Source: Patescibacteria group bacterium
GTDB taxonomy: Bacteria; Patescibacteriota; Patescibacteriia; UBA1558; S5-K13
Direction: 5' to 3'
Length of the DNA: 57,935 nt
NCBI GenBank assembly: GCA_028692545.1
Contig: JAQUXC010000007.1
Location: 1 to 57,935 of the forward strand
In this document: piece by piece, positions 1 through 57,935 of the stretch
Numbering within the stretch: the first letter of the stretch is position 1
Layout: every line of letters begins with the position of its first letter
Notes under the pieces: generated by a model
What the model saw: only the letters and a program-made list of their open reading frames with translations
What the model was told of the DNA's origin: nothing
Database searches by the model: none
Position numbers and translations under genes: made by a program

Positions 1-120
1 AGAATTTGGAACACTCCTTATGAATGGCTAAATTATTACAATTTTAAAAGAATACATTTAACCCTTAACGGACTTACTCCTCATGAAAAGTATTTAGAAA
101 GTGTAACCCTTGACTGTTAA
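1..120 (+). CDS. Transposase C-terminus (integrase core), partial
   Basis: The frame starting at base 1 reads through to TAA at 118-120 and gives about 39 residues, including WNTPYEWLNYYN and LNGLTPHEKYL. The pattern 'YN...R.H..L.GLTP.EK' is the usual C-terminal end of rve/DDE-integrase-core transposases of the IS481 and IS3 OrfB type. The 5' part and the catalytic residues are outside the window. The same protein end is encoded on the minus strand at 57819-57935. Confidence 0.8.
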   Translation, partial: RIWNTPYEWLNYYNFKRIHLTLNGLTPHEKYLESVTLDC

Positions 121-127
121 CTGTACA
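1..127 (+). mobile_element. Right end of an insertion sequence (IS481/IS3-like), cut by the window edge
   Basis: Bases 4-127 are repeated exactly, in inverse orientation, at 57812-57935, and identity stops abruptly just after the transposase stop. The shared block ends in ...TGTACA, so read inward from the end the element starts 5'-TGTACAG, which fits the TG...CA ends of DDE-integrase-type IS elements. Only the transposase C-terminus is present; the rest lies outside the window. The IS ends 6 bases before the stop codon of the first Nudix gene. Confidence 0.8.
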
Positions 128-133
128 ATACTA

Positions 134-562
134 TTACAATAAAAAGGCTTTACTATCCAATAATTCCTTAAAATAGATATTTATATCTTCTAAATTTATC
201 AATTCTTCTTTACTAAACCATCTATACATATCATGGTCTTCATCTATTCTTACTTCCCCATCAATATTTCCTGTATAGCTAAGGCGTACAATATGATGAC
301 CTGGAACTATAAGAATATCTTGAGCTCCTATAAATTTTGGACTATCAGTAAATTCTAGTCCTGTTTCTTCTTTTATTTCACGCTTTAAATTTTCCAAAAG
401 TGTAATCCCAGATTCAATTCTTCCGCCAACAATATCCCATCTTCCAGTATTTTTTGTTTCTGGATATTTTTCTAGTGATCGACGAAGTAATAAATATTTA
501 TTCTCTTTATTTTTTAATAAAATTTTTACCCCAACTTGTAGCATTATATTTTCATTTATCAT
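134..562 (-). CDS. Nudix hydrolase (island copy 1)
   Basis: A 142-residue single-domain Nudix protein. These enzymes hydrolyse nucleoside diphosphates linked to another group, using a Mg2+-binding Nudix box. The box lies at residues 47-69 and ends in REIKEETGL (61-69), so the catalytic REUxEE core is intact. The first conserved Glu of the G-x5-E part is replaced by Ile at position 53, and an acidic residue (E50) lies nearby. The start overlaps the stop of the upstream GNAT gene by 4 bases (ATGA), so the two are probably translationally coupled. It is the last gene of the run and ends next to the IS. The substrate cannot be read from the sequence. Confidence 0.9.
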   Translation of the reverse strand: MINENIMLQVGVKILLKNKENKYLLLRRSLEKYPETKNTGRWDIVGGRIESGITLLENLKREIKEETGLEFTDSPKFIGAQDILIVPGHHIVRLSYTGNIDGEVRIDEDHDMYRWFSKEELINLEDINIYFKELLDSKAFLL

Positions 563-1068
563 TTTGACTTATTATATAATTTTTTATCTGTATCTATAAA
601 ATCAACTTCAGTCTCTTTGGATAATTTTTGAAATAGTGGTTTTAATTTTTCTTCACCATCAGTAGAATAAGATGATGACTCAAGTCCAAAACAGTTTTTC
701 TTTGCAAATTTGAAAACTTCCTCTGTCAATTTGCTAGCATATCCCATACCTTGATATTCTGGATCAATAGACAAAAATTTTATCCAATATATATTTTCCC
801 GATAAGGATTCTTTTCCAACTCACACAATCCAACAACTATATCATTTATCTTAATAATTGAATAATACTTATTTTCTTTGTTTTCTGATAATTCAGAAAC
901 ACGGAAATACTTAAAAACCCCACCTTTTTTAGAATCCAAAAAACGCTCATCTTGCGGTAAAGATTCATTTTGATAAATAATATTTAAAAGCTCGTCACTA
1001 GTAATTGTTTCTGTACTAATATTCAAATTTTCTCTTTTTTCAAAATTTTGTTCTTTTTCTAAATTCAT
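559..1068 (-). CDS. GNAT-family N-acetyltransferase
   Basis: A 169-residue protein with a GNAT fold signature: beta-strand WIKFLSID followed by the acetyl-CoA pyrophosphate-binding loop Q-G-M-G-Y-A in PEYQGMGYASKL (about residues 103-114). GNAT enzymes move an acetyl group from acetyl-CoA to an amine. The N-terminal 40 residues are charged and low in complexity. The gene lies 4 bases downstream of a Nudix gene and overlaps the next one by 4 bases, so it is part of the Nudix operon. The acceptor is unknown; a nucleotide-sugar amine or a small-molecule amine would fit the neighbourhood, but that is inference. Confidence 0.85.
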   Translation of the reverse strand: MNLEKEQNFEKRENLNISTETITSDELLNIIYQNESLPQDERFLDSKKGGVFKYFRVSELSENKENKYYSIIKINDIVVGLCELEKNPYRENIYWIKFLSIDPEYQGMGYASKLTEEVFKFAKKNCFGLESSSYSTDGEEKLKPLFQKLSKETEVDFIDTDKKLYNKSK

Positions 1069-1072
1069 ATTT

Positions 1073-1642
1073 TTAATTTTCTATAAATAATTCTTTTGCT
1101 TTTTTTAAAATATTTTGTATTTGATTATTATATATTGTAGGAACAAAATTTTTATTCCTTTCTTCCTCGTCCGAATTCAATAATTCATCAATTTTAAACC
1201 ACTTAAATTCTTCGGCCTCTCCTTTTTCAATTCTCAATTTATCAATATTATTTTTAAATTTATAAGCATAGACACTTGTAAATATATTGTTTTTATATAT
1301 TCTAGCTTCATTTGAAAAAATATATGATATATATATTTTATCTATAAAAATTAGATCTTCTTCTCTGGCTTTTATACTAGTTTCTTCCTCTAATTCTCTT
1401 ATTGCAGTAGATATATAAGAATCTCCAAAATCAACATGCCCAGAAGTTGATGCTGACCAAAGTCCAGGAAAAAATATTTTTCCTTTTGATCTTTTTTGCA
1501 TAGCTATTTCTCCATTATCATTAAAAATCCATACAACAATTTCTCTATGCAATAATCCATTATTGTGTACATTATCCCTTGTATCACTACCTATTACTTC
1601 ATCATATTCATTTACAATGTCTAATATATCTTGTTCTGACAT
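1073..1642 (-). CDS. Nudix hydrolase, IPP-isomerase/YfcD-like (island copy 2)
   Basis: A 189-residue protein. The N-terminal half (NEYDEVIGSDTRDNVHNNGL, then LHREIVVWIF) is typical of the isopentenyl-diphosphate isomerase-like Nudix group that includes YfcD. The Nudix box lies at residues 68-90 (GHVDFGD...RELEEETSI); the first Glu is Asp and the late Gly is Ser. Both changes are tolerated in the IDI-like subfamily. True type 1 IDI needs particular Cys and Glu residues that I cannot place here, so a hydrolase is more likely than an isomerase. It is in the Nudix operon, 4 bases upstream of the acetyltransferase gene. Confidence 0.88.
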   Translation of the reverse strand: MSEQDILDIVNEYDEVIGSDTRDNVHNNGLLHREIVVWIFNDNGEIAMQKRSKGKIFFPGLWSASTSGHVDFGDSYISTAIRELEEETSIKAREEDLIFIDKIYISYIFSNEARIYKNNIFTSVYAYKFKNNIDKLRIEKGEAEEFKWFKIDELLNSDEEERNKNFVPTIYNNQIQNILKKAKELFIEN

Positions 1643-1659
1643 ATATTTTTGAATATTAA

Positions 1660-2082
1660 TTATTTCAAAATATTTTTATTAATTAAATCTGGTATTATTT
1701 TGTTTCTAATTATTGGGGATACTTTTTCATTATTGATATCGTTTTTGGAAATCCAATGCAAAGATCCTATTTCTGAGTGTGCAACTGGCTCACCTACTAA
1801 TTTTCCTATATACAATTTTATCATGACGTCTTTTCCTGGTGTAGCAGCTATGTCAGTATATTCATTTATAAATTTTATACTACCAATATCTATTTCACAA
1901 TTTAATTCTTCTTTTATTTCTCTTTGCAAACATTTGATATCTGACTCTTTCTCAAATTGTCCGCCAGGCATCAAATATTGTACAACACTTTTATCTTCAT
2001 ATTTTTCACCTGGTTCACAAACCAAAAAACTATCCTCATTTTTACTCAGTACCAATAATCCAATTTTATTATAATATGCCAT
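1660..2082 (-). CDS. Nudix hydrolase (island copy 3)
   Basis: A 140-residue single-domain Nudix protein. The box is at residues 40-62: PGGQFEKES then REIKEEL. The REUxEE core and the first Glu are intact, but the late Gly is Asn (position 61). The N-terminus IGLLVLSKNEDSFLVCEPG forms the first beta-strand with a Cys-containing edge. An antisense open frame over the same bases is a shadow of this gene. It starts 4 bases after the small gene upstream of it on the minus strand, so it is operonic. The substrate is unknown. Confidence 0.88.
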   Translation of the reverse strand: MAYYNKIGLLVLSKNEDSFLVCEPGEKYEDKSVVQYLMPGGQFEKESDIKCLQREIKEELNCEIDIGSIKFINEYTDIAATPGKDVMIKLYIGKLVGEPVAHSEIGSLHWISKNDINNEKVSPIIRNKIIPDLINKNILK

Positions 2083-2086
2083 AAAA

Positions 2087-2299
2087 TTATTTCTTTTTTA
2101 CAACATAAACAATATCAGTAGTTTGTTCTTCATTATTCAAAAAACAATCTACTATTTTGTCTATTACTTCATAAAAAATTATTTCATCTTTTTCATGAAC
2201 TCTAATAATTTCACCTTTTGAAAGTGGTATTCCGCCAATTATTTCTTTTGTTGTTTCACTTCCATCGTCTTGAAATATAATTGTTGTATTTTTTTTCAT
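2087..2299 (-). CDS. Small protein of unknown function in the Nudix island
   Basis: A 70-residue protein that I do not recognise. It looks like a small beta-rich domain: alternating hydrophobic and charged strands (TTIIFQDDGS, GEIIRVHEKDEI, TDIVYVVKKK) with no membrane segment, no signal peptide and a single Cys. It is held between two Nudix genes with 4- and 21-base gaps in an operon of enzymes, which supports it being a real gene and a partner or regulator of the island. A Lys-rich C-terminus ends the protein. Confidence 0.65.
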   Translation of the reverse strand: MKKNTTIIFQDDGSETTKEIIGGIPLSKGEIIRVHEKDEIIFYEVIDKIVDCFLNNEEQTTDIVYVVKKK

Positions 2300-2320
2300 A
2301 TTAATAATATATATTAAATA

Positions 2321-2815
2321 TTAAGGACAAAACTCATCAAATAAATCTTTTATACTTTTTAAAAATTTATCGGGGTTTGTTTCTAATTCATGTTTCAATT
2401 CTTCTTTTGTAAACCACTTTATACTTTCAACCTCACTCTTTTGTAATACAAATTCTTCCTCTGATTTATCAATTTTCAAGAAATACCATTGATCAAAATA
2501 ATTATGATCTCCTCTCATTCTCTTCTTTGGACCAATACATGACTTAATATTTTTTAGTCCAATTTCTTCCTCCGCCTCTTTTATAATATTTTCTTCATAA
2601 CTTTCTCCCTCATCAACTGTTCCTGCTACTGCTGGTCCCCATTTTCCTGGATCATGAGATTTTGTAAGGGCACGTTGAGCAAGTAAAATATCGCCATTAC
2701 TATTTGTAATCCACAAAGCTGAAACGCGATAAATATCATCTTTCATAACAAAATTTCTATTCTTTGATCCAATTTCATTATCGTTTTCATCAACAATTAT
2801 TATTTTTTCACTCAT
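2321..2815 (-). CDS. Nudix hydrolase, IPP-isomerase-like (island copy 4)
   Basis: A 164-residue protein of the IDI-like Nudix group: IIIVDENDNEIGSKNR at the N-terminus, RVSALWITNSNGDILLAQR as the first strand pair, then the Nudix box at residues 65-87 (GTVDEGESYEE...KEAEEEIGL). The catalytic Arg of REUxEE is a Lys (79), a conservative change seen in this group. It is a different subfamily member from copy 2, sharing the DENDNEIG-type N-terminus but little else, so the two are not a recent duplication. It sits 4 bases from the next Nudix gene. Confidence 0.88.
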   Translation of the reverse strand: MSEKIIIVDENDNEIGSKNRNFVMKDDIYRVSALWITNSNGDILLAQRALTKSHDPGKWGPAVAGTVDEGESYEENIIKEAEEEIGLKNIKSCIGPKKRMRGDHNYFDQWYFLKIDKSEEEFVLQKSEVESIKWFTKEELKHELETNPDKFLKSIKDLFDEFCP

Positions 2816-2819
2816 AAAT

Positions 2820-3341
2820 TTACAATAAATTTAAAAAATCCAAACCTAAATAAGCAGCTTGTAAATCAGTTGACTGTCCAGTTTTTAAATATTTTCTAAA
2901 ATCAGGAATTGTCATTTCAACTATTTCTATAAATTCCAAATCATCTGATTTTGGTTCTTGCTTCTTATAACAATCTGTAGCTACAAAACAATGTCTTACT
3001 CTTGATGAATAGGCATCATTTGGACCTGATGCTACAAATTTTATATTACCAACATAACCAGTTTCTTCTAACAATTCTCTCGCAATTGCTTGTTCTTTGG
3101 TTTCCTTACCAATCTCCATACCTCCACCAGGAAGTTCCAAAAATTCTTTTTCAGGGCCAGGTCTAAATTGTTTTGCTAGAAGCACTTTGTTTTCTTTTGT
3201 AAGAGCCAATACGCAAACACTTTGACCTTCTTTGAAAATTTCAAAATCTTGTTCTTTTCCATTTGGCAAAATAAATTTTTTGAGAGTTACTTTTCTCCAA
3301 CCATCTTTTATCAATTTTTCATCTATTTTTTTCCACTGCAT
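2820..3341 (-). CDS. Nudix hydrolase, ADP-ribose pyrophosphatase-like (island copy 5)
   Basis: A 173-residue protein with the order typical of NudF-type ADP-sugar pyrophosphatases: an N-terminal strand domain (FILPNGKEQDFEIF), then VCVLALTKENKVLLAKQFRPG, then ELPGGGMEIG and a complete Nudix box at residues 74-96 (G...E80...RELLEETGY). The 'QFRPGPEKEFLELPGG' stretch is the family hallmark. Of the five island copies this has the most canonical box. Likely reaction: ADP-ribose or a related nucleotide sugar to AMP plus sugar phosphate. Assignment to the subfamily is from motif reading only. Confidence 0.9.
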   Translation of the reverse strand: MQWKKIDEKLIKDGWRKVTLKKFILPNGKEQDFEIFKEGQSVCVLALTKENKVLLAKQFRPGPEKEFLELPGGGMEIGKETKEQAIARELLEETGYVGNIKFVASGPNDAYSSRVRHCFVATDCYKKQEPKSDDLEFIEIVEMTIPDFRKYLKTGQSTDLQAAYLGLDFLNLL

Positions 3342-3346
3342 AAATT

Positions 3347-3937
3347 TTACAAATATTTTTTCATAATTTTAAAAACTTCTTCAAACATTTTTTCATGCCC
3401 CTGTGAGTTTGGATGAATTCCATCATCTAAATCATTTAAACTTACAATATTTTTCATTTCTACATAATCAAATTTATTTTCACTACAAATGTTTTTTATT
3501 TCTGTGTCATATTTTTCTATATTTTCATTATCATAATACACTCTATCATCCCAATACACAGGCATTGTTTTTGACTCATCAACACGCGTAAGACCTACAA
3601 AGACAACTTTGTTTTTCATTTTCTTTGCAATTTTTATAAGACGCAAAAAATTTTTATTGAATTCTTTTAAGCTTACAAGTGGATTGTCTTTGCTTTTTAT
3701 ATAGCTAGAATCATTTGTTCCAATAGCAAATATAGCAAAATCTGATTTTCTTATTTTTGCTTCAGATTCAAATCTCTTTAGCAAATCTTTTGTTGTGTTT
3801 CCTGGAATTCCAAGATTGTAAACATTTATATCATCATGATTTTCTATACAATAAGATTTTAGTCGCTCAGCCCAACCACCACATTGTGAATCACTTGCTC
3901 CCCAAGTAATACTTGCGCCATATATACAAATATTCAT
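3347..3937 (-). CDS. SGNH/GDSL-type hydrolase
   Basis: A 196-residue protein with the blocks of the SGNH hydrolase superfamily: block I YGASITWG with nucleophile Ser9, block II Gly in NLGIPGNT, block III GTND in IFAIGTNDSS, and block V DGIHPNSQGH carrying the catalytic Asp and His. There is no signal peptide, so it is probably cytoplasmic. SGNH enzymes are esterases or acylhydrolases with broad substrates. It lies 5 bases from the fifth Nudix gene in the same operon, which hints at removal of an ester or acyl group from a metabolite also handled by the Nudix enzymes (inference). Confidence 0.88.
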   Translation of the reverse strand: MNICIYGASITWGASDSQCGGWAERLKSYCIENHDDINVYNLGIPGNTTKDLLKRFESEAKIRKSDFAIFAIGTNDSSYIKSKDNPLVSLKEFNKNFLRLIKIAKKMKNKVVFVGLTRVDESKTMPVYWDDRVYYDNENIEKYDTEIKNICSENKFDYVEMKNIVSLNDLDDGIHPNSQGHEKMFEEVFKIMKKYL

Positions 3938-3941
3938 AAGA

Positions 3942-4124
3942 TTATTTATTATATTTCTTACTCAATTCGTTTAAAAATTTTATAAGTGGTTTTCTCCAGT
4001 CTTCTTCTAATTGAGTTCTAATAAATTTAATAATATTTTTATCTTCATAACCTTTTTTAACAATTTCTCCAGTTTTATACAAAAGCTGTTCTAAATCATT
4101 TTTTATTTCATTTAAATCTATCAT
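3942..4124 (-). CDS. Small helical protein of unknown function
   Basis: A 60-residue protein, mostly predicted helix with many charged residues (IDLNEIKNDLEQLLYKTGE, then a DWRKPLIKFLNELSKK end). No signal peptide or membrane segment. It sits 4 bases from the SGNH hydrolase gene and 27 bases from the deoxyribosyltransferase-like gene in the same orientation, which is the main reason to accept it as a gene. I do not recognise a family. Confidence 0.55.
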   Translation of the reverse strand: MIDLNEIKNDLEQLLYKTGEIVKKGYEDKNIIKFIRTQLEEDWRKPLIKFLNELSKKYNK

Positions 4125-4151
4125 AATAAAAATTAATTAAAAATATTATTT

Positions 4152-4526
4152 TTATTTTTCTTTAGCCCAAACAATAATATCATTTATATCATCAGGAAAT
4201 TTTGGATAAAAAATAGGAATATTATTTTCTATTGCATAATCAACTTCATCTTTTGCACCACGGGATTCCTCCCATCCTGGCATAGCCAAAACTGAATCAC
4301 TAACATCTGTTAGAAATCTTTTGTTCATAGTTTTATAGAATTCATCATTTGATATATCATCATCCCAACGAGATGAAGTATGAATATGTGGACAATAAAA
4401 ACCTATATTGTGAGATGCTAATGCTTTTTGAAAAGATTCTGCTTTTTTTATATTATATAGAACAAAATTTTTATCTTTTTTGTCCCAACCAGTAGTTAGT
4501 GGGCCAGCAATAAATACAATTTTCAT
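4152..4526 (-). CDS. Nucleoside 2-deoxyribosyltransferase-like / DUF4406 protein
   Basis: A 124-residue protein with the Rossmann-like pattern of the nucleoside deoxyribosyltransferase clan: N-terminal IVFIAGPLTTGW, a middle FYCPHIHT segment, and PGWEESRGAKDEVDYA, in which the Glu/Arg/Glu cluster lies at the expected active-site position of DUF4406-type proteins. The family cleaves or exchanges N-glycosidic bonds of nucleosides or nucleotides, or binds nucleotides. As first gene of the Nudix run it strengthens the idea that the run acts on nucleotides. Upstream is a hairpin-rich gap separating it from secA. Confidence 0.8.
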   Translation of the reverse strand: MKIVFIAGPLTTGWDKKDKNFVLYNIKKAESFQKALASHNIGFYCPHIHTSSRWDDDISNDEFYKTMNKRFLTDVSDSVLAMPGWEESRGAKDEVDYAIENNIPIFYPKFPDDINDIIVWAKEK

Positions 4527-4558
4527 AAATTTAAAATTTTAAATAAATATTTTTTGTA

Positions 4559-4664
4559 GTCATTTCGACCGGAGTGGAGAAATCTCGTTATTATTAAATT
4601 AAATAAATGTAACTTCGAGGTTTCTCGACTCAGTCCAGCTGAGCTGGACTTCCCTCGAAACGAC
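4559..4664. repeat. Imperfect inverted-repeat element with a nested palindrome
   Basis: The left arm GTCATTTCGACCGGAG... and the right arm ...CCCTCGAAACGAC pair imperfectly across about 105 bases, with AGAAATCTCG near the left arm matching CGAGGTTTCT. Nested in the right arm is AGTCCAGC-TGA-GCTGGACT (4632-4650), a perfect 8-base-arm hairpin. Elements of this type are dispersed intergenic repeats in many draft genomes. It fills the gap between the Nudix run and secA and may also act as a transcription end signal for secA. Confidence 0.65.
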
Positions 4665-4683
4665 AAATAATTGCTATTCTTCA

Positions 4684-7482
4684 CTACTCATTTTTTCCAC
4701 AACAATTTTTATATTTAACAGGAGTTCCATCTTCTTTTTTCGCTCCACACGGACAATCATCATTTCTGCCAACTTTATGACCAAATTTCTTTACTTCATC
4801 ATTCTTCAAAACTGATTTGTTTTTTACTTCAAGAGACTGTTGAGCTTCCCCTGCCATTGGGCTATCAGAAACATCAAATTGCCTACTTGCATTGCTTGTA
4901 GGGTTATTTAAGATTATATTTTGCTTGCCAGGATTGTTTATAAGATCAAATGCTGGACCAATTTTAAATATACTATAAACAACTTGATTTTGAATACTAT
5001 TTAATAAAGATACAAACAAATCATAGGATTCTCGCTTATATTCTACTAATGGATCATTTTGAGCATATCCACGAAGACCAATACCTGCTCGTAAATGTGA
5101 AATATTATCCAAATGATCTATCCAAAAACTATCAATTGTTTTTAAAAGTACTCCTTTTTGAAGTTCTGCTACTGGATCAGATATTCCCATACCACTTAAT
5201 GCAGTATTTAATCTTTCTTCCAACATTTCAAATCTATTTCTTGAAAGAGATGAAATATAATCTATAATTTCTGTTCTAATTTGAGCTTCTGATAATTTAT
5301 CTTTTGAAGAATCAAATATTTTTATTTTTTCAACTTCCTCATCTTTGAGTGGAAATATTGTTTTTACTGTTTCTATAATTTCTTTTGTATTCCAAACCGT
5401 TCCATCTAGAGACGCAGTATGAAATGAAATTACTTCTGATATTTCAGAGTCAATCATCTCAAATATATAATCTTTTAAACTTTCATAATTTTCTATTTTT
5501 TCACCCTCAGCCAAAGACAAAATATCTTTTCTTTTTTTGTAAATTATTTCTCTTTGTTTATTTATAACATCATCATACTCTACTAAATGCTTACGGACAT
5601 CAAAGTTATAACCCTCTACTTTCATTTGAGCTTTTTCTATAGATTTTGAAATCATTTTGTGTTCAATTGGAGTGTCATCTGGGTATTTCAAAGTATTCAT
5701 AATACTTCTAATTCTGTCTGAACCAAAAATTCTCATAAGATCATCATCCATAGAAACATAAAATTGAGAAAAACCAGGATCTCCTTGTCTTCCAGAACGA
5801 CCTCGAAGCTGATTATCAATACGACGAGATTCATGTCTTTCTGTACCAAGAACCAAAAGCCCACCATATGATTTTACTTTTTCATATTCTTCTTTGTTGA
5901 AAGGATTTCCACCCAAAATAATATCAACTCCACGACCAGCCATATTTGTAGCAACAGTAACTGCCCCAGCACGGCCTGCTTGAGATATTATTTCAGCTTC
6001 TCTTTCGTGTTGCTTTGCATTTAACAAATTATGTGGAATACCTTCTCGTTTTAGTAAATCTCCCAAAATTTCATTTTTTTCAATAGATATAGTACCAACC
6101 AAAACTGGCTGACCTTTTTCATGTCTTTGCTTTATTTCACGAACAATAGCATTAAATTTTTGTTCTTCTGTTTTGTATATCTGATCATTCAAATCTTTTC
6201 TTTTAATTTCTTTATTTGTAGGAATTATGTTTACCTCCAAACCATAAATTTTTGCAAATTCCTCTGCTTCAGTTGCAGCAGTTCCTGTCATACCGGACAA
6301 TTTTTCATACATTCTAAAATAATTCTGAAATGTAACAGTTGCAAGAGTCAAACTTTCTCTTTGGACTTTTACATGTTCTTTTGCTTCTATTGCTTGATGT
6401 ATTCCTTCTGAATATCTTCTTCCTGGCATAAGTCTCCCAGTAAACTCATCTACTATTATAACTTCTCCATCTTTTACTATGTAATCTTTGTCTTTTTTGA
6501 ATAATAATTCCCCCTTGAGTGCTGATTCAAGGTGAAAAATAGTATCAAAGTCAGCAGTAGACCAAGGATCTCTGCCAAGTCTCTCAGCAATATGATTTTG
6601 CCCATCTTCTGTAAATGTCACTGATCTCATTTTTTCATCAATATTATAATCTTGATTTTCTATTAAACCATTTACTACTTGTGAAAATTTTGCATATTGA
6701 TCTGTTGACTGTACATCTGGAGAACTTATGATAAGCGGAGTTCTTGCTTCATCAATAAGCACACTATCAACCTCATCAATAATACAATAATAAAAACCTC
6801 TTTGACTTATTTGATCCCTAGATATAGCCATATTATCTCTCAAATAATCAAATCCAAATTCATTATTTGTACCATAAACAATATCAGCTTCATATGCTTC
6901 TTTTCTTGATACTGGTTTCAAATAATCCTCAACTACTTTTATATTTTTTATACCATCATCATCGCTAACTGAATCTTTTGAGCCTTCATTGTAAATATAT
7001 GAAGCTTCATGTTCTATTGCTGAAACTGTTAGTCCTAAATAATTATAAATTTGTCCCATCCATACGCAATCTCTTTTTCCCAAATAATCATTTACGGTGA
7101 CCAAATGAACTGCTTTTCCAGTAAGTGCATTTAAGTATAATGGCAGTGTTGAAGAAAGAGTTTTTCCTTCTCCTGTTCTCATTTCAGCAATTCTACCTTT
7201 GTGAAGTGTAATCCCCGCTATAAGCTGTACGTCATAATGTCTTTGACCAAGAGTTCTTATAGCCGCTTCTCTTACCATTGCAAAAGCTTCTGGAAGAATA
7301 TCTTCTAGAGTTACATTGCCTTTTTTTAAATCTTCTTTAAAGATTAATGTTTTTTCTCTAAGCTGTTCTTTGCTTAATTTTTTTATTTCATCTTCTAAAG
7401 AATTTATTTTTTCTATAATAGGATTTAAAGAATCCAAATACTTTTTATTTGGATCTCCTATTATCTTTGATAATAAGCCCAT
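4684..7482 (-). CDS. secA: Preprotein translocase ATPase SecA
   Basis: SecA drives protein export through SecYEG. At 932 residues it is slightly longer than usual. Walker A is MRTGEGKT (101-108), the DEAD-like box is DEVD (236-239), followed by LIDEARTPLIIS. The PPXD, helical scaffold (IDHL) and second ATPase (TNMAGRGVDI) regions are in order. The C-terminus carries a zinc-binding SEC-C tail with two CxC/CC pairs (CPCG...NCCG), but about seven extra residues separate them compared with the common CxCxSGxKYKxCCG form. It follows hpf by 5 bases, a neighbour pair also known from Firmicutes. There is no Shine-Dalgarno sequence before the ATG. Confidence 0.98.
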   Translation of the reverse strand: MGLLSKIIGDPNKKYLDSLNPIIEKINSLEDEIKKLSKEQLREKTLIFKEDLKKGNVTLEDILPEAFAMVREAAIRTLGQRHYDVQLIAGITLHKGRIAEMRTGEGKTLSSTLPLYLNALTGKAVHLVTVNDYLGKRDCVWMGQIYNYLGLTVSAIEHEASYIYNEGSKDSVSDDDGIKNIKVVEDYLKPVSRKEAYEADIVYGTNNEFGFDYLRDNMAISRDQISQRGFYYCIIDEVDSVLIDEARTPLIISSPDVQSTDQYAKFSQVVNGLIENQDYNIDEKMRSVTFTEDGQNHIAERLGRDPWSTADFDTIFHLESALKGELLFKKDKDYIVKDGEVIIVDEFTGRLMPGRRYSEGIHQAIEAKEHVKVQRESLTLATVTFQNYFRMYEKLSGMTGTAATEAEEFAKIYGLEVNIIPTNKEIKRKDLNDQIYKTEEQKFNAIVREIKQRHEKGQPVLVGTISIEKNEILGDLLKREGIPHNLLNAKQHEREAEIISQAGRAGAVTVATNMAGRGVDIILGGNPFNKEEYEKVKSYGGLLVLGTERHESRRIDNQLRGRSGRQGDPGFSQFYVSMDDDLMRIFGSDRIRSIMNTLKYPDDTPIEHKMISKSIEKAQMKVEGYNFDVRKHLVEYDDVINKQREIIYKKRKDILSLAEGEKIENYESLKDYIFEMIDSEISEVISFHTASLDGTVWNTKEIIETVKTIFPLKDEEVEKIKIFDSSKDKLSEAQIRTEIIDYISSLSRNRFEMLEERLNTALSGMGISDPVAELQKGVLLKTIDSFWIDHLDNISHLRAGIGLRGYAQNDPLVEYKRESYDLFVSLLNSIQNQVVYSIFKIGPAFDLINNPGKQNIILNNPTSNASRQFDVSDSPMAGEAQQSLEVKNKSVLKNDEVKKFGHKVGRNDDCPCGAKKEDGTPVKYKNCCGKNE

Positions 7483-7487
7483 AAATA

Positions 7488-7781
7488 TTATTTTTTATAT
7501 TTTGTAATTTGTCTTCCTAATTTATCTTTTGCTTCATCAATTGCAGACATAATATTATTAGAATCTACAACAATTCTTATAAGTCCTTTTTTATGACTTG
7601 AAGTTATATTTACTTCAAATCTATATACATCACCTTTTTGATGATGACTACTTTTTGAAATATCCACCTTGCATTCTGTAATTCCAAAATTATACTTGTC
7701 CAAAGAACCTATTTTTTCATCAACATAATCCTTTAAATTTTGAGTTAACTCTACATTTTTAGCATAAAATTGTATATTCAT
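7488..7781 (-). CDS. hpf: Ribosome hibernation promoting factor, short form
   Basis: A 97-residue protein of the RaiA/HPF (sigma-54 modulation) family, which binds the 30S decoding region and inactivates ribosomes in slow growth. Family features: start INIQFYAKN-like strand (here MNIQFYAKNVELTQNLKDYV), KVDISKSSHHQKGDVYRFEV, and a final helix DAIDEA-like IMSAIDEAKDKLGRQI. It lacks the C-terminal dimerisation domain of long HPF. It is the first gene of an hpf-secA unit, with a promoter at 7816-7844. Confidence 0.93.
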   Translation of the reverse strand: MNIQFYAKNVELTQNLKDYVDEKIGSLDKYNFGITECKVDISKSSHHQKGDVYRFEVNITSSHKKGLIRIVVDSNNIMSAIDEAKDKLGRQITKYKK

Positions 7782-7815
7782 TTGTTTTTGTTATTTATTA
7801 ATAAATACACTATTT

Positions 7816-7844
7816 ATTATACTTTAGTAAGAGAATATTAACAA
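7816..7844 (-). promoter_or_regulatory. Sigma70-type promoter for hpf-secA
   Basis: On the minus strand, TTGTTA (7839-7844) and TATAAT (7816-7821) are separated by 17 bases. It lies 35 bases upstream of the hpf start codon and faces away from the prs-like promoter at 7857. Confidence 0.6.
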
Positions 7845-7856
7845 TAAAAACAAAAT

Positions 7857-7884
7857 TTGACAAATATTATCTAAGAGTTAATCT
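7857..7884 (+). promoter_or_regulatory. Sigma70-type promoter for the PRPP-synthetase-like gene
   Basis: TTGACA (7857-7862), a 16-base spacer and TAATCT (7879-7884), then a leader with a strong ribosome-binding site AGGGAGGA (7913-7920) four bases before the ATG at 7925. Confidence 0.6.
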
Positions 7885-7924
7885 AAAGGTAGAAAAAATA
7901 ATTCATATATCTAGGGAGGATATA

Positions 7925-8908
7925 ATGAGAAATGATTTGAAGATTATAACCGGTACTGGTCATCCAGATTTAGCTATAAGAATCTGTGAACAACTGTCTA
8001 AAATAACAGACAGAAATATAGAGCTTGTACCAACTATCTTAAAAAGATGGCCCAATGGCGAATTATATGCCAGAGTCAAAGAAAATGTCCGTGGATGTGA
8101 TGTTTTTATAGTTCAATCCATGCACTGCCAATTACCGTACAGCACAATCGAGGAAATCGAATTTCTGATTGATTGTATAAGAGACTCTGCACGCAGAATT
8201 ACGATTATCGCCTCCTGGATAGGATATGCAAAACAGGATCGCAAAACAATTTCAAGAGAGACAAGAGCATTCCGTGTGGTCTGTAAAAGATTATCAAGAT
8301 CTGGAGCAGACAGAGTTCTACTGTGTGATGTTCACAACTCTGCGACAGCTGGACTATTTGATATACCAGTGGATTCTGTATACATCATGCGCATACTCAT
8401 AGAAGAGATGCAATCTGAAATTGAAAATTCACCAAATCAAAAACCTATCCTATGTAGTCCAGATCTGGGCTCTGCAAAAAGAGTCCAAGCAATTTCTGCA
8501 ATAACAGGAATCAGTGATGTATGCGTAGTACAAAAAATACAAAAACACGATTCCAAAGAAATTGATATCGAAAAAAGCAAAATTCTCGGTAATGTACGTA
8601 ATAAGGATGTACATATATTTGATGACATGATTCAAAGCTTCAAGACCATGAAAATCGCTCTTGATATAATAAGAAAACATAATCCGAAAAGTATAACGCT
8701 TCATGTCGTACATCCAGACTTCATAGATGGTACCATAAATAACCTTGTTGGTTGTTGTGCGGATAAGATAATTATCACAGACACAATACCTGTTCCAAAT
8801 AATCTATCTTCAAAGGTTCAAGTCTTGGATCCATCTCTCTTTTTGGCGAAATGTATATTCAAAATTCACGAAGACGAATCTCTGAGTGAAATGTTCATTC
8901 AATATTAA
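7925..8908 (+). CDS. Ribose-phosphate pyrophosphokinase-like protein (PRPP synthetase)
   Basis: A 327-residue protein of the PRPP synthetase family, which makes 5-phosphoribosyl pyrophosphate from ribose 5-phosphate and ATP. Recognisable parts: ATP-loop YAKQDRK (101-107; usual YARQDRK), the metal/catalytic DVH (135-137; usual DLH), SPDLG in place of SPDxGG, and the ribose-phosphate loop DDMIQSFKT (233-241), where the family has DDMIDTGGT. The last change removes the Asp and Gly-Gly that contact the phosphate, so activity or substrate may differ. Strong ribosome-binding site, own promoter and terminator, opposite strand and visibly higher G+C than neighbours mark it as a separate unit. Confidence 0.85.
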   Translation: MRNDLKIITGTGHPDLAIRICEQLSKITDRNIELVPTILKRWPNGELYARVKENVRGCDVFIVQSMHCQLPYSTIEEIEFLIDCIRDSARRITIIASWIGYAKQDRKTISRETRAFRVVCKRLSRSGADRVLLCDVHNSATAGLFDIPVDSVYIMRILIEEMQSEIENSPNQKPILCSPDLGSAKRVQAISAITGISDVCVVQKIQKHDSKEIDIEKSKILGNVRNKDVHIFDDMIQSFKTMKIALDIIRKHNPKSITLHVVHPDFIDGTINNLVGCCADKIIITDTIPVPNNLSSKVQVLDPSLFLAKCIFKIHEDESLSEMFIQY

Positions 8909-8925
8909 ACCTACAACTTCAACTG

Positions 8926-8967
8926 ACGCTGACTTGTACCCCAAATACATAGTCAGCGTTTTTTTAT
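8926..8967 (+). terminator. Rho-independent terminator after the PRPP-synthetase-like gene
   Basis: ACGCTGACT (8926-8934) pairs with AGTCAGCGT (8951-8959), followed by a T tract. The -35 box of the next small gene begins immediately after it at 8968. Confidence 0.85.
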
Positions 8968-8993
8968 TTGACAAAAAATTTTATAGTTATAAT
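8968..8993 (+). promoter_or_regulatory. Promoter for the 44-aa membrane peptide
   Basis: TTGACA (8968-8973) and TATAAT (8988-8993) are both perfect consensus boxes but only 14 bases apart, which is shorter than the usual 16-18. The start codon follows at 9019 after AAGGAGGT (9007-9014). Confidence 0.5.
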
Positions 8994-9018
8994 ATTTATT
9001 ATCAACAAGGAGGTTAAT

Positions 9019-9153
9019 ATGAATACAATAAACTGGATTGCTAATATAACATTTATTATAAGTATTATAGTTGGAGTTTGGGGAATAATACTTAGGATAA
9101 ATGATTACTACAAAAGCAAAAAATGGGAAAAACAACAAAAAAAGACGGACTAA
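9019..9153 (+). CDS. 44-residue single-pass membrane peptide
   Basis: The start is fixed by a perfect AAGGAGGT ribosome-binding site at 9007-9014, four bases before the ATG at 9019; a longer open frame from 8968 would start inside the promoter and is rejected. The product is MNTINW, then one hydrophobic helix (about residues 5-26, IANITFIISIIVGVWGIIL), then a basic tail rich in Lys and Gln. It is predicted to sit in the membrane with the charged C-terminus inside. I do not recognise a family. It has its own promoter and a hairpin terminator overlapping its stop region, so it is an independent unit. Confidence 0.72.
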   Translation: MNTINWIANITFIISIIVGVWGIILRINDYYKSKKWEKQQKKTD

Positions 9154-9179
9154 ATAACAATTTTTATAGCCCGTCTTTT
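9140..9179. terminator. Bidirectional terminator between the 44-aa peptide gene and murB
   Basis: AAAAGACGG (9140-9148) pairs with CCGTCTTTT (9171-9179). Read on the minus strand the stem is followed by a seven-T tract, so it should end the mur operon; on the plus strand it ends the small peptide gene. Confidence 0.8.
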
Positions 9180-9187
9180 GAAAATAT

Positions 9188-10135
9188 TTAAAATCCTAAA
9201 TACTGAACCTCTTCTTTTAAATTTATATTATATTCTTTTTTTATTTTTTCTTTTATAATTTTTGCCAAATTGTAAATATCTTTTGCTTTTGCATCTCCTT
9301 TATTTATCAAAAAATTTGCATGTTTTTCTGAAGCCTGAGCATCTCCAATACAAAATCCTTTGAGTCCAACGCTCTCTATCAAAAATCCCGCAGGAATATT
9401 ATCTATAAATTTTGATAAATCCAAAATATTTTCCAAATTTTTTCTAATATCATTATTTATCTCTACATTTTTGAAAAATGAACCAGCGCTTTTGTATTCC
9501 CATGGCTGTTTTGAATTTCTAAGTTTTATTCTTTCTAGCATTATTTTCTTAAATGCATTTACATCTCCTTTTGGCAAGTCAAATTTTGCATCAAATATTA
9601 CAAAATCATGATGCTTAAAAATACTTTCTCTATAGAAAAATTTACATTCTTTTTTATCTAATTCTTTTATTTCACTATTTGAATTTATAAACCTTACTGA
9701 TTTTATAATATTTGAAATATCTCCACCAAAACTACCTGCATTTCCATAAATAGCTCCGCCAATAGTTCCTGGAATTCCAAAAATAAAATCACACCCAACG
9801 TAACTATTTTTTATAACAAAATTTACAAAATCTCTCAACAGAACTCCAGCACCAACTGAAAAAATATTATTATCAATATGTATATTTTTGTTATCAATTT
9901 TTAAAATTAATCCATCATATCCATCATCACTTATAAGCAAATTACTTCCACCTCCAATTATCTTGAATTTCAAATTTTCATTTTTACAAAATTTAAGAAT
10001 AGATTGAATTTCTTCTATATCATCAGTTTGCAAAAAATATTTTGCATCGCCCCCTACCCCAAAAGTAGTAAGTTTTGCTAAATTATAATTTGTTTTTATG
10101 TTTTTGAAATCTGTAATAATCATATAATTAATCAT
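9188..10135 (-). CDS. murB: UDP-N-acetylmuramate dehydrogenase MurB
   Basis: MurB reduces UDP-N-acetylglucosamine-enolpyruvate to UDP-MurNAc with FAD and NADPH. The 315-residue sequence has the FAD-binding pattern LTTFGVGGDAKYF, GGGSNLL, YGNAGSFGG and the catalytic Ser region KSAGSFFKN, plus the C-terminal EEVQYLG end with its conserved Glu. It is the last gene of the mur run. The ATG at 10135 overlaps the murC stop; an alternative ATG at 10123 would avoid the overlap, and both have poor ribosome-binding sites. Confidence 0.96.
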   Translation of the reverse strand: MINYMIITDFKNIKTNYNLAKLTTFGVGGDAKYFLQTDDIEEIQSILKFCKNENLKFKIIGGGSNLLISDDGYDGLILKIDNKNIHIDNNIFSVGAGVLLRDFVNFVIKNSYVGCDFIFGIPGTIGGAIYGNAGSFGGDISNIIKSVRFINSNSEIKELDKKECKFFYRESIFKHHDFVIFDAKFDLPKGDVNAFKKIMLERIKLRNSKQPWEYKSAGSFFKNVEINNDIRKNLENILDLSKFIDNIPAGFLIESVGLKGFCIGDAQASEKHANFLINKGDAKAKDIYNLAKIIKEKIKKEYNINLKEEVQYLGF

Positions 10136-11525
10136 ATCTCAAAAAATGTCTTGCAAAATTATCTATATCCCCTGCTCCCACTACCAGAATTATTGCATCG
10201 CTATATTTTGCAATTGTGCCTTTTATTTTTTTATAATCATTTGCATAAAATATTTCTTGATCTTCTTTTAAATAAGATTTTTTTATTTCTTTAAATAAAT
10301 CATAAGAACTAACTTTGGCTTTTTTTCTTCTGCCAGAAACCTTATATATTGGACAAATTATTATTGAATCAGCCATATCAAAACTTGTTAAAAATTCATC
10401 AAAAAGTTTTTCGGTTCTATCTTCTTGGTGTGGCTGAAAAACAATAACTATTTTTTTGTTTTGATAAAATCCTCTCACACCACAAAGAAGTGCTTTTATA
10501 GCAGTTGGATGATGTGCATAATCAGAAAATATTATATTTGTTTTCCATTTTCCCAACTTTTCAAATCTCCTCCATAAACCTTTGAAATCTTTTATAGTTT
10601 CTGATATTATTTTTGGATTAATTCCTAACTTTATTGCTAGAGCCGATGCTACCAAAATATTATAAATATTATAATATCCTGGCAAAGCTGTTTCTATTTC
10701 ACAGAGTTTTTTGCATTGTTCACTTGTTTTTGATTTTTTACACAAATGTAAATTAAAATATTGTTTGTTGTATTTTTTCACAACATCGCTGACGTACAAA
10801 AGTGAATCTCCTGTTATACTCACAGAAAAAGATTTTTTTGATATTTTTAAATCTTTTATATTTACATCGTCAATATTATAAATTAAATTTTCTGGATCAT
10901 TTAATTTTTCTACAAATTCTTGGAATGCTTTTTTGATATTTTCCAAGCTTCCATAAACATCCAAATGATCCTTATCAAGCGATGTAAGCCCAATATAATC
11001 TGGGTGAAGTTTCAACATCTTGAAATTGTATTCATCACCTTCTACAACTAAATATTTGCTTTTTCCAAGACGAAAATTTGTATTTATAGAACATATTTGA
11101 CTTCCTACAAATATAGTAGGATCAAGTCCTGCATTTATCATTATCATAGACAAAAGTGCTGTTGTAGTAGATTTTCCATGCGTTCCACTTATTGCTATTG
11201 TAGTATAATCCTTTGAAAGTCCTCCGAGAAATTCAAAATGCGAAAGAAATAATATTTTCAATTCTTTTGCTTTTTTTAATTCTGGACTAGTAACTGGCAC
11301 AGCCGGGCTATAAACTAAAAGATCTATATCAGAAGTGATATTATTAGCTTCTTGTTTATAAAAAACTTTTACTCCACGTCTTTTCAGGTCATCTGTAATA
11401 TCAGATCTAAAAGAATCAGAACCATAGACTTCTTTTCCTAATTCTAACATCATTTTTGCAATTGCTGATATTCCAATTCCACCAATTCCAGACAAATAAA
11501 CTTTTTTGTATTTTGTTAAATCCAT
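10128..11525 (-). CDS. murC: UDP-N-acetylmuramate--L-alanine ligase MurC
   Basis: A 465-residue Mur ligase adding the first amino acid of the stem peptide to UDP-MurNAc. Domain order: N-terminal UDP-binding GIGGIGISA (13-21), ATP P-loop GTHGKST (114-120), EGDEYN (usual EADESD), DYAHHPT, and the C-terminal FQPHQEDRT-like segment (usual FQPHRYSRT). Length matches the family. It is between murG and murB, with one base between its start and the murG stop. Confidence 0.96.
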   Translation of the reverse strand: MDLTKYKKVYLSGIGGIGISAIAKMMLELGKEVYGSDSFRSDITDDLKRRGVKVFYKQEANNITSDIDLLVYSPAVPVTSPELKKAKELKILFLSHFEFLGGLSKDYTTIAISGTHGKSTTTALLSMIMINAGLDPTIFVGSQICSINTNFRLGKSKYLVVEGDEYNFKMLKLHPDYIGLTSLDKDHLDVYGSLENIKKAFQEFVEKLNDPENLIYNIDDVNIKDLKISKKSFSVSITGDSLLYVSDVVKKYNKQYFNLHLCKKSKTSEQCKKLCEIETALPGYYNIYNILVASALAIKLGINPKIISETIKDFKGLWRRFEKLGKWKTNIIFSDYAHHPTAIKALLCGVRGFYQNKKIVIVFQPHQEDRTEKLFDEFLTSFDMADSIIICPIYKVSGRRKKAKVSSYDLFKEIKKSYLKEDQEIFYANDYKKIKGTIAKYSDAIILVVGAGDIDNFARHFLRYD

Positions 11526-12593
11526 TTATGATTTATTTATTAAAGAATAAATTATATCTATTATATTTTCCGTTGCATCTTTTGGCATAATACTAGATAT
11601 ATTTCTTGATAGTGTTTCACGTTTTAATTTATTTTCTAGTAACATAAAAATATATTCAATTAAATTTTGCTCATTAGCAAGCTCTACTGCATTTTTATCT
11701 AAAAAATATTTTGCATTTAATTCTTGATGACCTTTTAAAGGAAGAAGGATTGCACATTTTTCTAAAAATGATAATTCAGTAAGAGTTCCAAGTCCGGAAC
11801 GAGATACCACTAAATCCGAAACAAACATAAAATCCAAAGTTTCTTTTTCAATAAATTCATATTGATAATAATTTTCATTTTTTATGATTTTATGTTTTCC
11901 ATTACCAGTTACATGAATTATTTGATATTTTTCTGTTAATTTATCAATATTTTGATATATTACTTCATTTAAATCATTTGCTCCTGAACTACCACCAAGT
12001 ATCAAAACTATTTTGAGCTCTGGATTGAAATTATATTTTTCTATAATTTTTTGTTTATCTAAATTTTTTAATATTTCTATATCAAATCTACAAGGATTTC
12101 CTGTAAAAATTGCTTTATCTTTTTTGAACTTTTGTAAATGATCTTCAAATGTTACTGTTATTTTGTCGGCAAATGGAAACATCAGTTTATTTGCAAGACC
12201 AATTTTTACATCTTGTTGATGAACAAGTATTTTCTTGCCCAATATCTTTGAAACTATTACAAGTGGAACACTTACAAAACCACCAGCACTTATTACAATA
12301 TCAGGACTCATTTTTTTCAAAAGTTTGTGCGACTGTAAAATTGCTTTTTTAAAATTATAAATATCAGAAAAATTTTTCAAACTAAAATATCTACGAAATT
12401 TTGCAGATGATATTTGATATGTTTTTATTCCTAGATTATTCAAAAATTTATTTTCAATTCCATTTATTGTAGAAACCCAAAATATTTCATCATTTAGATG
12501 AATTTTTTTTATTTTATTTATTATTGCTACAAGTGGAGTTACGGGACCAAGAGTTCCGCCACCCGAAAACATTAATTTAAAAGACTTATTCAT
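11526..12593 (-). CDS. murG: MurG-like UDP-GlcNAc transferase (altered N-terminal glycine loop)
   Basis: MurG attaches GlcNAc to lipid I to form lipid II on the inner membrane face. The 355-residue length, the SAGGFVSVPLV segment, HQQDVKIGLANK, GGSSGANDLN and RSGLGTLTEL all fit. The first glycine loop reads GGGTLGPVTP (11-20), where most MurG proteins have GGTGGHxxP; the conserved His of that loop is Pro here. The position in the dcw-like run (ftsW upstream, murC downstream) supports the assignment despite this change. Confidence 0.9.
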   Translation of the reverse strand: MNKSFKLMFSGGGTLGPVTPLVAIINKIKKIHLNDEIFWVSTINGIENKFLNNLGIKTYQISSAKFRRYFSLKNFSDIYNFKKAILQSHKLLKKMSPDIVISAGGFVSVPLVIVSKILGKKILVHQQDVKIGLANKLMFPFADKITVTFEDHLQKFKKDKAIFTGNPCRFDIEILKNLDKQKIIEKYNFNPELKIVLILGGSSGANDLNEVIYQNIDKLTEKYQIIHVTGNGKHKIIKNENYYQYEFIEKETLDFMFVSDLVVSRSGLGTLTELSFLEKCAILLPLKGHQELNAKYFLDKNAVELANEQNLIEYIFMLLENKLKRETLSRNISSIMPKDATENIIDIIYSLINKS

Positions 12594-12597
12594 ATAA

Positions 12598-13752
12598 TTA
12601 ACTATTTGTATTCTTAGAAATATTTAAAAGAATTCCTACTGATGCCATATTCATAATCATAGCTGTTCCACCATAACTTACAAATGGAAGTGGAACTCCT
12701 GTCATAGGCAAAAGTCCTATCATTGATGAAATATTTATAAAACTCTGAAAACCAAGCCAAGAAACTATCCCAGTAGCCAAAATTCTTCCAAAATAACTTT
12801 TGGATTGTTTGGCTACTTTGAAACCTTGATAAACAAACGCAAAAATAACAAAAACATAAATTATACATATTAAAAATCCCAATTCTTCTCCAATTATTCC
12901 AAAAATTGAGTCTCCTGCTACTTCTGGCAAATATCCATATTTTTGTCTAGAATATCCCAATCCTACACCAAAAATACCACCTGAACCAACAGCTATAAGA
13001 GACTGATTTAAATGATAACCAATACCTTGTGGATCTTTACTTGGATCTAAAAATACCATAAGCCTAGCAGCTCTGTATGGAGCAAATTTTATTGCTAAAA
13101 ACAACAATCCCGATGCAGAAGTAAGCATCCATAACATATGTTTTACATCAGCTCCACCTACAAAAAAACTAATAAGTGAAATAGCAATTATAATACTGAG
13201 AGTTCCTAAATCAGGCTGTAAAAGCATAAGTATTGCAACAATAGATACAATTACAACAAATGGCAAAAGTCCTGTATTTAAATCTCTAATTTTTTTGTCA
13301 CCTTTTGAATCAAGCCAAGATGCTAAATATATAAGAAAAGTAAGTTTTACAATTTCAGATGGCTGAACGGAAATACCAAAAACATTTATCCAACTTCTAG
13401 CTTTTCCATAATTAGCCTCAATTCCAGGAATAAAAACTACAACCAACAATACAATAGAAATTATAAGCATCAAAAATGCAAATTTTTTCCAATTACGAAA
13501 ATCAAATTTCAAACAAAAATAAAAAGCAAAAAGACCCGGTAAAAATCCATACAAAATTTGATGCCAAAACATATAATAAGTGCTTCCAAATTTTTGATAA
13601 GAATAAACAGAACTTGCAGACATAAGCATAAGTATTCCAAAAAAAATCAAAAACACAAAAATAAAAAATAATAAATAATTTATATCATTCAGATTACCCT
13701 TAACATGGAATACATCATCTATCAATTTTTTTAACTTAGACTTTCTATGCAT
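12598..13752 (-). CDS. ftsW: Peptidoglycan glycosyltransferase FtsW (SEDS family)
   Basis: A 384-residue polytopic membrane protein of the SEDS family, which polymerises lipid II during division. About ten membrane helices are visible. Family signatures are PSEIVKL in the middle, LQPDLGTL, and the C-terminal PFVSYGGTAMIMNM. The N-terminal 25 residues are charged and cytosolic. The position between murD and murG favours FtsW over the elongation paralogue RodA; no RodA-like gene is seen in the mre block of this window. Confidence 0.94.
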   Translation of the reverse strand: MHRKSKLKKLIDDVFHVKGNLNDINYLLFFIFVFLIFFGILMLMSASSVYSYQKFGSTYYMFWHQILYGFLPGLFAFYFCLKFDFRNWKKFAFLMLIISIVLLVVVFIPGIEANYGKARSWINVFGISVQPSEIVKLTFLIYLASWLDSKGDKKIRDLNTGLLPFVVIVSIVAILMLLQPDLGTLSIIIAISLISFFVGGADVKHMLWMLTSASGLLFLAIKFAPYRAARLMVFLDPSKDPQGIGYHLNQSLIAVGSGGIFGVGLGYSRQKYGYLPEVAGDSIFGIIGEELGFLICIIYVFVIFAFVYQGFKVAKQSKSYFGRILATGIVSWLGFQSFINISSMIGLLPMTGVPLPFVSYGGTAMIMNMASVGILLNISKNTNS

Positions 13753-15084
13753 TTATTTTAAATCATTAACTATTTTATTAAATTTATATCCTCTATCATA
13801 TTCATTTTCAAACATACCAAAACTAGCGCATCCTGGAGATAATAATATTACATCTTTTCTTTCAGCTCTTTTATATGCTACTACTATTGCTTTTTTAAAA
13901 TCATTAAATACTCCAACTATCAAATTTTCCCCACCAAAATGCTCTATTTTTTTTCTGAGATTATCTGTCTCTGTTCCAGATAACAATATTACAAATTTTG
14001 ACTTCTTTACTATTTTTTCAGCAAACTCATCAAGTGGTAAATATTTTGTAGCTCCACCACAAATAAGTATAACCTTTTTATCAAAAGATTCTAAGGCTTT
14101 TATTCCTGCAATAGGAGACGTACTTGTAGTATCATTTATAAAACTTATAGCATTTATTTCTCTAATCTTTTGCAATCTAAATTCAATTGGATTAAATTTT
14201 TTTACAACTTTTTTTATAATTTTTTCTTCTATTCCAAGATTTAGACAAATTATTCTTGCCGCTGCTATATTTTCTAAATTATGATCACCTAAAAGATTTG
14301 TTTTGTAATCTATAACATCATTTTTTGAAAAATAAATTATTTTTCCTTTTGCTTCTTTTTTGAACTGATCATGATATTTATCTTTTCTATCTTTATTTAA
14401 AAATAATATCCCTGAACTATTTTGAAATTTATAAATATTCTTTTTATCACCAACATAATCATCCATTCCAACTCCACGATTAAGATGATCTTCATAAATA
14501 TTAGTAATTAATGCAAATTCAGGAGAAAATTTTTCATCTTTAAATCCCTGCAACTGCCAAGAAGATAATTCTAAAACAAGAAAAGAATTATTGTTTAGCT
14601 TTTCTAAAAGCGGAATAGTTGCAGTTCCCATTATATTACCAGAAATATACACATCTTTTTTTGCTTCTTTTAATATTTCATAGGCAAGTGTTGTAGTTGT
14701 GGTTTTTCCACGAGTACCTGTTATTCCTATAATTTTTGCATCAGTTTGCGTACAAGCATATGACTCATCCATTATAATCTTTTTATTATGCTTTTTTGCA
14801 ATTTCTAAATATGGAGAATCATATTTTACATCAGGATTTCTAACTATAATGTCATTTTCTATGAAATCAGATTCCAAATGTTCTCCTAAATGTAATGTAA
14901 TATTTTTGTATTTTGACAAAACATCTATAGAACTTTGTAATTGCTCTTTTGTTTTTAGATCTGTTACCGTAACAATAGATCCAGCTTCATAAAAAAACAA
15001 AGCATCTTTCAAACCTTTTCCAATAGTTCCAAGTCCCATTATAAGAACTTTTTTGTTTTTAAAATCAGATAAATTCATAAACAT
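13753..15084 (-). CDS. murD: UDP-N-acetylmuramoylalanine--D-glutamate ligase MurD
   Basis: A 443-residue Mur ligase adding D-Glu to UDP-MurNAc-Ala. N-terminal Rossmann-like MGLGTIGKGL (16-25), P-loop GTRGKTTTT (123-131), NIYEDHLNRG, and C-terminal LSPGCASFGMFENEYDRG are in order. The last motif (LSPACASFDxF.nfexRG) is diagnostic for MurD. A second in-frame ATG two codons in (15078) could be the true start. The gene abuts ftsW with no spacer, so translation is probably coupled. Confidence 0.95.
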   Translation of the reverse strand: MFMNLSDFKNKKVLIMGLGTIGKGLKDALFFYEAGSIVTVTDLKTKEQLQSSIDVLSKYKNITLHLGEHLESDFIENDIIVRNPDVKYDSPYLEIAKKHNKKIIMDESYACTQTDAKIIGITGTRGKTTTTTLAYEILKEAKKDVYISGNIMGTATIPLLEKLNNNSFLVLELSSWQLQGFKDEKFSPEFALITNIYEDHLNRGVGMDDYVGDKKNIYKFQNSSGILFLNKDRKDKYHDQFKKEAKGKIIYFSKNDVIDYKTNLLGDHNLENIAAARIICLNLGIEEKIIKKVVKKFNPIEFRLQKIREINAISFINDTTSTSPIAGIKALESFDKKVILICGGATKYLPLDEFAEKIVKKSKFVILLSGTETDNLRKKIEHFGGENLIVGVFNDFKKAIVVAYKRAERKDVILLSPGCASFGMFENEYDRGYKFNKIVNDLK

Positions 15085-15123
15085 TTTTATAAAAAAATAT
15101 TATAATTTATAATCTAAAATAAA

Positions 15124-16170
15124 TTATATTTTATCAAAAAAATAAATTATCAAAGTAAGAACTGCAGAAATACCACCCAAAAGCCATGCACGCATAACAA
15201 TTTTTGACTCTGGCCACCCTATTGCTTCAAAATGATGATGTATTGGAGTAGATTTAAATAATTTCTTTCCATTATGTATTCTTTTGTATGTAATCTGTAT
15301 TAATACAGATAACGATTCCAAAATAAATATTCCTGCAAATAATGGTAAATATAACAAAGAATTTGTAAGCATGGCTATAATTCCAAGTGTTATACCTAAA
15401 CTCATAGAGCCTGTATCTCCCATAAAAAATCTAGCTGGTGGAATATTGAACCACAAAAAAGTAACAAGAGCCCCTATTATCACACCACAAAAAATAGCCA
15501 AATCATATCTACCTTGCATAAAACTAATTACCCCAAGCGCACAAAATGATACAAGTAATAAGCCTCCTGCTAGACCATCCAAACCATCAGTTTCATTTAC
15601 ACTAAAAGAAGTTGCTGAAACAACTATTGTAAATATTGGTATAATCCACCAACCAATATTAAAAGATCCTATAAAGGGAATATGTAATATATCCCAATCG
15701 AGTTTGAAATAAAACCACAAAGCGCATAAAAGTGATATACCAAAATATAAAACTAATTTCTGTGATATACTAAGTCCTCCACCCCTTGGGCCTATTTTTC
15801 TAATTCCCAAATAATCATCCAAAAGTCCTATAAAAGCTGCTGCTATAAGAGCTCCAAATGGCAACAATGTTTGAGACCTTGATAAAAAATTAAACATTCC
15901 AATATATGTATTTGGAAAAATAATACTCAAAAAATAACAAATAAAAACAACTATCAAAATTGTAAGCCAAATTATAATTCCTCCCATAGTAGGAGTTCCT
16001 GCTTTTATTTTATGTAAATTAAAAAAAACAGGGGCTTCACTTTCGGATCTAATTTGTTTTCCAAGTTTATATTTATAAAGAAAATGAGTAATGAGTGGTG
16101 TAACCAAAAAAGCTATAAAAGAAGAAAAGGTAGTCAATATAAAAATTTTCAATATAATTTCATTTAACAT
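15124..16170 (-). CDS. mraY: Phospho-MurNAc-pentapeptide transferase MraY
   Basis: A 348-residue membrane protein making lipid I from UDP-MurNAc-pentapeptide and undecaprenyl phosphate. It shows GTPTMGG (58-64), the catalytic DD in GLLDDYLG (118-119), NETDGLDGLAGG (192-203) and the HHHFEAIGWPE segment near the end. About ten membrane helices alternate with these cytosolic motifs. It opens the mur part of the run; murE and murF are not in the window. Confidence 0.96.
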   Translation of the reverse strand: MLNEIILKIFILTTFSSFIAFLVTPLITHFLYKYKLGKQIRSESEAPVFFNLHKIKAGTPTMGGIIIWLTILIVVFICYFLSIIFPNTYIGMFNFLSRSQTLLPFGALIAAAFIGLLDDYLGIRKIGPRGGGLSISQKLVLYFGISLLCALWFYFKLDWDILHIPFIGSFNIGWWIIPIFTIVVSATSFSVNETDGLDGLAGGLLLVSFCALGVISFMQGRYDLAIFCGVIIGALVTFLWFNIPPARFFMGDTGSMSLGITLGIIAMLTNSLLYLPLFAGIFILESLSVLIQITYKRIHNGKKLFKSTPIHHHFEAIGWPESKIVMRAWLLGGISAVLTLIIYFFDKI

Positions 16171-16192
16171 TTATTTGATAAATTTATTAATA

Positions 16193-16558
16193 TTATATTC
16201 CCACTATAAGAACTATATACATAACTAATTCCAAGTTTATAAATAAACTAGTATAAAGCAAAAAATAAGAAAGTAATAATGAGTTTTTTTTGGGATTATA
16301 AATATAAAAAGAAAAGATCAAATTAACCAAAAAAACCAAAAGACCAATAACTGGGGCAAAAAATAAGTTAAGAGGAGATCCTAGCAAATCAATGCCAAAA
16401 TAAACATTATAATGCAAAACATGAGAACTTTTAGAGAAATCTATATAATAATTAATTATATACCAAATATAATAATTTAAAGATAATGTACCTATTATAG
16501 ACCAAAAAACAGTCCTCTTACCAAAAAAATTTCTAAATTTATCTATTAAACTTATCAT
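16193..16558 (-). CDS. Four-helix membrane protein of unknown function
   Basis: A 121-residue protein with about four hydrophobic segments (starting near residues 18, 58, 74 and 93) and few charged residues. There is no motif I can name. It lies 3 bases from the iscS stop and 22 bases from the mraY start on the same strand, so it is carried in the same transcript, linking the Fe-S and peptidoglycan blocks. Many candidate-phyla genomes have such small polytopic proteins without assigned roles. Confidence 0.7.
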   Translation of the reverse strand: MISLIDKFRNFFGKRTVFWSIIGTLSLNYYIWYIINYYIDFSKSSHVLHYNVYFGIDLLGSPLNLFFAPVIGLLVFLVNLIFSFYIYNPKKNSLLLSYFLLYTSLFINLELVMYIVLIVGI

Positions 16559-16561
16559 ATT

Positions 16562-17734
16562 TTATTTAAAAGGTGAAAAATTTCTTAAATCTTTGACTGC
16601 TTTTTTCAAAACTGTTATAAATATTTTTATTTCAGACAAGGTGTTGTTTTTATTTAAACTTACCCGAAGTGATCCATGAGCATCCTCTGGATTTATTCCA
16701 ATTGATAAAAGTACATGAGAAGCACTAAGTGATCCAGAAGCACAAGCAGAACCAGTAGAACACGCTACACCTTCCAAATCTAACTTCAAAAGTAATGCTT
16801 CACCTTCTACATTTTTAAATAAAAAGTTTGCATTGTTTGGAAGTCTATCTCTCAAAGAACCATTCAAAGAAACTCCTTTTATTTTCAAAACTTCTTTTAT
16901 CATAAAATCTCTAAGTTTTGTAATTTTTGAAATTTCTATATTATGATTTTTGGCTAATATAAATTCCACCGCCTTCGCAAAACCAACAATACCAGGAGTA
17001 TTATACGTACCCGCTCTTTGTCCATTTTCTTGATGCCCACCGTGAATAAGTGGCGTAAGATGAATCCCCTTTTTGACATATAAAAGTCCAACGCCTTTTG
17101 GTCCATAAATTTTATGAGACGACATCGAAAGAAAGTCACAATACAATCTCTTTACGTCCATTTGCAAAAAATAAGAAGCTTGAACAGCATCTGTATGAAA
17201 CAAAATTTTATTTTTTCTATTAGTATTTATTTCATTAATTTTTTTTCCAATTTTGGCAATTGGTTGTATTGTACCTATTTCATTATTCACGTACATTATA
17301 GACACAAGCTTAGTATCTTCTCTTATAGCATCTAATACCTTATTGTAATCAATGATTCCATTTTTTTCTGGTTTTATAAATGTTACATCCACTCCTCGTC
17401 TTGATAAATACTTAGCTACTTCAAGCACACTTGGATGTTCAAACATAGTAGTTATAAGATGCCCATTAAAATCATCAAATACACCTTTTAGAACTGTATT
17501 GTTACTTTCTGATGCGCCCGAAGTAAAAATTATTTCACTTGGATCACAATTTAAAAAATTAGATATAATATCTTTTGATTTCAAAATCGTGGCCTCTGCA
17601 TCTTGACCAAAACTATGAATTGAGGAAGCATTACCAAAATCATCTGTAAAATATGGAATCATGGCTTGTAAAACTTTTTTATCTACAGAAGTTGTTGCTG
17701 CACTATCTAAATATATTCTTTTTTTATTAGACAT
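16562..17734 (-). CDS. iscS: Cysteine desulfurase (NifS/IscS family)
   Basis: A 390-residue PLP enzyme that takes sulfur from cysteine for Fe-S assembly. YLDSAATTSV at the start, FTSGASESNN, the PLP-binding Lys208 in SSHKIYGPKG, and the active-site Cys331 in STGSACASGS are present. The order iscU-nfu-iscS with gaps of 4 bases or less shows one Fe-S assembly operon. Whether it is NifS- or IscS-like in the strict sense cannot be settled here. Confidence 0.95.
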   Translation of the reverse strand: MSNKKRIYLDSAATTSVDKKVLQAMIPYFTDDFGNASSIHSFGQDAEATILKSKDIISNFLNCDPSEIIFTSGASESNNTVLKGVFDDFNGHLITTMFEHPSVLEVAKYLSRRGVDVTFIKPEKNGIIDYNKVLDAIREDTKLVSIMYVNNEIGTIQPIAKIGKKINEINTNRKNKILFHTDAVQASYFLQMDVKRLYCDFLSMSSHKIYGPKGVGLLYVKKGIHLTPLIHGGHQENGQRAGTYNTPGIVGFAKAVEFILAKNHNIEISKITKLRDFMIKEVLKIKGVSLNGSLRDRLPNNANFLFKNVEGEALLLKLDLEGVACSTGSACASGSLSASHVLLSIGINPEDAHGSLRVSLNKNNTLSEIKIFITVLKKAVKDLRNFSPFK

Positions 17735-17738
17735 ATAA

Positions 17739-17963
17739 TTATTTTGTTCTTTTTATTTTTATCCCAGGAAAATCTTTTTCCAATTCTTCCTGAATAAAAC
17801 CTTTTATAGTCATTTCAGCCATTGGACAATGATTACAAACACCTAATAATTTTATGTCCAAAATATTTTTTTTCTCATCATATTTCAAAACTTTCAAATC
17901 CCCACCATCAGAATTTAAAAATTTTCTTATTTTTTCTATTTTTTTATCTAATTTTATATTCAT
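17739..17963 (-). CDS. NifU C-terminal / Nfu-type Fe-S carrier
   Basis: A 74-residue stand-alone Nfu domain. The [4Fe-4S] carrier motif C-x-x-C is GVCNHCPM (Cys43 and Cys46), preceded by the typical LNSDGGDLKVL strand. It overlaps the iscU stop by one base and lies 4 bases from iscS. It likely receives clusters from IscU and passes them to targets. Confidence 0.93.
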   Translation of the reverse strand: MNIKLDKKIEKIRKFLNSDGGDLKVLKYDEKKNILDIKLLGVCNHCPMAEMTIKGFIQEELEKDFPGIKIKRTK

Positions 17964-18328
17964 TATTTTTTTGTTAAATAATTATTTATTGCTTTTTTTA
18001 GTGCCTCTATAGATAACATAGAACAATGAATTTTTGGTTCAGGTAGTCCACCAAGTTTTTCCAAAATTACATCTTTTCCAATATCCATAGCATCACTTAA
18101 TTTTTTACCTTTTGCAACTTGTGTAACAACCGAAGAACACGCAATAGCTGCTCCGCAACCAAGTGTTTCAAATTTAATATCTTGTATTTTGTCATCTTTT
18201 ATTTTTAAATAAATTTTCATAATATCTCCACAAATAGGATTACCTACTTGTCCTATAGCATCAGCATTTTTTATAACTCCTTGATTTTTTGGATTTTTAA
18301 AATTATCTAAAACTTTTTTTGAATACAT
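17963..18328 (-). CDS. iscU: Fe-S cluster scaffold IscU/NifU N-terminal
   Basis: A 121-residue scaffold on which clusters are built. Conserved ligands are Cys33 in GNPICGD with Asp35, Cys58 in TLGCGAAIA, and Cys102 in KIHCSML. An extra Cys64 is present. There is a near-complete match to the family length. It is the first gene of the isc-mur run, with a promoter at 18390-18418. Confidence 0.95.
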   Translation of the reverse strand: MYSKKVLDNFKNPKNQGVIKNADAIGQVGNPICGDIMKIYLKIKDDKIQDIKFETLGCGAAIACSSVVTQVAKGKKLSDAMDIGKDVILEKLGGLPEPKIHCSMLSIEALKKAINNYLTKK

Positions 18329-18389
18329 ATTTTAATATTAATAAAATAAATTAAATAAAACCATTGAAATACTTAATTCAACGCAATTT

Positions 18390-18418
18390 ATAATAACATT
18401 ATAAACATAAAAAGTCAA
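18390..18418 (-). promoter_or_regulatory. Promoter for the isc-mur run
   Basis: On the minus strand TTGACT (18413-18418), a 17-base spacer and TATTAT (18390-18395). A second TATAAT-like box lies inside the spacer. It is about 60 bases upstream of the iscU start. Confidence 0.5.
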
Positions 18419-18466
18419 AAAATCCCTGAAATTATGCAGATAAATCAAAATATTTACATCTTAATT

Positions 18467-18495
18467 TTGACACTATAAAAATATTATGTGATACT
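18467..18495 (+). promoter_or_regulatory. Possible promoter for the HD-domain gene
   Basis: TTGACA (18467-18472), a 17-base spacer and GATACT (18490-18495), with TG just before the -10 box. It is followed by a hairpin (18513-18559) in the leader. Confidence 0.4.
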
Positions 18496-18512
18496 AAAAT
18501 TATAAAAATCAT

Positions 18513-18559
18513 CCAGTTATACCCCGCTTCGTAGAAGCTTCAGCGAGGCGAGCAACTGG
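18513..18559. repeat. Hairpin repeat in the HD-gene leader
   Basis: CCAGTT and AACTGG arms (ends at 18513 and 18559) enclose GC-rich, partly self-pairing sequence containing GCTTCGTAGAAGC. It lies 11 bases before the ATG at 18571 and could fold in the transcript, affecting translation start. Confidence 0.5.
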
Positions 18560-18570
18560 ACAAAAAAAAT

Positions 18571-19791
18571 ATGCTAAACTCAAAAAATATACAACTTATA
18601 AAAATACTTCATTTGGAAAATGAGCTAGAAAATTGGAAAGAAATCAAAGAATTAAAATCCAAAATAAATATTGATTTTTTTGACAATGTAAATATAAAAA
18701 ATAAAAAGGAAGCAATTTCAAAAAGCATATTTGTAATAAAATCAATACTCAAAGAATTAGACAAACAAAAAATAGATATTTTAAAAATGGATCCAGGTCA
18801 TGGCATAGGACACATGACAAGAGATTATATAAATGCGCTAAGATTGGCATACAAAGACAATAACACAAAACCAAAAGAACTCTTTATAGGAATAATAGGG
18901 GCAGCGCTTCATGACATTGGTTCATCTCTTATAGAAAGATACAGCGAATCACAAAGATTAGTACGCCATGCTGAAATGGGAGCATTACTTTTTAAGAGAA
19001 TATCTCAAAAATTAAAAATACTAAACAAAGAAGAAGAGTTTTTAATTTGTTATGCAATAGCAGCTCATACAACATACTTAAAAGTCTATTATTTCAAAAA
19101 ATTCAAAGTAGAGCCATATAAATATATTTTGAATAATAAAGTTGTGATGTCTTTTCAATATCCTCGCTTTGCAGATAGATTGGACGCAAATGGAGCTTTT
19201 CTTGTAGCAAGAGATTATCTTATTTTAAATAAAAGCCATATGCACGATGGGTCTATGGGAAAATTTTTCAAAACAAATTTTAAAGATGACATGAAAATAA
19301 CACTAAGAGCTCAAGATGAAATTGAAAAATCTGGAGGATATAGAACAGCATTAGAACATTTAAATATTTATATGCTTGGACAGAAAAATTCCATTCACTC
19401 TCAATATGATACCAATGTAATGGAATATTTTAGAGACAATGAAACAAAAAATTTAAAAAATATAATAAATTCCATACTAAAGCCCAAAAAATTAGAAAGT
19501 AAAAAGATAGATGAAATACAAAAAAAATGGACCATATTTCTATATAAAAATATAGAACCAACTGAAATTGGTAAAAAAACAGCCATAGGACTAAGTAAAA
19601 AGTTTAAAAGGTTGAAAGAAAATGAAATAAATGCTTGGACCTATGGATTTTATATAACAATGCAAGAATACAACAAATCTGCCTATGAAATGCTTAAATT
19701 TTTAGATAAAATACCAAAAGAATATCAGACTCTACCTGTAATAGGTAAACTCAAAACACTTATAAAACCTAGCATAAAATTTGACAATTAG
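18571..19791 (+). CDS. HD-domain metal-dependent phosphohydrolase-like protein
   Basis: A 406-residue protein. The HD-superfamily metal ligands are visible: His in GHGIGHM (76-82), the HD pair in GAALHDIGSS (114-115), His in RHAEMGA (132), and IAAHTTYL followed by RFADRLDANG, which offers the last Asp. HD proteins hydrolyse phosphate esters, often of nucleotides. The C-terminal 150 residues are helical and rich in Lys, with no recognised domain. There is no ribosome-binding site, so it belongs to the host-like class of genes. The substrate is unknown. Confidence 0.8.
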   Translation: MLNSKNIQLIKILHLENELENWKEIKELKSKINIDFFDNVNIKNKKEAISKSIFVIKSILKELDKQKIDILKMDPGHGIGHMTRDYINALRLAYKDNNTKPKELFIGIIGAALHDIGSSLIERYSESQRLVRHAEMGALLFKRISQKLKILNKEEEFLICYAIAAHTTYLKVYYFKKFKVEPYKYILNNKVVMSFQYPRFADRLDANGAFLVARDYLILNKSHMHDGSMGKFFKTNFKDDMKITLRAQDEIEKSGGYRTALEHLNIYMLGQKNSIHSQYDTNVMEYFRDNETKNLKNIINSILKPKKLESKKIDEIQKKWTIFLYKNIEPTEIGKKTAIGLSKKFKRLKENEINAWTYGFYITMQEYNKSAYEMLKFLDKIPKEYQTLPVIGKLKTLIKPSIKFDN

Positions 19792-19808
19792 ACTATTTTT
19801 GATATAAT
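19781..19808 (+). promoter_or_regulatory. Promoter for rpmA inside the end of the HD gene
   Basis: TTGACA (19781-19786), a 16-base spacer and TATAAT (19803-19808), both perfect. The -35 box is encoded by the last codons of the HD-domain gene. Confidence 0.7.
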
Positions 19809-19836
19809 TTCTTACATTACTAAATAAACTAATAAT

Positions 19837-20127
19837 ATGGCACATAAAAAAGCTGGTGGTTCTACCTCGCTTGGACGAGACTCAAAAGCAAAGAAACTTG
19901 GAATAAAAATAAACAATGGACAATTTATAAAACCAGGACAAGTTATAGTAAGACAAAGAGGTACAAAATATTATCCTGGTAAAAATGTAAAAAAAGGTGG
20001 AGATGATACTCTTTTTGCAATAAACTCTGGTACTGTAAAATATTCCAAAAAAAAAGTAATAAGATTTGATGGAAATTTAAAACCTAGAAATACTGTATCT
20101 GTAGAACCCGTAACTTCAAAAAAATAA
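19837..20127 (+). CDS. rpmA: 50S ribosomal protein L27
   Basis: A 96-residue bL27. The N-terminus [15 protein letters not shown] (usual AHKKGxGSTxNGRDS) is the tail reaching the peptidyl-transferase centre. [21 protein letters not shown] and the C-terminal strand also match. There is no N-terminal extension to be cleaved, unlike Firmicutes L27. It is transcribed alone from its own promoter; the usual partner rplU is not adjacent. Confidence 0.97.
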
Positions 20128-20141
20128 TTCAAAACTTTTAT

Positions 20142-20185
20142 AAACAAAAAAGTATCTTTTAAAAGATACTTTTTTGTTTATATAA
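20142..20185 (+). terminator. Terminator after rpmA
   Basis: AAACAAAAAAGTATCTTTT (20142-20160) is followed directly by its reverse complement (20161-20179), a perfect 38-base palindrome ending in a T tract. Confidence 0.85.
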
Positions 20186-20192
20186 CTTATTT

Positions 20193-20230
20193 ATCCCGCG
20201 AAGCGGGATCCCGCAACAATTATAAATTAT
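20193..20230. repeat. ATCCCGC palindrome plus left copy of a 22-bp direct repeat
   Basis: ATCCCGC-GAA-GCGGGAT (20193-20209) is a perfect hairpin. It runs into a 22-base stretch (20209-20230, starting TCCCGCAACAATTATAAA) that recurs exactly at 23518-23539 on the same strand. The two copies bracket the exported repeat-protein gene. Confidence 0.75.
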
Positions 20231-20237
20231 CATATTT

Positions 20238-20393
20238 ACCTCACCCCCATCCCCTCTCCATCTTTCGACTTCGCTCAAGATAGAGAGGGGTGATTGCTTT
20301 GATATATAATCTAAGCTTTTCTCCCCTCTCCATTATAAATGGAGAGGGGTTGCTCGCCTTGGCATAGCTTTAGCGTAGCCAGGGGGGTGAGGT
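20238..20393. repeat. MITE-like inverted-repeat element
   Basis: The outer arms ACCTCACCCCC and GGGGGGTGAGGT, plus inner CCCCTCTCCA/GGAGAGGGG pairs, enclose about 155 bases without a reading frame. Read as RNA it would fold into a branched hairpin. Elements with CCTCACCCC...GGGGTGAGG ends are widespread intergenic repeats. It lies just past the stop of the exported repeat protein. Confidence 0.7.
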
Positions 20394-20405
20394 TATTTTA
20401 TATTT

Positions 20406-21020
20406 CTATTCAATCACTTCACCTAGTGTATAATCCCCAAAGAAAGCATCTGGTAAGTCATGAACTAGTTTATTCCAATTAGTACCATATAACTCTATTG
20501 CTTTTTCTTCTGTCTTTATCCATCTTATAGTTCCATTACTTCCCACTAGATATACTTTAGCTACTGTTGGTATTTTAAATAGTATACCAGCATTGTATGG
20601 AACATTCTTTCCTAGTGTATAAGTAGCTAGTTCTTCTTTGGTTATTGTAGTTACAAATGAAAAATCATTATCAAAGTATGAATACCATATCTTTTCATTT
20701 ACATATGAATGTCTAATGTTGTCAGTATCTACAAAGTACACTGTACTAGTATCCTCTGTCTTTACCCACTTACCTGTAGTCCAGAATGATTGTGGAATAC
20801 TACTTCCTACATCTTTTGTATCAATGGTAGATGGTACTCCAGTAATGTTAAATATTGCAAACTTTGTTAGATGATTTACAGTAAACACAACTTTATTTGT
20901 AACTGTGTCAAATACAGCACCTGGTATTAATATCCAACTATCAGATATTGAATCATAATAATATACTCCTAGATTAGATGTATTATCTGGAAGAGATGGT
21001 ATTGTAATTATATATAATAG
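20406..21020 (-). pseudogene. C-terminal part of the exported repeat protein, out of frame
   Basis: This frame continues the 20983-23199 protein after a shift near 21006-21016. Reading on from there it gives TIPSLPDNTSNLGVYYYD, VVFTVNHLTKFAIFNI, then two copies of a domain common at the ends of exported candidate-phyla proteins: KWVKTEDTSTVYFVDTDNIR...SYFDNDFSFVTTI, and LFKIPTVAKVYLVGSNGTIRW...LYGTNWNKLV. The internal ATG at 20888 has no ribosome-binding site, so it is unlikely to be a separate gene. About 200 residues; probably surface-anchoring or wall-binding, by context only. Confidence 0.8.
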
Positions 21021-23199
21021 TTAGATTGTTAGTAAATGATGTAATAGAAATATTATTAGTATCAACTGCTGATATATTAAATATACTTCCACCTATCATA
21101 AATGCACCTGTTGTAACAGTTGGTGTATTATCAGTACTTAATATTCCTTGACTTACAGTAATAGTAGTATTAGATGTTACAGTGTTTGATGGTACTACAA
21201 CAGTAATAGCAGAACTATCAGTAAATGTATAATTAAGTGTTCCACCATTTGTTGGTGTAACAGTAGTAGAATATGTTGGTATAGTTGGTGGTGTAACTAT
21301 TGTAGAACCAGTCCATCCTCCACCTGTTGAACCAGATGATGGTCTTGCTATCACATTTACTACTCTTGTAGAAGTACTTGTATTAGTAGCAGTGTCACTT
21401 ACTACATATGTGACAGTATATGATCCTATAGTATTTATATCTACATTACTAGTTGTTACTATATCATTTGTTATATCTCCATCTACTGCATCTGTAGCTG
21501 TAGCTCCTTCATCATAATAACTATCTCCTTTGTATATTGATAGTGGATTTGATCCTAGTATAGTTATTATTGGACTAGTATTATCAAGTATTGCTGATAC
21601 TGTTGTAGTGCTAGTATTATCAGCTGTATCTTTTGCTTGAATGTGTAAATAATATGTTCCATCACCACTAGATTGTGTTGTTGATGTTGTAGTACCATAT
21701 ACTTCATCAGTAAATTCATGTGTTTCTACTTGATTTACTATATATCTATATGTAGCTTCTTCATTACTACTCCAGTTCCATGTTTTAGTCTTTGTTGGTG
21801 TAGTGTCGTTTGATAGACCTGAGATGGTTGGAGCTATACCATCCTCTAATAACCATAACTCAGCTCCATTTACTCCATCATTAGCCTGAAAATACAATAC
21901 TCCATCTAGGTTTGTAAGGCTGAATGGGGAAGAATCACCACCAGAAGAAATATCCTTTACCATTACTGTGCCTTCACTTGTTCCATCTGATTTCCATAGT
22001 TCTAATCCATTTGTTCCGTCTGTAGCTCTAAAATACAATACTCCGTTTACATCTGTAAAATTGGATGGGGAAGAATCACCACCAGAAGAAATATCCTTTA
22101 CCATTACTGTGCCTTCACTTGTTCCATCTGATTTCCATAGTTCTAATCCATTTATTCCGTCTTTAGCCTGAAAATACAATACCCCGTTTACATCTGTAAG
22201 GTAGGATGGATAAGAACTACTAAAAGGATGAATATCTTTTACCATCACTGTTCCTTCGCTAGTTCCGTCTGATTTCCATAGTTCTAATCCATTTGTTCCG
22301 TCTGTAGCCTGAAAATACAATACCCCGTTTACATCTGTAAGGTAGGATGGGGAAGAATCACCACCAGAAGAAATATCCTTTACCATTACTGTGCCTTCAC
22401 TTGTTCCATCTGATTTCCATAGTTCTATTCCATTTATTCCGTCTTTAGCCTGAAAATACAATACCCCGTTTACATCTGTAAGGTAGGATGGATAAGAACT
22501 ACTAAAAGGATGAATATCTTTTACCATCACTGTTCCTTCGCTAGTTCCGTCTGATTTCCATAGTTCTAATCCATTTGTTCCATTATTAGCGAAAAAATAT
22601 AATACTCCGTTTAGATTTGTAAGGTAGTCTTGAGAAGAACCACTAACACCAGGACGAATATCTTTTACCATCACTGTTCCTTCGCTTGTTCCATCTGATT
22701 TCCATAGTTCTTCTCCATTTGTTCCATTATTGGCTTTAAAATATAATACTCCATTTACATCTGTAAGGTAGATTGGAGAAGAACTACTAAAACCAGGACG
22801 AATATCTTTTACCATCACTGTACCTTCACTTGTTCCATCTGATTTCCATAGTTCTATTCCATTTGTTCCATTATTAGCTTGAAAATACAATACTCCGTTT
22901 ACATCTGTAAGGAATTGTGGATTAGAATTACTAATACCAGTATAAATATCTTTTATCATTACTGTGCCTTCACTTGTTCCATCTGATTTCCATAGTTCTT
23001 TTCCATTTGTTCCATTATTAGCGAAAAAATATGCTACTCCGTTTACGTTTGTAATCCAGGATGGAGAAGAACCAATACTACCAGGATAAATATCTTTTAT
23101 CATTGTTGGTTCTACTGATGCATCTACCATTATTGGGTTAGATAAAAAATAAGAAAAAGATATTAATATGAATACATATACTTTAAAATGATTTTTCAT
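20983..23199 (-). pseudogene. Exported repeat protein (nine ELWKSDGT repeats, Ig-like/DUF5011), frameshifted
   Basis: 738 residues read before a premature stop. A signal peptide spans about residues 1-27 (hydrophobic FILISFSYFL, cleavage near VDA). Residues 33 to about 455 are nine repeats of 47-48 residues, each with VKDI...LTDVNGVLYF...ELWKSDGTSEGTV, as in hyalin-like or beta-propeller-like surface proteins. Next come an Ig-like segment (TPTKTKTWNWSSNEEATYRY), a DUF5011 domain (YKGDSYYDEGATATDAVDGD) and a Thr/Ser-rich wall-spanning part. The reading frame is lost in an AT dinucleotide run at about 21006-21016, and the C-terminal domain follows in another frame. It could be a true pseudogene, a phase-variable switch or an assembly error. 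Confidence 0.85.
21964..22527 (-). repeat. Recent tandem duplication of a 282-bp two-repeat unit
   Basis: Protein repeats 5-6 (22246-22527) and 7-8 (21964-22245) are almost identical at DNA level, including the shared GGATAAGAACTACTAAAAGG stretch 282 bases apart. The other repeats are clearly more diverged, so this is a recent two-repeat duplication that kept the frame. Confidence 0.85.
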
Positions 23200-23559
23200 A
23201 ATATTATTTTATTTATTTAAATTTAAATTAATATAAATATATTATCTAATAGATTTAATATATTTTATTATTACCTTTAATTGATAATTTTAATAAATTT
23301 ATTATATCACAAAATATGAGGGGGGTAGATTAATAAAAAATTATTTATAAAAAAATAAACTCTTGCAAAGCAAACGCTATAATCAAAATATAAATAATAA
23401 AACAAATAACTGCTTTTTATACTATCAAGCAATTAATCCTGTCAGGTCAAATACACACCATGGCGGTATACCGTGGACTCGACTATTAAGCAATTAAACT
23501 ATTATGCTATTATTCTATCCCGCAACAATTATAAATTATATAGAGGCGGGATTAATCTA
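23200..23559. other. Intergenic region upstream of the exported repeat protein
   Basis: 360 bases without a convincing gene. The first 180 bases are extremely AT-rich and include the leader of the exported protein. Around 23440-23480 a short GC-richer stretch contains the palindrome CGGTATACCG within CCATGGCGGTATACCGTGG. At 23518-23551 the repeat TCCCGC...GCGGGA holds the right copy of the 22-bp direct repeat. Two small open frames on the plus strand here run into ftsX antisense and have no start signals. Confidence 0.6.
23518..23551. repeat. Right copy of the 22-bp direct repeat in a TCCCGC/GCGGGA hairpin
   Basis: 23518-23539 equals 20209-20230 exactly. The 6-base arms TCCCGC (23518-23523) and GCGGGA (23546-23551) form an inverted repeat around it. 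Confidence 0.75.
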
Positions 23560-24486
23560 TTATTTAAGATATTTTTTCATAGCTATAAGACTACTAAATC
23601 CAGAAAACAAACTAGATATAACAAATTCACTAAAAAATATAATTATGAAATTGGAATTAAAATATGTCAATAAATTTGTGGGATAACCTTCAAACAATCT
23701 CACAACAATAGGATTTAAAATAGATAAAGATATATAAACCAACAATATTACAATAAAAATAGAAATAATATTATAAAGCAATATTTCCAACATAAATGGA
23801 GATTTTATAAAATTACTTGTAGCACCGACAAGCTTCATTATTGATATTTCTTCTCTATATGTATAAACCCCTATTTTTATAGAATTATAAACCATCATAA
23901 GAGTCATAATCATAAACAATATTGAAACTATATATCCAGCAATTTTTATTTTACTAGATACAGAATCAATTCTATTTGTAACAGTTGCATAATCTTGAAA
24001 TTGACTTTCGTCCACATCAAACAAATTGCTATATTGACTCTCTTTCAGTTCTGTTAAAATATCATCATAAAGAGATATGTCTTTTGCCTTTATTTTCAAA
24101 CTTGGCAAAAATACATCACCACCATCTTGTTTTAATTCATCAACTGCATCTATTATATCCTCATTTGATGAATATTTATTTTCAAATTTTGAAAGTGCTG
24201 TCTCAGAAGATACATATTCAACACTTTTTATATATTCCGAAGACAAAATTTTGTCCTTGAATTCGCTTATTTGATCCTCTGTTACACTTTGTTTGAAATA
24301 AACACTTACATCTACTTTGTCTTTTACCAAATCTATTGCATTATCTGCTAATAAATTAAAAATAATCAAAAAATTTACAGTAAGTAATGTAAGGGTAATA
24401 ATTGTAATATTTATAACAGAAAGCCAAATATTTCTAAAAAAATTTTGAAATGCAAGTTTAAAAATTCTTGATAAAGAGGAATACAT
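23560..24486 (-). CDS. ftsX: Cell-division ABC transporter permease FtsX
   Basis: A 308-residue permease partner of FtsE, coupling division to peptidoglycan hydrolase activation. It has an N-terminal cytosolic helix plus a first membrane helix (about 20-48), a large extracellular domain of about 130 residues (SVYFKQSVTEDQISEF at its start), then three membrane helices; REEISIMKLVGATSNFI is the hallmark coupling segment. It follows ftsE by 32 bases. The C-terminus (MKKYLK) ends just before the TCCCGC repeat. Confidence 0.95.
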   Translation of the reverse strand: MYSSLSRIFKLAFQNFFRNIWLSVINITIITLTLLTVNFLIIFNLLADNAIDLVKDKVDVSVYFKQSVTEDQISEFKDKILSSEYIKSVEYVSSETALSKFENKYSSNEDIIDAVDELKQDGGDVFLPSLKIKAKDISLYDDILTELKESQYSNLFDVDESQFQDYATVTNRIDSVSSKIKIAGYIVSILFMIMTLMMVYNSIKIGVYTYREEISIMKLVGATSNFIKSPFMLEILLYNIISIFIVILLVYISLSILNPIVVRLFEGYPTNLLTYFNSNFIIIFFSEFVISSLFSGFSSLIAMKKYLK

Positions 24487-24518
24487 AAGTTTTTATTATT
24501 TTTGTTATTTATAAAAAA

Positions 24519-25199
24519 TTACAATATATATCTACCAACTTTTTGATCACTTATAACCCTACCTGAGTCCAATGTAATAACTCGTTTTCCTAAGCTATTT
24601 ACTATATCTCTATTGTGTGTAACTAAAATTATAGTTGTATTTAATTTATTTATTCTAAGTAATAAATCTATTATTTCTCTTGAATTTATAGAATCCAAAT
24701 TACCAGTAGGCTCATCTGCAATTAATAATTTTGGTTGATGTACAAGAGCACGTGCTATTGCTGCTCTTTGTTGTTCTCCTCCAGATAATTGATGTGGATA
24801 TCTATCTTTTTTGTCATGAAGACCAACAATTTTTACAATTTGTGGAACTATTTTTTCTATTTTATCTTTTTTTTCACCACAAGTTTCCATTGCAAAAGAT
24901 ATATTTTCATAAATATTTTTTTTCTTAAGAAGTTTAAAATCTTGAAACACAAAACCTATTTGTCTTCTCAAATATGGAATTTCATTTTGTCTTATACCTG
25001 TAATATCCCAACCACCTATTTCTACTTGTCCTTCTGTTGGTAATTCTTCTGCAAACAAAATTTTTGCAAGAGTTGATTTTCCTGTACCACTTTGACCTAC
25101 AACAGAAACAAATTCCCCTGGATTTATTTGTAGAGATATTTTATTTAAAGCCCAAACATTTGGCTGATAAAATTTTGAAAGATTCGTTACTTTTATCAT
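24519..25199 (-). CDS. ftsE: Cell-division ATP-binding protein FtsE
   Basis: An ABC ATPase of about 226 residues with Walker A GQSGTGKS, Q-loop FVFQDFKLL, signature LSGGEQQR, Walker B LLIADEPTGNLD and switch His in VTHN. I place the start at the ATG at 25199 (MIKVTNLSKFY), because the nine extra residues of a longer frame starting at 25226 are encoded by a hairpin (ACCTACCGGCAAACAGGTAGCT-like) and match no FtsE N-terminus. It is paired with ftsX downstream. Confidence 0.95.
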   Translation of the reverse strand: MIKVTNLSKFYQPNVWALNKISLQINPGEFVSVVGQSGTGKSTLAKILFAEELPTEGQVEIGGWDITGIRQNEIPYLRRQIGFVFQDFKLLKKKNIYENISFAMETCGEKKDKIEKIVPQIVKIVGLHDKKDRYPHQLSGGEQQRAAIARALVHQPKLLIADEPTGNLDSINSREIIDLLLRINKLNTTIILVTHNRDIVNSLGKRVITLDSGRVISDQKVGRYIL

Positions 25200-25351
25200 T
25201 GTATTAGCTTTCTTACCTACCGGCAAACAGGTAGCTTTCAGTTTTCAGCTTTCAGTTTTTAATTACTGACAAACTTATACTTAATAACTATCTATATTTT
25301 ATTTATATTTTTATTTTTTAATTTTTTATAACTTTTTTTAATTTATATATT

Positions 25352-25427
25352 TGGAGCCATCTGCCGGCTTCGAACCGACGACCTACGGTTTACGATACCG
25401 TTGCTCTACCAACTGAGCTAAGATGGC
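25352..25427 (-). tRNA. tRNA-Thr(CGT), 3' CCA encoded
   Basis: The minus strand folds as a full cloverleaf: acceptor GCCATCT/AGATGGC, D arm GCTC-AGTTGGTAGA-GC, anticodon arm ACGGT-ATCGTAA-ACCGT with T33 and anticodon CGT (34-36), and T arm GTCGG-TTCGAAG-CCGGC. The discriminator T is followed by an encoded CCA (25352-25354). The anticodon reads ACG (Thr). Its first 12 bases are repeated 104 bases upstream. Confidence 0.95.
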
Positions 25428-25492
25428 GTATATTTTTAATTACTATTTTCAATTTTATATATACAAATCAAACTGTCGTAGCGAAACGGAGA

Positions 25493-25531
25493 TCCCGCAT
25501 AAGTGAAATGATTGCGGGAAGCTAAGATGGC
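25493..25531. repeat. TCCCGCA/TGCGGGA hairpin next to a partial copy of the tRNA 5' end
   Basis: TCCCGCA (25493-25499) and TGCGGGA (25513-25519) form a hairpin. Right after it AGCTAAGATGGC (25520-25531) repeats the tRNA-Thr 5' end found at 25416-25427, in the same orientation. This is a 12-base match in an otherwise AT-rich gap, so it is probably a remnant of a duplication or insertion rather than chance. Confidence 0.6.
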
Positions 25532-25536
25532 ATATT

Positions 25537-26403
25537 TTATTTATTATCAAATTTCAAAAAATAATGTATCTTGCTTTTCTTTAAAGTATCATCTAAATAA
25601 GAGCTTATACTTTTTATAGGAAGAAAAATTTGAGTAAACTTATAATAATATTCTTCACTGTCCTCTGCCTTTATTTTACCTTTTAATTTATAAATATGAT
25701 AACCAGAAATACTTTTTAAAACAGTAGTGAAATTTCCTACTTCTAATTTATCAACTTTACCACTCAAATTAGATGGCAAGTCCTTATATGTCATCCAACC
25801 TATTTCATTGAACAATGTATCATCTTTATATATTGTAGCATATTCTTCAAATTTATTCGGATTTTTTGAAATATCTTCATAAACAGATTCTATTTTTATT
25901 TTATTTTCTATATTAAATTCATCACTTTTTATTACACCTGCTATTAAATTCTCCAAGTACAATGGTCTTATAACATAATATTCAAATAAATTTTTGTCCC
26001 AATTATAATTATCTTTTAAATAATTCATTTCTTTTGAAGCAATATTATTTATTTCATAAAAATCATTTGCAAAAATTCTAAAGTCTTTATCTCTTATAAT
26101 TATCTTCAAATTTTTTATTTGTTCTTCCAAAATTTTGTCTTGTATTATCATTTTTGAAATTATAATGTCATTTTTTTCTAAATTAGGAAAATATGTATCA
26201 AAATCATTTACAAATTTTTTGTATTCTTTATAATTTACAAAATCTCCATTTACAAGCATTACTGGGTAAGAAATAAATTTTGAAGTAAACTTTCCTAAAA
26301 AAATTTTATTTCCAAAAAAATAAAAATCAAACATTCCAAGTAAAGATACAAATATTAATAATACAAAAAAATACAAAATATATTTTTTATGTGTTTTCTT
26401 CAT
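25537..26403 (-). CDS. Parvulin-type (PPIC/SurA-like) peptidyl-prolyl isomerase, membrane-anchored
   Basis: A 288-residue protein. The N-terminal membrane anchor (about residues 8-30) has no clear cleavage site. The middle is helical, as in SurA N-domains. The C-terminal half has the parvulin pattern: FEEYATIYKDDTLFNEIGWMTYKDL then VGNFTTVLKSISGYHIYKLKGK (usual G-WL-x-ELP...G-V-SxPVxSxxGYHIIKL). It probably helps exported proteins fold outside the membrane. Its start overlaps the stop of the FtsB-like gene by 17 bases, so translation may be coupled. Confidence 0.8.
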   Translation of the reverse strand: MKKTHKKYILYFFVLLIFVSLLGMFDFYFFGNKIFLGKFTSKFISYPVMLVNGDFVNYKEYKKFVNDFDTYFPNLEKNDIIISKMIIQDKILEEQIKNLKIIIRDKDFRIFANDFYEINNIASKEMNYLKDNYNWDKNLFEYYVIRPLYLENLIAGVIKSDEFNIENKIKIESVYEDISKNPNKFEEYATIYKDDTLFNEIGWMTYKDLPSNLSGKVDKLEVGNFTTVLKSISGYHIYKLKGKIKAEDSEEYYYKFTQIFLPIKSISSYLDDTLKKSKIHYFLKFDNK

Positions 26404-26794
26404 TTGTTTTTATATTAAAAAAATAATCCCACCACAATCTTATATTAGATTTGCTCTCTTTGTTAATTTTTGCCTCTTCTTTTTTTATATCTGATTCTTG
26501 AGTAAATACAACTATTTTTTCGCCTGGTTTTTTATAACCCAACTTTTCCCTCGAAGAAGTTTCTATATATTCATCACTATTAAAATACTTCACCAAACTA
26601 TCAAGCTCTGTGTTTTCTTTTTTCAAATTATTTATTTCTGATTTTAAATTTTCTATTTCTTTATTTACCTGCATTCTTTGTTTCATAGAAGAGTAAACAT
26701 TTATAGACATAAAAACTACAACAACAAAAAATATAAAGAAAAAAAGCTTAGAAGATAAAATTCTAAAAAATGATGAATTATTTTGCCTTATCAT
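26387..26794 (-). CDS. Septum-formation initiator (FtsB/DivIC-like)
   Basis: About 135 residues when started at the ATG at 26794 (MIRQNNSSFF). A longer frame to 26878 would extend into the terminator of the SPFH gene and is rejected. One membrane helix (FFFIFFVVVVFMSINVY) is followed by a coiled coil (KEIENLKSEINNLKKENTEL) and the conserved DivIC box SSREKLGYKKPGE, in which 'A.E.lG.v.pGE' is the family pattern. The role is assembly of the division septum with FtsL-type proteins. The C-terminus is Lys/Glu-rich. Confidence 0.85.
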   Translation of the reverse strand: MIRQNNSSFFRILSSKLFFFIFFVVVVFMSINVYSSMKQRMQVNKEIENLKSEINNLKKENTELDSLVKYFNSDEYIETSSREKLGYKKPGEKIVVFTQESDIKKEEAKINKESKSNIRLWWDYFFNIKTNEENT

Positions 26795-26832
26795 AAGTTT
26801 ATTATAATAAAAAAACTCATATTTATCAATAA

Positions 26833-26890
26833 AAAAACAAAAAAGGTAGTGAGCAACCTTTTCTTTCGAAAAGATCACTCTACTACCTTG
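26833..26890 (-). terminator. Terminator after the SPFH gene
   Basis: On the minus strand AAGGTAGT and ACTACCTT arms with an extended inner stem are followed by a T tract (plus-strand A tract at about 26826-26835). A second small pair (CTGATAAATCAG) lies right after the SPFH stop. Confidence 0.75.
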
Positions 26891-26976
26891 TTATATATTA
26901 CACAACACCATAGCTCTCAGAAAGAGAGCAACCTTACGAAAAAAAATGGTTGTTGTAGTTGCTGATTTATCAGCTG

Positions 26977-28125
26977 TTATTGGTTTATGGCTTGTTGGAA
27001 TGCTTTCCAAAAAGACACTATACCCTCAAGCTCATTAATACCACCGACCCTTGACGTAAGTTGCGGATTTCTGGAAGAATCAGCCTTAACGGCTTCGACA
27101 AGAGCTTCAAGTCCATTAACGTATTTAAATATTTCCTGGAACTCTTTCTTAGCTGCAAGGTCTATCTTCATAGCATCAGCCAATCCATGGGCTTGTATAA
27201 GCTTGATAGCTTTTTCCATTTCTGCTTTTGCTTCCGCTACTTTTCTTTCCGTATCAATCACTTCATTTTCTTTAGCGAGGACTTCCTGCTTGTTAGCCAA
27301 GATACCAAGCTGAGTTTTTTTCTCTTCATCCGAAAGAGCAAGCTTGTTTTCCTGCTCCTGTATTGCAGCTTCATTTTTACGAAAGGCAATTATGTCATCG
27401 CCATCAAAATCGGTGATGTGAAGCCTCACAAGTCTAACACCATACTCTGCAAACTCATTTTTGGGAAGTTTCTCTGAACGCATTTTTTCCAAAGACTCTT
27501 CGCTAATTTTTTTCTTATTAGGATCCATATCTTCCAAGTCATAATTATTACTTACTACATTTTCTATATATGTCTCTAATATTCGTGAGAGTAAATTTCC
27601 GGCCTTTACTAAACTCTTATCCCAATTCATCCCAAGTTCCCAGATCTTGTCGTAGAACAACATTATTTCCGTTATCTGGAATTCGAAAGAACCAACTACT
27701 TTTACAAGCATTCCATCTTTCGATGTCACTGCTATATCAATTTCTTGATTGTTCTCAATCCTTTTTAAAGGAATTACTTGTATTGATAGGGGTATTGTAG
27801 TCCTTGATCTGTATATAAATCTTGGCCAGTTAAAAATTACTCTGCCAAGCCTTTCAGGTTTGTTAGATCCAGTAAAAAATCCATTTACAAAACCTTGGAT
27901 TACGATAGCCACGTTTGTTCCTATGTAAATAGAGTTTTTTACATAAAATAAAACAATCCCTAATACACCACAAAACATCAAGACTATATATCCTATCCAT
28001 ATATATTGCATCCCTCCAATTAGATTAAAAAAAATCGGTAGGGTGTACTTCAATACGACTAGCTCTATAAAAGCTAGGAATAAGGCAATTATCAAATAAA
28101 TCGCCTTTAGAGTGCTGAATTTCAT
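26977..28125 (-). CDS. SPFH/band-7 domain membrane protein
   Basis: 382 residues. Two membrane helices (about 8-30 and 40-62) precede an SPFH domain (about 75-260; FNWPRFIYRSRTTIPLSIQV, VTSKDGMLVKVVGSFEF, and GVRLVRLHITDFDGDD), followed by an Ala/Glu/Lys-rich coiled coil (AEAKAEMEKAIKLIQAHG) typical of flotillin-like scaffolds. SPFH proteins organise membrane microdomains or hold proteases. The start follows AAGGAGGAAC, a strong ribosome-binding site. It has its own promoter and terminator and visibly higher G+C than its neighbours. Confidence 0.88.
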   Translation of the reverse strand: MKFSTLKAIYLIIALFLAFIELVVLKYTLPIFFNLIGGMQYIWIGYIVLMFCGVLGIVLFYVKNSIYIGTNVAIVIQGFVNGFFTGSNKPERLGRVIFNWPRFIYRSRTTIPLSIQVIPLKRIENNQEIDIAVTSKDGMLVKVVGSFEFQITEIMLFYDKIWELGMNWDKSLVKAGNLLSRILETYIENVVSNNYDLEDMDPNKKKISEESLEKMRSEKLPKNEFAEYGVRLVRLHITDFDGDDIIAFRKNEAAIQEQENKLALSDEEKKTQLGILANKQEVLAKENEVIDTERKVAEAKAEMEKAIKLIQAHGLADAMKIDLAAKKEFQEIFKYVNGLEALVEAVKADSSRNPQLTSRVGGINELEGIVSFWKAFQQAINQ

Positions 28126-28176
28126 TGGTTCCTCCTTATTGAAACCTTTTTAGTTTGTTTTTTTATTTACTATTTA

Positions 28177-28209
28177 GACATTATCTTATTAACAGACACT
28201 ATCTTGTCT
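28177..28209. promoter_or_regulatory. Candidate operator in the SPFH leader
   Basis: The stretch AGACATTATCTTA (28177) recurs 17 bases on as AGACACTATCTTG (28194). The second copy is also a palindrome, AGACA-CTATCT-TGTCT (28194-28209). It lies just downstream of the SPFH -10 box (28230-28235, minus strand), where a repressor would block transcription. Confidence 0.45.
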
Positions 28210-28229
28210 ATTTTACTATAGAACCATAT

Positions 28230-28258
28230 ACTATACACCAAAAGCTATTTTTTGTCAA
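28230..28258 (-). promoter_or_regulatory. Promoter for the SPFH gene
   Basis: TTGACA (28253-28258, minus strand), a 17-base spacer and TATAGT (28230-28235). Confidence 0.65.
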
Positions 28259-28308
28259 ATTAAAAAATACCCAATTATTTGAGCATTAAATTATTTATAA
28301 ATATTATA

Positions 28309-28791
28309 TTAATTTTTTAATTCCAATATTCTATTTTTTATAGACTGAGGATTTTTTACATTATCAAGTCCCAATTCTACTCCATTGTAAAGCAATATTA
28401 CCAAGTCCCCTACTTTGAATAATTTGTAGAAAAAATTATTATATTCCACGTAAATCTTTTCTATATTTTCTATAAAAAATTCTTTTAATTCTCTATCAAA
28501 TATCCAATCCTGATAACATCTGTATAATTTTTCTTCAGTTATTATAATACAATTAAAATTTTGCCTAATTTGAAAAATAATTCCAGAAAAAATAGAAATA
28601 AGTATTATTATCAAAAATAAAAAAATACCTTTCACGCCAAGAGACATAACAGGTACCATAAAAAAAAACGGAATCAAAAATACTAAAAAACAAATAAAAA
28701 ATTTTATATAAAGAAAAAATCTAACACTATAGATAATATCTAATATCTCTTCATTACTTTCCAAATATTTGCTAAAATACTTATACGACAT
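28309..28791 (-). CDS. Membrane protein with a PH-like (bPH2/YdbS) domain
   Basis: About 160 residues from the ATG at 28791; a start five codons earlier (28806) is possible. N-terminal SNEEILDIIYSVRFFLYI is followed by two membrane helices (around FFICFLVFLIPFFFMVP and IFLFLIIILISIFSGI) and then strands NCIIITEEKLYRCYQDWIF...IENIEKIYVEYNNFFYKLFKVGDLVI, the pattern of bacterial PH_2 domains after a TM pair. Function unknown. Its start codon is back to back with that of the small plus-strand gene at 28792. Confidence 0.72.
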   Translation of the reverse strand: MSYKYFSKYLESNEEILDIIYSVRFFLYIKFFICFLVFLIPFFFMVPVMSLGVKGIFLFLIIILISIFSGIIFQIRQNFNCIIITEEKLYRCYQDWIFDRELKEFFIENIEKIYVEYNNFFYKLFKVGDLVILLYNGVELGLDNVKNPQSIKNRILELKN

Positions 28792-28890
28792 ATGAAAAGA
28801 AAACATTTAAAAACAATTTGGGTTATTCTTGCTTCTATAATGGTTCTGAGTATGATTGTATTTGGCTCAGGTCTTACATATTTATTTTAG
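28792..28890 (+). CDS. 32-residue membrane peptide
   Basis: ATG at 28792 to TAG at 28888-28890. The product is basic MKRKHLKTIW, then one hydrophobic helix (VILASIMVLSMIVFGSGLTYLF). The upstream TAAAAT box (28774-28779 area) could serve as -10. Small basic-TM peptides of this pattern occur in candidate-phyla genomes. Against it: there is no ribosome-binding site, and the start codon abuts the divergent PH-domain start (CATATG, 28789-28794), so at most one of the two starts may be right. Confidence 0.45.
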   Translation: MKRKHLKTIWVILASIMVLSMIVFGSGLTYLF

Positions 28891-28893
28891 CAA

Positions 28894-30708
28894 TTAATCC
28901 CTTTTTAATACAGAGAGGTAAACATCTTGAGGCAGTTCTACTTTTCCAAAAGACTGCATTCTTTTTTTACCTTTTTTCTGTTTTTGTAATAATTTCTTCT
29001 TTCTACTTACATCTCCTCCATACAATTTGGAAGTTACATCTTTTCGAAGCGCACTAAGTCTTTCAGAAGCTATTATTTTTGCTCCAATAGATGCTTGTAT
29101 TTTTACTACAAATTGTTGTTTGTGTATAGTATTTTTCAATCTACCTACTATTGATTTGCCTATACTATATGCCTCATCTTTGTAAACCAAACTTGATAAT
29201 GGTTCTATGAGTTGCTCTGCGATATAAATATCAAGTTTTATAAGGTCTACTATTTGATAGTCACTAAATTCATAATTTAGCGATGCATAACCACGACTCA
29301 CACTTTTTAGCTTATCATAAAAATCTACGAGTATTGGAGTAAGTGGAATTTTATATTTCAAAACTACTAAATCTTTGTTCAAAAATTCTGTATTTTGATA
29401 CAATCCTCTTCTTTCATCAGCCAACTTCATCACAGAACCCATGTATTCAGATGGAACTACTATATCCATATTCACTATTGGTTCTTCTATAATATCTACA
29501 ATTTGTGGATCATATTCTGCTGGCTTTGTAATAATTGTATAATCCCCTAAATCATCTTTATACAAATCACCTTTGTATTTTGCTAATATTTCCTTTTTTA
29601 AGTAAGCCTTGTATGCAACGGATGGAATTGTAACTACCAAATCCAAATCATATTCTCTTTTTAATCTTTGAAGGAATATATCCAAATGTAGCAATCCTAA
29701 AAATCCACACCTAAAACCAAAACCAAAAACTGGGGAGGATTCTTTTTCTATTTCTACAGAAGCATCATTTAATTTTAATTTTTCTACTGCTTCTCTTAAC
29801 TCTTCAAATTCATCTCCACCCTGAGAATACACTCCTGCAAAAACCATTGGTTTTATAACTTTGTATCCTGGTAGTGGCTCTGAATTTCTTTCACTCTCTA
29901 AAACAATAGTATCTCCAACTCTTACACTTCTTAAATCTCTCTCACCGCTAATAATATATCCAATTTCGCCACTTTTTAATTCATCTGCTTTTTCTTGTTT
30001 TATTCTAAAATGTCCAACTTCCAAAATATCTGTAGATACTTTTGAGCCCAAAAATCTGATTTTGTCTCCTTTTTTAAATGTGCCATTAAAAACCCTAACA
30101 TAACTCAAAATTCCTCTATATTCATCATATACAGAATCAAATATAAGAGCTTTATTGTGACTAAAGTCTTGTGTTGGCGCAGGAATTTCTTTCACTATTG
30201 TCTCTAAAAGCTTATCTACATTTTCCCCTGTTTTTGCTGAAATTTTTACTATATCTTCTCTTTCGCAAACTATTAAATTCATTATTTCTTCTTCTGCTCT
30301 TTCTATATCAGCAGTAGGAAGATCTATTTTGTTTATAACCGGAATAATTTTTAAATTTTGATCTTGAGCAAAACGAAGATTTACCAAAGTTTGAGCTTGG
30401 ATTCCTTGAGTTGCATCAACTACCAAAATAGCTCCTTCTACACAAGCAATAGAACGAGATACTTCATAACCAAAATCCATATGCCCAGGAGTATCAATTA
30501 AATTCAAAATATAATCTTTATACTTCATTCTAATTGGCTGAAGTTTTATAGTTATTCCTCTTTCTCTTTCTAAATCCATAGAATCCAAAAGTTGATCTTT
30601 CATTTCTCTATCTGAAACAGTATGAGTGAGTTCAATAAAACGATCAGCAAGTGTAGATTTGCCATGGTCAATATGAGCTATAATACAAAAATTTCTTAAA
30701 TTATTCAT
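28894..30708 (-). CDS. lepA: Elongation factor 4 (LepA)
   Basis: A 604-residue translational GTPase that back-translocates or helps ribosome assembly. G1 is AHIDHGKST (11-19), G3 DTPGH, G4 NKID. The C-terminal domain special to LepA is present, ending in the Lys-rich KKKLLQKQKKGKKRMQSFG with VELPQDVYLSVLK. Length and domain order match LepA rather than EF-G. Its ATG overlaps the murJ stop (ATGA, 30705-30708). Confidence 0.98.
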   Translation of the reverse strand: MNNLRNFCIIAHIDHGKSTLADRFIELTHTVSDREMKDQLLDSMDLERERGITIKLQPIRMKYKDYILNLIDTPGHMDFGYEVSRSIACVEGAILVVDATQGIQAQTLVNLRFAQDQNLKIIPVINKIDLPTADIERAEEEIMNLIVCEREDIVKISAKTGENVDKLLETIVKEIPAPTQDFSHNKALIFDSVYDEYRGILSYVRVFNGTFKKGDKIRFLGSKVSTDILEVGHFRIKQEKADELKSGEIGYIISGERDLRSVRVGDTIVLESERNSEPLPGYKVIKPMVFAGVYSQGGDEFEELREAVEKLKLNDASVEIEKESSPVFGFGFRCGFLGLLHLDIFLQRLKREYDLDLVVTIPSVAYKAYLKKEILAKYKGDLYKDDLGDYTIITKPAEYDPQIVDIIEEPIVNMDIVVPSEYMGSVMKLADERRGLYQNTEFLNKDLVVLKYKIPLTPILVDFYDKLKSVSRGYASLNYEFSDYQIVDLIKLDIYIAEQLIEPLSSLVYKDEAYSIGKSIVGRLKNTIHKQQFVVKIQASIGAKIIASERLSALRKDVTSKLYGGDVSRKKKLLQKQKKGKKRMQSFGKVELPQDVYLSVLKRD

Positions 30709-32306
30709 AATGAATTTGTTTTCTTTAGTTTTCTTAGTAAATAAATTTCAAATCTTTTAAAATATTTTTTTAATAAATTTGCTTCTTGTACATCAAACAA
30801 AATACTTAATATTAGATATACTATTATTCCAACAAATCCGCATACCAACAATTGCAAAAATATTCCTATAAATTTATCCATATTAACCCCAAGTGACATT
30901 GCATAACGGACAATATAGACAATAATACCCATTATAATAGAATTTGCAAGTACTTTGAATAAGAAATCATAAAAACGAACTATTTTAACAATCTTATACT
31001 TTTTATATAAAATTATAAAAAGTACAAGTAAATTAAAAACACTACTCACAGAAAATGCTATAGCTATTCCCTCTATTCCAAATTTTGTACTCAGATAAAT
31101 TGCCAAAACTATATTTATAATAAAACTCCAAATACCAACATATACTGGTGTTTTTGTATTTTCAAGTGCATAAAAAGCACGAGCTATAATAGGAATAAGA
31201 CACTGAAATACAAGTGAAATTGAAAAATAACCTAAAACTTGTGCAGTATAATAAGTATCATGCCAACTAAAAGCACCTGATCCTAAAATTATTCTTACAA
31301 TTTGAGCTCTTAGTATTATAAACAATACCGATATAGGAATTACAAAAAATATAACCTGTTTTATATTTTTTGATAAATGTTCGCTAAATTCTTTTTTATC
31401 TTCGCAATCTGCACAGTCTGACAAAATTGGAAATATAGATATTGCAACTGATACACCAAATATTCCAGAAACAAAAGATTGCAAATTAAAACCAAAATAA
31501 AAAATAGAAATACTTCCTGTTGCAAGGCTAGATGCAATCATAGTTATTACAACTTGATTTATTTGATTTAATGCGAGTGCAAAAGTTCTTGGCAACATAA
31601 GTGAAAATATTTTTTTTACATATTGATCTCTAAAATCAAAAATACATTTATATTTCCATCCTTTTTTATACACCGCAAAAAGTTGTATTATAAAATGTAA
31701 AAATGATCCAAATATTACTCCCCATGCAAGATAGTCATATCCATAATATTTCGAAAGAATTATTCCAGAAATTATTCCAACATTATAAAAAACTGGCGCC
31801 AAACTATAAAAAAAATAACTCTTATAAGAATTTAGCAAACTACTCATCACATTACTGGCACCAAATATAATAATACTAAAAAGCATTATTCTTGTAAGTT
31901 TTACAGTGAGATCAAATTGAAAATCATTGAATCCTGGTACAAGTAATTTTACAAAAAAATTCAATTTCAAAATTATTATCAAACACAAAAAAATAAGTAA
32001 AAATGTGATAATATTCAAAACTGAATTTGATACATATATTGCCCTATCTTTGTCTTTTTTGTTTAATTTTACAAATACAGGAACAAAGGCGCTAGCAAGG
32101 GCACCAAGTATAAGGGTATTAAAAATAAGATCTGGAATTCTAAAAGATGCAAAATAAGAATCAAGAATTTCTCCTGCTCCAAACATATGAGCCAAGATTC
32201 TATCTCTTATAAGTCCCAAAATTTTTGATAAAATTGAAAAAACGCTTATAAGAATAGCGCCACCCATTACTGTTGTATTTAACCTGTGAAGTAATTTTTT
32301 TAGCAT
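30705..32306 (-). CDS. murJ: Lipid II flippase MurJ (MviN)
   Basis: A 533-residue MOP-family membrane protein with about 14 helices. ILSKILGLIRDRILAHMFGAGEILDSYFASFRIPDL at the N-terminus is the MurJ signature (shown here in parts: GLIRD, FGAG, SYFASFRIPD), and NTLILGALASAFVPVF follows. It moves lipid II across the membrane for wall synthesis. It stops with TGA overlapping the lepA ATG, which also shows that UGA is a stop in this genome. Confidence 0.95.
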   Translation of the reverse strand: MLKKLLHRLNTTVMGGAILISVFSILSKILGLIRDRILAHMFGAGEILDSYFASFRIPDLIFNTLILGALASAFVPVFVKLNKKDKDRAIYVSNSVLNIITFLLIFLCLIIILKLNFFVKLLVPGFNDFQFDLTVKLTRIMLFSIIIFGASNVMSSLLNSYKSYFFYSLAPVFYNVGIISGIILSKYYGYDYLAWGVIFGSFLHFIIQLFAVYKKGWKYKCIFDFRDQYVKKIFSLMLPRTFALALNQINQVVITMIASSLATGSISIFYFGFNLQSFVSGIFGVSVAISIFPILSDCADCEDKKEFSEHLSKNIKQVIFFVIPISVLFIILRAQIVRIILGSGAFSWHDTYYTAQVLGYFSISLVFQCLIPIIARAFYALENTKTPVYVGIWSFIINIVLAIYLSTKFGIEGIAIAFSVSSVFNLLVLFIILYKKYKIVKIVRFYDFLFKVLANSIIMGIIVYIVRYAMSLGVNMDKFIGIFLQLLVCGFVGIIVYLILSILFDVQEANLLKKYFKRFEIYLLRKLKKTNSL

Positions 32307-32330
32307 ATTTAATTAATAATATTATATCAT

Positions 32331-32363
32331 AGCACCCGGCGGGTTGACCACCCGGCGGGTGCT
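32331..32363. repeat. Paired ACCCG-G-CGGGT palindromes
   Basis: CACCCGGCGGGT occurs twice with TGAC between, and the whole forms a near-perfect hairpin (AGCACCC...GGGTGCT). The same 11-base core is paired again at 57769-57799. It lies between murJ and the terminator of the 279-residue gene. Confidence 0.75.
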
Positions 32364-32368
32364 AAAAC

Positions 32369-32405
32369 AAAAAAACATGCCTACTCCTTTACGAAGTAGG
32401 CATGC
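32369..32405 (-). terminator. Terminator after the 279-residue exported protein gene
   Basis: Minus-strand stem CATGCCTACT/AGTAGGCATG (32376-32385 and 32395-32404), with a T tract (plus-strand A tract 32366-32375). Confidence 0.9.
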
Positions 32406-32427
32406 AACATTTAAAAAAGAAATTAAA

Positions 32428-33267
32428 CTATCTCATAGCAAGAAGCTTCTCTGCCGAAGCAAGAGCCTCCTTGCCACCCTCAATCTGAATAACTTGTTGC
32501 TTCAATAACAACAACCGTTCGGGAGACTTTTGGTGTAAGGTCTGAACAGCAGATTCTGCCATCGGTGGATACCACCAAAGGCTTTTTAACTTATCATGAT
32601 GTTCTAAAATAAAAGAACATTCATAAACAAACCGTCCGCCAGTAGAAATTCCTACCGCATACTTTAGAATCTCCTCATACTCTTCCACAGAAACATTATC
32701 TCCCAATATTCCCGTTAGTACTATTGCTGGACATTCGGAACTAACTAATAAAAAAGTATTGTCTGTTAATTCCTTATCCAAAAGCCCACTCTCTTTGGCG
32801 AATATGATTCTCCAAAAAAGCATAGCCCTAAGACTTTGGAGATCCAAAGCCTTTTCCTTTTCCTCTATGGAACGCTGTGGAATTTCAACATTAATAGGTT
32901 CTCTTGGTAATGGTACCAGATCTTGAGAACCAAGCTCAACATAACGTCTCAACATCAACCGAGCACCTGCCTTTGTTGAATCACTTGGACTATTTTGCCA
33001 TGCAATAATGTCCTTTCTGAAAAGGCTATCCAGGGTCCCTACGGTGACAATCCGATTTCTCGGATTATACCAGTCTGGGTCAACTTTTTGTTTAGGAACA
33101 GGATTTTGTGATTCCTTTTGATCAGTTATTAACTTTGGTTTTTCAGTTTCTTTTGTCTCTGATTTTTCTCCAAAAAAATCTGGAGCAAACATCAATACAC
33201 ACATTACCAAACACAACAGTAACAAGATTAATTTCCCATTCTCCTGATTCAATTTTCTGTTATTCAT
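32428..33267 (-). CDS. Orphan exported/membrane-anchored protein, 279 aa
   Basis: I do not recognise the family. The N-terminus has a hydrophobic segment (about 12-28, LILLLLCLVMCVLMFAPDFF) acting as signal anchor, then a Glu/Lys/Pro-rich linker (30-65), then a globular part with mixed composition (WYNPRNRIVTVG..., LMLRRYVELGSQDLVPLPREP, GISTGGRFVYECSFILE). There is no lipobox with certainty. It has a strong TAGGAGGT ribosome-binding site, its own promoter and a strong terminator. Codon use with CGT, CTC and GGA and higher G+C differs from neighbours. The leader bases before the start match those of the 106-residue gene at 40697. Confidence 0.8.
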   Translation of the reverse strand: MNNRKLNQENGKLILLLLCLVMCVLMFAPDFFGEKSETKETEKPKLITDQKESQNPVPKQKVDPDWYNPRNRIVTVGTLDSLFRKDIIAWQNSPSDSTKAGARLMLRRYVELGSQDLVPLPREPINVEIPQRSIEEKEKALDLQSLRAMLFWRIIFAKESGLLDKELTDNTFLLVSSECPAIVLTGILGDNVSVEEYEEILKYAVGISTGGRFVYECSFILEHHDKLKSLWWYPPMAESAVQTLHQKSPERLLLLKQQVIQIEGGKEALASAEKLLAMR

Positions 33268-33300
33268 GATTTACCTCCTACGGTATATTTTGAATTTTTT

Positions 33301-33329
33301 ATATTAAAATATTATTTATAAAAAGTCAA
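33301..33329 (-). promoter_or_regulatory. Promoter for the 279-residue exported protein
   Basis: TTGACT (33324-33329, minus strand), a 17-base spacer and TAATAT (33301-33306). Confidence 0.5.
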
Positions 33330-33355
33330 GTCATTGATTTCTTTAATTATAATCA

Positions 33356-33868
33356 TTATTTATTCATAATTTCAATTGCTTTTTTTATTTCTTCTTTTAT
33401 TCCAAGTATACAATCATAATGTCCTACTTCTTCACTATCTACCCAAGCAAAATCAGTAAATGAATCTTTTTCTAATATCACATCTCCATTTTTATATTTT
33501 GCAACAAACTTTATCATAATAACTGGTGTCTCGTTGCTTCTTATATATGCAACGCTATTTATATAATACAAATCGTCATAAATCTCTAGGCCTGATTCTT
33601 CTAACACCTCTCTTTTTAATAATTTTTCTAATTCATTTTCAAAATCAAGCACATCCCCATTTAATCTTGTAGGATTATTTATATCTAAATCACGCCATTC
33701 CAATTTTCCACCACAAACACAATATTTATCAGGATGAACTTTTTCTCTTTTATCCCTTTTTAAAATCAAACATTTTTTGTCACTTTCTCTATAAACAATT
33801 ACATTTGCAACAAAATAAAAAAGCTTGTCTTTTTTTGCATTATCTAAACTAATTTTTAATGCTTTCAT
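33356..33868 (-). CDS. Nudix hydrolase with an expanded Nudix box
   Basis: A 170-residue Nudix protein outside the island. REVLEESGL (86-94) is the catalytic core, and CGGKLEW (52-58) is the usual start of the box, but about 18 residues (WRDLDINNPTRLNGDVLDF region) are inserted between them, so the box is split by a loop. CxC before the GG (residues 50-52) is unusual. The C-terminal DFAWVDSEEV strand is normal for the fold. It is flanked by an orphan exported protein and the DUF4012 protein. Substrate unknown. Confidence 0.85.
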   Translation of the reverse strand: MKALKISLDNAKKDKLFYFVANVIVYRESDKKCLILKRDKREKVHPDKYCVCGGKLEWRDLDINNPTRLNGDVLDFENELEKLLKREVLEESGLEIYDDLYYINSVAYIRSNETPVIMIKFVAKYKNGDVILEKDSFTDFAWVDSEEVGHYDCILGIKEEIKKAIEIMNK

Positions 33869-33926
33869 AATATTTTAAATTTAAAATAAAAAACCACAAA
33901 AGTGGAAAATATTTTTAAAAAATATA

Positions 33927-36851
33927 CTATTTTTGAAAAACAAAACCAACCATCATATCTCTGTCAAAATCTTTTATAAAATTATTTCCTTCTATATTTG
34001 ACCACACGACTTCAAACGATTTTGGAAATATAAAATTGGATTCTATCTGAGATGAAGCTCCAGATTGCTTTTGATAATAAACAGAATAATTATCCAAACT
34101 CATTGTTTCATCTTTTTTAGAAAACAAATTTGACAATGAAAAACTACTATTTTTTTCCATGTTTATTTTGAAAGGCAATTCATATCTTAAATTTATTTCT
34201 TTTTCATCTCCCATATTCAATTCCTGCCAACCAGCAAATACTGTTTTATTGAATTCATTATAAATTTGTGTACCAGAAATTTGATCAATTGAAATTCTTC
34301 CGGAAATTTTTGATATTTCTTCATCTTCATATGATCCATATATAGGTTGCATGTATTCACTTTTAGGGAATCCTTCAAAACCATATGCTTCTATAAGTTT
34401 ACTACCAATAGGAGTATAAATTCTTATATAGTTTCTATTCTTTGTTTGAGCAAAAATGTTATCCGTTTCGGAAAAAACTCTTTTTATTTTTACAGTATCT
34501 ATAATAGTACCATTTGATAAAATATTTACATTATGAGTAATATGTTGTCTTATACTTGAGTCTGTTTTTCCACCACCAATGTTCGTATTTACAATATTCA
34601 AATAATCTTTACTTGAGTCAACAATTGATCCAGACCAACCATAACTATCTATATTTGCTTCTACGGAACTATCTGAAAAATACATTTGCACTTCTTTTTT
34701 GTCTATAGAATCCTTGAATAATGTAAGTAATTTTACATAATCCAAACTTTTATCATTCAGAACTTTGTCCAAAATTTTTCCCATCAATTCACCTATTATA
34801 GCTTTTGGCTTATCGCCTTTATCCGTAATTTCTACTGTTTGCTGTACTTCATTATAAAAATTAGAAGAATTTATTTCCATATTTCTATTTTCTAGTTGTA
34901 TAGGACCAGTAATATCCAAAAATGTTTTCATTACAGAGCTATTTAGAGCTATTACACCATCTACAGTAGAACCACCTGATTTTTCAAAATATTTTGTTAT
35001 CATACTTGCCGAAGTAGGAAAATTTGGCCACCAATTCATATCCCAAAAATTAAAATTTGGATTTATAAGCCATAAAGGTTCTGGTGAAACTATATTTTCA
35101 AAAAATCCAGCCTTATAATCATATGGTCCTCCGACAGGTACTTCTAAATTTACTATTTTCCCTTCTTTTATATCAACTATTGCAATAGATCCAATAAAGC
35201 CTCCTGTTGCACGAATTTCTGTGTCATTTTGAAATAACAACAAATATCTCTTCGTATAATCACTTCCCAAAATATCCAAACTTACATTTAGTAATGATTC
35301 TATTTTGTCTAAATTATCAATAAGTAGTGGAAGCTTTGCTTTTATAGAGATAAATTGTGCCCTGTATTGTTCTGGCAATACACTTTCATCGACAGAAGAT
35401 ATATTATTTCCCGCTTCTTTTAATTTTAATTTTGTATCACTAATATTTATAGAAATCAATCTTATTTTTTCTGTTATACTTAAATCTTCACTTTTATAAA
35501 GTTGGGAACTAATTTTTTCAGCTGCTTCTGAAAATAATTTTCCAGCGTTTAAAAGTTTTATTCCGCTATCTAATTTTTTTCCTTCACTTGGAATAAATTT
35601 CGCAATTTCTATAAGAATACTATTATAATTCGATACTTCATTTTGTGCTTCACTAAATTTTATATTTGCTTTTGAAAAATTATTTTTTGCTTCATCAAAA
35701 TTTGAATTCATTATAGAATTCAATCCATCACCAAAACTAGAATAAGCCTGTTCTGATATTCCCATTACTCTTCCTTTCACTTTATCTAAACTATTTATAA
35801 AAGACAACATTCTAATAGATAAGATACACAAAATACTTACAGCCACAAAAACAGAAACCCTTGCATAGTTTCTAAGACCCTTTCTTTTAAATAAAAGCAT
35901 TGGATCAAAATTATCTACAAAATCTCTTATTTTTTCAAATGAATTAACTTTTACTTCTTTTTCAATCTTTTTTTCATCTTTAAAATTAAATATATTTATA
36001 AATGATTTACCTAGATTATTTATTTTTATCAAAATTACAAAAATTAATTTTACAAACAATCCTATGGTAAAATTGAAAAATTTAATACAATATGCAAAAA
36101 AATTTACCGTACCTTCTCCAAATACATAAAACAATTTAAATATTTTGCTTTTTGAAGAAATATTTAAAAATTCTCTAAAATACCAAGAGGAAATATTTGA
36201 AATAGTCCGTTTTCTTGGGACATCAAATCTTACAGTTTCTACAGGAACAATATTTTCTTTTGTAACATTAATGTTAATTCTTTTAGATTGTAAATTTACT
36301 ATATATTTAGATTTTTTTCTAAATTCTTTTGATTTATTTAGCTCTATATCACCTTCTTTTATTTTGAGATTATAATTATTACTCAACAATAAATCCTCAG
36401 ACAAAACTACATCCTGATTAATCATTTTCTCCAATTCTTCAAATTTTTCATATTTATTATGTTTGTCTATTTTTGATGGAAACTTTATAGAAACTATAGA
36501 ATCATCAACATCAAAATTCATAGTTGTATTTTCTGAAATTTCTGCGTTACTCAATATATCATCCAAACTATTATCAAAATTATCGAAATCTGAATAAAAA
36601 TTAATAAAAGGTTCATCTAAAATTTCTTCATTTCTTAAATCATCATTTGGTTCTATTACTTTTACATCAGTATCTAACAACAATTCATCTTTAAATACTT
36701 TTTTTGTATTTGAACGAACAGAAAAATTACTATTTTTCTTAGCATACTTAACTTTTTTGACTGATTTGGATTTTTTATCTTTTACGGGCTGAACTATCTT
36801 CCCATTTTCTTTTAGAGAAGATTTTTTCTTTGCCTTATCAGTACTTTTCAT
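33927..36851 (-). CDS. DUF4012-containing membrane protein
   Basis: 974 residues. The first 240 are cytosolic, Lys/Asp/Asn-rich and low in complexity. Hydrophobic segments lie at about 240-280, and a single strong membrane helix at about 330-350. The outside part begins with a helical region and holds the DUF4012 core (about 530-720; DYTKRYLLLFQNDTEIRATGG, SIAIVDIKEGKIV, NWWPNFPTSASM). DUF4012 proteins of these bacteria sit with glycosyltransferases and are thought to act in surface polysaccharide attachment, as LytR-CpsA-Psr proteins do in other groups; that comparison is inference. Confidence 0.88.
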   Translation of the reverse strand: MKSTDKAKKKSSLKENGKIVQPVKDKKSKSVKKVKYAKKNSNFSVRSNTKKVFKDELLLDTDVKVIEPNDDLRNEEILDEPFINFYSDFDNFDNSLDDILSNAEISENTTMNFDVDDSIVSIKFPSKIDKHNKYEKFEELEKMINQDVVLSEDLLLSNNYNLKIKEGDIELNKSKEFRKKSKYIVNLQSKRININVTKENIVPVETVRFDVPRKRTISNISSWYFREFLNISSKSKIFKLFYVFGEGTVNFFAYCIKFFNFTIGLFVKLIFVILIKINNLGKSFINIFNFKDEKKIEKEVKVNSFEKIRDFVDNFDPMLLFKRKGLRNYARVSVFVAVSILCILSIRMLSFINSLDKVKGRVMGISEQAYSSFGDGLNSIMNSNFDEAKNNFSKANIKFSEAQNEVSNYNSILIEIAKFIPSEGKKLDSGIKLLNAGKLFSEAAEKISSQLYKSEDLSITEKIRLISINISDTKLKLKEAGNNISSVDESVLPEQYRAQFISIKAKLPLLIDNLDKIESLLNVSLDILGSDYTKRYLLLFQNDTEIRATGGFIGSIAIVDIKEGKIVNLEVPVGGPYDYKAGFFENIVSPEPLWLINPNFNFWDMNWWPNFPTSASMITKYFEKSGGSTVDGVIALNSSVMKTFLDITGPIQLENRNMEINSSNFYNEVQQTVEITDKGDKPKAIIGELMGKILDKVLNDKSLDYVKLLTLFKDSIDKKEVQMYFSDSSVEANIDSYGWSGSIVDSSKDYLNIVNTNIGGGKTDSSIRQHITHNVNILSNGTIIDTVKIKRVFSETDNIFAQTKNRNYIRIYTPIGSKLIEAYGFEGFPKSEYMQPIYGSYEDEEISKISGRISIDQISGTQIYNEFNKTVFAGWQELNMGDEKEINLRYELPFKINMEKNSSFSLSNLFSKKDETMSLDNYSVYYQKQSGASSQIESNFIFPKSFEVVWSNIEGNNFIKDFDRDMMVGFVFQK

Positions 36852-36901
36852 ATATTAAATTATACTTTATTTTATCAAAAAAACAAAATAAAATGCAAGC
36901 G

Positions 36902-38014
36902 TTATTTAACACTATTATAAATATCAATAACTTCAAAAACCATTTTTTCCCAACTATACTCCTTTAACAACATCTGTGATTTTTCTATCAATTCATTTTT
37001 TAAATTTTCATCATTTAAAATGATTTTTAACTTATTTGTCAAATCTTTTTTATCTTTTGGATCAAAATATATTACACTACTTTTTAATATTTCTGGCAAG
37101 CATGAATAATTACTCGATAAGACTATTGCGCCACATTTCATAGCCTCAAGTGGTGGCAAACCAAAACCTTCACAAAGTGACGGAAAAACATAAACACTAC
37201 ATTTCTTATATAAATACGCTAAATCTTCATCTTTAACAAATCCTGCAAAAATTATATTCTTGTAATTATTAATATTTACAAATTCTTTTAATCTTTTATA
37301 AAAATAATCCTCGCGTCCTACTAAAACTAATTTCAAACTTTTATCTTCAGAAAATTCTGAAAAAGTTTTTACTAAAAATTCTAAATTTTTGTGTGGGTAG
37401 GCGTTTCCGACATAAAGCAAAAATGGAGATTCTATACCAAGATTTTTTATAATTTCATTATTAATATTATTAATCTGTTTCAAGTCGGAAACGCCTTCGT
37501 AAGTAACTATTACTTTATCGGCATTTATCTTAAAAAAATCTACAATTTCTTTTTTTGTAAATTGAGATACGGTTATTATTTTTTTTGATTTTACTACAGC
37601 ACGATTTATTATAATTCTATATAAAATATTTTTTAAAAAATATTTTATAAGAGAAAGTGTGGTAGCTCTTCGACTTGGATATTTTGTAAGTATCAAATCA
37701 TGAATAGTAACAACAAAAGGTTTGTTGTAAAAAAATGGAACATTGAAATGTGGAAAATGAACCAAATCTGGATTTATTTTATTTAGTATTTTTGGAAGCT
37801 CAATTTGCTCTTTTATTCCATACCACGGAATATTAACAATTACTTTTTCAAAGTTTTTATTTTTAGAAATATATTTATTTTCATTTTCATAATTAATTAA
37901 AATAAAATATTTATTTTCATTATCTTGTTTTTCCAAATTCAAAATTAATTGTTCCAAGTATCTTCCAATACCAGTATTTGTTCCAAAAAATCTTGCATCA
38001 ATTGCTATTTTCAT
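36902..38014 (-). CDS. Glycosyltransferase, GT4 family
   Basis: About 370 residues from the ATG at 38014 (MKIAIDARFFGTNTGIGRYL, the usual GT4 start); twelve more N-terminal codons up to 38050 would be atypical. The GT4 E-x7-E motif is present in FPSLCEGFGLPPLEAM. A Rossmann donor domain (ILYVGNAYPHKNLEFL, VLVGREDYF) follows. It transfers a sugar from a nucleotide sugar in a surface-polysaccharide pathway. Downstream is the DUF4012 protein gene; upstream lies a 240-base gap. Confidence 0.92.
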   Translation of the reverse strand: MKIAIDARFFGTNTGIGRYLEQLILNLEKQDNENKYFILINYENENKYISKNKNFEKVIVNIPWYGIKEQIELPKILNKINPDLVHFPHFNVPFFYNKPFVVTIHDLILTKYPSRRATTLSLIKYFLKNILYRIIINRAVVKSKKIITVSQFTKKEIVDFFKINADKVIVTYEGVSDLKQINNINNEIIKNLGIESPFLLYVGNAYPHKNLEFLVKTFSEFSEDKSLKLVLVGREDYFYKRLKEFVNINNYKNIIFAGFVKDEDLAYLYKKCSVYVFPSLCEGFGLPPLEAMKCGAIVLSSNYSCLPEILKSSVIYFDPKDKKDLTNKLKIILNDENLKNELIEKSQMLLKEYSWEKMVFEVIDIYNSVK

Positions 38015-38253
38015 ATACGAATTATTATGATGCCAATATACAAATGACATACTAATTATACTAATAAATAAAATACTATTTTAATTTCCCAACTCCCAAG
38101 TCCAAAAACCCAAGTCCTAAAATATTTTCAACAAATCCTCTATTCCAGACATATGATTATTCTAATATTTTTCATCTACTTCTTTATTTTTATAAAATTT
38201 ATACATTAATATTATTTATCCGTTTTAAATTATCTTATTTAACGGATTTTATT
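38015..38253. other. Gap between two glycosyltransferase genes
   Basis: About 240 AT-rich bases without a convincing gene. TCCGTT (38219) and AACGGA (38247 area) form a weak inverted repeat after the stop of the 38254 gene, which may end its transcript. The CCCAACTCCCAAGTCC stretch at about 38086 is a short C-rich run of unknown role. Confidence 0.45.
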
Positions 38254-39429
38254 TTATAATTTATTAAACAAATTTAATATTTTTTGTGCTGATTTGTCCC
38301 AATTATTATAAAACTCTTCAGCTATTGTTTTTGATTTATAAAAATTGTATAAATTTTCATCAGTCAATAATTCATTTATAACTACATACAAATTTTCTAT
38401 ATTAAAAGCTTCAATAAGAATTGCATTGTTTTTCAAAATTTCAGGAAGTGATGAATTATTTGAGACAATTACTGGACAAGAACATGCTAGTGCTTCAATA
38501 GGTGGTAGACCAAAACCTTCATAAAATGATGGCCAAATAAAAATTTTTGCCAAATTATAAAAAGCGGGTAAATCCTCATCACTTACATAATCTACAATGA
38601 TTATTCTAGATTTTATAGTATCGCTCAAATTATTATAAAATTTTCTCCAACTTTTTTCCTTCCAACCACAAGATCCTACAATTACCAAATACACATCTTC
38701 ATTTTTTAATTTTGAAAAGGCTTTTATTATTGAAAGAATATTTTTTCTTGGCTCTTTTACTCCAACAAATAATAAAAAATTGTCCGGTAAATTATATTCT
38801 AATTTTACATTTTTCAATAAATTTTCATCCTCTATCTTACAAAATTTTTTATCAATTCCAAGTGGACTTACCAATATTTTCTCTTTTGAGACTTTGTAAA
38901 TATTTTGCAAATCCATTGATGTGTTTTCAGAAACAGCTATTAATTTATTACTTCTTTTTACAATTTTTTGAATTTTTAAAAAATCATGCCAAAGTTTTCT
39001 TTTCAAATTCAAAAACTCTCTATATTTTACAAAACTCAAATCATGAATTGTTGTTATAAGTTTTGTTTTTTTGTATTTCAAAGAACATGGATTGAAATTT
39101 GGAAGCCAAATTATATCCATTTTCTTTTTTTTGCCAGCAAATTTCAAAATATCCAGATGCGGGATATGAAACAAAAAGTTCAACAAAAAAAATACCTTAC
39201 TGGAAATTTTTTTGTGAATATAATGCACATTTTTTTTATTTTGAAAATTTAAATTTAGTGGAATATTTTTATGCCCAAAACTAAACAAAAAATATTCATT
39301 CTTATCATCAATCAACAATAGTCTTTCAAGTACATTTTTCAAATACTTTCCTACGCCACTTAGATTTTTCTGTCTCAAGGCACTCACATCTATAGCTATT
39401 TTTCTATATTTAATGTTTTGATCTTCCAT
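38254..39429 (-). CDS. Glycosyltransferase, GT4 family
   Basis: A 391-residue two-Rossmann-domain enzyme. GVGKYLKNVLERL lies in the acceptor domain; FLLFVGVKEPRKNILSIIKAF and the E-x7-E motif in WPSFYEGFGLPPIEAL lie in the donor domain, and VIVSNNSSLPEI follows. It is similar in build to the neighbouring enzymes but not a recent copy, because their acceptor domains differ. It is likely one step in the same polysaccharide pathway. Donor and acceptor are unknown. Confidence 0.92.
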   Translation of the reverse strand: MEDQNIKYRKIAIDVSALRQKNLSGVGKYLKNVLERLLLIDDKNEYFLFSFGHKNIPLNLNFQNKKNVHYIHKKISSKVFFLLNFLFHIPHLDILKFAGKKKKMDIIWLPNFNPCSLKYKKTKLITTIHDLSFVKYREFLNLKRKLWHDFLKIQKIVKRSNKLIAVSENTSMDLQNIYKVSKEKILVSPLGIDKKFCKIEDENLLKNVKLEYNLPDNFLLFVGVKEPRKNILSIIKAFSKLKNEDVYLVIVGSCGWKEKSWRKFYNNLSDTIKSRIIIVDYVSDEDLPAFYNLAKIFIWPSFYEGFGLPPIEALACSCPVIVSNNSSLPEILKNNAILIEAFNIENLYVVINELLTDENLYNFYKSKTIAEEFYNNWDKSAQKILNLFNKL

Positions 39430-39452
39430 ATTTTTTTGGCTTATTATCTAGA

Positions 39453-40556
39453 CTATAAATGGTTGCTATATTTCTCTTCTATATAATTTTTTATCTCATT
39501 TCTAAATCTCTGAATATTGAATTTCTCCGCATAATTTTTTATAAATTCGCAGTCAAAACTTTTATTTGAAAAATCCAAAATTGCCTCTGCTAGCGACTCC
39601 CAGTTCTGTTCTTCAAAAAATACACCTGTTTCACCATCTATAACTGTTTCAAGCGCTCCACCGGAGCCATAAGCTATCACAGGACATCCAGAAGCCATTG
39701 CTTCAACAGCGGATATTCCAAAATCCTCTTCTTGCGGATGAATAAATGCTTTTGCTTTTGACAAATATTTATACTTTACATCATCACTCACTTCTCCCAA
39801 AAATTCTATATTATTTTTTGAAATACTTTTTAGATAATCTACATACTTATCACCACCTCCAATAATTTTGAGTGGTAATTTTAATTGATTGAAAGCTTTT
39901 ATTGCGAGATCTACTTTTTTATATGGCCTAAGTCGTGAAACCAAAATATAATAATCTTCTTTTTTTTCACTGTAACACTTTTCAGTATCTACTGGTGGAT
40001 AAATAATTTCTGAATCTCTTTTATAATATTTTTTTATTCTTTCTGCAACAAATTTTGAATTTGCAATAAAATAATCAACTTCTTGAGCTTTTTTAAAATC
40101 CCAATGTCTCATTTTTTCTAAAATATTTATAAGAAAAAATTTCAAAAATTTTGGAAATCTCAAATCATCAACATATTCTTTCATATCACTCCACAAATAT
40201 CTAGTTGGAGTATGACAATAACAAAAGTGAACAGCATTTTTTGCTTTGCTTATTCCTTTTGCAAAAGCAGAAGTTGAAGAAAGTATTATATCGTATTTTA
40301 ACAAATCAAAACTTTCCCAAGCTTTTGGCATAAAAACCAAAAACCATTTGAAAAGCTTTGTTGCGCCTGGAATCTTTTGAATATTTGAAGTAATAATATT
40401 ACAACCTTTCAAAAATTCCTTACTCCTACGATTACAAATAAGGGTATATATTGGACTTTCAGGAAACATTTTATGAAATTCCAAAAGAACATTTTCAGCT
40501 CCACCTATTTGAAACAAATGATCATGAGTTATTGCTATTTTTTTGTTGTCTATCAT
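39453..40556 (-). CDS. Glycosyltransferase, GT4 family (mannosyltransferase-like)
   Basis: A 367-residue protein starting KKIAITHDHLFQIGGAENVL, typical of WbaZ-like GT4 enzymes, which often transfer mannose or related sugars. The donor domain has ILVSRLRPYKKVDLAI, IIGGGDKY and the E-x7-E motif EEDFGISAVEAM followed by GCPVIAYGSGGALE. Its promoter is not evident. It is the first of three GT genes reading leftwards, divergent from the small exported protein at 40697. Confidence 0.92.
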   Translation of the reverse strand: MIDNKKIAITHDHLFQIGGAENVLLEFHKMFPESPIYTLICNRRSKEFLKGCNIITSNIQKIPGATKLFKWFLVFMPKAWESFDLLKYDIILSSTSAFAKGISKAKNAVHFCYCHTPTRYLWSDMKEYVDDLRFPKFLKFFLINILEKMRHWDFKKAQEVDYFIANSKFVAERIKKYYKRDSEIIYPPVDTEKCYSEKKEDYYILVSRLRPYKKVDLAIKAFNQLKLPLKIIGGGDKYVDYLKSISKNNIEFLGEVSDDVKYKYLSKAKAFIHPQEEDFGISAVEAMASGCPVIAYGSGGALETVIDGETGVFFEEQNWESLAEAILDFSNKSFDCEFIKNYAEKFNIQRFRNEIKNYIEEKYSNHL

Positions 40557-40613
40557 AGAAAATATTATAACAATTTAAAAGAATTATAACAATTTATAAA
40601 TATTTCATAGCTA

Positions 40614-40642
40614 TTGACAAATATAACAATATATGCTAGACT
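40614..40642 (+). promoter_or_regulatory. Promoter for the 106-residue exported protein
   Basis: TTGACA (40614-40619), a 17-base spacer and TAGACT (40637-40642), with TG at the extended -10 position. Leader with TAGGAGGT four bases before the ATG. Confidence 0.65.
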
Positions 40643-40696
40643 TTTATAAACCCAAACAAAGTTTGGGAAATAACAAAAGTTACCGTAGGAGGTAAA

Positions 40697-41017
40697 ATGA
40701 AAAAGAGTATAATAATACTCATCGCAGTCCTAGTCTTGACAACAACGATGTTTGCCAAAACAAACACCACCAACCGGAAAGACGTTGAAGTCTATAAAAA
40801 GATGACTTCAGTAGAGAAAGAAACCGTTAATATATGCATATCTTTAACCCAAAAAGAAGAAGACATAAAAGAATGCAAAGAGTTGGCTCCACTACTCATC
40901 GGGATAATGAGTAACAAAGGTTGGCAAGATGCAAAAGACAAGGATAAGGCAACAAAAAATTTGATTATTTTCATAGATGAAAACAATCAAATACAAATGC
41001 AAGAAGAAAAAGCGTAA
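40697..41017 (+). CDS. Small exported protein, 106 aa, unknown function
   Basis: MKKSIIILIAVLVLTTTMFA is a textbook signal peptide with cleavage after MFA. The mature part is about 86 residues, Lys/Glu-rich, with two Cys (in NICISL and IKECKEL) that could form a disulfide. No known domain. Strong ribosome-binding site; the 16 bases before the ATG match those before the 279-residue exported protein. The end carries two hairpins. I do not recognise a family. Confidence 0.8.
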   Translation: MKKSIIILIAVLVLTTTMFAKTNTTNRKDVEVYKKMTSVEKETVNICISLTQKEEDIKECKELAPLLIGIMSNKGWQDAKDKDKATKNLIIFIDENNQIQMQEEKA

Positions 41018-41018
41018 T

Positions 41019-41086
41019 ACTAGAAGGCTCTAGTGATAATCCACTAGCCACCACTGTCAATGTGACTAGTGGATTTTATTTTTTTA
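41019..41086 (+). terminator. Double hairpin terminator after the 106-residue gene
   Basis: ACTAGA-AGGC-TCTAGT (41019-41034) is a perfect hairpin. Then AATCCACTAG (41038-41047) pairs with CTAGTGGATT (41066-41075), followed by a T-rich tract to about 41086. Confidence 0.8.
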
Positions 41087-41183
41087 AAAAACAAATTTAC
41101 TCTACAAAACTATCATTTTTAAATAAAAAAACTTAAAAAATTAATATAAAATTTCTATTTTTTATAATAAAATAATTATAATA

Positions 41184-41212
41184 TTGACAAATATACAATA
41201 ATATGATATATT
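41184..41212 (+). promoter_or_regulatory. Promoter for the 174-residue membrane protein
   Basis: TTGACA (41184-41189), a 17-base spacer and TATATT (41207-41212); AAGGAGGT lies before the ATG at 41267. Confidence 0.7.
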
Positions 41213-41266
41213 TACAAATCAGCTTTATACAAAAATTTTAAAAGCTGCTTACCTAAGGAGGTAAAA

Positions 41267-41791
41267 ATGAAAAATAATATTTTGCTCATGGTTGGCGGGT
41301 TCGTGCTCACCGTAGTTGTCATGCTGGGATTTGGTCTCATCCATATCCCACACACCACTCTTGTGAATGGGTATTTCTATTCCAAAGTCCCTGGTGTAAA
41401 AATCTACTGTCTGAACCAAATTATCAGACAGGCAGATACTGTCTGGGAATTAGATCGAATTTCAAACTATACTCGGTGGATAGACCCAAGTAATGGGAAC
41501 AGAATCTACCCACGTCAACAGAGAGTCATTGCCCTCAAAATGTTGAAACTCGCGATAAAAGATCCAAACCCAGAATGGTTTGAGTCTTCCTCTATACCAT
41601 TCGAAGAAAGAAACGGAATGGTAATAGCTTTACATTGGTCATGGGAAATTCTCTTTGATCAAAACCCAAAAAACCATGCCAAAGTTCTGAAAATGGTGGA
41701 AAAGTATTACCAAAAATACGAATACACCAAAAATGAGGAGGAAAAATATTTGTATGCAGAGATTGCTTCGGCAAAGCCAGGCGAACTCTAA
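41267..41791 (+). CDS. Orphan membrane-anchored protein, 174 aa
   Basis: The N-terminal membrane helix (about 5-27, LMVGGFVLTVVVMLGFGLI) is followed by a soluble outside domain with many aromatic residues (NGYFYSKVPGVKIYCLNQII, WELDRISNYTRWIDPS, MVIALHWSWEILFDQNP). No motif I can name. Strong ribosome-binding site, own promoter and a GC-rich terminator. Visibly higher G+C than the glycosyltransferase genes around it. It shares its architecture, though not its sequence, with the 106- and 279-residue orphans. Confidence 0.78.
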   Translation: MKNNILLMVGGFVLTVVVMLGFGLIHIPHTTLVNGYFYSKVPGVKIYCLNQIIRQADTVWELDRISNYTRWIDPSNGNRIYPRQQRVIALKMLKLAIKDPNPEWFESSSIPFEERNGMVIALHWSWEILFDQNPKNHAKVLKMVEKYYQKYEYTKNEEEKYLYAEIASAKPGEL

Positions 41792-41807
41792 CATAAAAAA
41801 ACAATAA

Positions 41808-41834
41808 AAGGCGCTCCCCACAAAGGAGCGCCTT
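41808..41834. terminator. Bidirectional terminator between the 174-aa gene and the sugar transferase
   Basis: AAGGCGCTCC (41808-41817) pairs with GGAGCGCCTT (41825-41834). On the minus strand it is followed by a TTTTATTGTTTTTTT-like tract and should end the sugar transferase gene. Confidence 0.85.
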
Positions 41835-41855
41835 AAACTTTATATAAACCAAAAA

Positions 41856-43238
41856 TTATACAGCATTTTTATCAAACAAAACAACTTTTATAGTTTTCAA
41901 AATTATTTTTATATCAAGCCATAGAGACCAATTTTCTATATAATAAATATCAAGACGTACTTCTTCATCAAACTTGAGTTCAGATCTTCCAGAAACTTGT
42001 GCCATTCCAGTTATTCCTGGTTTTATAGCAAGAAGTTTCATGTGATTATCTTCATACTCCGCTACTTCTCTTGGCTCATGAGCACGTGGACCCACAATAC
42101 TCATTTCTCCAAGGAATACATTTACAAGCTGTGGAATTTCATCAATAGATGTTTTTCTCAAGACTTTTCCAACACAAGTAATTCTTGGGTCGTCTTTCAT
42201 TTTGAAAAGTGGTCCATCTCCTCTTTCATTGTATTTCATTAAATCATTTTTCATTTTATCAGCTCCCACAACCATTGATCTAAATTTATACATTTTGAAT
42301 TCTTTATTTTTTGCACCAACTCTTGTAAGGCGCACAAGTATTGGACCTTTGGTATCAAGATTTATTATAATTCCTACAATAATATAAATTGGTATAAAAA
42401 AAACAAATCCAACAAGTGACAATAAAATATCCAAAACTCTTTTCCATATTCTACCCCAACCATCTAGAAGTGTTCCTTTTATTTCTATAATAGGAACCCC
42501 AGCTATTGTATCTATTTCAAAATTTATAATCTTTGTATCAAGTAGTGATGCTGCATATTTATAAACGACATGATGAATATTACAAATATTTACCAAATTA
42601 TTTACCATTGCTCTATCTGCATATGGATCAAGTAATATCACTTCATCAATATTTGAATTATTTAATAAAATTTTCAAATCTTCTATCGTACTATTGTCCA
42701 ATGTATTATATGTTTTTATTATATTAAATCCCAAAGATTTATTTTTTCTAAATTCATTTATAAGTTGTGAATCTTCTTTATTTATTATTACGACTTTCGA
42801 CTGTATTACTCCTTTTTTTATAAGTATCTTTCTTATAATATTCAAAATTATTCTTTCAATAAGCATAAAAAATATACTAAAAGCCCAATAAAACAAAACA
42901 ATAAATCTTGAAGAAAATAATCTTTGATTAAAGAAAAAAGCAACTATCAAAATCAAAATAAAAGTAGAACATGCTACAAAAACTTTTGAAACCTTGCTTT
43001 GCAAATTTCTTTTTTCAAAATTGTATAATCCTGAAAACATAAAAACAATTAAAGCCACAAAAGAAACTATTATAAGAATTTTGAAAAATAAAAAAAATGG
43101 TAAATCAAATATAACTGGTCTATATTGAACTACCATTTGTGCAAATCTCAAATAATATGCAAGAATTCCAGATAATATCAAAAGTACAAAATCCAAAGGT
43201 ACTTCTATAACATCTAATATTAATTTATTTTTCCTCAT
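41856..43238 (-). CDS. Polyprenyl-phosphate sugar-1-phosphate transferase (WcaJ/WbaP-type)
   Basis: 460 residues. Four to five membrane helices in the first 130 residues are followed by a soluble CoA-binding-like part (VVIINKEDSQLINEF), then the bacterial sugar transferase domain after KRVLDILLSLVGFVFF: FKMYKFRSM, PLFKMKDDPRIT, LRKTSIDEIPQLVNVF, GEMSIVGPR and PGITGMAQVSGR. It starts polysaccharide synthesis by putting the first sugar-1-phosphate on undecaprenyl phosphate. The plus-strand terminator beyond its stop codon separates it from the 174-residue orphan. Confidence 0.95.
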   Translation of the reverse strand: MRKNKLILDVIEVPLDFVLLILSGILAYYLRFAQMVVQYRPVIFDLPFFLFFKILIIVSFVALIVFMFSGLYNFEKRNLQSKVSKVFVACSTFILILIVAFFFNQRLFSSRFIVLFYWAFSIFFMLIERIILNIIRKILIKKGVIQSKVVIINKEDSQLINEFRKNKSLGFNIIKTYNTLDNSTIEDLKILLNNSNIDEVILLDPYADRAMVNNLVNICNIHHVVYKYAASLLDTKIINFEIDTIAGVPIIEIKGTLLDGWGRIWKRVLDILLSLVGFVFFIPIYIIVGIIINLDTKGPILVRLTRVGAKNKEFKMYKFRSMVVGADKMKNDLMKYNERGDGPLFKMKDDPRITCVGKVLRKTSIDEIPQLVNVFLGEMSIVGPRAHEPREVAEYEDNHMKLLAIKPGITGMAQVSGRSELKFDEEVRLDIYYIENWSLWLDIKIILKTIKVVLFDKNAV

Positions 43239-43257
43239 AACAATATTATATCATAAT

Positions 43258-43722
43258 GCTAAGTTGGTTATAAGCCGAATTCTGTACTTCGACTCACTTC
43301 GTTCGCTCAGTACATGTCCTTCAATATTTTTAAAATGGACTCGTCATGAGTGAGCGAAGCGAATCGAATGATGACCATCTATCTTGGCTATATATTGCTA
43401 TATAGCTCTAGCAGCCTACCACTCCCGCGAACGGGATTTCTTGGCCTTGCACCGAATAGAGTTTACCTCATCTCTATTGTCACCAATAAAGCGTATGAGC
43501 TAATTATCTCATAATTTCACCCTTAGCCAGCTGAGCTGGCAGGAATATTTTCTGTTGCACTTGTCCTCTCTCAAAAGTTACCTTTTAAAAGGGTTGGCAT
43601 TACCAACTATCCACCAGGTTTACAACCTGACAAAATGGTGTTCGGACTTTCCTAGGGTATTCCACCCCGTGGGTGCTAGCACCCCCGGGGTGGAATACCC
43701 TCGATCATCCACCAACTTAGCC
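43258..43722 (-). ncRNA. rnpB: RNase P RNA, bacterial class A
   Basis: The minus strand has the conserved core in order: AAGTTGG (P1 5'), AGGAAAGTCCGAACA (CR-I), AACAGAAA, GGTGAAA, GGTAAACTC, CAAGGCCAA, GGCTGCTAGAGC, TAGATGGTCATC, and ACAGAATTCGGCTTAT near the 3' end (CR-V), with 3' P1 ACCAACTT. About 465 nt, longer than the typical 350-400. Two helices carry extra GC-rich palindromic sequence: P3 (43664-43704) and a P12-like helix (about 43288-43370). It processes tRNA 5' ends. Promoter at 43728-43756. There are no protein-coding genes inside. Confidence 0.92.
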
Positions 43723-43727
43723 AATAT

Positions 43728-43756
43728 AATATACATAAAATATAACAATTTGTCAA
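43728..43756 (-). promoter_or_regulatory. Promoter of rnpB
   Basis: TTGACA (43751-43756, minus strand), a 17-base spacer and TATATT (43728-43733). The RNA should start about 6 bases downstream, at GGCTAAG. Confidence 0.7.
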
Positions 43757-43809
43757 ACAAAAAACCATCAGGTCGAATAACTTAATGATTTTTAAATTAA
43801 ATAAATTAT

Positions 43810-44775
43810 TTATTCAAAAGACATAATTTCTTTCAAATTTTGAAGTACTTTATCATTATTATATTTTTCTTTATTTTCAAAATCTGACATAATTTTTTTT
43901 CTAAGTGGAGACAAGTCTTTATCTATCTTTTGAAAAAACCCTAACAACTTTTTAAATTCTTCGGCTATTTCAATTTGCCCAACACTATTTGCATAATTCA
44001 TAAAATATTCCAGTTGCATAAGTATCTCATCTATAACTATAAAACGAAACGGGTGATCCAAGATTTTTTGATTACTACCACGTACTTCATTTGAAGTATC
44101 TTTCCATAATTTAGCCACATATTCCAAATTATGCATATCCATGCCAATAATCAATTTTGGTATATTTTCAAGAGATGTTTCATCTGAATTTTCTGATTTA
44201 AAATATTTAACAGTTGTCATTTTACCAAGTTTTATATCTCTTTTTATACTATTTATCTTTCTATTCAAGTGATCTATGTCAGAAGTAAGTGTAGCATCAT
44301 AAGCAATAGCTAAATGTTCATACTCATCATTTTCTTCTACATCCATTTCCAAAACTGTATCTACACCATTTTGATAATCATCATATTTAGATGTAGCTAT
44401 TGTATGAACATCCATTCCAAATATCAAATTTTGTTCTGTTTGATTATACAAAAAAGCTTCTAAAATTGTAGCTATTTTTTTGTTTCTTATTGCAGTGTCA
44501 TCATTTTTTTCTTTAAACTCTTTTTCTAAAAACAAAACATATTTTTCATCATTTTCTACATCATCTTTTCCGTATTTTTCTATAAAAACTTTTCTCAACT
44601 CAACGCTATCGATATTACTAGGATCAGAAAAATCTATTTTATCCACTTTTAATTTTGCTAGTGCAAAATCATAAAATTCATCTAGATATTCATCATTTCT
44701 AAAAGTTTCATTCTTCGTTTTATTTCTTTCATTCATTCTTTCAACTTGTTGCATTAATCTTTCTTCTATTCCCAT
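43810..44775 (-). CDS. Protein of unknown function, 321 aa
   Basis: I do not recognise a named family. There is no signal peptide or membrane helix. The first 100 residues are helical and highly charged. The middle (about 120-215) alternates strands and acidic loops: LIFGMDVHTIATS, NGVDTVLEMDVEENDEYEHLAIAYDATLTSD, TVKYFKS, and IPKLIIGMDMHNLEYVAKLW. The spacing of acidic residues on strands with a following Lys could suit a PD-(D/E)xK nuclease-like fold, but that is only a guess. The C-terminus is helical. No Shine-Dalgarno, AT-rich: host-like. Confidence 0.7.
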   Translation of the reverse strand: MGIEERLMQQVERMNERNKTKNETFRNDEYLDEFYDFALAKLKVDKIDFSDPSNIDSVELRKVFIEKYGKDDVENDEKYVLFLEKEFKEKNDDTAIRNKKIATILEAFLYNQTEQNLIFGMDVHTIATSKYDDYQNGVDTVLEMDVEENDEYEHLAIAYDATLTSDIDHLNRKINSIKRDIKLGKMTTVKYFKSENSDETSLENIPKLIIGMDMHNLEYVAKLWKDTSNEVRGSNQKILDHPFRFIVIDEILMQLEYFMNYANSVGQIEIAEEFKKLLGFFQKIDKDLSPLRKKIMSDFENKEKYNNDKVLQNLKEIMSFE

Positions 44776-44835
44776 ATAAATTTAAATATTTAATTAATAA
44801 TAGTATTATATAATATATATGATACAAAGTCAATC

Positions 44836-44863
44836 TTGACAAAAATAATGAATATGATATAGT
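44836..44863 (+). promoter_or_regulatory. Promoter for the 100-residue orphan
   Basis: TTGACA (44836-44841), a 16-base spacer and TATAGT (44858-44863), then AAGGAGG six bases before the ATG at 44886. Confidence 0.65.
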
Positions 44864-44885
44864 GTAAATCTTGTAAGGAGGAAAA

Positions 44886-45188
44886 ATGACAATTATTGGT
44901 GATCTAAAAAATCCCAAATCATTATTGTCTAGGAATTTAATACTTAATTTCATGAATAATTCCTGGATAAAATATCTTCTTCTGAGGATATTAAAAGTCA
45001 ATAATGATTTTATAGTTGTAATCCCATGGGAATGGGATAAAAAAACTATAAAACTAAACCTTCTCGAAAATATTATTGTGATTGGCAAGAACCAATCGAT
45101 GATTATCTTTTGGGAAGAGTTTCTCGGTTTGAACGGTGATCAGAAAACACCTTTCAAATATCTTATAAAAATAATTAAAAAACTATAG
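44886..45188 (+). CDS. Orphan protein, 100 aa
   Basis: A 100-residue basic protein with no signal peptide or membrane helix: MTIIGDLKNPKSLLSRNLIL, then strand-rich DFIVVIPWEWDKKTIKLNLL, then VIGKNQSMIIFWEEFLGLNG and a Lys-rich end. I do not recognise it. Strong ribosome-binding site and own promoter. Its stop and that of the facing glycosyltransferase gene share the palindrome CTATAG (45183-45188). Confidence 0.7.
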   Translation: MTIIGDLKNPKSLLSRNLILNFMNNSWIKYLLLRILKVNNDFIVVIPWEWDKKTIKLNLLENIIVIGKNQSMIIFWEEFLGLNGDQKTPFKYLIKIIKKL

Positions 45189-46310
45189 AGAGCCAGATTT
45201 TTGAGGAAAATCCTGGCTCTTCACATTTATAGAATCAAAAACTTTCAAAGTTTTCTTTGCACTATTTTCCCAAGAATATTTTTCACTTATCAAATAATTA
45301 TGTTCTACAATTTCATTTTTAAAATTTAGATTATTTAGAATAAAATTCATTTTATCTGAAATTACTTCAATATCATCATCAACAAAACAAAAATTATGAA
45401 AATCAAATTCTCTAAATACTTTCATATCCTTTATAATCATAGGAACTTTACAATACGCAGACTCTAAAAGTGGCATTCCAAATCCTTCAAAATTAGAAAA
45501 ATTCAAATACAAACTTGCATTTTGTAATAGATATATTTTATTTGCATCATTTTGCCATCCCAATATTTTTATATCATTTTTATATTTAGATTCCTTTATT
45601 TCTTTTCTTGTTTCTTCATACCCATATCCCTCACCACCTATCAAAACTAATTCTAAATCATTATTATATTTTTCTCTAAAAAAATTATAAGATTTAATTA
45701 CTTTCAAAATATTTTTCTTTGATTCTAATCTTCCTATATAAATAATATAATTTTTATTTATTCCAAAGTCCAAAAGATTTTTATTTGAAACTACTTTGTA
45801 TTTTTCAAAATCTAATCCATGATTTATTACAAAAATTTTTTCTTTATATATCTTATAATTTTCTATAATATCATTTTTGGTAAATTCAGATGGAGAAATT
45901 ATAATATCTGCTTTTTTAATCTGTTTTGCTCCTAATTTTAAAGATAATAATTGAAACTTTGAATAATATTGAGGATAATGTAAATACCCCAAATCATGCC
46001 AAGTAATTATTTTTTTTATACTTGTAATTGGTGAATTGTGAGATGGGGAAAAAAATAAATTTAATTTATATTTTTTTAAACCAGTACTAAGCCTTATAAG
46101 CGTCCAAAACTTATTAAAAGGCCATTTCAAAATTATATTTTTTACATTTTTATAATTCAAAAATTCATTATCTATTTTTTCTCTGGAGAACAAAAAATAT
46201 TGATTGTGAGAATCAATATTTAATAAATTTTTTATAATATAATATGAATACCACTCTGTACCTGTCTTTCTTTCTACGTTTAATCTTGATGCATCTATTC
46301 CTATTTTCAT
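45183..46310 (-). CDS. Glycosyltransferase, GT4 family
   Basis: A 375-residue GT4 enzyme: KIGIDASRLNVERKTGTEWY at the start, SPSEFTKNDII, IYIGRLESKKNILKVI in the donor domain, and the E-x7-E motif NFEGFGMPLLES. Its last ten residues (SQDFPQKSGSL end) are encoded by the hairpin that ends the plus-strand 100-residue gene, so the natural C-terminus may have been altered when that unit arrived. It overlaps the mreB2 stop region by one base. It is probably part of the surface polysaccharide pathway. Confidence 0.9.
   Translation of the reverse strand: MKIGIDASRLNVERKTGTEWYSYYIIKNLLNIDSHNQYFLFSREKIDNEFLNYKNVKNIILKWPFNKFWTLIRLSTGLKKYKLNLFFSPSHNSPITSIKKIITWHDLGYLHYPQYYSKFQLLSLKLGAKQIKKADIIISPSEFTKNDIIENYKIYKEKIFVINHGLDFEKYKVVSNKNLLDFGINKNYIIYIGRLESKKNILKVIKSYNFFREKYNNDLELVLIGGEGYGYEETRKEIKESKYKNDIKILGWQNDANKIYLLQNASLYLNFSNFEGFGMPLLESAYCKVPMIIKDMKVFREFDFHNFCFVDDDIEVISDKMNFILNNLNFKNEIVEHNYLISEKYSWENSAKKTLKVFDSINVKSQDFPQKSGSL
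45189..45220 (+). terminator. Hairpin ending the 100-residue orphan, inside the glycosyltransferase reading frame
   Basis: AGAGCCAG-ATTTT pairs with AAAAT-C-CTGGCTCT (arms 45189-45201 and 45207-45220), with a one-base bulge. The following T tract is weak. Confidence 0.65.
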
Positions 46311-47323
46311 TATCTTGCTGATAAAATACTTCTTTTGTATGAATCCAAATTTTCAAGAGCAACTCCTGTACCTTTGACAACACACAAATAAGAACGATCT
46401 GAAACATAACATGGGACACCGGTTGCTTGTGATATTAATTTATCCAAATTTCTAAGCTGTGCAGTACCACCAGATAAAATCATCCCCTTTTCCATAACAT
46501 CTGCAGATAATTCAGGTGGCGTATTATACAAAACTCCTTTTACAGCTGATACTATTCCATATAACTCATTTTGAAGTGCTTCTGTAATATCATCTGAAGT
46601 TATTTTCAACATCCTAGGAAGTCCTGATACTAAATCACGACCTTTTATTTCTAAGTTCATTTTATCTTTATCACTTAAAAATAAAGCTGAGCCAATTTTT
46701 ATTTTTATGTTTTCCGCAGTTGTTTCTCCTATTGCAAGAGAATATTTTTTCTTTATATATTCAGCTATAGCATTATCAAATTTTGTACCACCAATTCTTA
46801 CAGAATCACAAGTAACAATACCACCAAGTGATATAACAGCTATCTCTGTTGTGCCACCACCAAGTTCCACTATCATATGACCTGAAGCAGAACCAATTGG
46901 TATTTCAGCTCCAATAGCGGCTGCAAGAGGTTGTTTTATAATATATGCAGCTTTTGCACCAGACGCTATAGTAGCGCTTATTACAGCTCTTCTTTCTGTA
47001 GAAGTAATGCCTGCTGGCACTGATATCATAACTTCTGGTCTAAATATTTTAATTCCTGACAATGCTTTATTAATAAAATATCTAAGCATACTCTCTGTAG
47101 TCTTGTAGTCGGCTATCACACCATCTTTAAGGGGTCTATGAGCCACTATAGAGTCAGGAGTTCTTCCTATCATTTCTTTTGCTTCATTTCCAACGGCCAA
47201 TACTTTTTTATCAATTAAAGAAACAGCAACAACGGAGGGTTCATTTATAATGATCCCTTTTTTTGGTACATAAACTAATGTTGTAGTTGTACCTAAATCT
47301 ATTCCTATTTTTTTTCTAAACAT
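46310..47323 (-). CDS. MreB-like actin (second paralogue)
   Basis: A 337-residue actin-fold protein. Phosphate 1 GIDLGTTTTLVYV, phosphate 2 GGGTTEIAVISLGG, and the adenosine motif GMILSGGTAQLRNLD are present. It differs from the mreB at 51141 in many positions (for example GTTTT versus GTSNT), so it is an old paralogue, not a recent copy. MreB filaments steer lateral wall synthesis. It lies directly after greA with a one-base overlap and before the glycosyltransferase. Confidence 0.93.
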   Translation of the reverse strand: MFRKKIGIDLGTTTTLVYVPKKGIIINEPSVVAVSLIDKKVLAVGNEAKEMIGRTPDSIVAHRPLKDGVIADYKTTESMLRYFINKALSGIKIFRPEVMISVPAGITSTERRAVISATIASGAKAAYIIKQPLAAAIGAEIPIGSASGHMIVELGGGTTEIAVISLGGIVTCDSVRIGGTKFDNAIAEYIKKKYSLAIGETTAENIKIKIGSALFLSDKDKMNLEIKGRDLVSGLPRMLKITSDDITEALQNELYGIVSAVKGVLYNTPPELSADVMEKGMILSGGTAQLRNLDKLISQATGVPCYVSDRSYLCVVKGTGVALENLDSYKRSILSAR

Positions 47324-47787
47324 TATTTAATTTCTAATATTTTACATTTAATCTTACCTTTTGGAGCTTGAAATTCAAATTCATCTCCTTGTCTTTTATT
47401 TAACAAAGAATCTCCAAGTGGTGAATTATAAGATATAAATCCATTTATAGGATCTGCCTCTGGAGCACCTACAATTTCAAATTCTTTTTTATCACCATTA
47501 AAATCTACTTTGACACGATTTCCTATCTGAATACAGTCTTTATTTACAGCACTCGTATCAACTATTTCAGAGTTTTTGACAAGACTTTCTAATTCAAGAA
47601 TTCTACCCTCTATAAATCCCTGTTCTTCTCTAGCATCATGATAAGCAGCATTTTCAGAAAGATCACCAAACTGTCTTGCTGCATCTATTTTTTTTACAAC
47701 TTCTGGTCTTTTTACATTTTTCAAATCTTCTAGTTCTTCTTTAATTTTTTGTAAACCTTCTTCTGTTAGATAATTTATATTTCCCAT
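47323..47787 (-). CDS. greA: Transcript cleavage factor GreA
   Basis: 154 residues. The N-terminal coiled coil has the catalytic acidic tip DLSENAAYHDARE (GreA hallmark 'GDLSENAEYHAA'), and the C-terminal FKBP-like domain has NGFISYNSPLGDSLLNKRQGDEF. It rescues backtracked RNA polymerase. It overlaps mreB2 by one base and is separated from mrdA by about 70 bases. Confidence 0.96.
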   Translation of the reverse strand: MGNINYLTEEGLQKIKEELEDLKNVKRPEVVKKIDAARQFGDLSENAAYHDAREEQGFIEGRILELESLVKNSEIVDTSAVNKDCIQIGNRVKVDFNGDKKEFEIVGAPEADPINGFISYNSPLGDSLLNKRQGDEFEFQAPKGKIKCKILEIK

Positions 47788-47856
47788 ATGTTTTGTTAAT
47801 TTATAATAGAAAAAATAACCACCCCTCCGGTTAGTATTTTGACTATTTTAGACTAT

Positions 47857-49806
47857 TTATAAAGATGTATCATTTTCTAGTCTATCTTTAAAATACCATA
47901 AGAATATGTCTCTAGCAAGAGGCACGGCTACACTACTACCCTCTCCACCACCTTCTATAATTATTGTCAAAACCATTTCTGGATTATTATATGGAGCATA
48001 TCCAGTAAACCAAGCATGAGTCTTGTTTTCTGTACCAAATTGAGCTGTACCTGTTTTACCAGCTGATTCAAATGGTAACGTAGATAAATATCTACAACTT
48101 CCAACTTTTGTAGCTGCATTCATACCCTCTTCAATTATAGATATATTTTCTTTACTTATAAAATTTGAATTCAAAATTTGTAAGTTTATTTCATATACAA
48201 AATTTTTATCAAACATTTTATCTACTACTTGTGGGCTATAAAGCGTTCCTCCATTTGCAATAGCCGATGTAAACATTGCCACTTGAAGTGGAGTTACAAG
48301 GGCATAGCCTTGACCAATACTTAAATGATATGTATCTCCTATATACCAAGGTTCATTTATCACTTCTTCTTTCCAATTTTCTGTTGGCAGAAATCCACTT
48401 GCTTCATTTGGTAAATCTATACCCAACTTTTTGGATAATCCAAATTGATCTGCATAAAAATCTATTTTTTCTAGTCCAAGTCCTTGAAATTCATTATAGC
48501 CACCTCCAATATTATAAAAAAACGTATTCACTGATTCTGCTATTGCTTTTATTACATTTGTAGCACCATGACCACCATATTTCCAATCAGGAAAAAACCA
48601 TTGACCTATATGGATACCACCTGTACTTAAAAAGGTTGTATTTTTATCTATAGTACCAGCTTCAAGTGCAGCTGAAGCCATGACTAGTTTAAAAGTAGAA
48701 CCAGGTGGATACTCCCCAGATACAGCTCTAAAAAACATTGGTTTATCTGGATCATTCATTAAACTATTGTATATTTCAGGTGTTAATTTTTCAGAAAATA
48801 AATTATTATCAAATGTAGGTGTACTAACAATCGCCATAATGCCCCCATCATTTGGATCTACAGCCACAACACTTGCCTTTTTTAAATTATATTTTTTTAA
48901 AACATCAGCTAATAAATTTGTAATAGTTAATTGTAAATCTCCATCCAAATGCAATAGTAAATTTTTTCCATCAACAGGTTGTTCTACTGCAAGCTCTTTT
49001 ATTTCTTTTCCAACAGAATCTACCTCTATTTTCTTTTTTCCAAAAATTCCTTTTAATGAATTCTCATAAATAAATTCTAAACCACTCTTACCTATTTTAT
49101 CATCTAAATAATATCCACTATCCTTCAATTTTTTATATTCATTTTCAGATATATCACCCATATATCCAAACAAATGGGAAAAATATCCTATATATGGATA
49201 TTCTCTTTTATTATTTATTACGATTGAAAGACCATTGATATCATTTGAAAAAACCATCAAATCCATAGCCTGCTCATAACTAATAGACTCCTTTATTATT
49301 CTAGGTTGAAAATTTTCCAAAATATTATCTGACAAATAATCTGATAAATTTATATCAGTATCCCCTAATTTTTTATTAATTTGTTCTTGTAATTTCAAAA
49401 GATCTTCTTTGTCTTTTGGTAAATCCACGGGAATTATTTGCAAAGAAAAACTAGGACTATTTTTTAAAAGTGGTTTTTGTAAATTATCATATATTATTCC
49501 TCTATTTGGTTCTATTCTTTTTATTCTAATTCTATTTCCATCAGCCAAAGATCTGTAATATCCACCCTCTACAAGTTGAAGATAAAAAAGTCTTCCAAAA
49601 GTTATAAATGCAAAAAGAGATATCAAAACTATCAAAAATAAAAATTTATTTCTATTGATTATTACTCCCAAACTTTTTACAGGACCACTTGAAAATGTAT
49701 CAATAAAACCACCAATACTATTATTTAGTTCATAATTATCAAGATTAAGAGACTTTTTGTTTCTTTCTTCTGAAAAATTAAAATCTGATATTTCAAAAAA
49801 ATCCAT
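47857..49806 (-). CDS. mrdA: Penicillin-binding protein 2 (elongation transpeptidase)
   Basis: A 649-residue class B PBP. One membrane anchor (about 55-75) is followed by the dimerisation region (NRGIIYDNLQKPL) and the transpeptidase domain with S370-x-x-K373 in PPGSTFK, S425-x-N in SVNTFF, and K584-T-G in SAGKTGTAQF. The N-terminal 45 residues are a cytosolic, charged extension. Its place directly after mreD marks it as the elongation (rod-system) PBP. It cross-links the wall during growth. Confidence 0.96.
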   Translation of the reverse strand: MDFFEISDFNFSEERNKKSLNLDNYELNNSIGGFIDTFSSGPVKSLGVIINRNKFLFLIVLISLFAFITFGRLFYLQLVEGGYYRSLADGNRIRIKRIEPNRGIIYDNLQKPLLKNSPSFSLQIIPVDLPKDKEDLLKLQEQINKKLGDTDINLSDYLSDNILENFQPRIIKESISYEQAMDLMVFSNDINGLSIVINNKREYPYIGYFSHLFGYMGDISENEYKKLKDSGYYLDDKIGKSGLEFIYENSLKGIFGKKKIEVDSVGKEIKELAVEQPVDGKNLLLHLDGDLQLTITNLLADVLKKYNLKKASVVAVDPNDGGIMAIVSTPTFDNNLFSEKLTPEIYNSLMNDPDKPMFFRAVSGEYPPGSTFKLVMASAALEAGTIDKNTTFLSTGGIHIGQWFFPDWKYGGHGATNVIKAIAESVNTFFYNIGGGYNEFQGLGLEKIDFYADQFGLSKKLGIDLPNEASGFLPTENWKEEVINEPWYIGDTYHLSIGQGYALVTPLQVAMFTSAIANGGTLYSPQVVDKMFDKNFVYEINLQILNSNFISKENISIIEEGMNAATKVGSCRYLSTLPFESAGKTGTAQFGTENKTHAWFTGYAPYNNPEMVLTIIIEGGGEGSSVAVPLARDIFLWYFKDRLENDTSL

Positions 49807-49810
49807 AATA

Positions 49811-50320
49811 TTAATCCCTTACAACCATTAATCTATCCTTAAACTTTCTTGAAAAAAAGTTTGCTAATATATATAAAAATAAACTAATGAGTAAATTAAA
49901 AGTCATACTTAATAAAAATTCTTTGAAAATAAAATGAAAATTAAACATATAAAATCCCAATTTTAAGAAACTTATTAATAAATTAAAAATATAATAAATA
50001 ACGTAAAAAAGAACTAATCCAGAAAAATTTAAACCCAAATAAACTATTAATTTATTATCTGAAAAAACATTATGATATATATAATACAAAAAAATTAATA
50101 CAAAAAATAATGCTAAAAAATATGCCCCAAAATTAAGAGAAAAAAGATCCATCAACAGAACCATTGGCAAAACTACTATAGCGTAATTTACATCATAAAA
50201 AAATAATAAATAGACAAGAAACAAAAATAATAAATTTACTCTAAAAACACCAAAATTAAAACTAGATTGTATTAATACAAATAGTAGTGATAAAAGAATA
50301 ACTATAATATATTTTTTCAT
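49811..50320 (-). CDS. mreD: Rod-shape determining protein MreD
   Basis: A 169-residue, very hydrophobic protein with about five membrane helices, very rich in Phe and Leu. Family motifs are weak in MreD in general; the call rests on size, topology and the position between mreC and mrdA. It couples MreC and PBP2 in the rod complex. The gaps to its neighbours are 2-4 bases. Confidence 0.85.
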   Translation of the reverse strand: MKKYIIVILLSLLFVLIQSSFNFGVFRVNLLFLFLVYLLFFYDVNYAIVVLPMVLLMDLFSLNFGAYFLALFFVLIFLYYIYHNVFSDNKLIVYLGLNFSGLVLFYVIYYIFNLLISFLKLGFYMFNFHFIFKEFLLSMTFNLLISLFLYILANFFSRKFKDRLMVVRD

Positions 50321-50322
50321 GT

Positions 50323-51123
50323 CTAGAATTTTTTTATTACACTTACAAAATTTAAATTTTGATACTCAACGGATGGATAAACTATAGCTTTTTTAAAAAA
50401 GTCTCCTCTTTCAACTATTACTTCTTTTATTTGCCCTATTACAAGTCCATTTGGAATTTCTTTTTCTAACCCCGCACTGACAACGATATCACCTTCATTT
50501 ATTTGTGTATCAATAGGTATATAATCCATCTCTAAACCATAATCTAAATCTCCTTTTATTATCCCATTTGTTTTATCTTGACCATATATAGTAGATGTAA
50601 TAAGACTATTTTTATCACTTAACAACAAAATATCTGAAAATTCTTTATCTACTTTTATTATAACCCCAACTATTACCCCCTCCTGAAAAACAACTGGCAT
50701 GCCAATATCTATTCCATGTCTAGACCCTCTATTTATAACCAATATATTATTACTTTCTAAATTAAAACCTGAAATCACTTTTGCAACAACAAATTCTTTA
50801 TTAGAATTTTCAAAATAAGAAAGACTCTTTTTCAAAACTTCATTTTCTTCTTCTAATTTCTTAATATAACTTTCATCTATAATATTATTAATATTTTTTA
50901 TACTTAATTCTTCATTTTCTTTCTTAAGACTTTTATAATCATTTATAAAAGCAAAAATATTAACATCTTTACTAGTAGAATACACCTTATTTCTTAACGG
51001 AGAAAAAGCTTTAAAAAATAAATTTTCTAAAGGAGATATAATTCCATAGTAGTGCAAAAGTATAATTACTATACCAACAACAAAAATCCAGAATAAATTT
51101 TTCTTTTTTAATTTTGGAACCAT
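50323..51123 (-). CDS. mreC: Rod-shape determining protein MreC
   Basis: 266 residues. One membrane helix (about 10-26) is followed by a coiled coil (DYKSLKKENEELSIKNINNI, KKLEEENEVLKKSL) and two beta domains with VINRGSRHGIDIGMPVVFQEGVIVG, the MreC signature, and VVSAGLEKEIPNGLVIGQI. It links the cytosolic MreB filament to wall enzymes outside. It lies between mreB and mreD. Confidence 0.95.
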   Translation of the reverse strand: MVPKLKKKNLFWIFVVGIVIILLHYYGIISPLENLFFKAFSPLRNKVYSTSKDVNIFAFINDYKSLKKENEELSIKNINNIIDESYIKKLEEENEVLKKSLSYFENSNKEFVVAKVISGFNLESNNILVINRGSRHGIDIGMPVVFQEGVIVGVIIKVDKEFSDILLLSDKNSLITSTIYGQDKTNGIIKGDLDYGLEMDYIPIDTQINEGDIVVSAGLEKEIPNGLVIGQIKEVIVERGDFFKKAIVYPSVEYQNLNFVSVIKKF

Positions 51124-51140
51124 AAAATAAATTTAATTCT

Positions 51141-52193
51141 TTATCTATATGATTTATCAACTGTCGGAGGAAGTAATAATTCTTTCAAATTATCAAAATC
51201 CTCTAAAACCATACCAATACCTCTTACAACAGTTGTAAGGGAATCATCTGCTATAGTTACAGGAATTTTAGTTTCTTCGTATATAAGTTTATCTAATCCT
51301 CTAAGAGCTGCTCCTCCACCTGATATTACCATTCCCCTTTGATATAAATCAGATACTAACTCTGGTGGAGTTTGTTCTACAACATCCTTTACTGCACTTA
51401 TTATAATATCTACAGATCTCTTTATTGCATCTCTTATTTCATCACTTTTTACAATTATCTCTCTTGGTAAACCATTTAATAAATTTCTACCTCTGCATTT
51501 TGTTCTTAAGGATTTTTCAAGTGTAAGTACATTTCCAACCTTTATTTTTGCAGTTTCTGCAGATCTATCCCCTAAAAATATATTATACTTTTCTCTTATA
51601 TAATCTATAATATCATTATCCAATTTTTCTCCTGCGATTTTTAAAGATTTTGATGTAACTATGCCACCAAGTGATATAACTGCTATTTCTGTTTTTCCTC
51701 CACCAATTTCTATAATCATATTTCCATTTGGTTCTTGTATTGGTAAACGACTACCGATAGCAGCTGCCATTGGTTGTTCTATAAGAAAAACTTCTCTTGC
51801 TCCAGCACTTATTGCTACATCCTCTACTGCCTTTCTTTCAACTTCTGTAATATCAAGTGGTATACCTATTATAATTCTAGGTCTTGGCACAAGAGAAAAA
51901 GATTCTTTGTGAACTTTTTCAATAAAATATCTCATCATTTTTTCTGTAACTTCAAAATCAGAAATTATACCGCTTCTAAGTGGTTGTACGGCCAAAATAT
52001 GAGGTGGAGTTTTGCCCAACATTCTTCTTGCATCTTCTCCTACTGACAATATCTGATCTGTTCTTGTATTTATAGCTACAACAGAGGGTTCATTTATTAT
52101 AATTCCCTTATCTTTTACATAAACCAAAGTATTTGATGTACCCAAATCAACCGCTATATCTTTTGAAAATTTTCCAAAAAAATTCTTCAACAT
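51141..52193 (-). CDS. mreB: Rod-shape actin MreB
   Basis: A 350-residue actin homologue with the closest MreB features: FSKDIAVDLGTSNTLVYVKDKGIIINEPSVVA at the N-terminus (recognised by AVDLGTSNTLVY), phosphate 2 EIGGGKTEIAVISLGG, and GMVISGGGAALRGLD. It lies directly upstream of mreC, mreD and mrdA, the classical order, so this is the main MreB and the copy at 46310 the extra one. Confidence 0.96.
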   Translation of the reverse strand: MLKNFFGKFSKDIAVDLGTSNTLVYVKDKGIIINEPSVVAINTRTDQILSVGEDARRMLGKTPPHILAVQPLRSGIISDFEVTEKMMRYFIEKVHKESFSLVPRPRIIIGIPLDITEVERKAVEDVAISAGAREVFLIEQPMAAAIGSRLPIQEPNGNMIIEIGGGKTEIAVISLGGIVTSKSLKIAGEKLDNDIIDYIREKYNIFLGDRSAETAKIKVGNVLTLEKSLRTKCRGRNLLNGLPREIIVKSDEIRDAIKRSVDIIISAVKDVVEQTPPELVSDLYQRGMVISGGGAALRGLDKLIYEETKIPVTIADDSLTTVVRGIGMVLEDFDNLKELLLPPTVDKSYR

Positions 52194-52213
52194 TTATTTT
52201 TATTCCCTACTCA

Positions 52214-53452
52214 CTAACAAGCAGGTTTGTTTAAAAAATTTATTAATTCTTCTATCGTTAAAATCTTTAACTCTTTTGTTCCCCTAACTTTTAATTCCAA
52301 TTTGTCTTCTAATTTATCACTAAGAATTACTTGATAAGGAATACCTATTAGATCAGAATCCTTGAATTTAACACCAGCACTTATCTCTCGGTTATCATAT
52401 AGTACTTCAAAATTTGCCTTTTGTAAAACCAAATATTCATCACTTTTCATATTTTTTCTAAGATCTAAAATATGTATATAATATGGTGCAATAGCCTTTG
52501 GCCAAATAAGTCCATCTTTATCATTGTGAATTTCAGCAACAGTCCCCATTACTCTACCAGGCCCTATTCCATAGCTCCCCATAAATACCAACTTCTGCTT
52601 CCCATTTTCATCTGTAAATTTGAGTCCTAATGGATCTGAGAATCTAGTTCCTAATGTAAAAATATTTCCAACTTCAACCGCTTTTTCTTCTACTAAATCT
52701 TTTTTATTTAATCTCAAATTATTCAAAACTTCATCATTATAAACTTCTTTATTTATTGCTATTTTTTTGTTCTTATCAACATATATAGTATCTTCTCCAG
52801 AGTTAGTAAGAGTTTGAAACTCATGTGAATATTTACTAAACACACCACCTGACGCAAATGTTAAAAATGTTTTGTCGCCTAATCCACATCTATCAAATAT
52901 TTTCATATAAGCAATTTTGGACTTTTCATAAAAATCATTGTGCTCTTTTTCGTCTTTTGAAAAAGAATATAAATCTTTCATAAGAAATTCACGACAACGC
53001 ATAATACCACTTTTTGATCTCATTTCGTTTCTAAATTTGACCTGTATTTGATATGCATATTTTGGAAGATCTTTATAAGAATTTATGTAATTTTTCATTA
53101 TATTTGTAAGTGGCTCTTCATGTGTAAAACCAAGTCCTAATTCTGTATCATTTTTAAGTCTTGTTTTAAACCAATTATCTACTTTTTCATCATCCCAACG
53201 ATCTGTTTTCTTCCATAATTCTGAATTCTGCAATGCGGTTAAAAGCAATTCCTGTCCTCCAATAGCATTCATTTCCTCTCTTATAATATTATTTATTTTA
53301 TTCAAGACTCTAAGTCCAAGTGGCAAATAAACATAAACACCTGCCATTTCTTTGTAAATAAAACTAGCTCTTATAAGAAGTTGGGCATTTAAACTTGTTT
53401 CATCTTTTGGAGATTCTTTTAATGTTCTTGTAAATAAATCAGATTGTTTCAT
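52214..53452 (-). CDS. proS: Prolyl-tRNA synthetase, short form without editing domain
   Basis: A class II aminoacyl-tRNA synthetase of 412 residues, versus about 570 in E. coli. Motif 1 (GLRVLNKINNIIREEMNAIGGQE), motif 2 (FRNEMRSKSGIMRCREFLMKDLYSF) and motif 3 (GSYGIGPGRVMGTVAE) are visible by parts. Between motifs 2 and 3 the roughly 180-residue INS editing domain is missing; only about 70 residues remain. The anticodon-binding C-domain is present. It cannot clear Ala-tRNA(Pro) itself, if this reading is right. Confidence 0.95.
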   Translation of the reverse strand: MKQSDLFTRTLKESPKDETSLNAQLLIRASFIYKEMAGVYVYLPLGLRVLNKINNIIREEMNAIGGQELLLTALQNSELWKKTDRWDDEKVDNWFKTRLKNDTELGLGFTHEEPLTNIMKNYINSYKDLPKYAYQIQVKFRNEMRSKSGIMRCREFLMKDLYSFSKDEKEHNDFYEKSKIAYMKIFDRCGLGDKTFLTFASGGVFSKYSHEFQTLTNSGEDTIYVDKNKKIAINKEVYNDEVLNNLRLNKKDLVEEKAVEVGNIFTLGTRFSDPLGLKFTDENGKQKLVFMGSYGIGPGRVMGTVAEIHNDKDGLIWPKAIAPYYIHILDLRKNMKSDEYLVLQKANFEVLYDNREISAGVKFKDSDLIGIPYQVILSDKLEDKLELKVRGTKELKILTIEELINFLNKPAC

Positions 53453-53488
53453 ATATTTTAATTTTATAACTAAAAGTTTTATTGATTA

Positions 53489-53791
53489 TTATTTTTTATT
53501 TTTACTCAAAATGCTTATAATTCTTTCTGCTTCTTTTTCTATTACAACATCATCATAATCACCACTATGAGCCCTTTGACCTTTGTAAGAAACCTTTTTT
53601 TGATCTAAATGCAAACTAAAATTATAAATATTTTCTTTTTCTTTTAAATATAAATGAAGTCTAGGATAATATGATATGCTTGAAAGTCTTTTAATATAAC
53701 TATCTCCATACTTTGGATGTAGTCTATACCCACAATCTCTCAAAACATCGTTTATGTTTTTTGACAATAACACCTTTACTTTGAAATCCAT
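53489..53791 (-). CDS. Small conserved-looking protein, 100 aa, unknown
   Basis: A 100-residue soluble protein: FKVKVLLSKNINDVLRDCGYRLHPKYGDSYIKRL, then LHLYLKE...YNFSLHLDQKKVSYKGQRAHSGDYDD, a beta-strand pair rich in His and Tyr, and a C-terminal helix (KEAERIISILSKNKK); only parts are cited. I know no function. It overlaps nothing and lies one base from the rseP stop and 36 bases from proS, so it is carried in the operon. Confidence 0.7.
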   Translation of the reverse strand: MDFKVKVLLSKNINDVLRDCGYRLHPKYGDSYIKRLSSISYYPRLHLYLKEKENIYNFSLHLDQKKVSYKGQRAHSGDYDDVVIEKEAERIISILSKNKK

Positions 53792-53792
53792 A

Positions 53793-54878
53793 TTATTTTG
53801 TAAAAAAGAATTTTATTATATCTTTGTATGTTACTAAAACTATAAGCATCATAAGAAGACTAAACCCAATATTATGAATAATATTCTCAATTCTTTCATT
53901 TACTTTCTTAGCTCTAATTTTTTCTATAAACAAGAATAATAACCTACCACCATCAAGAGCTGGAAATGGAAGTGCATTTAAAACTCCTAGGTTCAAAGAC
54001 AAAAGAGCCATAAATTGCAAAATGTATATAAATCCTCTATCCACTGCTTTCCCAGTAAATACCGCTACTCCAACTGGGCCAGAAATATCTCCTGAACCCT
54101 TACCTTGAAATACTCCTTTTATTACATTATAAAGTGCATCAAATATAGCATATGTTACAGATGCGGTGGTTTTTAAACCTTCAATTGGAGCTTTATACCA
54201 CTTATATGAGACCACAGCGCTATCTACAATACCAAATCCCAAAACTTTTTCATCTTGAGAATAATCCGGAATAAGACTTGCACTTGATTTGATATTTAAA
54301 TTATCTTTTCCTCTTAAAACCTCAAAATCGAAATTATTATCTATATTTTCTTTCAAATAATATTGTAAATCTGATGATTTATTAAATACACTTCCATCAA
54401 CAGATATTATATAATCTCCAAGCTCAAAACCACTTTTATAAGCCTCTGAATCTGGATAAATGTACATTACTTGTACCTTTTCATCTCTTATATTTGCGCC
54501 TTTTATCTCAGTTGAATCAATAATAGTGGGTAGTCCTATAAAATATCCTATAGTTATAAGAACAAAAGCAAAAATCCAATTCATAAAAACTCCAGCAAAA
54601 AGTATTATAGCTCTTTTCCATATAGGTTGAGATAAAAAACTATCACTATCATGACTTTCACCAGATTCTCCTTTTATTTTTACAAATCCACCTAGTGGAA
54701 TAGCATTTAAAGAATACAAAATTCCTTTTTTTCTAATTCCAAAAATTCTTGGTGGAAATCCAAATCCAAATTCCTCTACTCCTACGCCTAATTTTATTGC
54801 AGTGTAAAAATGTCCTATTTCATGAACAAAAACAATTATACCCAACACTATTAAAAAAGTAATTATTGATAATAACAT
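53793..54878 (-). CDS. rseP: Site-2 zinc metalloprotease RseP
   Basis: A 361-residue M50B intramembrane protease. HEIGH (19-23) supplies zinc ligands in the first helix, FGFGFPPRIFG and YSLNAIPLGGFVKI follow, one PDZ domain lies at about 130-200 (SEAYKSGFELGDYIISVDG), and the second active-site motif ALDGG is at 307-311 in NALPFPALDGG. It cuts membrane-bound regulators or signal peptides. It precedes the 100-residue gene and proS. Confidence 0.95.
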   Translation of the reverse strand: MLLSIITFLIVLGIIVFVHEIGHFYTAIKLGVGVEEFGFGFPPRIFGIRKKGILYSLNAIPLGGFVKIKGESGESHDSDSFLSQPIWKRAIILFAGVFMNWIFAFVLITIGYFIGLPTIIDSTEIKGANIRDEKVQVMYIYPDSEAYKSGFELGDYIISVDGSVFNKSSDLQYYLKENIDNNFDFEVLRGKDNLNIKSSASLIPDYSQDEKVLGFGIVDSAVVSYKWYKAPIEGLKTTASVTYAIFDALYNVIKGVFQGKGSGDISGPVGVAVFTGKAVDRGFIYILQFMALLSLNLGVLNALPFPALDGGRLLFLFIEKIRAKKVNERIENIIHNIGFSLLMMLIVLVTYKDIIKFFFTK

Positions 54879-54895
54879 TATATTTTATTTTCTTA

Positions 54896-54957
54896 CCCGC
54901 CTATCTTCGACTACGAGAATTGAGCTATCAAACTCAAACTCGAATGAGTAGTTGGGT
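54896..54957. repeat. Imperfect inverted repeat between frr and rseP
   Basis: ACCCGCCTA (from 54896) and TAGTTGGGT (to 54957) are arms of an imperfect inverted repeat with CTACGAGA / TCGAATGAG material inside. It occupies the gap between frr and rseP and may reduce read-through. Confidence 0.4.
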
Positions 54958-54987
54958 TTATTTATTAATTTAGAATAAACAAATAGC

Positions 54988-55542
54988 CTATATTTTCATT
55001 ATTTCTTCTTCTTTTTTCTTTGATATTTCTTCCAATTCTTGAGTTTTCAATTTTACAACTTCATCTAATTCTTTTATATAATTAAATCTATCATCTTCGG
55101 ATATTTCCTTATCTTTTTCTTGTTGTTCTATTTGTTTTTTTATTTTTTCTCTTACTTGTCTTAGACTAACTTTAGCATTTTCTTTTATCTCGTGTAATAA
55201 TTTTACAATATGAATTCTTTTTTCCTCTGTAAGTGCTTGTACTTTTGCTCTTATTGAAGTATCAGATATACTCAAAGATAAATCTAAATTTGCAGATGCA
55301 ATAGCACGTTCTATGTCTTTTAACAAACTCTTATCCCACGGTTCTATTACAAGCATTGTTGTCTCTGGAACAGAAATAGATGCTACTTGTTTTAATGGCG
55401 TTCTTGTTCCATAGCTATCCACAAAAACTCCTTCAAGTAAAAGTGGAGTTGCTCTACCTACTTTTAATTTTTCAATTTCATCTTTGAAATGTGAAATAGC
55501 TTTTTGAAAATCCTCATTGTGAATTTCTATAAATTGTGACAT
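54988..55542 (-). CDS. frr: Ribosome recycling factor
   Basis: A 184-residue three-helix-plus-beta protein that splits ribosomes after termination together with EF-G. SHFKDEIEKLKVGRATPLLLEGV, YGTRTPLKQVASISVPE, EEKRIHIVKLLHEIKENAKVSLRQVR and KIKKQIEQQEKDKEISEDD (parts only) match the family, and the length is normal. The final Lys/Glu helix is complete. Confidence 0.97.
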   Translation of the reverse strand: MSQFIEIHNEDFQKAISHFKDEIEKLKVGRATPLLLEGVFVDSYGTRTPLKQVASISVPETTMLVIEPWDKSLLKDIERAIASANLDLSLSISDTSIRAKVQALTEEKRIHIVKLLHEIKENAKVSLRQVREKIKKQIEQQEKDKEISEDDRFNYIKELDEVVKLKTQELEEISKKKEEEIMKI

Positions 55543-55602
55543 AAATTTTATTTACTCTGTAATCGAGTTTAGCTCGACTAAATGAGATTATTAATTATTA
55601 AT

Positions 55603-56658
55603 TTATTTTTTTATTTCTCTTACTCCAATAAATATAATGTTAGAATCCAATGGACTTATCATCATATCAACAGGTGTTTTTGATGTTTTTAATGATTCAT
55701 TTGTCCATTCATCTCCCCCATCAGAACTCTTATACAAAGCCTTTGCAGTAGTATAATATATTTCTTTTGCATTGTTTGGGTTCATAGCAATAGAATATAT
55801 ATTTATAGCATTAGGTTTTGTAAGTAATTTATATTCTTTCCAACTGACACCTCCGTCAGCTGAATAAAATAATCCATATTTATTTGCATAAAGCAAAGCA
55901 TCATCTTTTGTAAGATCAATTTCTAAATCTCTATATGAATTTATATCCTTATTTTTATCTTTTATAACATCTGAAATATTTAACCAAGTAGCTCCCTCAT
56001 CGCTTGACTTAAAAATACCAGCAGTATTTGTAGCAACATAAATTTTAGATGAATTTTTTGGATTTATAATTATTTTCTTTATAGGATTATTGAACCAATT
56101 AATAGAACTCCATGATTTACCATAGTCAGTACTTTTAAAAAGCCCACCACCACTTGTAGCAAAATAAACTTTATTATTATTAAAATAATCGACTGCAACA
56201 GCATTTATTGTTTGATTTGGTAGACCCTCTACATAAACCTCGTCCCAATTTCTAGCACAATCATCTGATTTATATATTTTATTTACTACAGCTACATACA
56301 ATGTACACTTATCTTTTGGATCAATAGCTATATCATTTATCGCACCTTTTCCAGACAAAGTTTTGAACCACCCATTTCCACTATTAAATGTATACAAAAG
56401 TCCATCTCCAACAGTCCCTAAGTAAATTGCTTTTGGATCTTTTGGGTCAAGTTTTAAAAATGTTACATTTGCCGTTTTGAAAAAAACTTTATCATCACCA
56501 ACAGTAAAAAATTCCGTTTTCTGAGTCCATGTTTTTCCCTTATCAAAACTTACAAAAAATCCAGAATCAATACTCGTTTTTCCATTATTAAAATTTATCA
56601 CACACCCCGTTAAAAAAAGTGGAATCATAAGTAACGCTAGTCTAATTTTTATTTTCAT
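55603..56658 (-). CDS. Lipoprotein with BNR/sortilin-like beta-propeller repeats
   Basis: 351 residues. The signal peptide ends in a lipobox LTGC (Cys19), so it is a lipoprotein fixed to the membrane. Behind it are BNR repeats with S-x-D-x-G-x-x-W: SFDKGKTW, SDDCARNW, STDYGKSW, SSDEGATW, SADGGVSW and SSDGGDEW, spaced roughly 45-60 residues, as in sortilin/Ycf48-type propellers. It probably binds proteins or sugars outside. It follows holB by 36 bases. Whether it acts enzymatically is unknown. Confidence 0.88.
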   Translation of the reverse strand: MKIKIRLALLMIPLFLTGCVINFNNGKTSIDSGFFVSFDKGKTWTQKTEFFTVGDDKVFFKTANVTFLKLDPKDPKAIYLGTVGDGLLYTFNSGNGWFKTLSGKGAINDIAIDPKDKCTLYVAVVNKIYKSDDCARNWDEVYVEGLPNQTINAVAVDYFNNNKVYFATSGGGLFKSTDYGKSWSSINWFNNPIKKIIINPKNSSKIYVATNTAGIFKSSDEGATWLNISDVIKDKNKDINSYRDLEIDLTKDDALLYANKYGLFYSADGGVSWKEYKLLTKPNAINIYSIAMNPNNAKEIYYTTAKALYKSSDGGDEWTNESLKTSKTPVDMMISPLDSNIIFIGVREIKK

Positions 56659-56694
56659 ATTTTTTTATTAAATAACTTTCTTTAGATTATTTAA

Positions 56695-57726
56695 TTAAAT
56701 TAACAATAAATTTTCAAATATAATTTTTGGATTTACATTTTGATAAAGCATTTTTTTGCTATCTATAATTTTTTTATAAAAATCCAATAAATCTATACTA
56801 TCATATTTTGAAGAAATTTTTGAAATAACATCTTCCAAAAATGGATGTATCAAATCTATATTTTCATTTAATTTATATACCATCAAATCCCTAGCAAACC
56901 TAGAATATATGCTTAATAAATTATCAAAATAAATATATTGGTTTGGGTATGTTTTTGACAATTTAATCTGTTCTTCAATAAATTTGAATTTATCATTTAC
57001 AGGGTTGTCTATAATTTCCAAAATGTTTCTCAAATCTTCTTTGTATTTTTCCCAATGCTCCAAATTTTTGGAATAATAAATAGAGATACCAGGAAGTCCT
57101 GCTGAAAACTCAGATAATTCTTTTGCAATATCAGAATTAAGCCCAGAATTTTTCAAATGATCAAAAATTTCATCTTTTGCTACACTGTTGAATATAATAT
57201 GTTCTGCTCTAGATTTTATAGTTGGTAAAATAAAATCTGGATTTTCTGAAATAAATATAACAACAGAATTTTTTGGTGAATCTTCTATAATTTTTAAAAG
57301 TGCATTTGATGCTTCATCACTCAAGTGATCTGCATTGTTTATTATAGCAACTTTGTAAATAGACTTTATTGGAGTTAGGTAAAATTTTTCCTTGAATTCT
57401 CTTATAGAGTCTATTGAGATATTTTTTTTATCATCTTCCAAATCTATTGATATAAAATCTGGATGAATATGTTTTTTTGCCTCTATACAGCTAACACAAA
57501 CTCCGCATGGAAAACATTTATCTTTTTCATCTAAACAATTATATTTCTCGCAAAATATTGATTGCATAAAATAATCTGCCATTGTTTTCTTGCCAATATC
57601 TTTTGGTCCTGAGAAGAGATAAGTACGACAAAAATTCTTATTTGTAATCAAACTCTGTAAATATTCTAATACATTTCTATGACCTAAAATTGGCCAATAA
57701 AATTGTTTCTTACTGACTCTTTCCAT
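56695..57726 (-). CDS. holB: DNA polymerase III clamp-loader subunit delta' (HolB-like)
   Basis: A 343-residue AAA+ clamp-loader protein. P-loop-like GPKDIGKKT (40-48), a zinc-binding cluster with Cys at 71, 74, 77 and 80 (CFPCGVCVSC), Walker-B-like VAIINNADHLSDEASNALLKIIEDSP and sensor FISENPDFILPTIKSRAEH (the SRC-like 'SRA' reading). This order is typical of delta' or DnaX; the shortness and the degenerate P-loop favour delta'. It is the first gene at the right side of the window, just inside the IS. Confidence 0.88.
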   Translation of the reverse strand: MERVSKKQFYWPILGHRNVLEYLQSLITNKNFCRTYLFSGPKDIGKKTMADYFMQSIFCEKYNCLDEKDKCFPCGVCVSCIEAKKHIHPDFISIDLEDDKKNISIDSIREFKEKFYLTPIKSIYKVAIINNADHLSDEASNALLKIIEDSPKNSVVIFISENPDFILPTIKSRAEHIIFNSVAKDEIFDHLKNSGLNSDIAKELSEFSAGLPGISIYYSKNLEHWEKYKEDLRNILEIIDNPVNDKFKFIEEQIKLSKTYPNQYIYFDNLLSIYSRFARDLMVYKLNENIDLIHPFLEDVISKISSKYDSIDLLDFYKKIIDSKKMLYQNVNPKIIFENLLLI

Positions 57727-57768
57727 TACTTAAGAATATCAAATTTGATTACTTTAGGCAATTTAATC

Positions 57769-57799
57769 CCACCCGCCGGGTGCCTCACCCGGCGGGTGG
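57769..57799. repeat. Perfect hairpin of paired ACCCG-C-CGGGT palindromes
   Basis: CCACCCGCCGGGTG (57769-57782), CCT, CACCCGGCGGGTGG (57786-57799): 14-base arms with a 3-base loop. The core matches 32331-32363. It lies between holB and the IS end. Confidence 0.85.
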
Positions 57800-57811
57800 T
57801 ATCTCGTCCTA

Positions 57812-57935
57812 TGTACAGTTAACAGTCAAGGGTTACACTTTCTAAATACTTTTCATGAGGAGTAAGTCCGTTAAGGGTTAAATGTATTCTTTTAAAATTG
57901 TAATAATTTAGCCATTCATAAGGAGTGTTCCAAAT
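57812..57935 (-). mobile_element. Second IS end, inverted relative to the first
   Basis: The exact reverse complement of 4-127. The IS end, read from inside, starts TGTACAGTTAAC. Both transposase fragments point into the window. No matching target-site duplication is visible beside the two ends, as expected for two separate insertions of one IS. Confidence 0.8.
57819..57935 (-). CDS. Transposase C-terminus, second copy, partial
   Basis: The minus-strand copy of the same 38-39-residue transposase end as at 1-120, ending in LESVTLDC at the TAA at 57819-57821. It has no differences from the first copy over the shared bases. Confidence 0.8.
   Translation of the reverse strand: MWNTPYEWLNYYNFKRIHLTLNGLTPHEKYLESVTLDC

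Follow-up and report, generated by a model that had tools for sequence, protein, structure and literature searches.

A Nudix-rich operon behind secA in a Patescibacteria genome: a probable local version of a class-wide secA–secD hotspot for nucleotide damage control

Results

A ten-gene operon with five distinct Nudix genes

The window (the whole stretch of DNA analysed here, 57,935 nucleotides) comes from a Patescibacteria group bacterium and constitutes contig JAQUXC010000007.1, called C7 below. Ten genes on its minus strand, all with ATG starts, run from position 4526 to position 134, separated by gaps of 27, 4, 5, 4, 21, 4, 17, and 4 bases and by one 4-base ATGA overlap. Five of the ten proteins score above the curated cut-off of the Pfam NUDIX family (64.8, 63.5, 34.7, 74.6, and 54.6 bits versus 21.1), three others match GNAT, Lipase_GDSL_2, and DUF4406 above cut-off, and the two small proteins, s5 and s9, match no Pfam family. 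The gaps, the overlap, and the Pfam assignments thus confirm the original prediction of a same-direction ten-gene operon with five distinct Nudix proteins. The operon and its surroundings contain the following features:

1..124, plus strand: right end of an insertion sequence with transposase C-terminus RIWNTPYEWLNYYNF... (rve_2 E 0.001, below cut-off), at the contig edge
134..562, minus strand: N1, Nudix, MutT-like (Pfam 64.8 bits; 3grn E 1.5e-14)
559..1068, minus strand: GNAT acetyltransferase (Acetyltransf_1 40.4 bits), in ATGA overlap with N1
1073..1642, minus strand: N2, Nudix, IDI/YfcD-like group (Pfam NUDIX, nearest-relative comparison)
1660..2082, minus strand: N3, divergent short Nudix (Pfam 34.7 bits)
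2087..2299, minus strand: s5, a 70 aa protein predicted to be all-beta, without family or fold match
2321..2815, minus strand: N4, Nudix, YfcD/IDI-like group (Pfam NUDIX, nearest-relative comparison)
2820..3341, minus strand: N5, Nudix, nearest ADP-ribose pyrophosphatase (8wv3 E 2e-19)
3347..3937, minus strand: SGNH/GDSL hydrolase (Lipase_GDSL_2 78.8 bits)
3942..4124, minus strand: s9, 60 aa, open reading frame with no Pfam family
4152..4526, minus strand: DUF4406 protein, deoxyribosyltransferase-like clan (DUF4406 30.9 bits, cut-off 22)
4557..4670, strand not assigned: palindromic repeat in the gap that separates secA from the operon (MFE -39.7 kcal/mol, z -4.6)
4684..7482, minus strand: secA, the anchor of the hotspot described below (SecA_DEAD E 3e-122)
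7488..7781, minus strand: presumably hpf, a ribosome hibernation factor gene, 5 bases upstream of secA

Nearest-relative and profile comparisons place the Nudix proteins in differing subfamilies and show that they are not close paralogues; the expectation of several subfamilies was correct, with N2 and N4 nearest the IDI/YfcD group, N5 nearest ADP-ribose pyrophosphatase, N1 MutT-like, and N3 divergent. The glutamate core of the Nudix box, of the REUXEE type, is present in all five (REIKEE, RELEEE, REIKEE, KEAEEE, and RELLEE in N1 to N5), and the deviations outside the core include an I at the first E in N1 and KE in N4. More specific assignments failed. No Nudix protein of the window reaches the cut-off of the MutT equivalog TIGR00586 (best 27.9 versus 97.9 bits), and N5 scores 48.9 bits against the NudE model, below its cut-off. 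Although N2 and N4 find their best matches in the YfcD/isopentenyl-diphosphate isomerase group, they fall below all equivalog cut-offs, and their identification as type 1 isomerases was rejected (70.7 bits for N2 and 54.1 for N4, versus 127); at the position of the isomerase's catalytic Cys, which we take to be C67 of the Escherichia coli enzyme, N4 has Ala and N2, by inspection, Ser. The DUF4406 protein matches DUF4406 only and not the Nuc_deoxyrib_tr profile of nucleoside 2-deoxyribosyltransferases; it has no relative among PDB structures, and its single-sequence structure model (pLDDT 39) is too poor for use. A fold search with a modest model of s5 returned nothing significant (best E 0.08).

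The operon genes have 20–31% GC, compared with 28% for the window, which gives no signal of recent transfer. The host genome carries 17 Nudix genes, the highest count among the 36 genomes of its order (range 2–17), and class-wide five other genomes among 134 have 17–25.

Surroundings of the operon

A gap of 157 bases separates the operon from secA, and because it holds the palindromic repeat with its hairpin, cotranscription of secA and the operon is uncertain; six more partial copies of the repeat occur elsewhere in the genome. On the other side, the adjoining insertion sequence had been read as a hint of mobility. The same end is found at the end of contig C17, at the start of contig C19, and at positions 57876–57935 of the window, hence at both ends of C7. 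Recurring at four contig edges, it marks assembly breaks, and an operon borne by the insertion sequence is not supported; the hotspot described below is fixed by secA instead. Contig C17 carries the secD and secF genes of the host (identified by PF02355), preceded by two glycosyltransferase-like genes and the same insertion-sequence end. C7 and C17 both terminate in this end.

Relatives of the operon genes in other genomes

The exact ten-gene set has no second copy in the genomes searched, its members occurring separately elsewhere. Relatives of N4 were found in 15 of 286 class genomes; for 7 of the 14 other class homologues, secA is on the same strand and no more than about 10 kb upstream. 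Outside the class, N4 relatives are carried by further CPR bacteria and by DPANN archaea, where secA is not nearby and Nudix neighbors are usually absent. N1 has relatives in 16 of 381 genomes, in three of which (G006, G024, and G108) the gene sits directly or almost directly behind secA. An N2 homologue (45%) is the first gene behind secA in G001, and a relative of the DUF4406 protein (54%) is located 4 bases behind secA in G031. Relatives of the SGNH gene are present in 8 of the 36 order genomes, the host's own counted, mostly in other contexts. In G002, however, the SGNH homologue (56%) clusters with Nudix genes, including an N2 homologue (48%) beside it, and with a weakly deoxyribosyltransferase-like gene; at another locus (L213) an N4 relative is followed by an SGNH homologue. 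We also considered whether N4 and the DUF4406 protein came from viruses; neither has relatives in viral contigs, and the DUF4406 protein has none in phages.

Nudix genes are enriched between secA and secD

Nudix clusters in other genera of the order were found directly behind secA, an observation that prompted a survey of this position across the class, apparently ABY1. A frequent gene order among the relatives is hpf–secA–[cargo]–secD–secF, and secD and secF, identified by sequence, are the commonest non-Nudix families downstream of secA. We selected 86 class genomes without regard to a match to N4, delimited in each the stretch between secA and secD (up to 8 kb or the contig end), and counted same-strand Nudix genes in it with a profile built from hotspot loci; the expected number was derived from each genome's own Nudix count, according to Pfam NUDIX, and the interval length. 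The intervals hold 55 Nudix genes where 2.57 are expected, an enrichment of about 20-fold. With the host genome left out the figures are 50 versus 2.49, of which the order contributes 28 versus 1.16 and families outside the order 22 versus 1.33. On the same contigs, control DNA upstream of secA has 0 Nudix genes versus 2.18 expected, and control DNA beyond the interval 0 versus 2.65. The Poisson P values are too small because shared ancestry is ignored, although most of the genomes are from different genera. About two-thirds of the surveyed genomes have no Nudix gene in the interval, in part since contigs stop there.

The cargo is diverse and rich in putative sanitation enzymes

A tree of 104 Nudix proteins, in a sample weighted toward hotspot proteins, bears on how the arrays arose. 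For none of the 69 hotspot proteins is the nearest relative in the same genome, and the hotspot genes are therefore not tandem duplicates; 54 of them are closest to a protein from the hotspot of a different genome. Within this sample, one subfamily, with the signature KKRGFGxGxWNGFGGK or nearly so, occurs in 20 hotspots and in one other place. The single member compared with solved mammalian MTH1 (NUDT1, an oxidised purine nucleoside triphosphatase) matched it with E 2e-59. The base-recognition positions N33 and W123 of MTH1 are conserved in all 20 hotspot proteins and the D119–D120 pair is kept in 15, D119 or D120 being altered in the other five; D119, D120, and W123 have roles in base recognition in MTH1 (PMC4801406). 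These 20 hotspot proteins are close relatives of MTH1 and putative 8-oxo-dGTPases, differing from it in being bacterial and secA-linked. The operon of the window contains no MTH1-like gene, and the sole copy detected in the host genome, on C19, has an in-frame TGA stop.

No other cargo family comes near Nudix in frequency (56 genes in 31 genomes). According to Pfam, the non-Nudix cargo includes Maf, Ham1/RdgB, CYTH, MazG-like, HIT, cytidine deaminase, pyrophosphatase, MutM, and UDG proteins, as well as NADAR, GrpB, DUF1653, ASCH, HD, HAD, and MsrA; transporters and glycosyltransferases are also present. Maf, Ham1/RdgB, MazG-like, CYTH, MutM, and UDG proteins are all of house-cleaning or base-repair kinds. 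Genes of the non-Nudix sanitation families number 27 in hotspots versus 1 in control DNA, an excess that is partly built in because the families were chosen from their occurrence in hotspots. Nudix, Maf, ITPase, and all-alpha pyrophosphatase folds have been grouped together as house-cleaning enzymes (PMC3899018). These folds turn up repeatedly in the hotspots, although elsewhere they are known as separate genes, and we did not find their clustering at secA described.

Discussion

Our preferred reading, to which we give a probability of about 0.6, is that the operon represents, in the host genome, a secA–secD hotspot that recurs across the class and gathers genes for nucleotide damage control. 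It draws on the constant position, on the Nudix excess found there, and on the way varied subfamilies mix with other house-cleaning families. In this model, the cargo would be transcribed behind the housekeeping genes hpf and secA, or from a promoter of its own past the repeat. The Nudix enzymes would hydrolyze differing nucleoside di- and triphosphates that are damaged or unwanted, along with compounds of the ADP-ribose type, keeping these out of nucleic acid or from accumulating. The most likely mechanism would be a nucleotide pool kept clean by pyrophosphohydrolases expressed with a housekeeping operon. The GNAT and SGNH proteins, s5, and s9 may be passengers or accessory enzymes, and the cargo would be gained and lost at a fixed site without moving as a unit. 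The original prediction had proposed a nucleotide-processing module and suggested a search for its gene order in relatives. The theme holds, given the roughly 20-fold Nudix enrichment downstream of secA and the house-cleaning families in many genera. Because the ten-gene set recurs nowhere, being unique to the host genome with its members scattered, the notion of a system with fixed parts fails, while a fixed location and a functional theme survive. Judged by family membership, the company of MTH1-like, Ham1, Maf, MutM, and UDG proteins favors sanitation over salvage.

The cargo varies from genome to genome, the distribution of N4 and N1 is patchy, and transporters and glycosyltransferases are found among the inserted genes, all of which would also be expected if the secA–secD junction were a permissive site without a function, tolerating insertions of genes that, like Nudix genes, are common and easily transferred in small genomes. 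The presence of N4 in both CPR bacteria and DPANN archaea, from which it follows that this gene moves, fits the same explanation. A neutral site, however, should sample all families, whereas Nudix genes dominate the cargo, the MTH1-like genes are nearly confined to the hotspot in our sample, and several unrelated pyrophosphohydrolase folds converge on it; we therefore regard this explanation as unlikely, albeit one to be taken seriously. That the five Nudix enzymes, the SGNH and GNAT proteins, and the DUF4406 protein form a dedicated pathway, acting in sequence on one nucleoside or sugar nucleotide in salvage or breakdown, appears improbable: the operon is tight, and parts of it have counterparts in the G002 cluster and in the succession of N4 and SGNH homologues at L213, but the set is repeated in no genome and the homologues of N4, N1, SGNH, and DUF4406 are mostly apart. 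Nudix domains are known in conflict systems, and an insertion-sequence end adjoins the operon, as would suit an anti-phage or conflict module carried by that element. We consider such a module very improbable, and the defence role once suggested for the operon found no backing, since PADLOC reports essentially the generic Nudix model PDC-S07 (at most 44.1 bits), together with a 13.6-bit match to s9, and no partner proteins. Moreover, the insertion-sequence end is shared by four contig edges, and the searches of viral contigs (N4, DUF4406 protein) and phages (DUF4406 protein) gave no relatives.

A bolder version of the preferred damage-control reading, which we advance tentatively and hold at well under even odds, is that the junction is a selected island. 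A linkage of secA to a Nudix gene would have expanded into operons of up to six Nudix genes plus pyrophosphohydrolases of other folds, coexpressed with export and ribosome-hibernation genes, and would make up for a damaged supply of nucleotides in cells that are reduced and presumably depend on a host. A simple counterpart of this placement is the secM–secA–mutT order of E. coli, where mutT, a nucleotide-sanitation Nudix gene, lies 59 bases behind secA on the same strand. In contrast to the CPR loci, whose cargo spans several subfamilies, the commonest being MTH1-like rather than MutT, the E. coli locus has mutT alone in place of an array.

Among the open-access papers listed for Nudix proteins in Patescibacteria, Parcubacteria, DPANN, and the candidate phyla radiation, none describes such clusters, and as far as we have searched, a secA-linked hotspot for probable nucleotide sanitation is unreported. 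Despite the very small genomes of Patescibacteria, some members of this class of tiny uncultured bacteria have 10–25 Nudix genes, several of them at one site. If the sanitation island is real, it shows what these cells need at minimum, many Nudix, Maf, and MazG-like genes that are so far unnamed gain candidate functions from their location, and the secA–mutT neighborhood of E. coli becomes a testable question. The hotspots are also a source of bacterial MTH1 relatives that stand near a human drug target.

The Nudix richness of the window is matched in the interval behind secA in two genomes of other families, and a same-family relative carries a small second cluster:
L092 6727-11790, Nudix-rich hotspot behind secA (G085, another family)
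L125, Nudix-rich hotspot behind secA (G103, another family)
L020 1706-5835, small second Nudix/SGNH cluster (G002, same family)

Behind secA there are five Nudix genes in L092 and six in L125. The L020 cluster reads, in order, a weakly deoxyribosyltransferase-like gene, a glycosyltransferase gene, a Nudix gene, an SGNH gene, a homologue of N2 of the window operon, and a further Nudix gene; ~0.6 kb past it lie apparent genes for ribosomal proteins L10 and L7/L12.

The N4 Nudix subfamily is held almost solely by CPR bacteria and DPANN archaea (loci L192-L271), whose members reach up to 64% identity to the window protein, a distribution and similarity that suggest transfer between the ultra-small prokaryotes of two domains.

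The genome that contains the window (G000) has one detected MTH1-like gene, on another contig:
G000:C19:1813-2178 (L018), MTH1-like gene

It lies ~1.7 kb from an insertion sequence (IS) end. The codon matching human W123 is an in-frame TGA, beyond which the frame stays open for ~34 further codons; in G000 this codon acts as a stop, as at the end of the GNAT gene of the window operon.

A palindromic repeat (window 4557-4670), with six other, partial copies in G000, separates the operon from secA. The far end of the window (57876-57935) repeats the IS end of the window start, in reversed orientation.

Follow-up and report, generated by a model that had tools for sequence, protein, structure and literature searches.

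Strong Shine-Dalgarno sequences within small predicted hairpins at gene starts of a Patescibacteria genome

An identical 16-base leader precedes unrelated genes in the Patescibacteria genome studied here. We consider it probable, from the sequence evidence set out below, that this leader is an optimal Shine-Dalgarno (SD) sequence placed in a small hairpin, and that it belongs to a lineage-specific set of such hairpins with gene-specific arms that would act on translation. The original prediction had read the match as a sign either of shared origin or of post-transcriptional control in common. Our analysis speaks against a shared origin or cassette and favours a common post-transcriptional feature, in the form of a putative SD-hairpin structure that extends to a larger gene set.

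Copies of the leader and the genes behind them

The window is the whole 57,935-nucleotide stretch analysed, which is contig C7 of genome G000 (1.07 Mb, 28% GC, 99.4% complete). The sequence TACCGTAGGAGGTAAA indeed stands before two genes, as had been claimed, and the related leader described for the 174-residue gene, TACCTAAGGAGGTAAA, is equally real:

32428-33267, minus strand: 279-aa orphan ORF with an N-terminal transmembrane helix; GC 0.39 versus 0.28 for the window
33270-33285, minus strand: TACCGTAGGAGGTAAA, 2 bases 5' of the ATG of the 279-aa ORF
40681-40696, plus strand: TACCGTAGGAGGTAAA, abutting the ATG of the 106-aa ORF
40697-41017, plus strand: 106-aa orphan ORF with a signal-peptide-like N-terminus; GC 0.34
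41250-41265, plus strand: TACCTAAGGAGGTAAA, 1 base 5' of the 174-aa ORF
41267-41791, plus strand: 174-aa ORF with a signal-anchor-like N-terminus; GC 0.40

These are the only three sites in the window with at most 3 mismatches to the leader; shuffled windows had a mean of 0.24 such sites, and none of 100 shuffles reached three. A search of the full genome, as the original prediction had proposed, yielded one further exact copy of TACCGTAGGAGGTAAA at C1:42163-42178 (minus strand), 5' of a 92-aa zinc-ribbon ORF in a two-gene zinc-ribbon operon. A variant, TACCTGAGGAGGTAAT, lies at C20:10325-10340 (minus strand), 5' of a gene for a 233-aa methyltransferase. The pattern TACCNNAGGAGGT occurs five times in the 1.07 Mb genome, each time at a gene start, as compared with one occurrence of the reversed control pattern.

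The proteins behind the five leaders are mutually unrelated. Their description as exported fits the three genes of the window, which encode hydrophobic N-termini, but not clearly the zinc-ribbon or methyltransferase genes. We found no match to the 279-aa protein in Pfam, NCBIfam or PHROG and no homologue among 284 other genomes of the class; its predicted structure has a pLDDT of 41 and is confident only for helix 2-27. The sole PHROG match of the 106-aa protein is weak (PHROG 29755, E 7.6e-4, unknown function).

The genes are flanked by the following candidate elements:

32375-32405, minus strand: terminator-like stem 3' of the 279-aa gene
40614-40642, plus strand: promoter-like TTGACA-17-TAGACT with TG before the second hexamer, 106-aa gene (consensus match only)
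40651-40667, plus strand: 5'-UTR stem-loop CCCAAAC-AAA-GTTTGGG of the 106-aa gene, just past the expected transcription start (sequence, folded)
41038-41076, plus strand: terminator-like stem AATCCACTAG...CTAGTGGATT with a T-rich tail, 3' of the 106-aa gene (sequence)
41184-41212, plus strand: promoter-like TTGACA-17-TATATT with TG before the second hexamer, 174-aa gene (consensus match only)
41808-41834, listed on the minus strand, the stem being symmetrical: terminator-like stem GGCGCTCC...GGAGCGCC, 3' of the 174-aa gene

Contrary to the claim that the promoter sequences differ, the 106-aa and 174-aa genes have TTGACAAATATA and the TG before the second hexamer in common (local alignment p 0.013). 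Stem-loops at the 5' terminus, found before the 106-aa, 174-aa and zinc-ribbon genes, were rejected as a common feature, there being no enrichment with strong SDs (p 0.29). A GC-rich inverted repeat, CACCCGGCGGGTTGACCACCCGGCGGGTG, lies at 32333-32361, with a MurJ gene on one side and the 279-aa gene on the other.

Pairing across the Shine-Dalgarno sequence

Ten of the 16 leader bases constitute an optimal SD and spacer, AGGAGGTAAA. The leaders are canonical SD leaders, with AGGAGG 3-6 nt before the ATG, and the anti-SD at the 16S end is intact in the genome (GGATCACCTCCTTT). In all five leaders, TACC can pair with GGTA, which comprises the last GG of the SD and the spacer, leaving the SD core AGGA in a loop of 4-6 bases before the AUG; in two of the five, the extra T of TACCT lengthens the stem. 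The predicted hairpins of the window (pair probabilities in context, 37 C) are:

279-aa leader, minus strand: 5' arm TACC 33285-33282, loop GTAGGA 33281-33276, 3' arm GGTA 33275-33272, SD AGGAGG 33279-33274; -4.0 kcal/mol, pairs p ~0.96-1.0
106-aa leader, plus strand: 5' arm TACC 40681-40684 (+T40680), loop 40685-40690, 3' arm GGTA 40691-40694 (+A40695); -4.9 kcal/mol, pairs p 0.91-0.98
174-aa leader, plus strand: 5' arm TTACCT 41249-41254, loop AAGG 41255-41258, 3' arm AGGTAA 41259-41264; -5.2 kcal/mol, p 0.32 with a competing alternative fold

All these stems are predicted to be weak (-4 to -5 kcal/mol), and when more of the context is folded, TACC:GGTA reaches only p 0.3-0.4 in three of the five leaders. 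In most leaders the last GG of the SD is predicted to be largely paired and AGGA often open; no consistent melting was predicted over 10-45 C. The TACC leaders alone can offer no covariation evidence, since their paired bases are invariant. Because SD, spacer and 5' arm fix all but two loop bases (GT in three leaders, TA and TG in the others), the exact 16-base identity adds only a modest element of coincidence to what is otherwise a structural rule.

To place the five leaders among other strong starts, we counted 69 starts with GGAGG at SD distance in ~892 kb of the genome, taking starts from a simple ORF procedure rather than from annotation. TACC stood at the exact leader offset in 5 of 11 AGGAGGT starts (0.026 expected), as opposed to none of the 58 other GGAGG starts. 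TACC thus goes with GGT, indicating pairing. Arms around the SD were first suggested by reading 47 strong leaders, and the same architecture recurs with different arms:

7906-7924, plus strand: TATATCT-aggga-GGATATA-ATG, 5' of a PRPP-synthetase-like ORF (7925-8908, plus strand)
28127-28146, minus strand: GGTTTC-aataagga-GGAACC, 5' of a Band-7 ORF (26977-28125, minus strand)

Further examples are GATAAT-ggagg-ATTATC-ATG, GATATTT-ggag-GAATATC-ATG, TCTAC(T)-gga-GGTAGA and AATCC-aagga-GGATT. A clear stem is seen at no more than about one in three GGAGG starts. The Band-7 gene forms a near-identical leader pair, GGTTTCAAWAAGGAGGAACC (28126-28146), with the gene for an unrelated 428-aa protein on contig C22 (L024:348-1634, minus strand). 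At three genes (L026:12897, L031:6881 and L043:1125), a larger hairpin of REP-like type, TGTCATTC...GAAGAATGACA or a variant of it, ends right at the SD. About 30 leader bases are common to L043:11842 and L165:9307, whose proteins are partly similar (43% over 77 aa), and this identity may be explained by descent rather than structure.

We measured the fit between arms and SDs by a swap test, in which the 14 nt 5' of each gene's GGAGG were joined to the GGAGG...ATG of other genes and the folding energies compared. For 48 GGAGG starts in 507 kb, the energy was -2.20 kcal/mol with a gene's own arm versus -1.39 kcal/mol with swapped arms (z -5.3; 0 of 20000 permutations). The effect persisted when the TACC leaders were removed (z -4.6, p 1e-4); own against shuffled 5' arms gave z -5.8, and reversed arms folded at -1.10. 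It was replicated in a held-out 385 kb with the procedure fixed in advance (16 starts, z -4.4, p 0.00035), and all 69 starts together gave z -6.7. An energy-free stem score found a strong stem at 29 starts versus 14.2 +- 2.5 after swapping, and SD-centred stems were in excess.

The pairing effect had its maximum at GGAGG, with z about -7, and fell off sharply to either side of the SD. It was absent for starts with AGGAG, GGAG, AGGA, GAGG or no SD, and at 403 GGAGG sites of the same genome that are not starts (z 0.04). Likewise, we observed no excess at 106 starts of phages SPO1, K and G, which infect Bacillus or Staphylococcus and have strong SDs in AT-rich or moderate-GC genomes (z -0.95); a direct two-sample test of the per-site excess against these phages was borderline (p 0.051), since a hairpin is present at only about a third of sites. 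Three genomes of the same family showed the effect when pooled (37 starts, p 0.007), more weakly than G000; singly, G002 gave p 0.012 and G001 p 0.16. Two other members of the order, G013 and G026, showed no hairpin excess on few starts (n 12 for G026).

Alternative explanations

Strong SDs are unevenly distributed in this genome. A GGAGG start was found for 29 of 62 genes with GC >34%, as against 18 of the 424 remaining genes. Genome-wide, the genes fall into two populations: an SD-less core of ~27% GC, and a minority of 34-47% GC that has GGAGG starts and consists mostly of orphan or accessory genes. Genomes of the same family tend the same way. The GGAGG genes comprise orphans, genes for proteins that look exported or secreted, and genes for a few enzymes (PRPP synthetase, GARS, an OMP decarboxylase family member, PfkB and an M29 peptidase). 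Large proteins with a common C-terminal domain are encoded at L022:7863, L038:247, L175:10191 and L173:13390, most with strong SDs; where scanned, this domain is of the FlgD-Ig / Por secretion tail type, a sorting-type tail unexpected for so small a genome.

One alternative is passive compensation, in which strong SDs are kept where leaders happen to be structured, most genes of this AT-rich genome starting SD-less on open leaders. We judge this the least unlikely of the alternatives, perhaps one chance among several. No tested SD motif was found at 366 of 486 called starts, and SDs are known to permit initiation in moderately structured leaders (PMC3155529). Passive compensation leaves unexplained, however, why pairing should have its centre at the SD itself and not in some other part of the leader.

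A shared origin, in which an expression cassette made of the leader, and perhaps of a promoter and terminator as well, spread from gene to gene by copying, is disfavoured and seems to us improbable. It would account for the three exact 16-base copies, for genes that stand as units of one between promoter-like and terminator-like sites of their own, for a GC of the leader genes above that of the genome, and for the similar promoters of the adjoining 106-aa and 174-aa genes. When we compared the 110 bases 5' of the five leaders, however, only that pair (p 0.013) and the 174-aa/methyltransferase pair (p 0.03) were significantly similar. The upstream likeness is only of the AT-rich promoter type, and the homologous flanks of a mobile cassette were not found; nor are the proteins related. 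Once a strong SD and a hairpin are given, only the loop bases GT remain for common descent to explain.

Relatives speak the same way. Conservation of the leader in related strains was not borne out, TACCGTAGGAGGTAAA being absent as a start leader in 35 other genomes of the order; the one match, in G016, was rejected because its reading frame stays open upstream through the site. A search of 257 Gb of genomes for the 16-mer followed directly by ATG gave 8 exact matches, none labelled as from a relative. In G002, of the same family, the locus carries a 47%-identical orthologue of the 174-aa gene, whose leader has GGAGG but neither TACC nor a hairpin, and an orthologous pair of genes for 866-aa and 863-aa proteins has no conserved hairpin, indicating that the feature turns over fast. 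In G003, the second zinc-ribbon gene again stands behind the PBP gene, and its leader differs. Between the PBP and zinc-ribbon genes, near the SD, terminator-like hairpins with T-runs are present in both G000 (L020, 5' of 8885-9163, minus strand) and G003 (L091:2700-2722), and may represent a terminator or attenuator. A phage origin was rejected: the 174-aa protein has no viral relative, and the small proteins have only weak PHROG matches. The 16-mer is present in 24 viral contigs of the whole collection, counted without context. We also rejected mimicry of 16S rRNA by ACCGTAGG, which resembles the helix 45 strand of E. coli 16S rRNA; the genome's own helix 45 reads ATCCGTAGCGG.

About as improbable is that a CsrA-like RNA-binding repressor binds the hairpins by recognising a loop GGA over the SD. 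The geometry fits CsrA targets, in which a short stem presents GGA in its loop, often one of six bases (PMC7652899), and here many leaders' loops end in GGA. CsrA (PF02599) is present in 5 of 35 genomes of the order. By contrast, we found none in this 99.4%-complete genome or in its family relatives G001-G003, the GTAGGA loops lack the ANGGA form, and G026, a relative that does carry CsrA, has no excess of hairpins (n 12).

Chance under SD constraint alone, by which ten bases are consensus and the remainder coincidence, has very little left to recommend it, and its strong form is refuted. AGGAGGTAAA is the best SD with an A-rich spacer, and 16-mers do recur upstream of genes, mostly in paralogous sequence; the concentration of TACC at AGGAGGT starts and the position of all five genome matches at starts argue against it. 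Equally remote is a palindrome acting in DNA, such as a transcription regulator's operator, that happens to overlap the SD. TACCT-AAGG-AGGTA is an inverted repeat, but the arms vary by gene, the loops lack symmetry, and it is with the SD and ATG, not with the promoter, that the sites keep a fixed register.

A possible layer of translation control and its known counterparts

We return to gene-specific hairpins built around the SD. That they act on translation, in which direction, and through any signal or binding protein, we infer from sequence. Hairpin and SD are probably tuned together. The stem would hold initiation down or make it conditional, while the exposed SD core would give the 16S anti-SD a place to nucleate, from which it could invade the stem and melt it. 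Since AGGA lies in the loop and the 3' arm takes in the last GG, a ribosome could first attach to the loop and then open the stem, which would tune or gate initiation. The genome encodes an S1-type protein with four S1 domains; Hfq (PF17209) was not found in G000, and Rfam covariance models reported only RNase P and one tRNA at gathering scores in the window, with none at the leader locus. A stronger version, in which a lineage of small-genome bacteria with no detectable CsrA or Hfq would have a translational regulon of dozens of genes with gene-specific SD-in-loop hairpins, read by some factor or condition, is conceivable, though we would not bet on it.

Overall, the data suggest that SD hairpins may form an unrecognised layer of translation control. 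Post-transcriptional control in uncultivated bacteria with small genomes is almost unexplored, and our searches of the literature on SDs in Patescibacteria turned up nothing on hairpins. The sequence-level rule marks a subset of accessory and exported genes and names specific leaders for experiments. It illustrates, too, that short identical leaders can come from common RNA structure rather than common descent.

RNA thermometers of the fourU and ROSE types mask the SD in a small hairpin beside the AUG. The hairpins predicted here are likewise small, SD-containing and beside the AUG, but their SD core lies mostly in the loop instead of being paired along its length, and no UUUU faces it. The operator of the phage MS2 coat protein also places an SD within a small hairpin near the start codon; that operator is a single site bound by the coat protein, whereas the sites described here are numerous, their arms differ, and no protein is known to bind them. 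Leader hairpins bound by CsrA/RsmA share the short stem, the SD's GGA in the loop and the overlap with the translation start, and differ in that here CsrA was not found in genome or family and the loops vary, often without ANGGA (PMC7652899). Strong SDs of E. coli are slightly more structured (PMC4619774); that tendency is slight, whereas here the 5' arm fits the spacer of its own gene over those of others.
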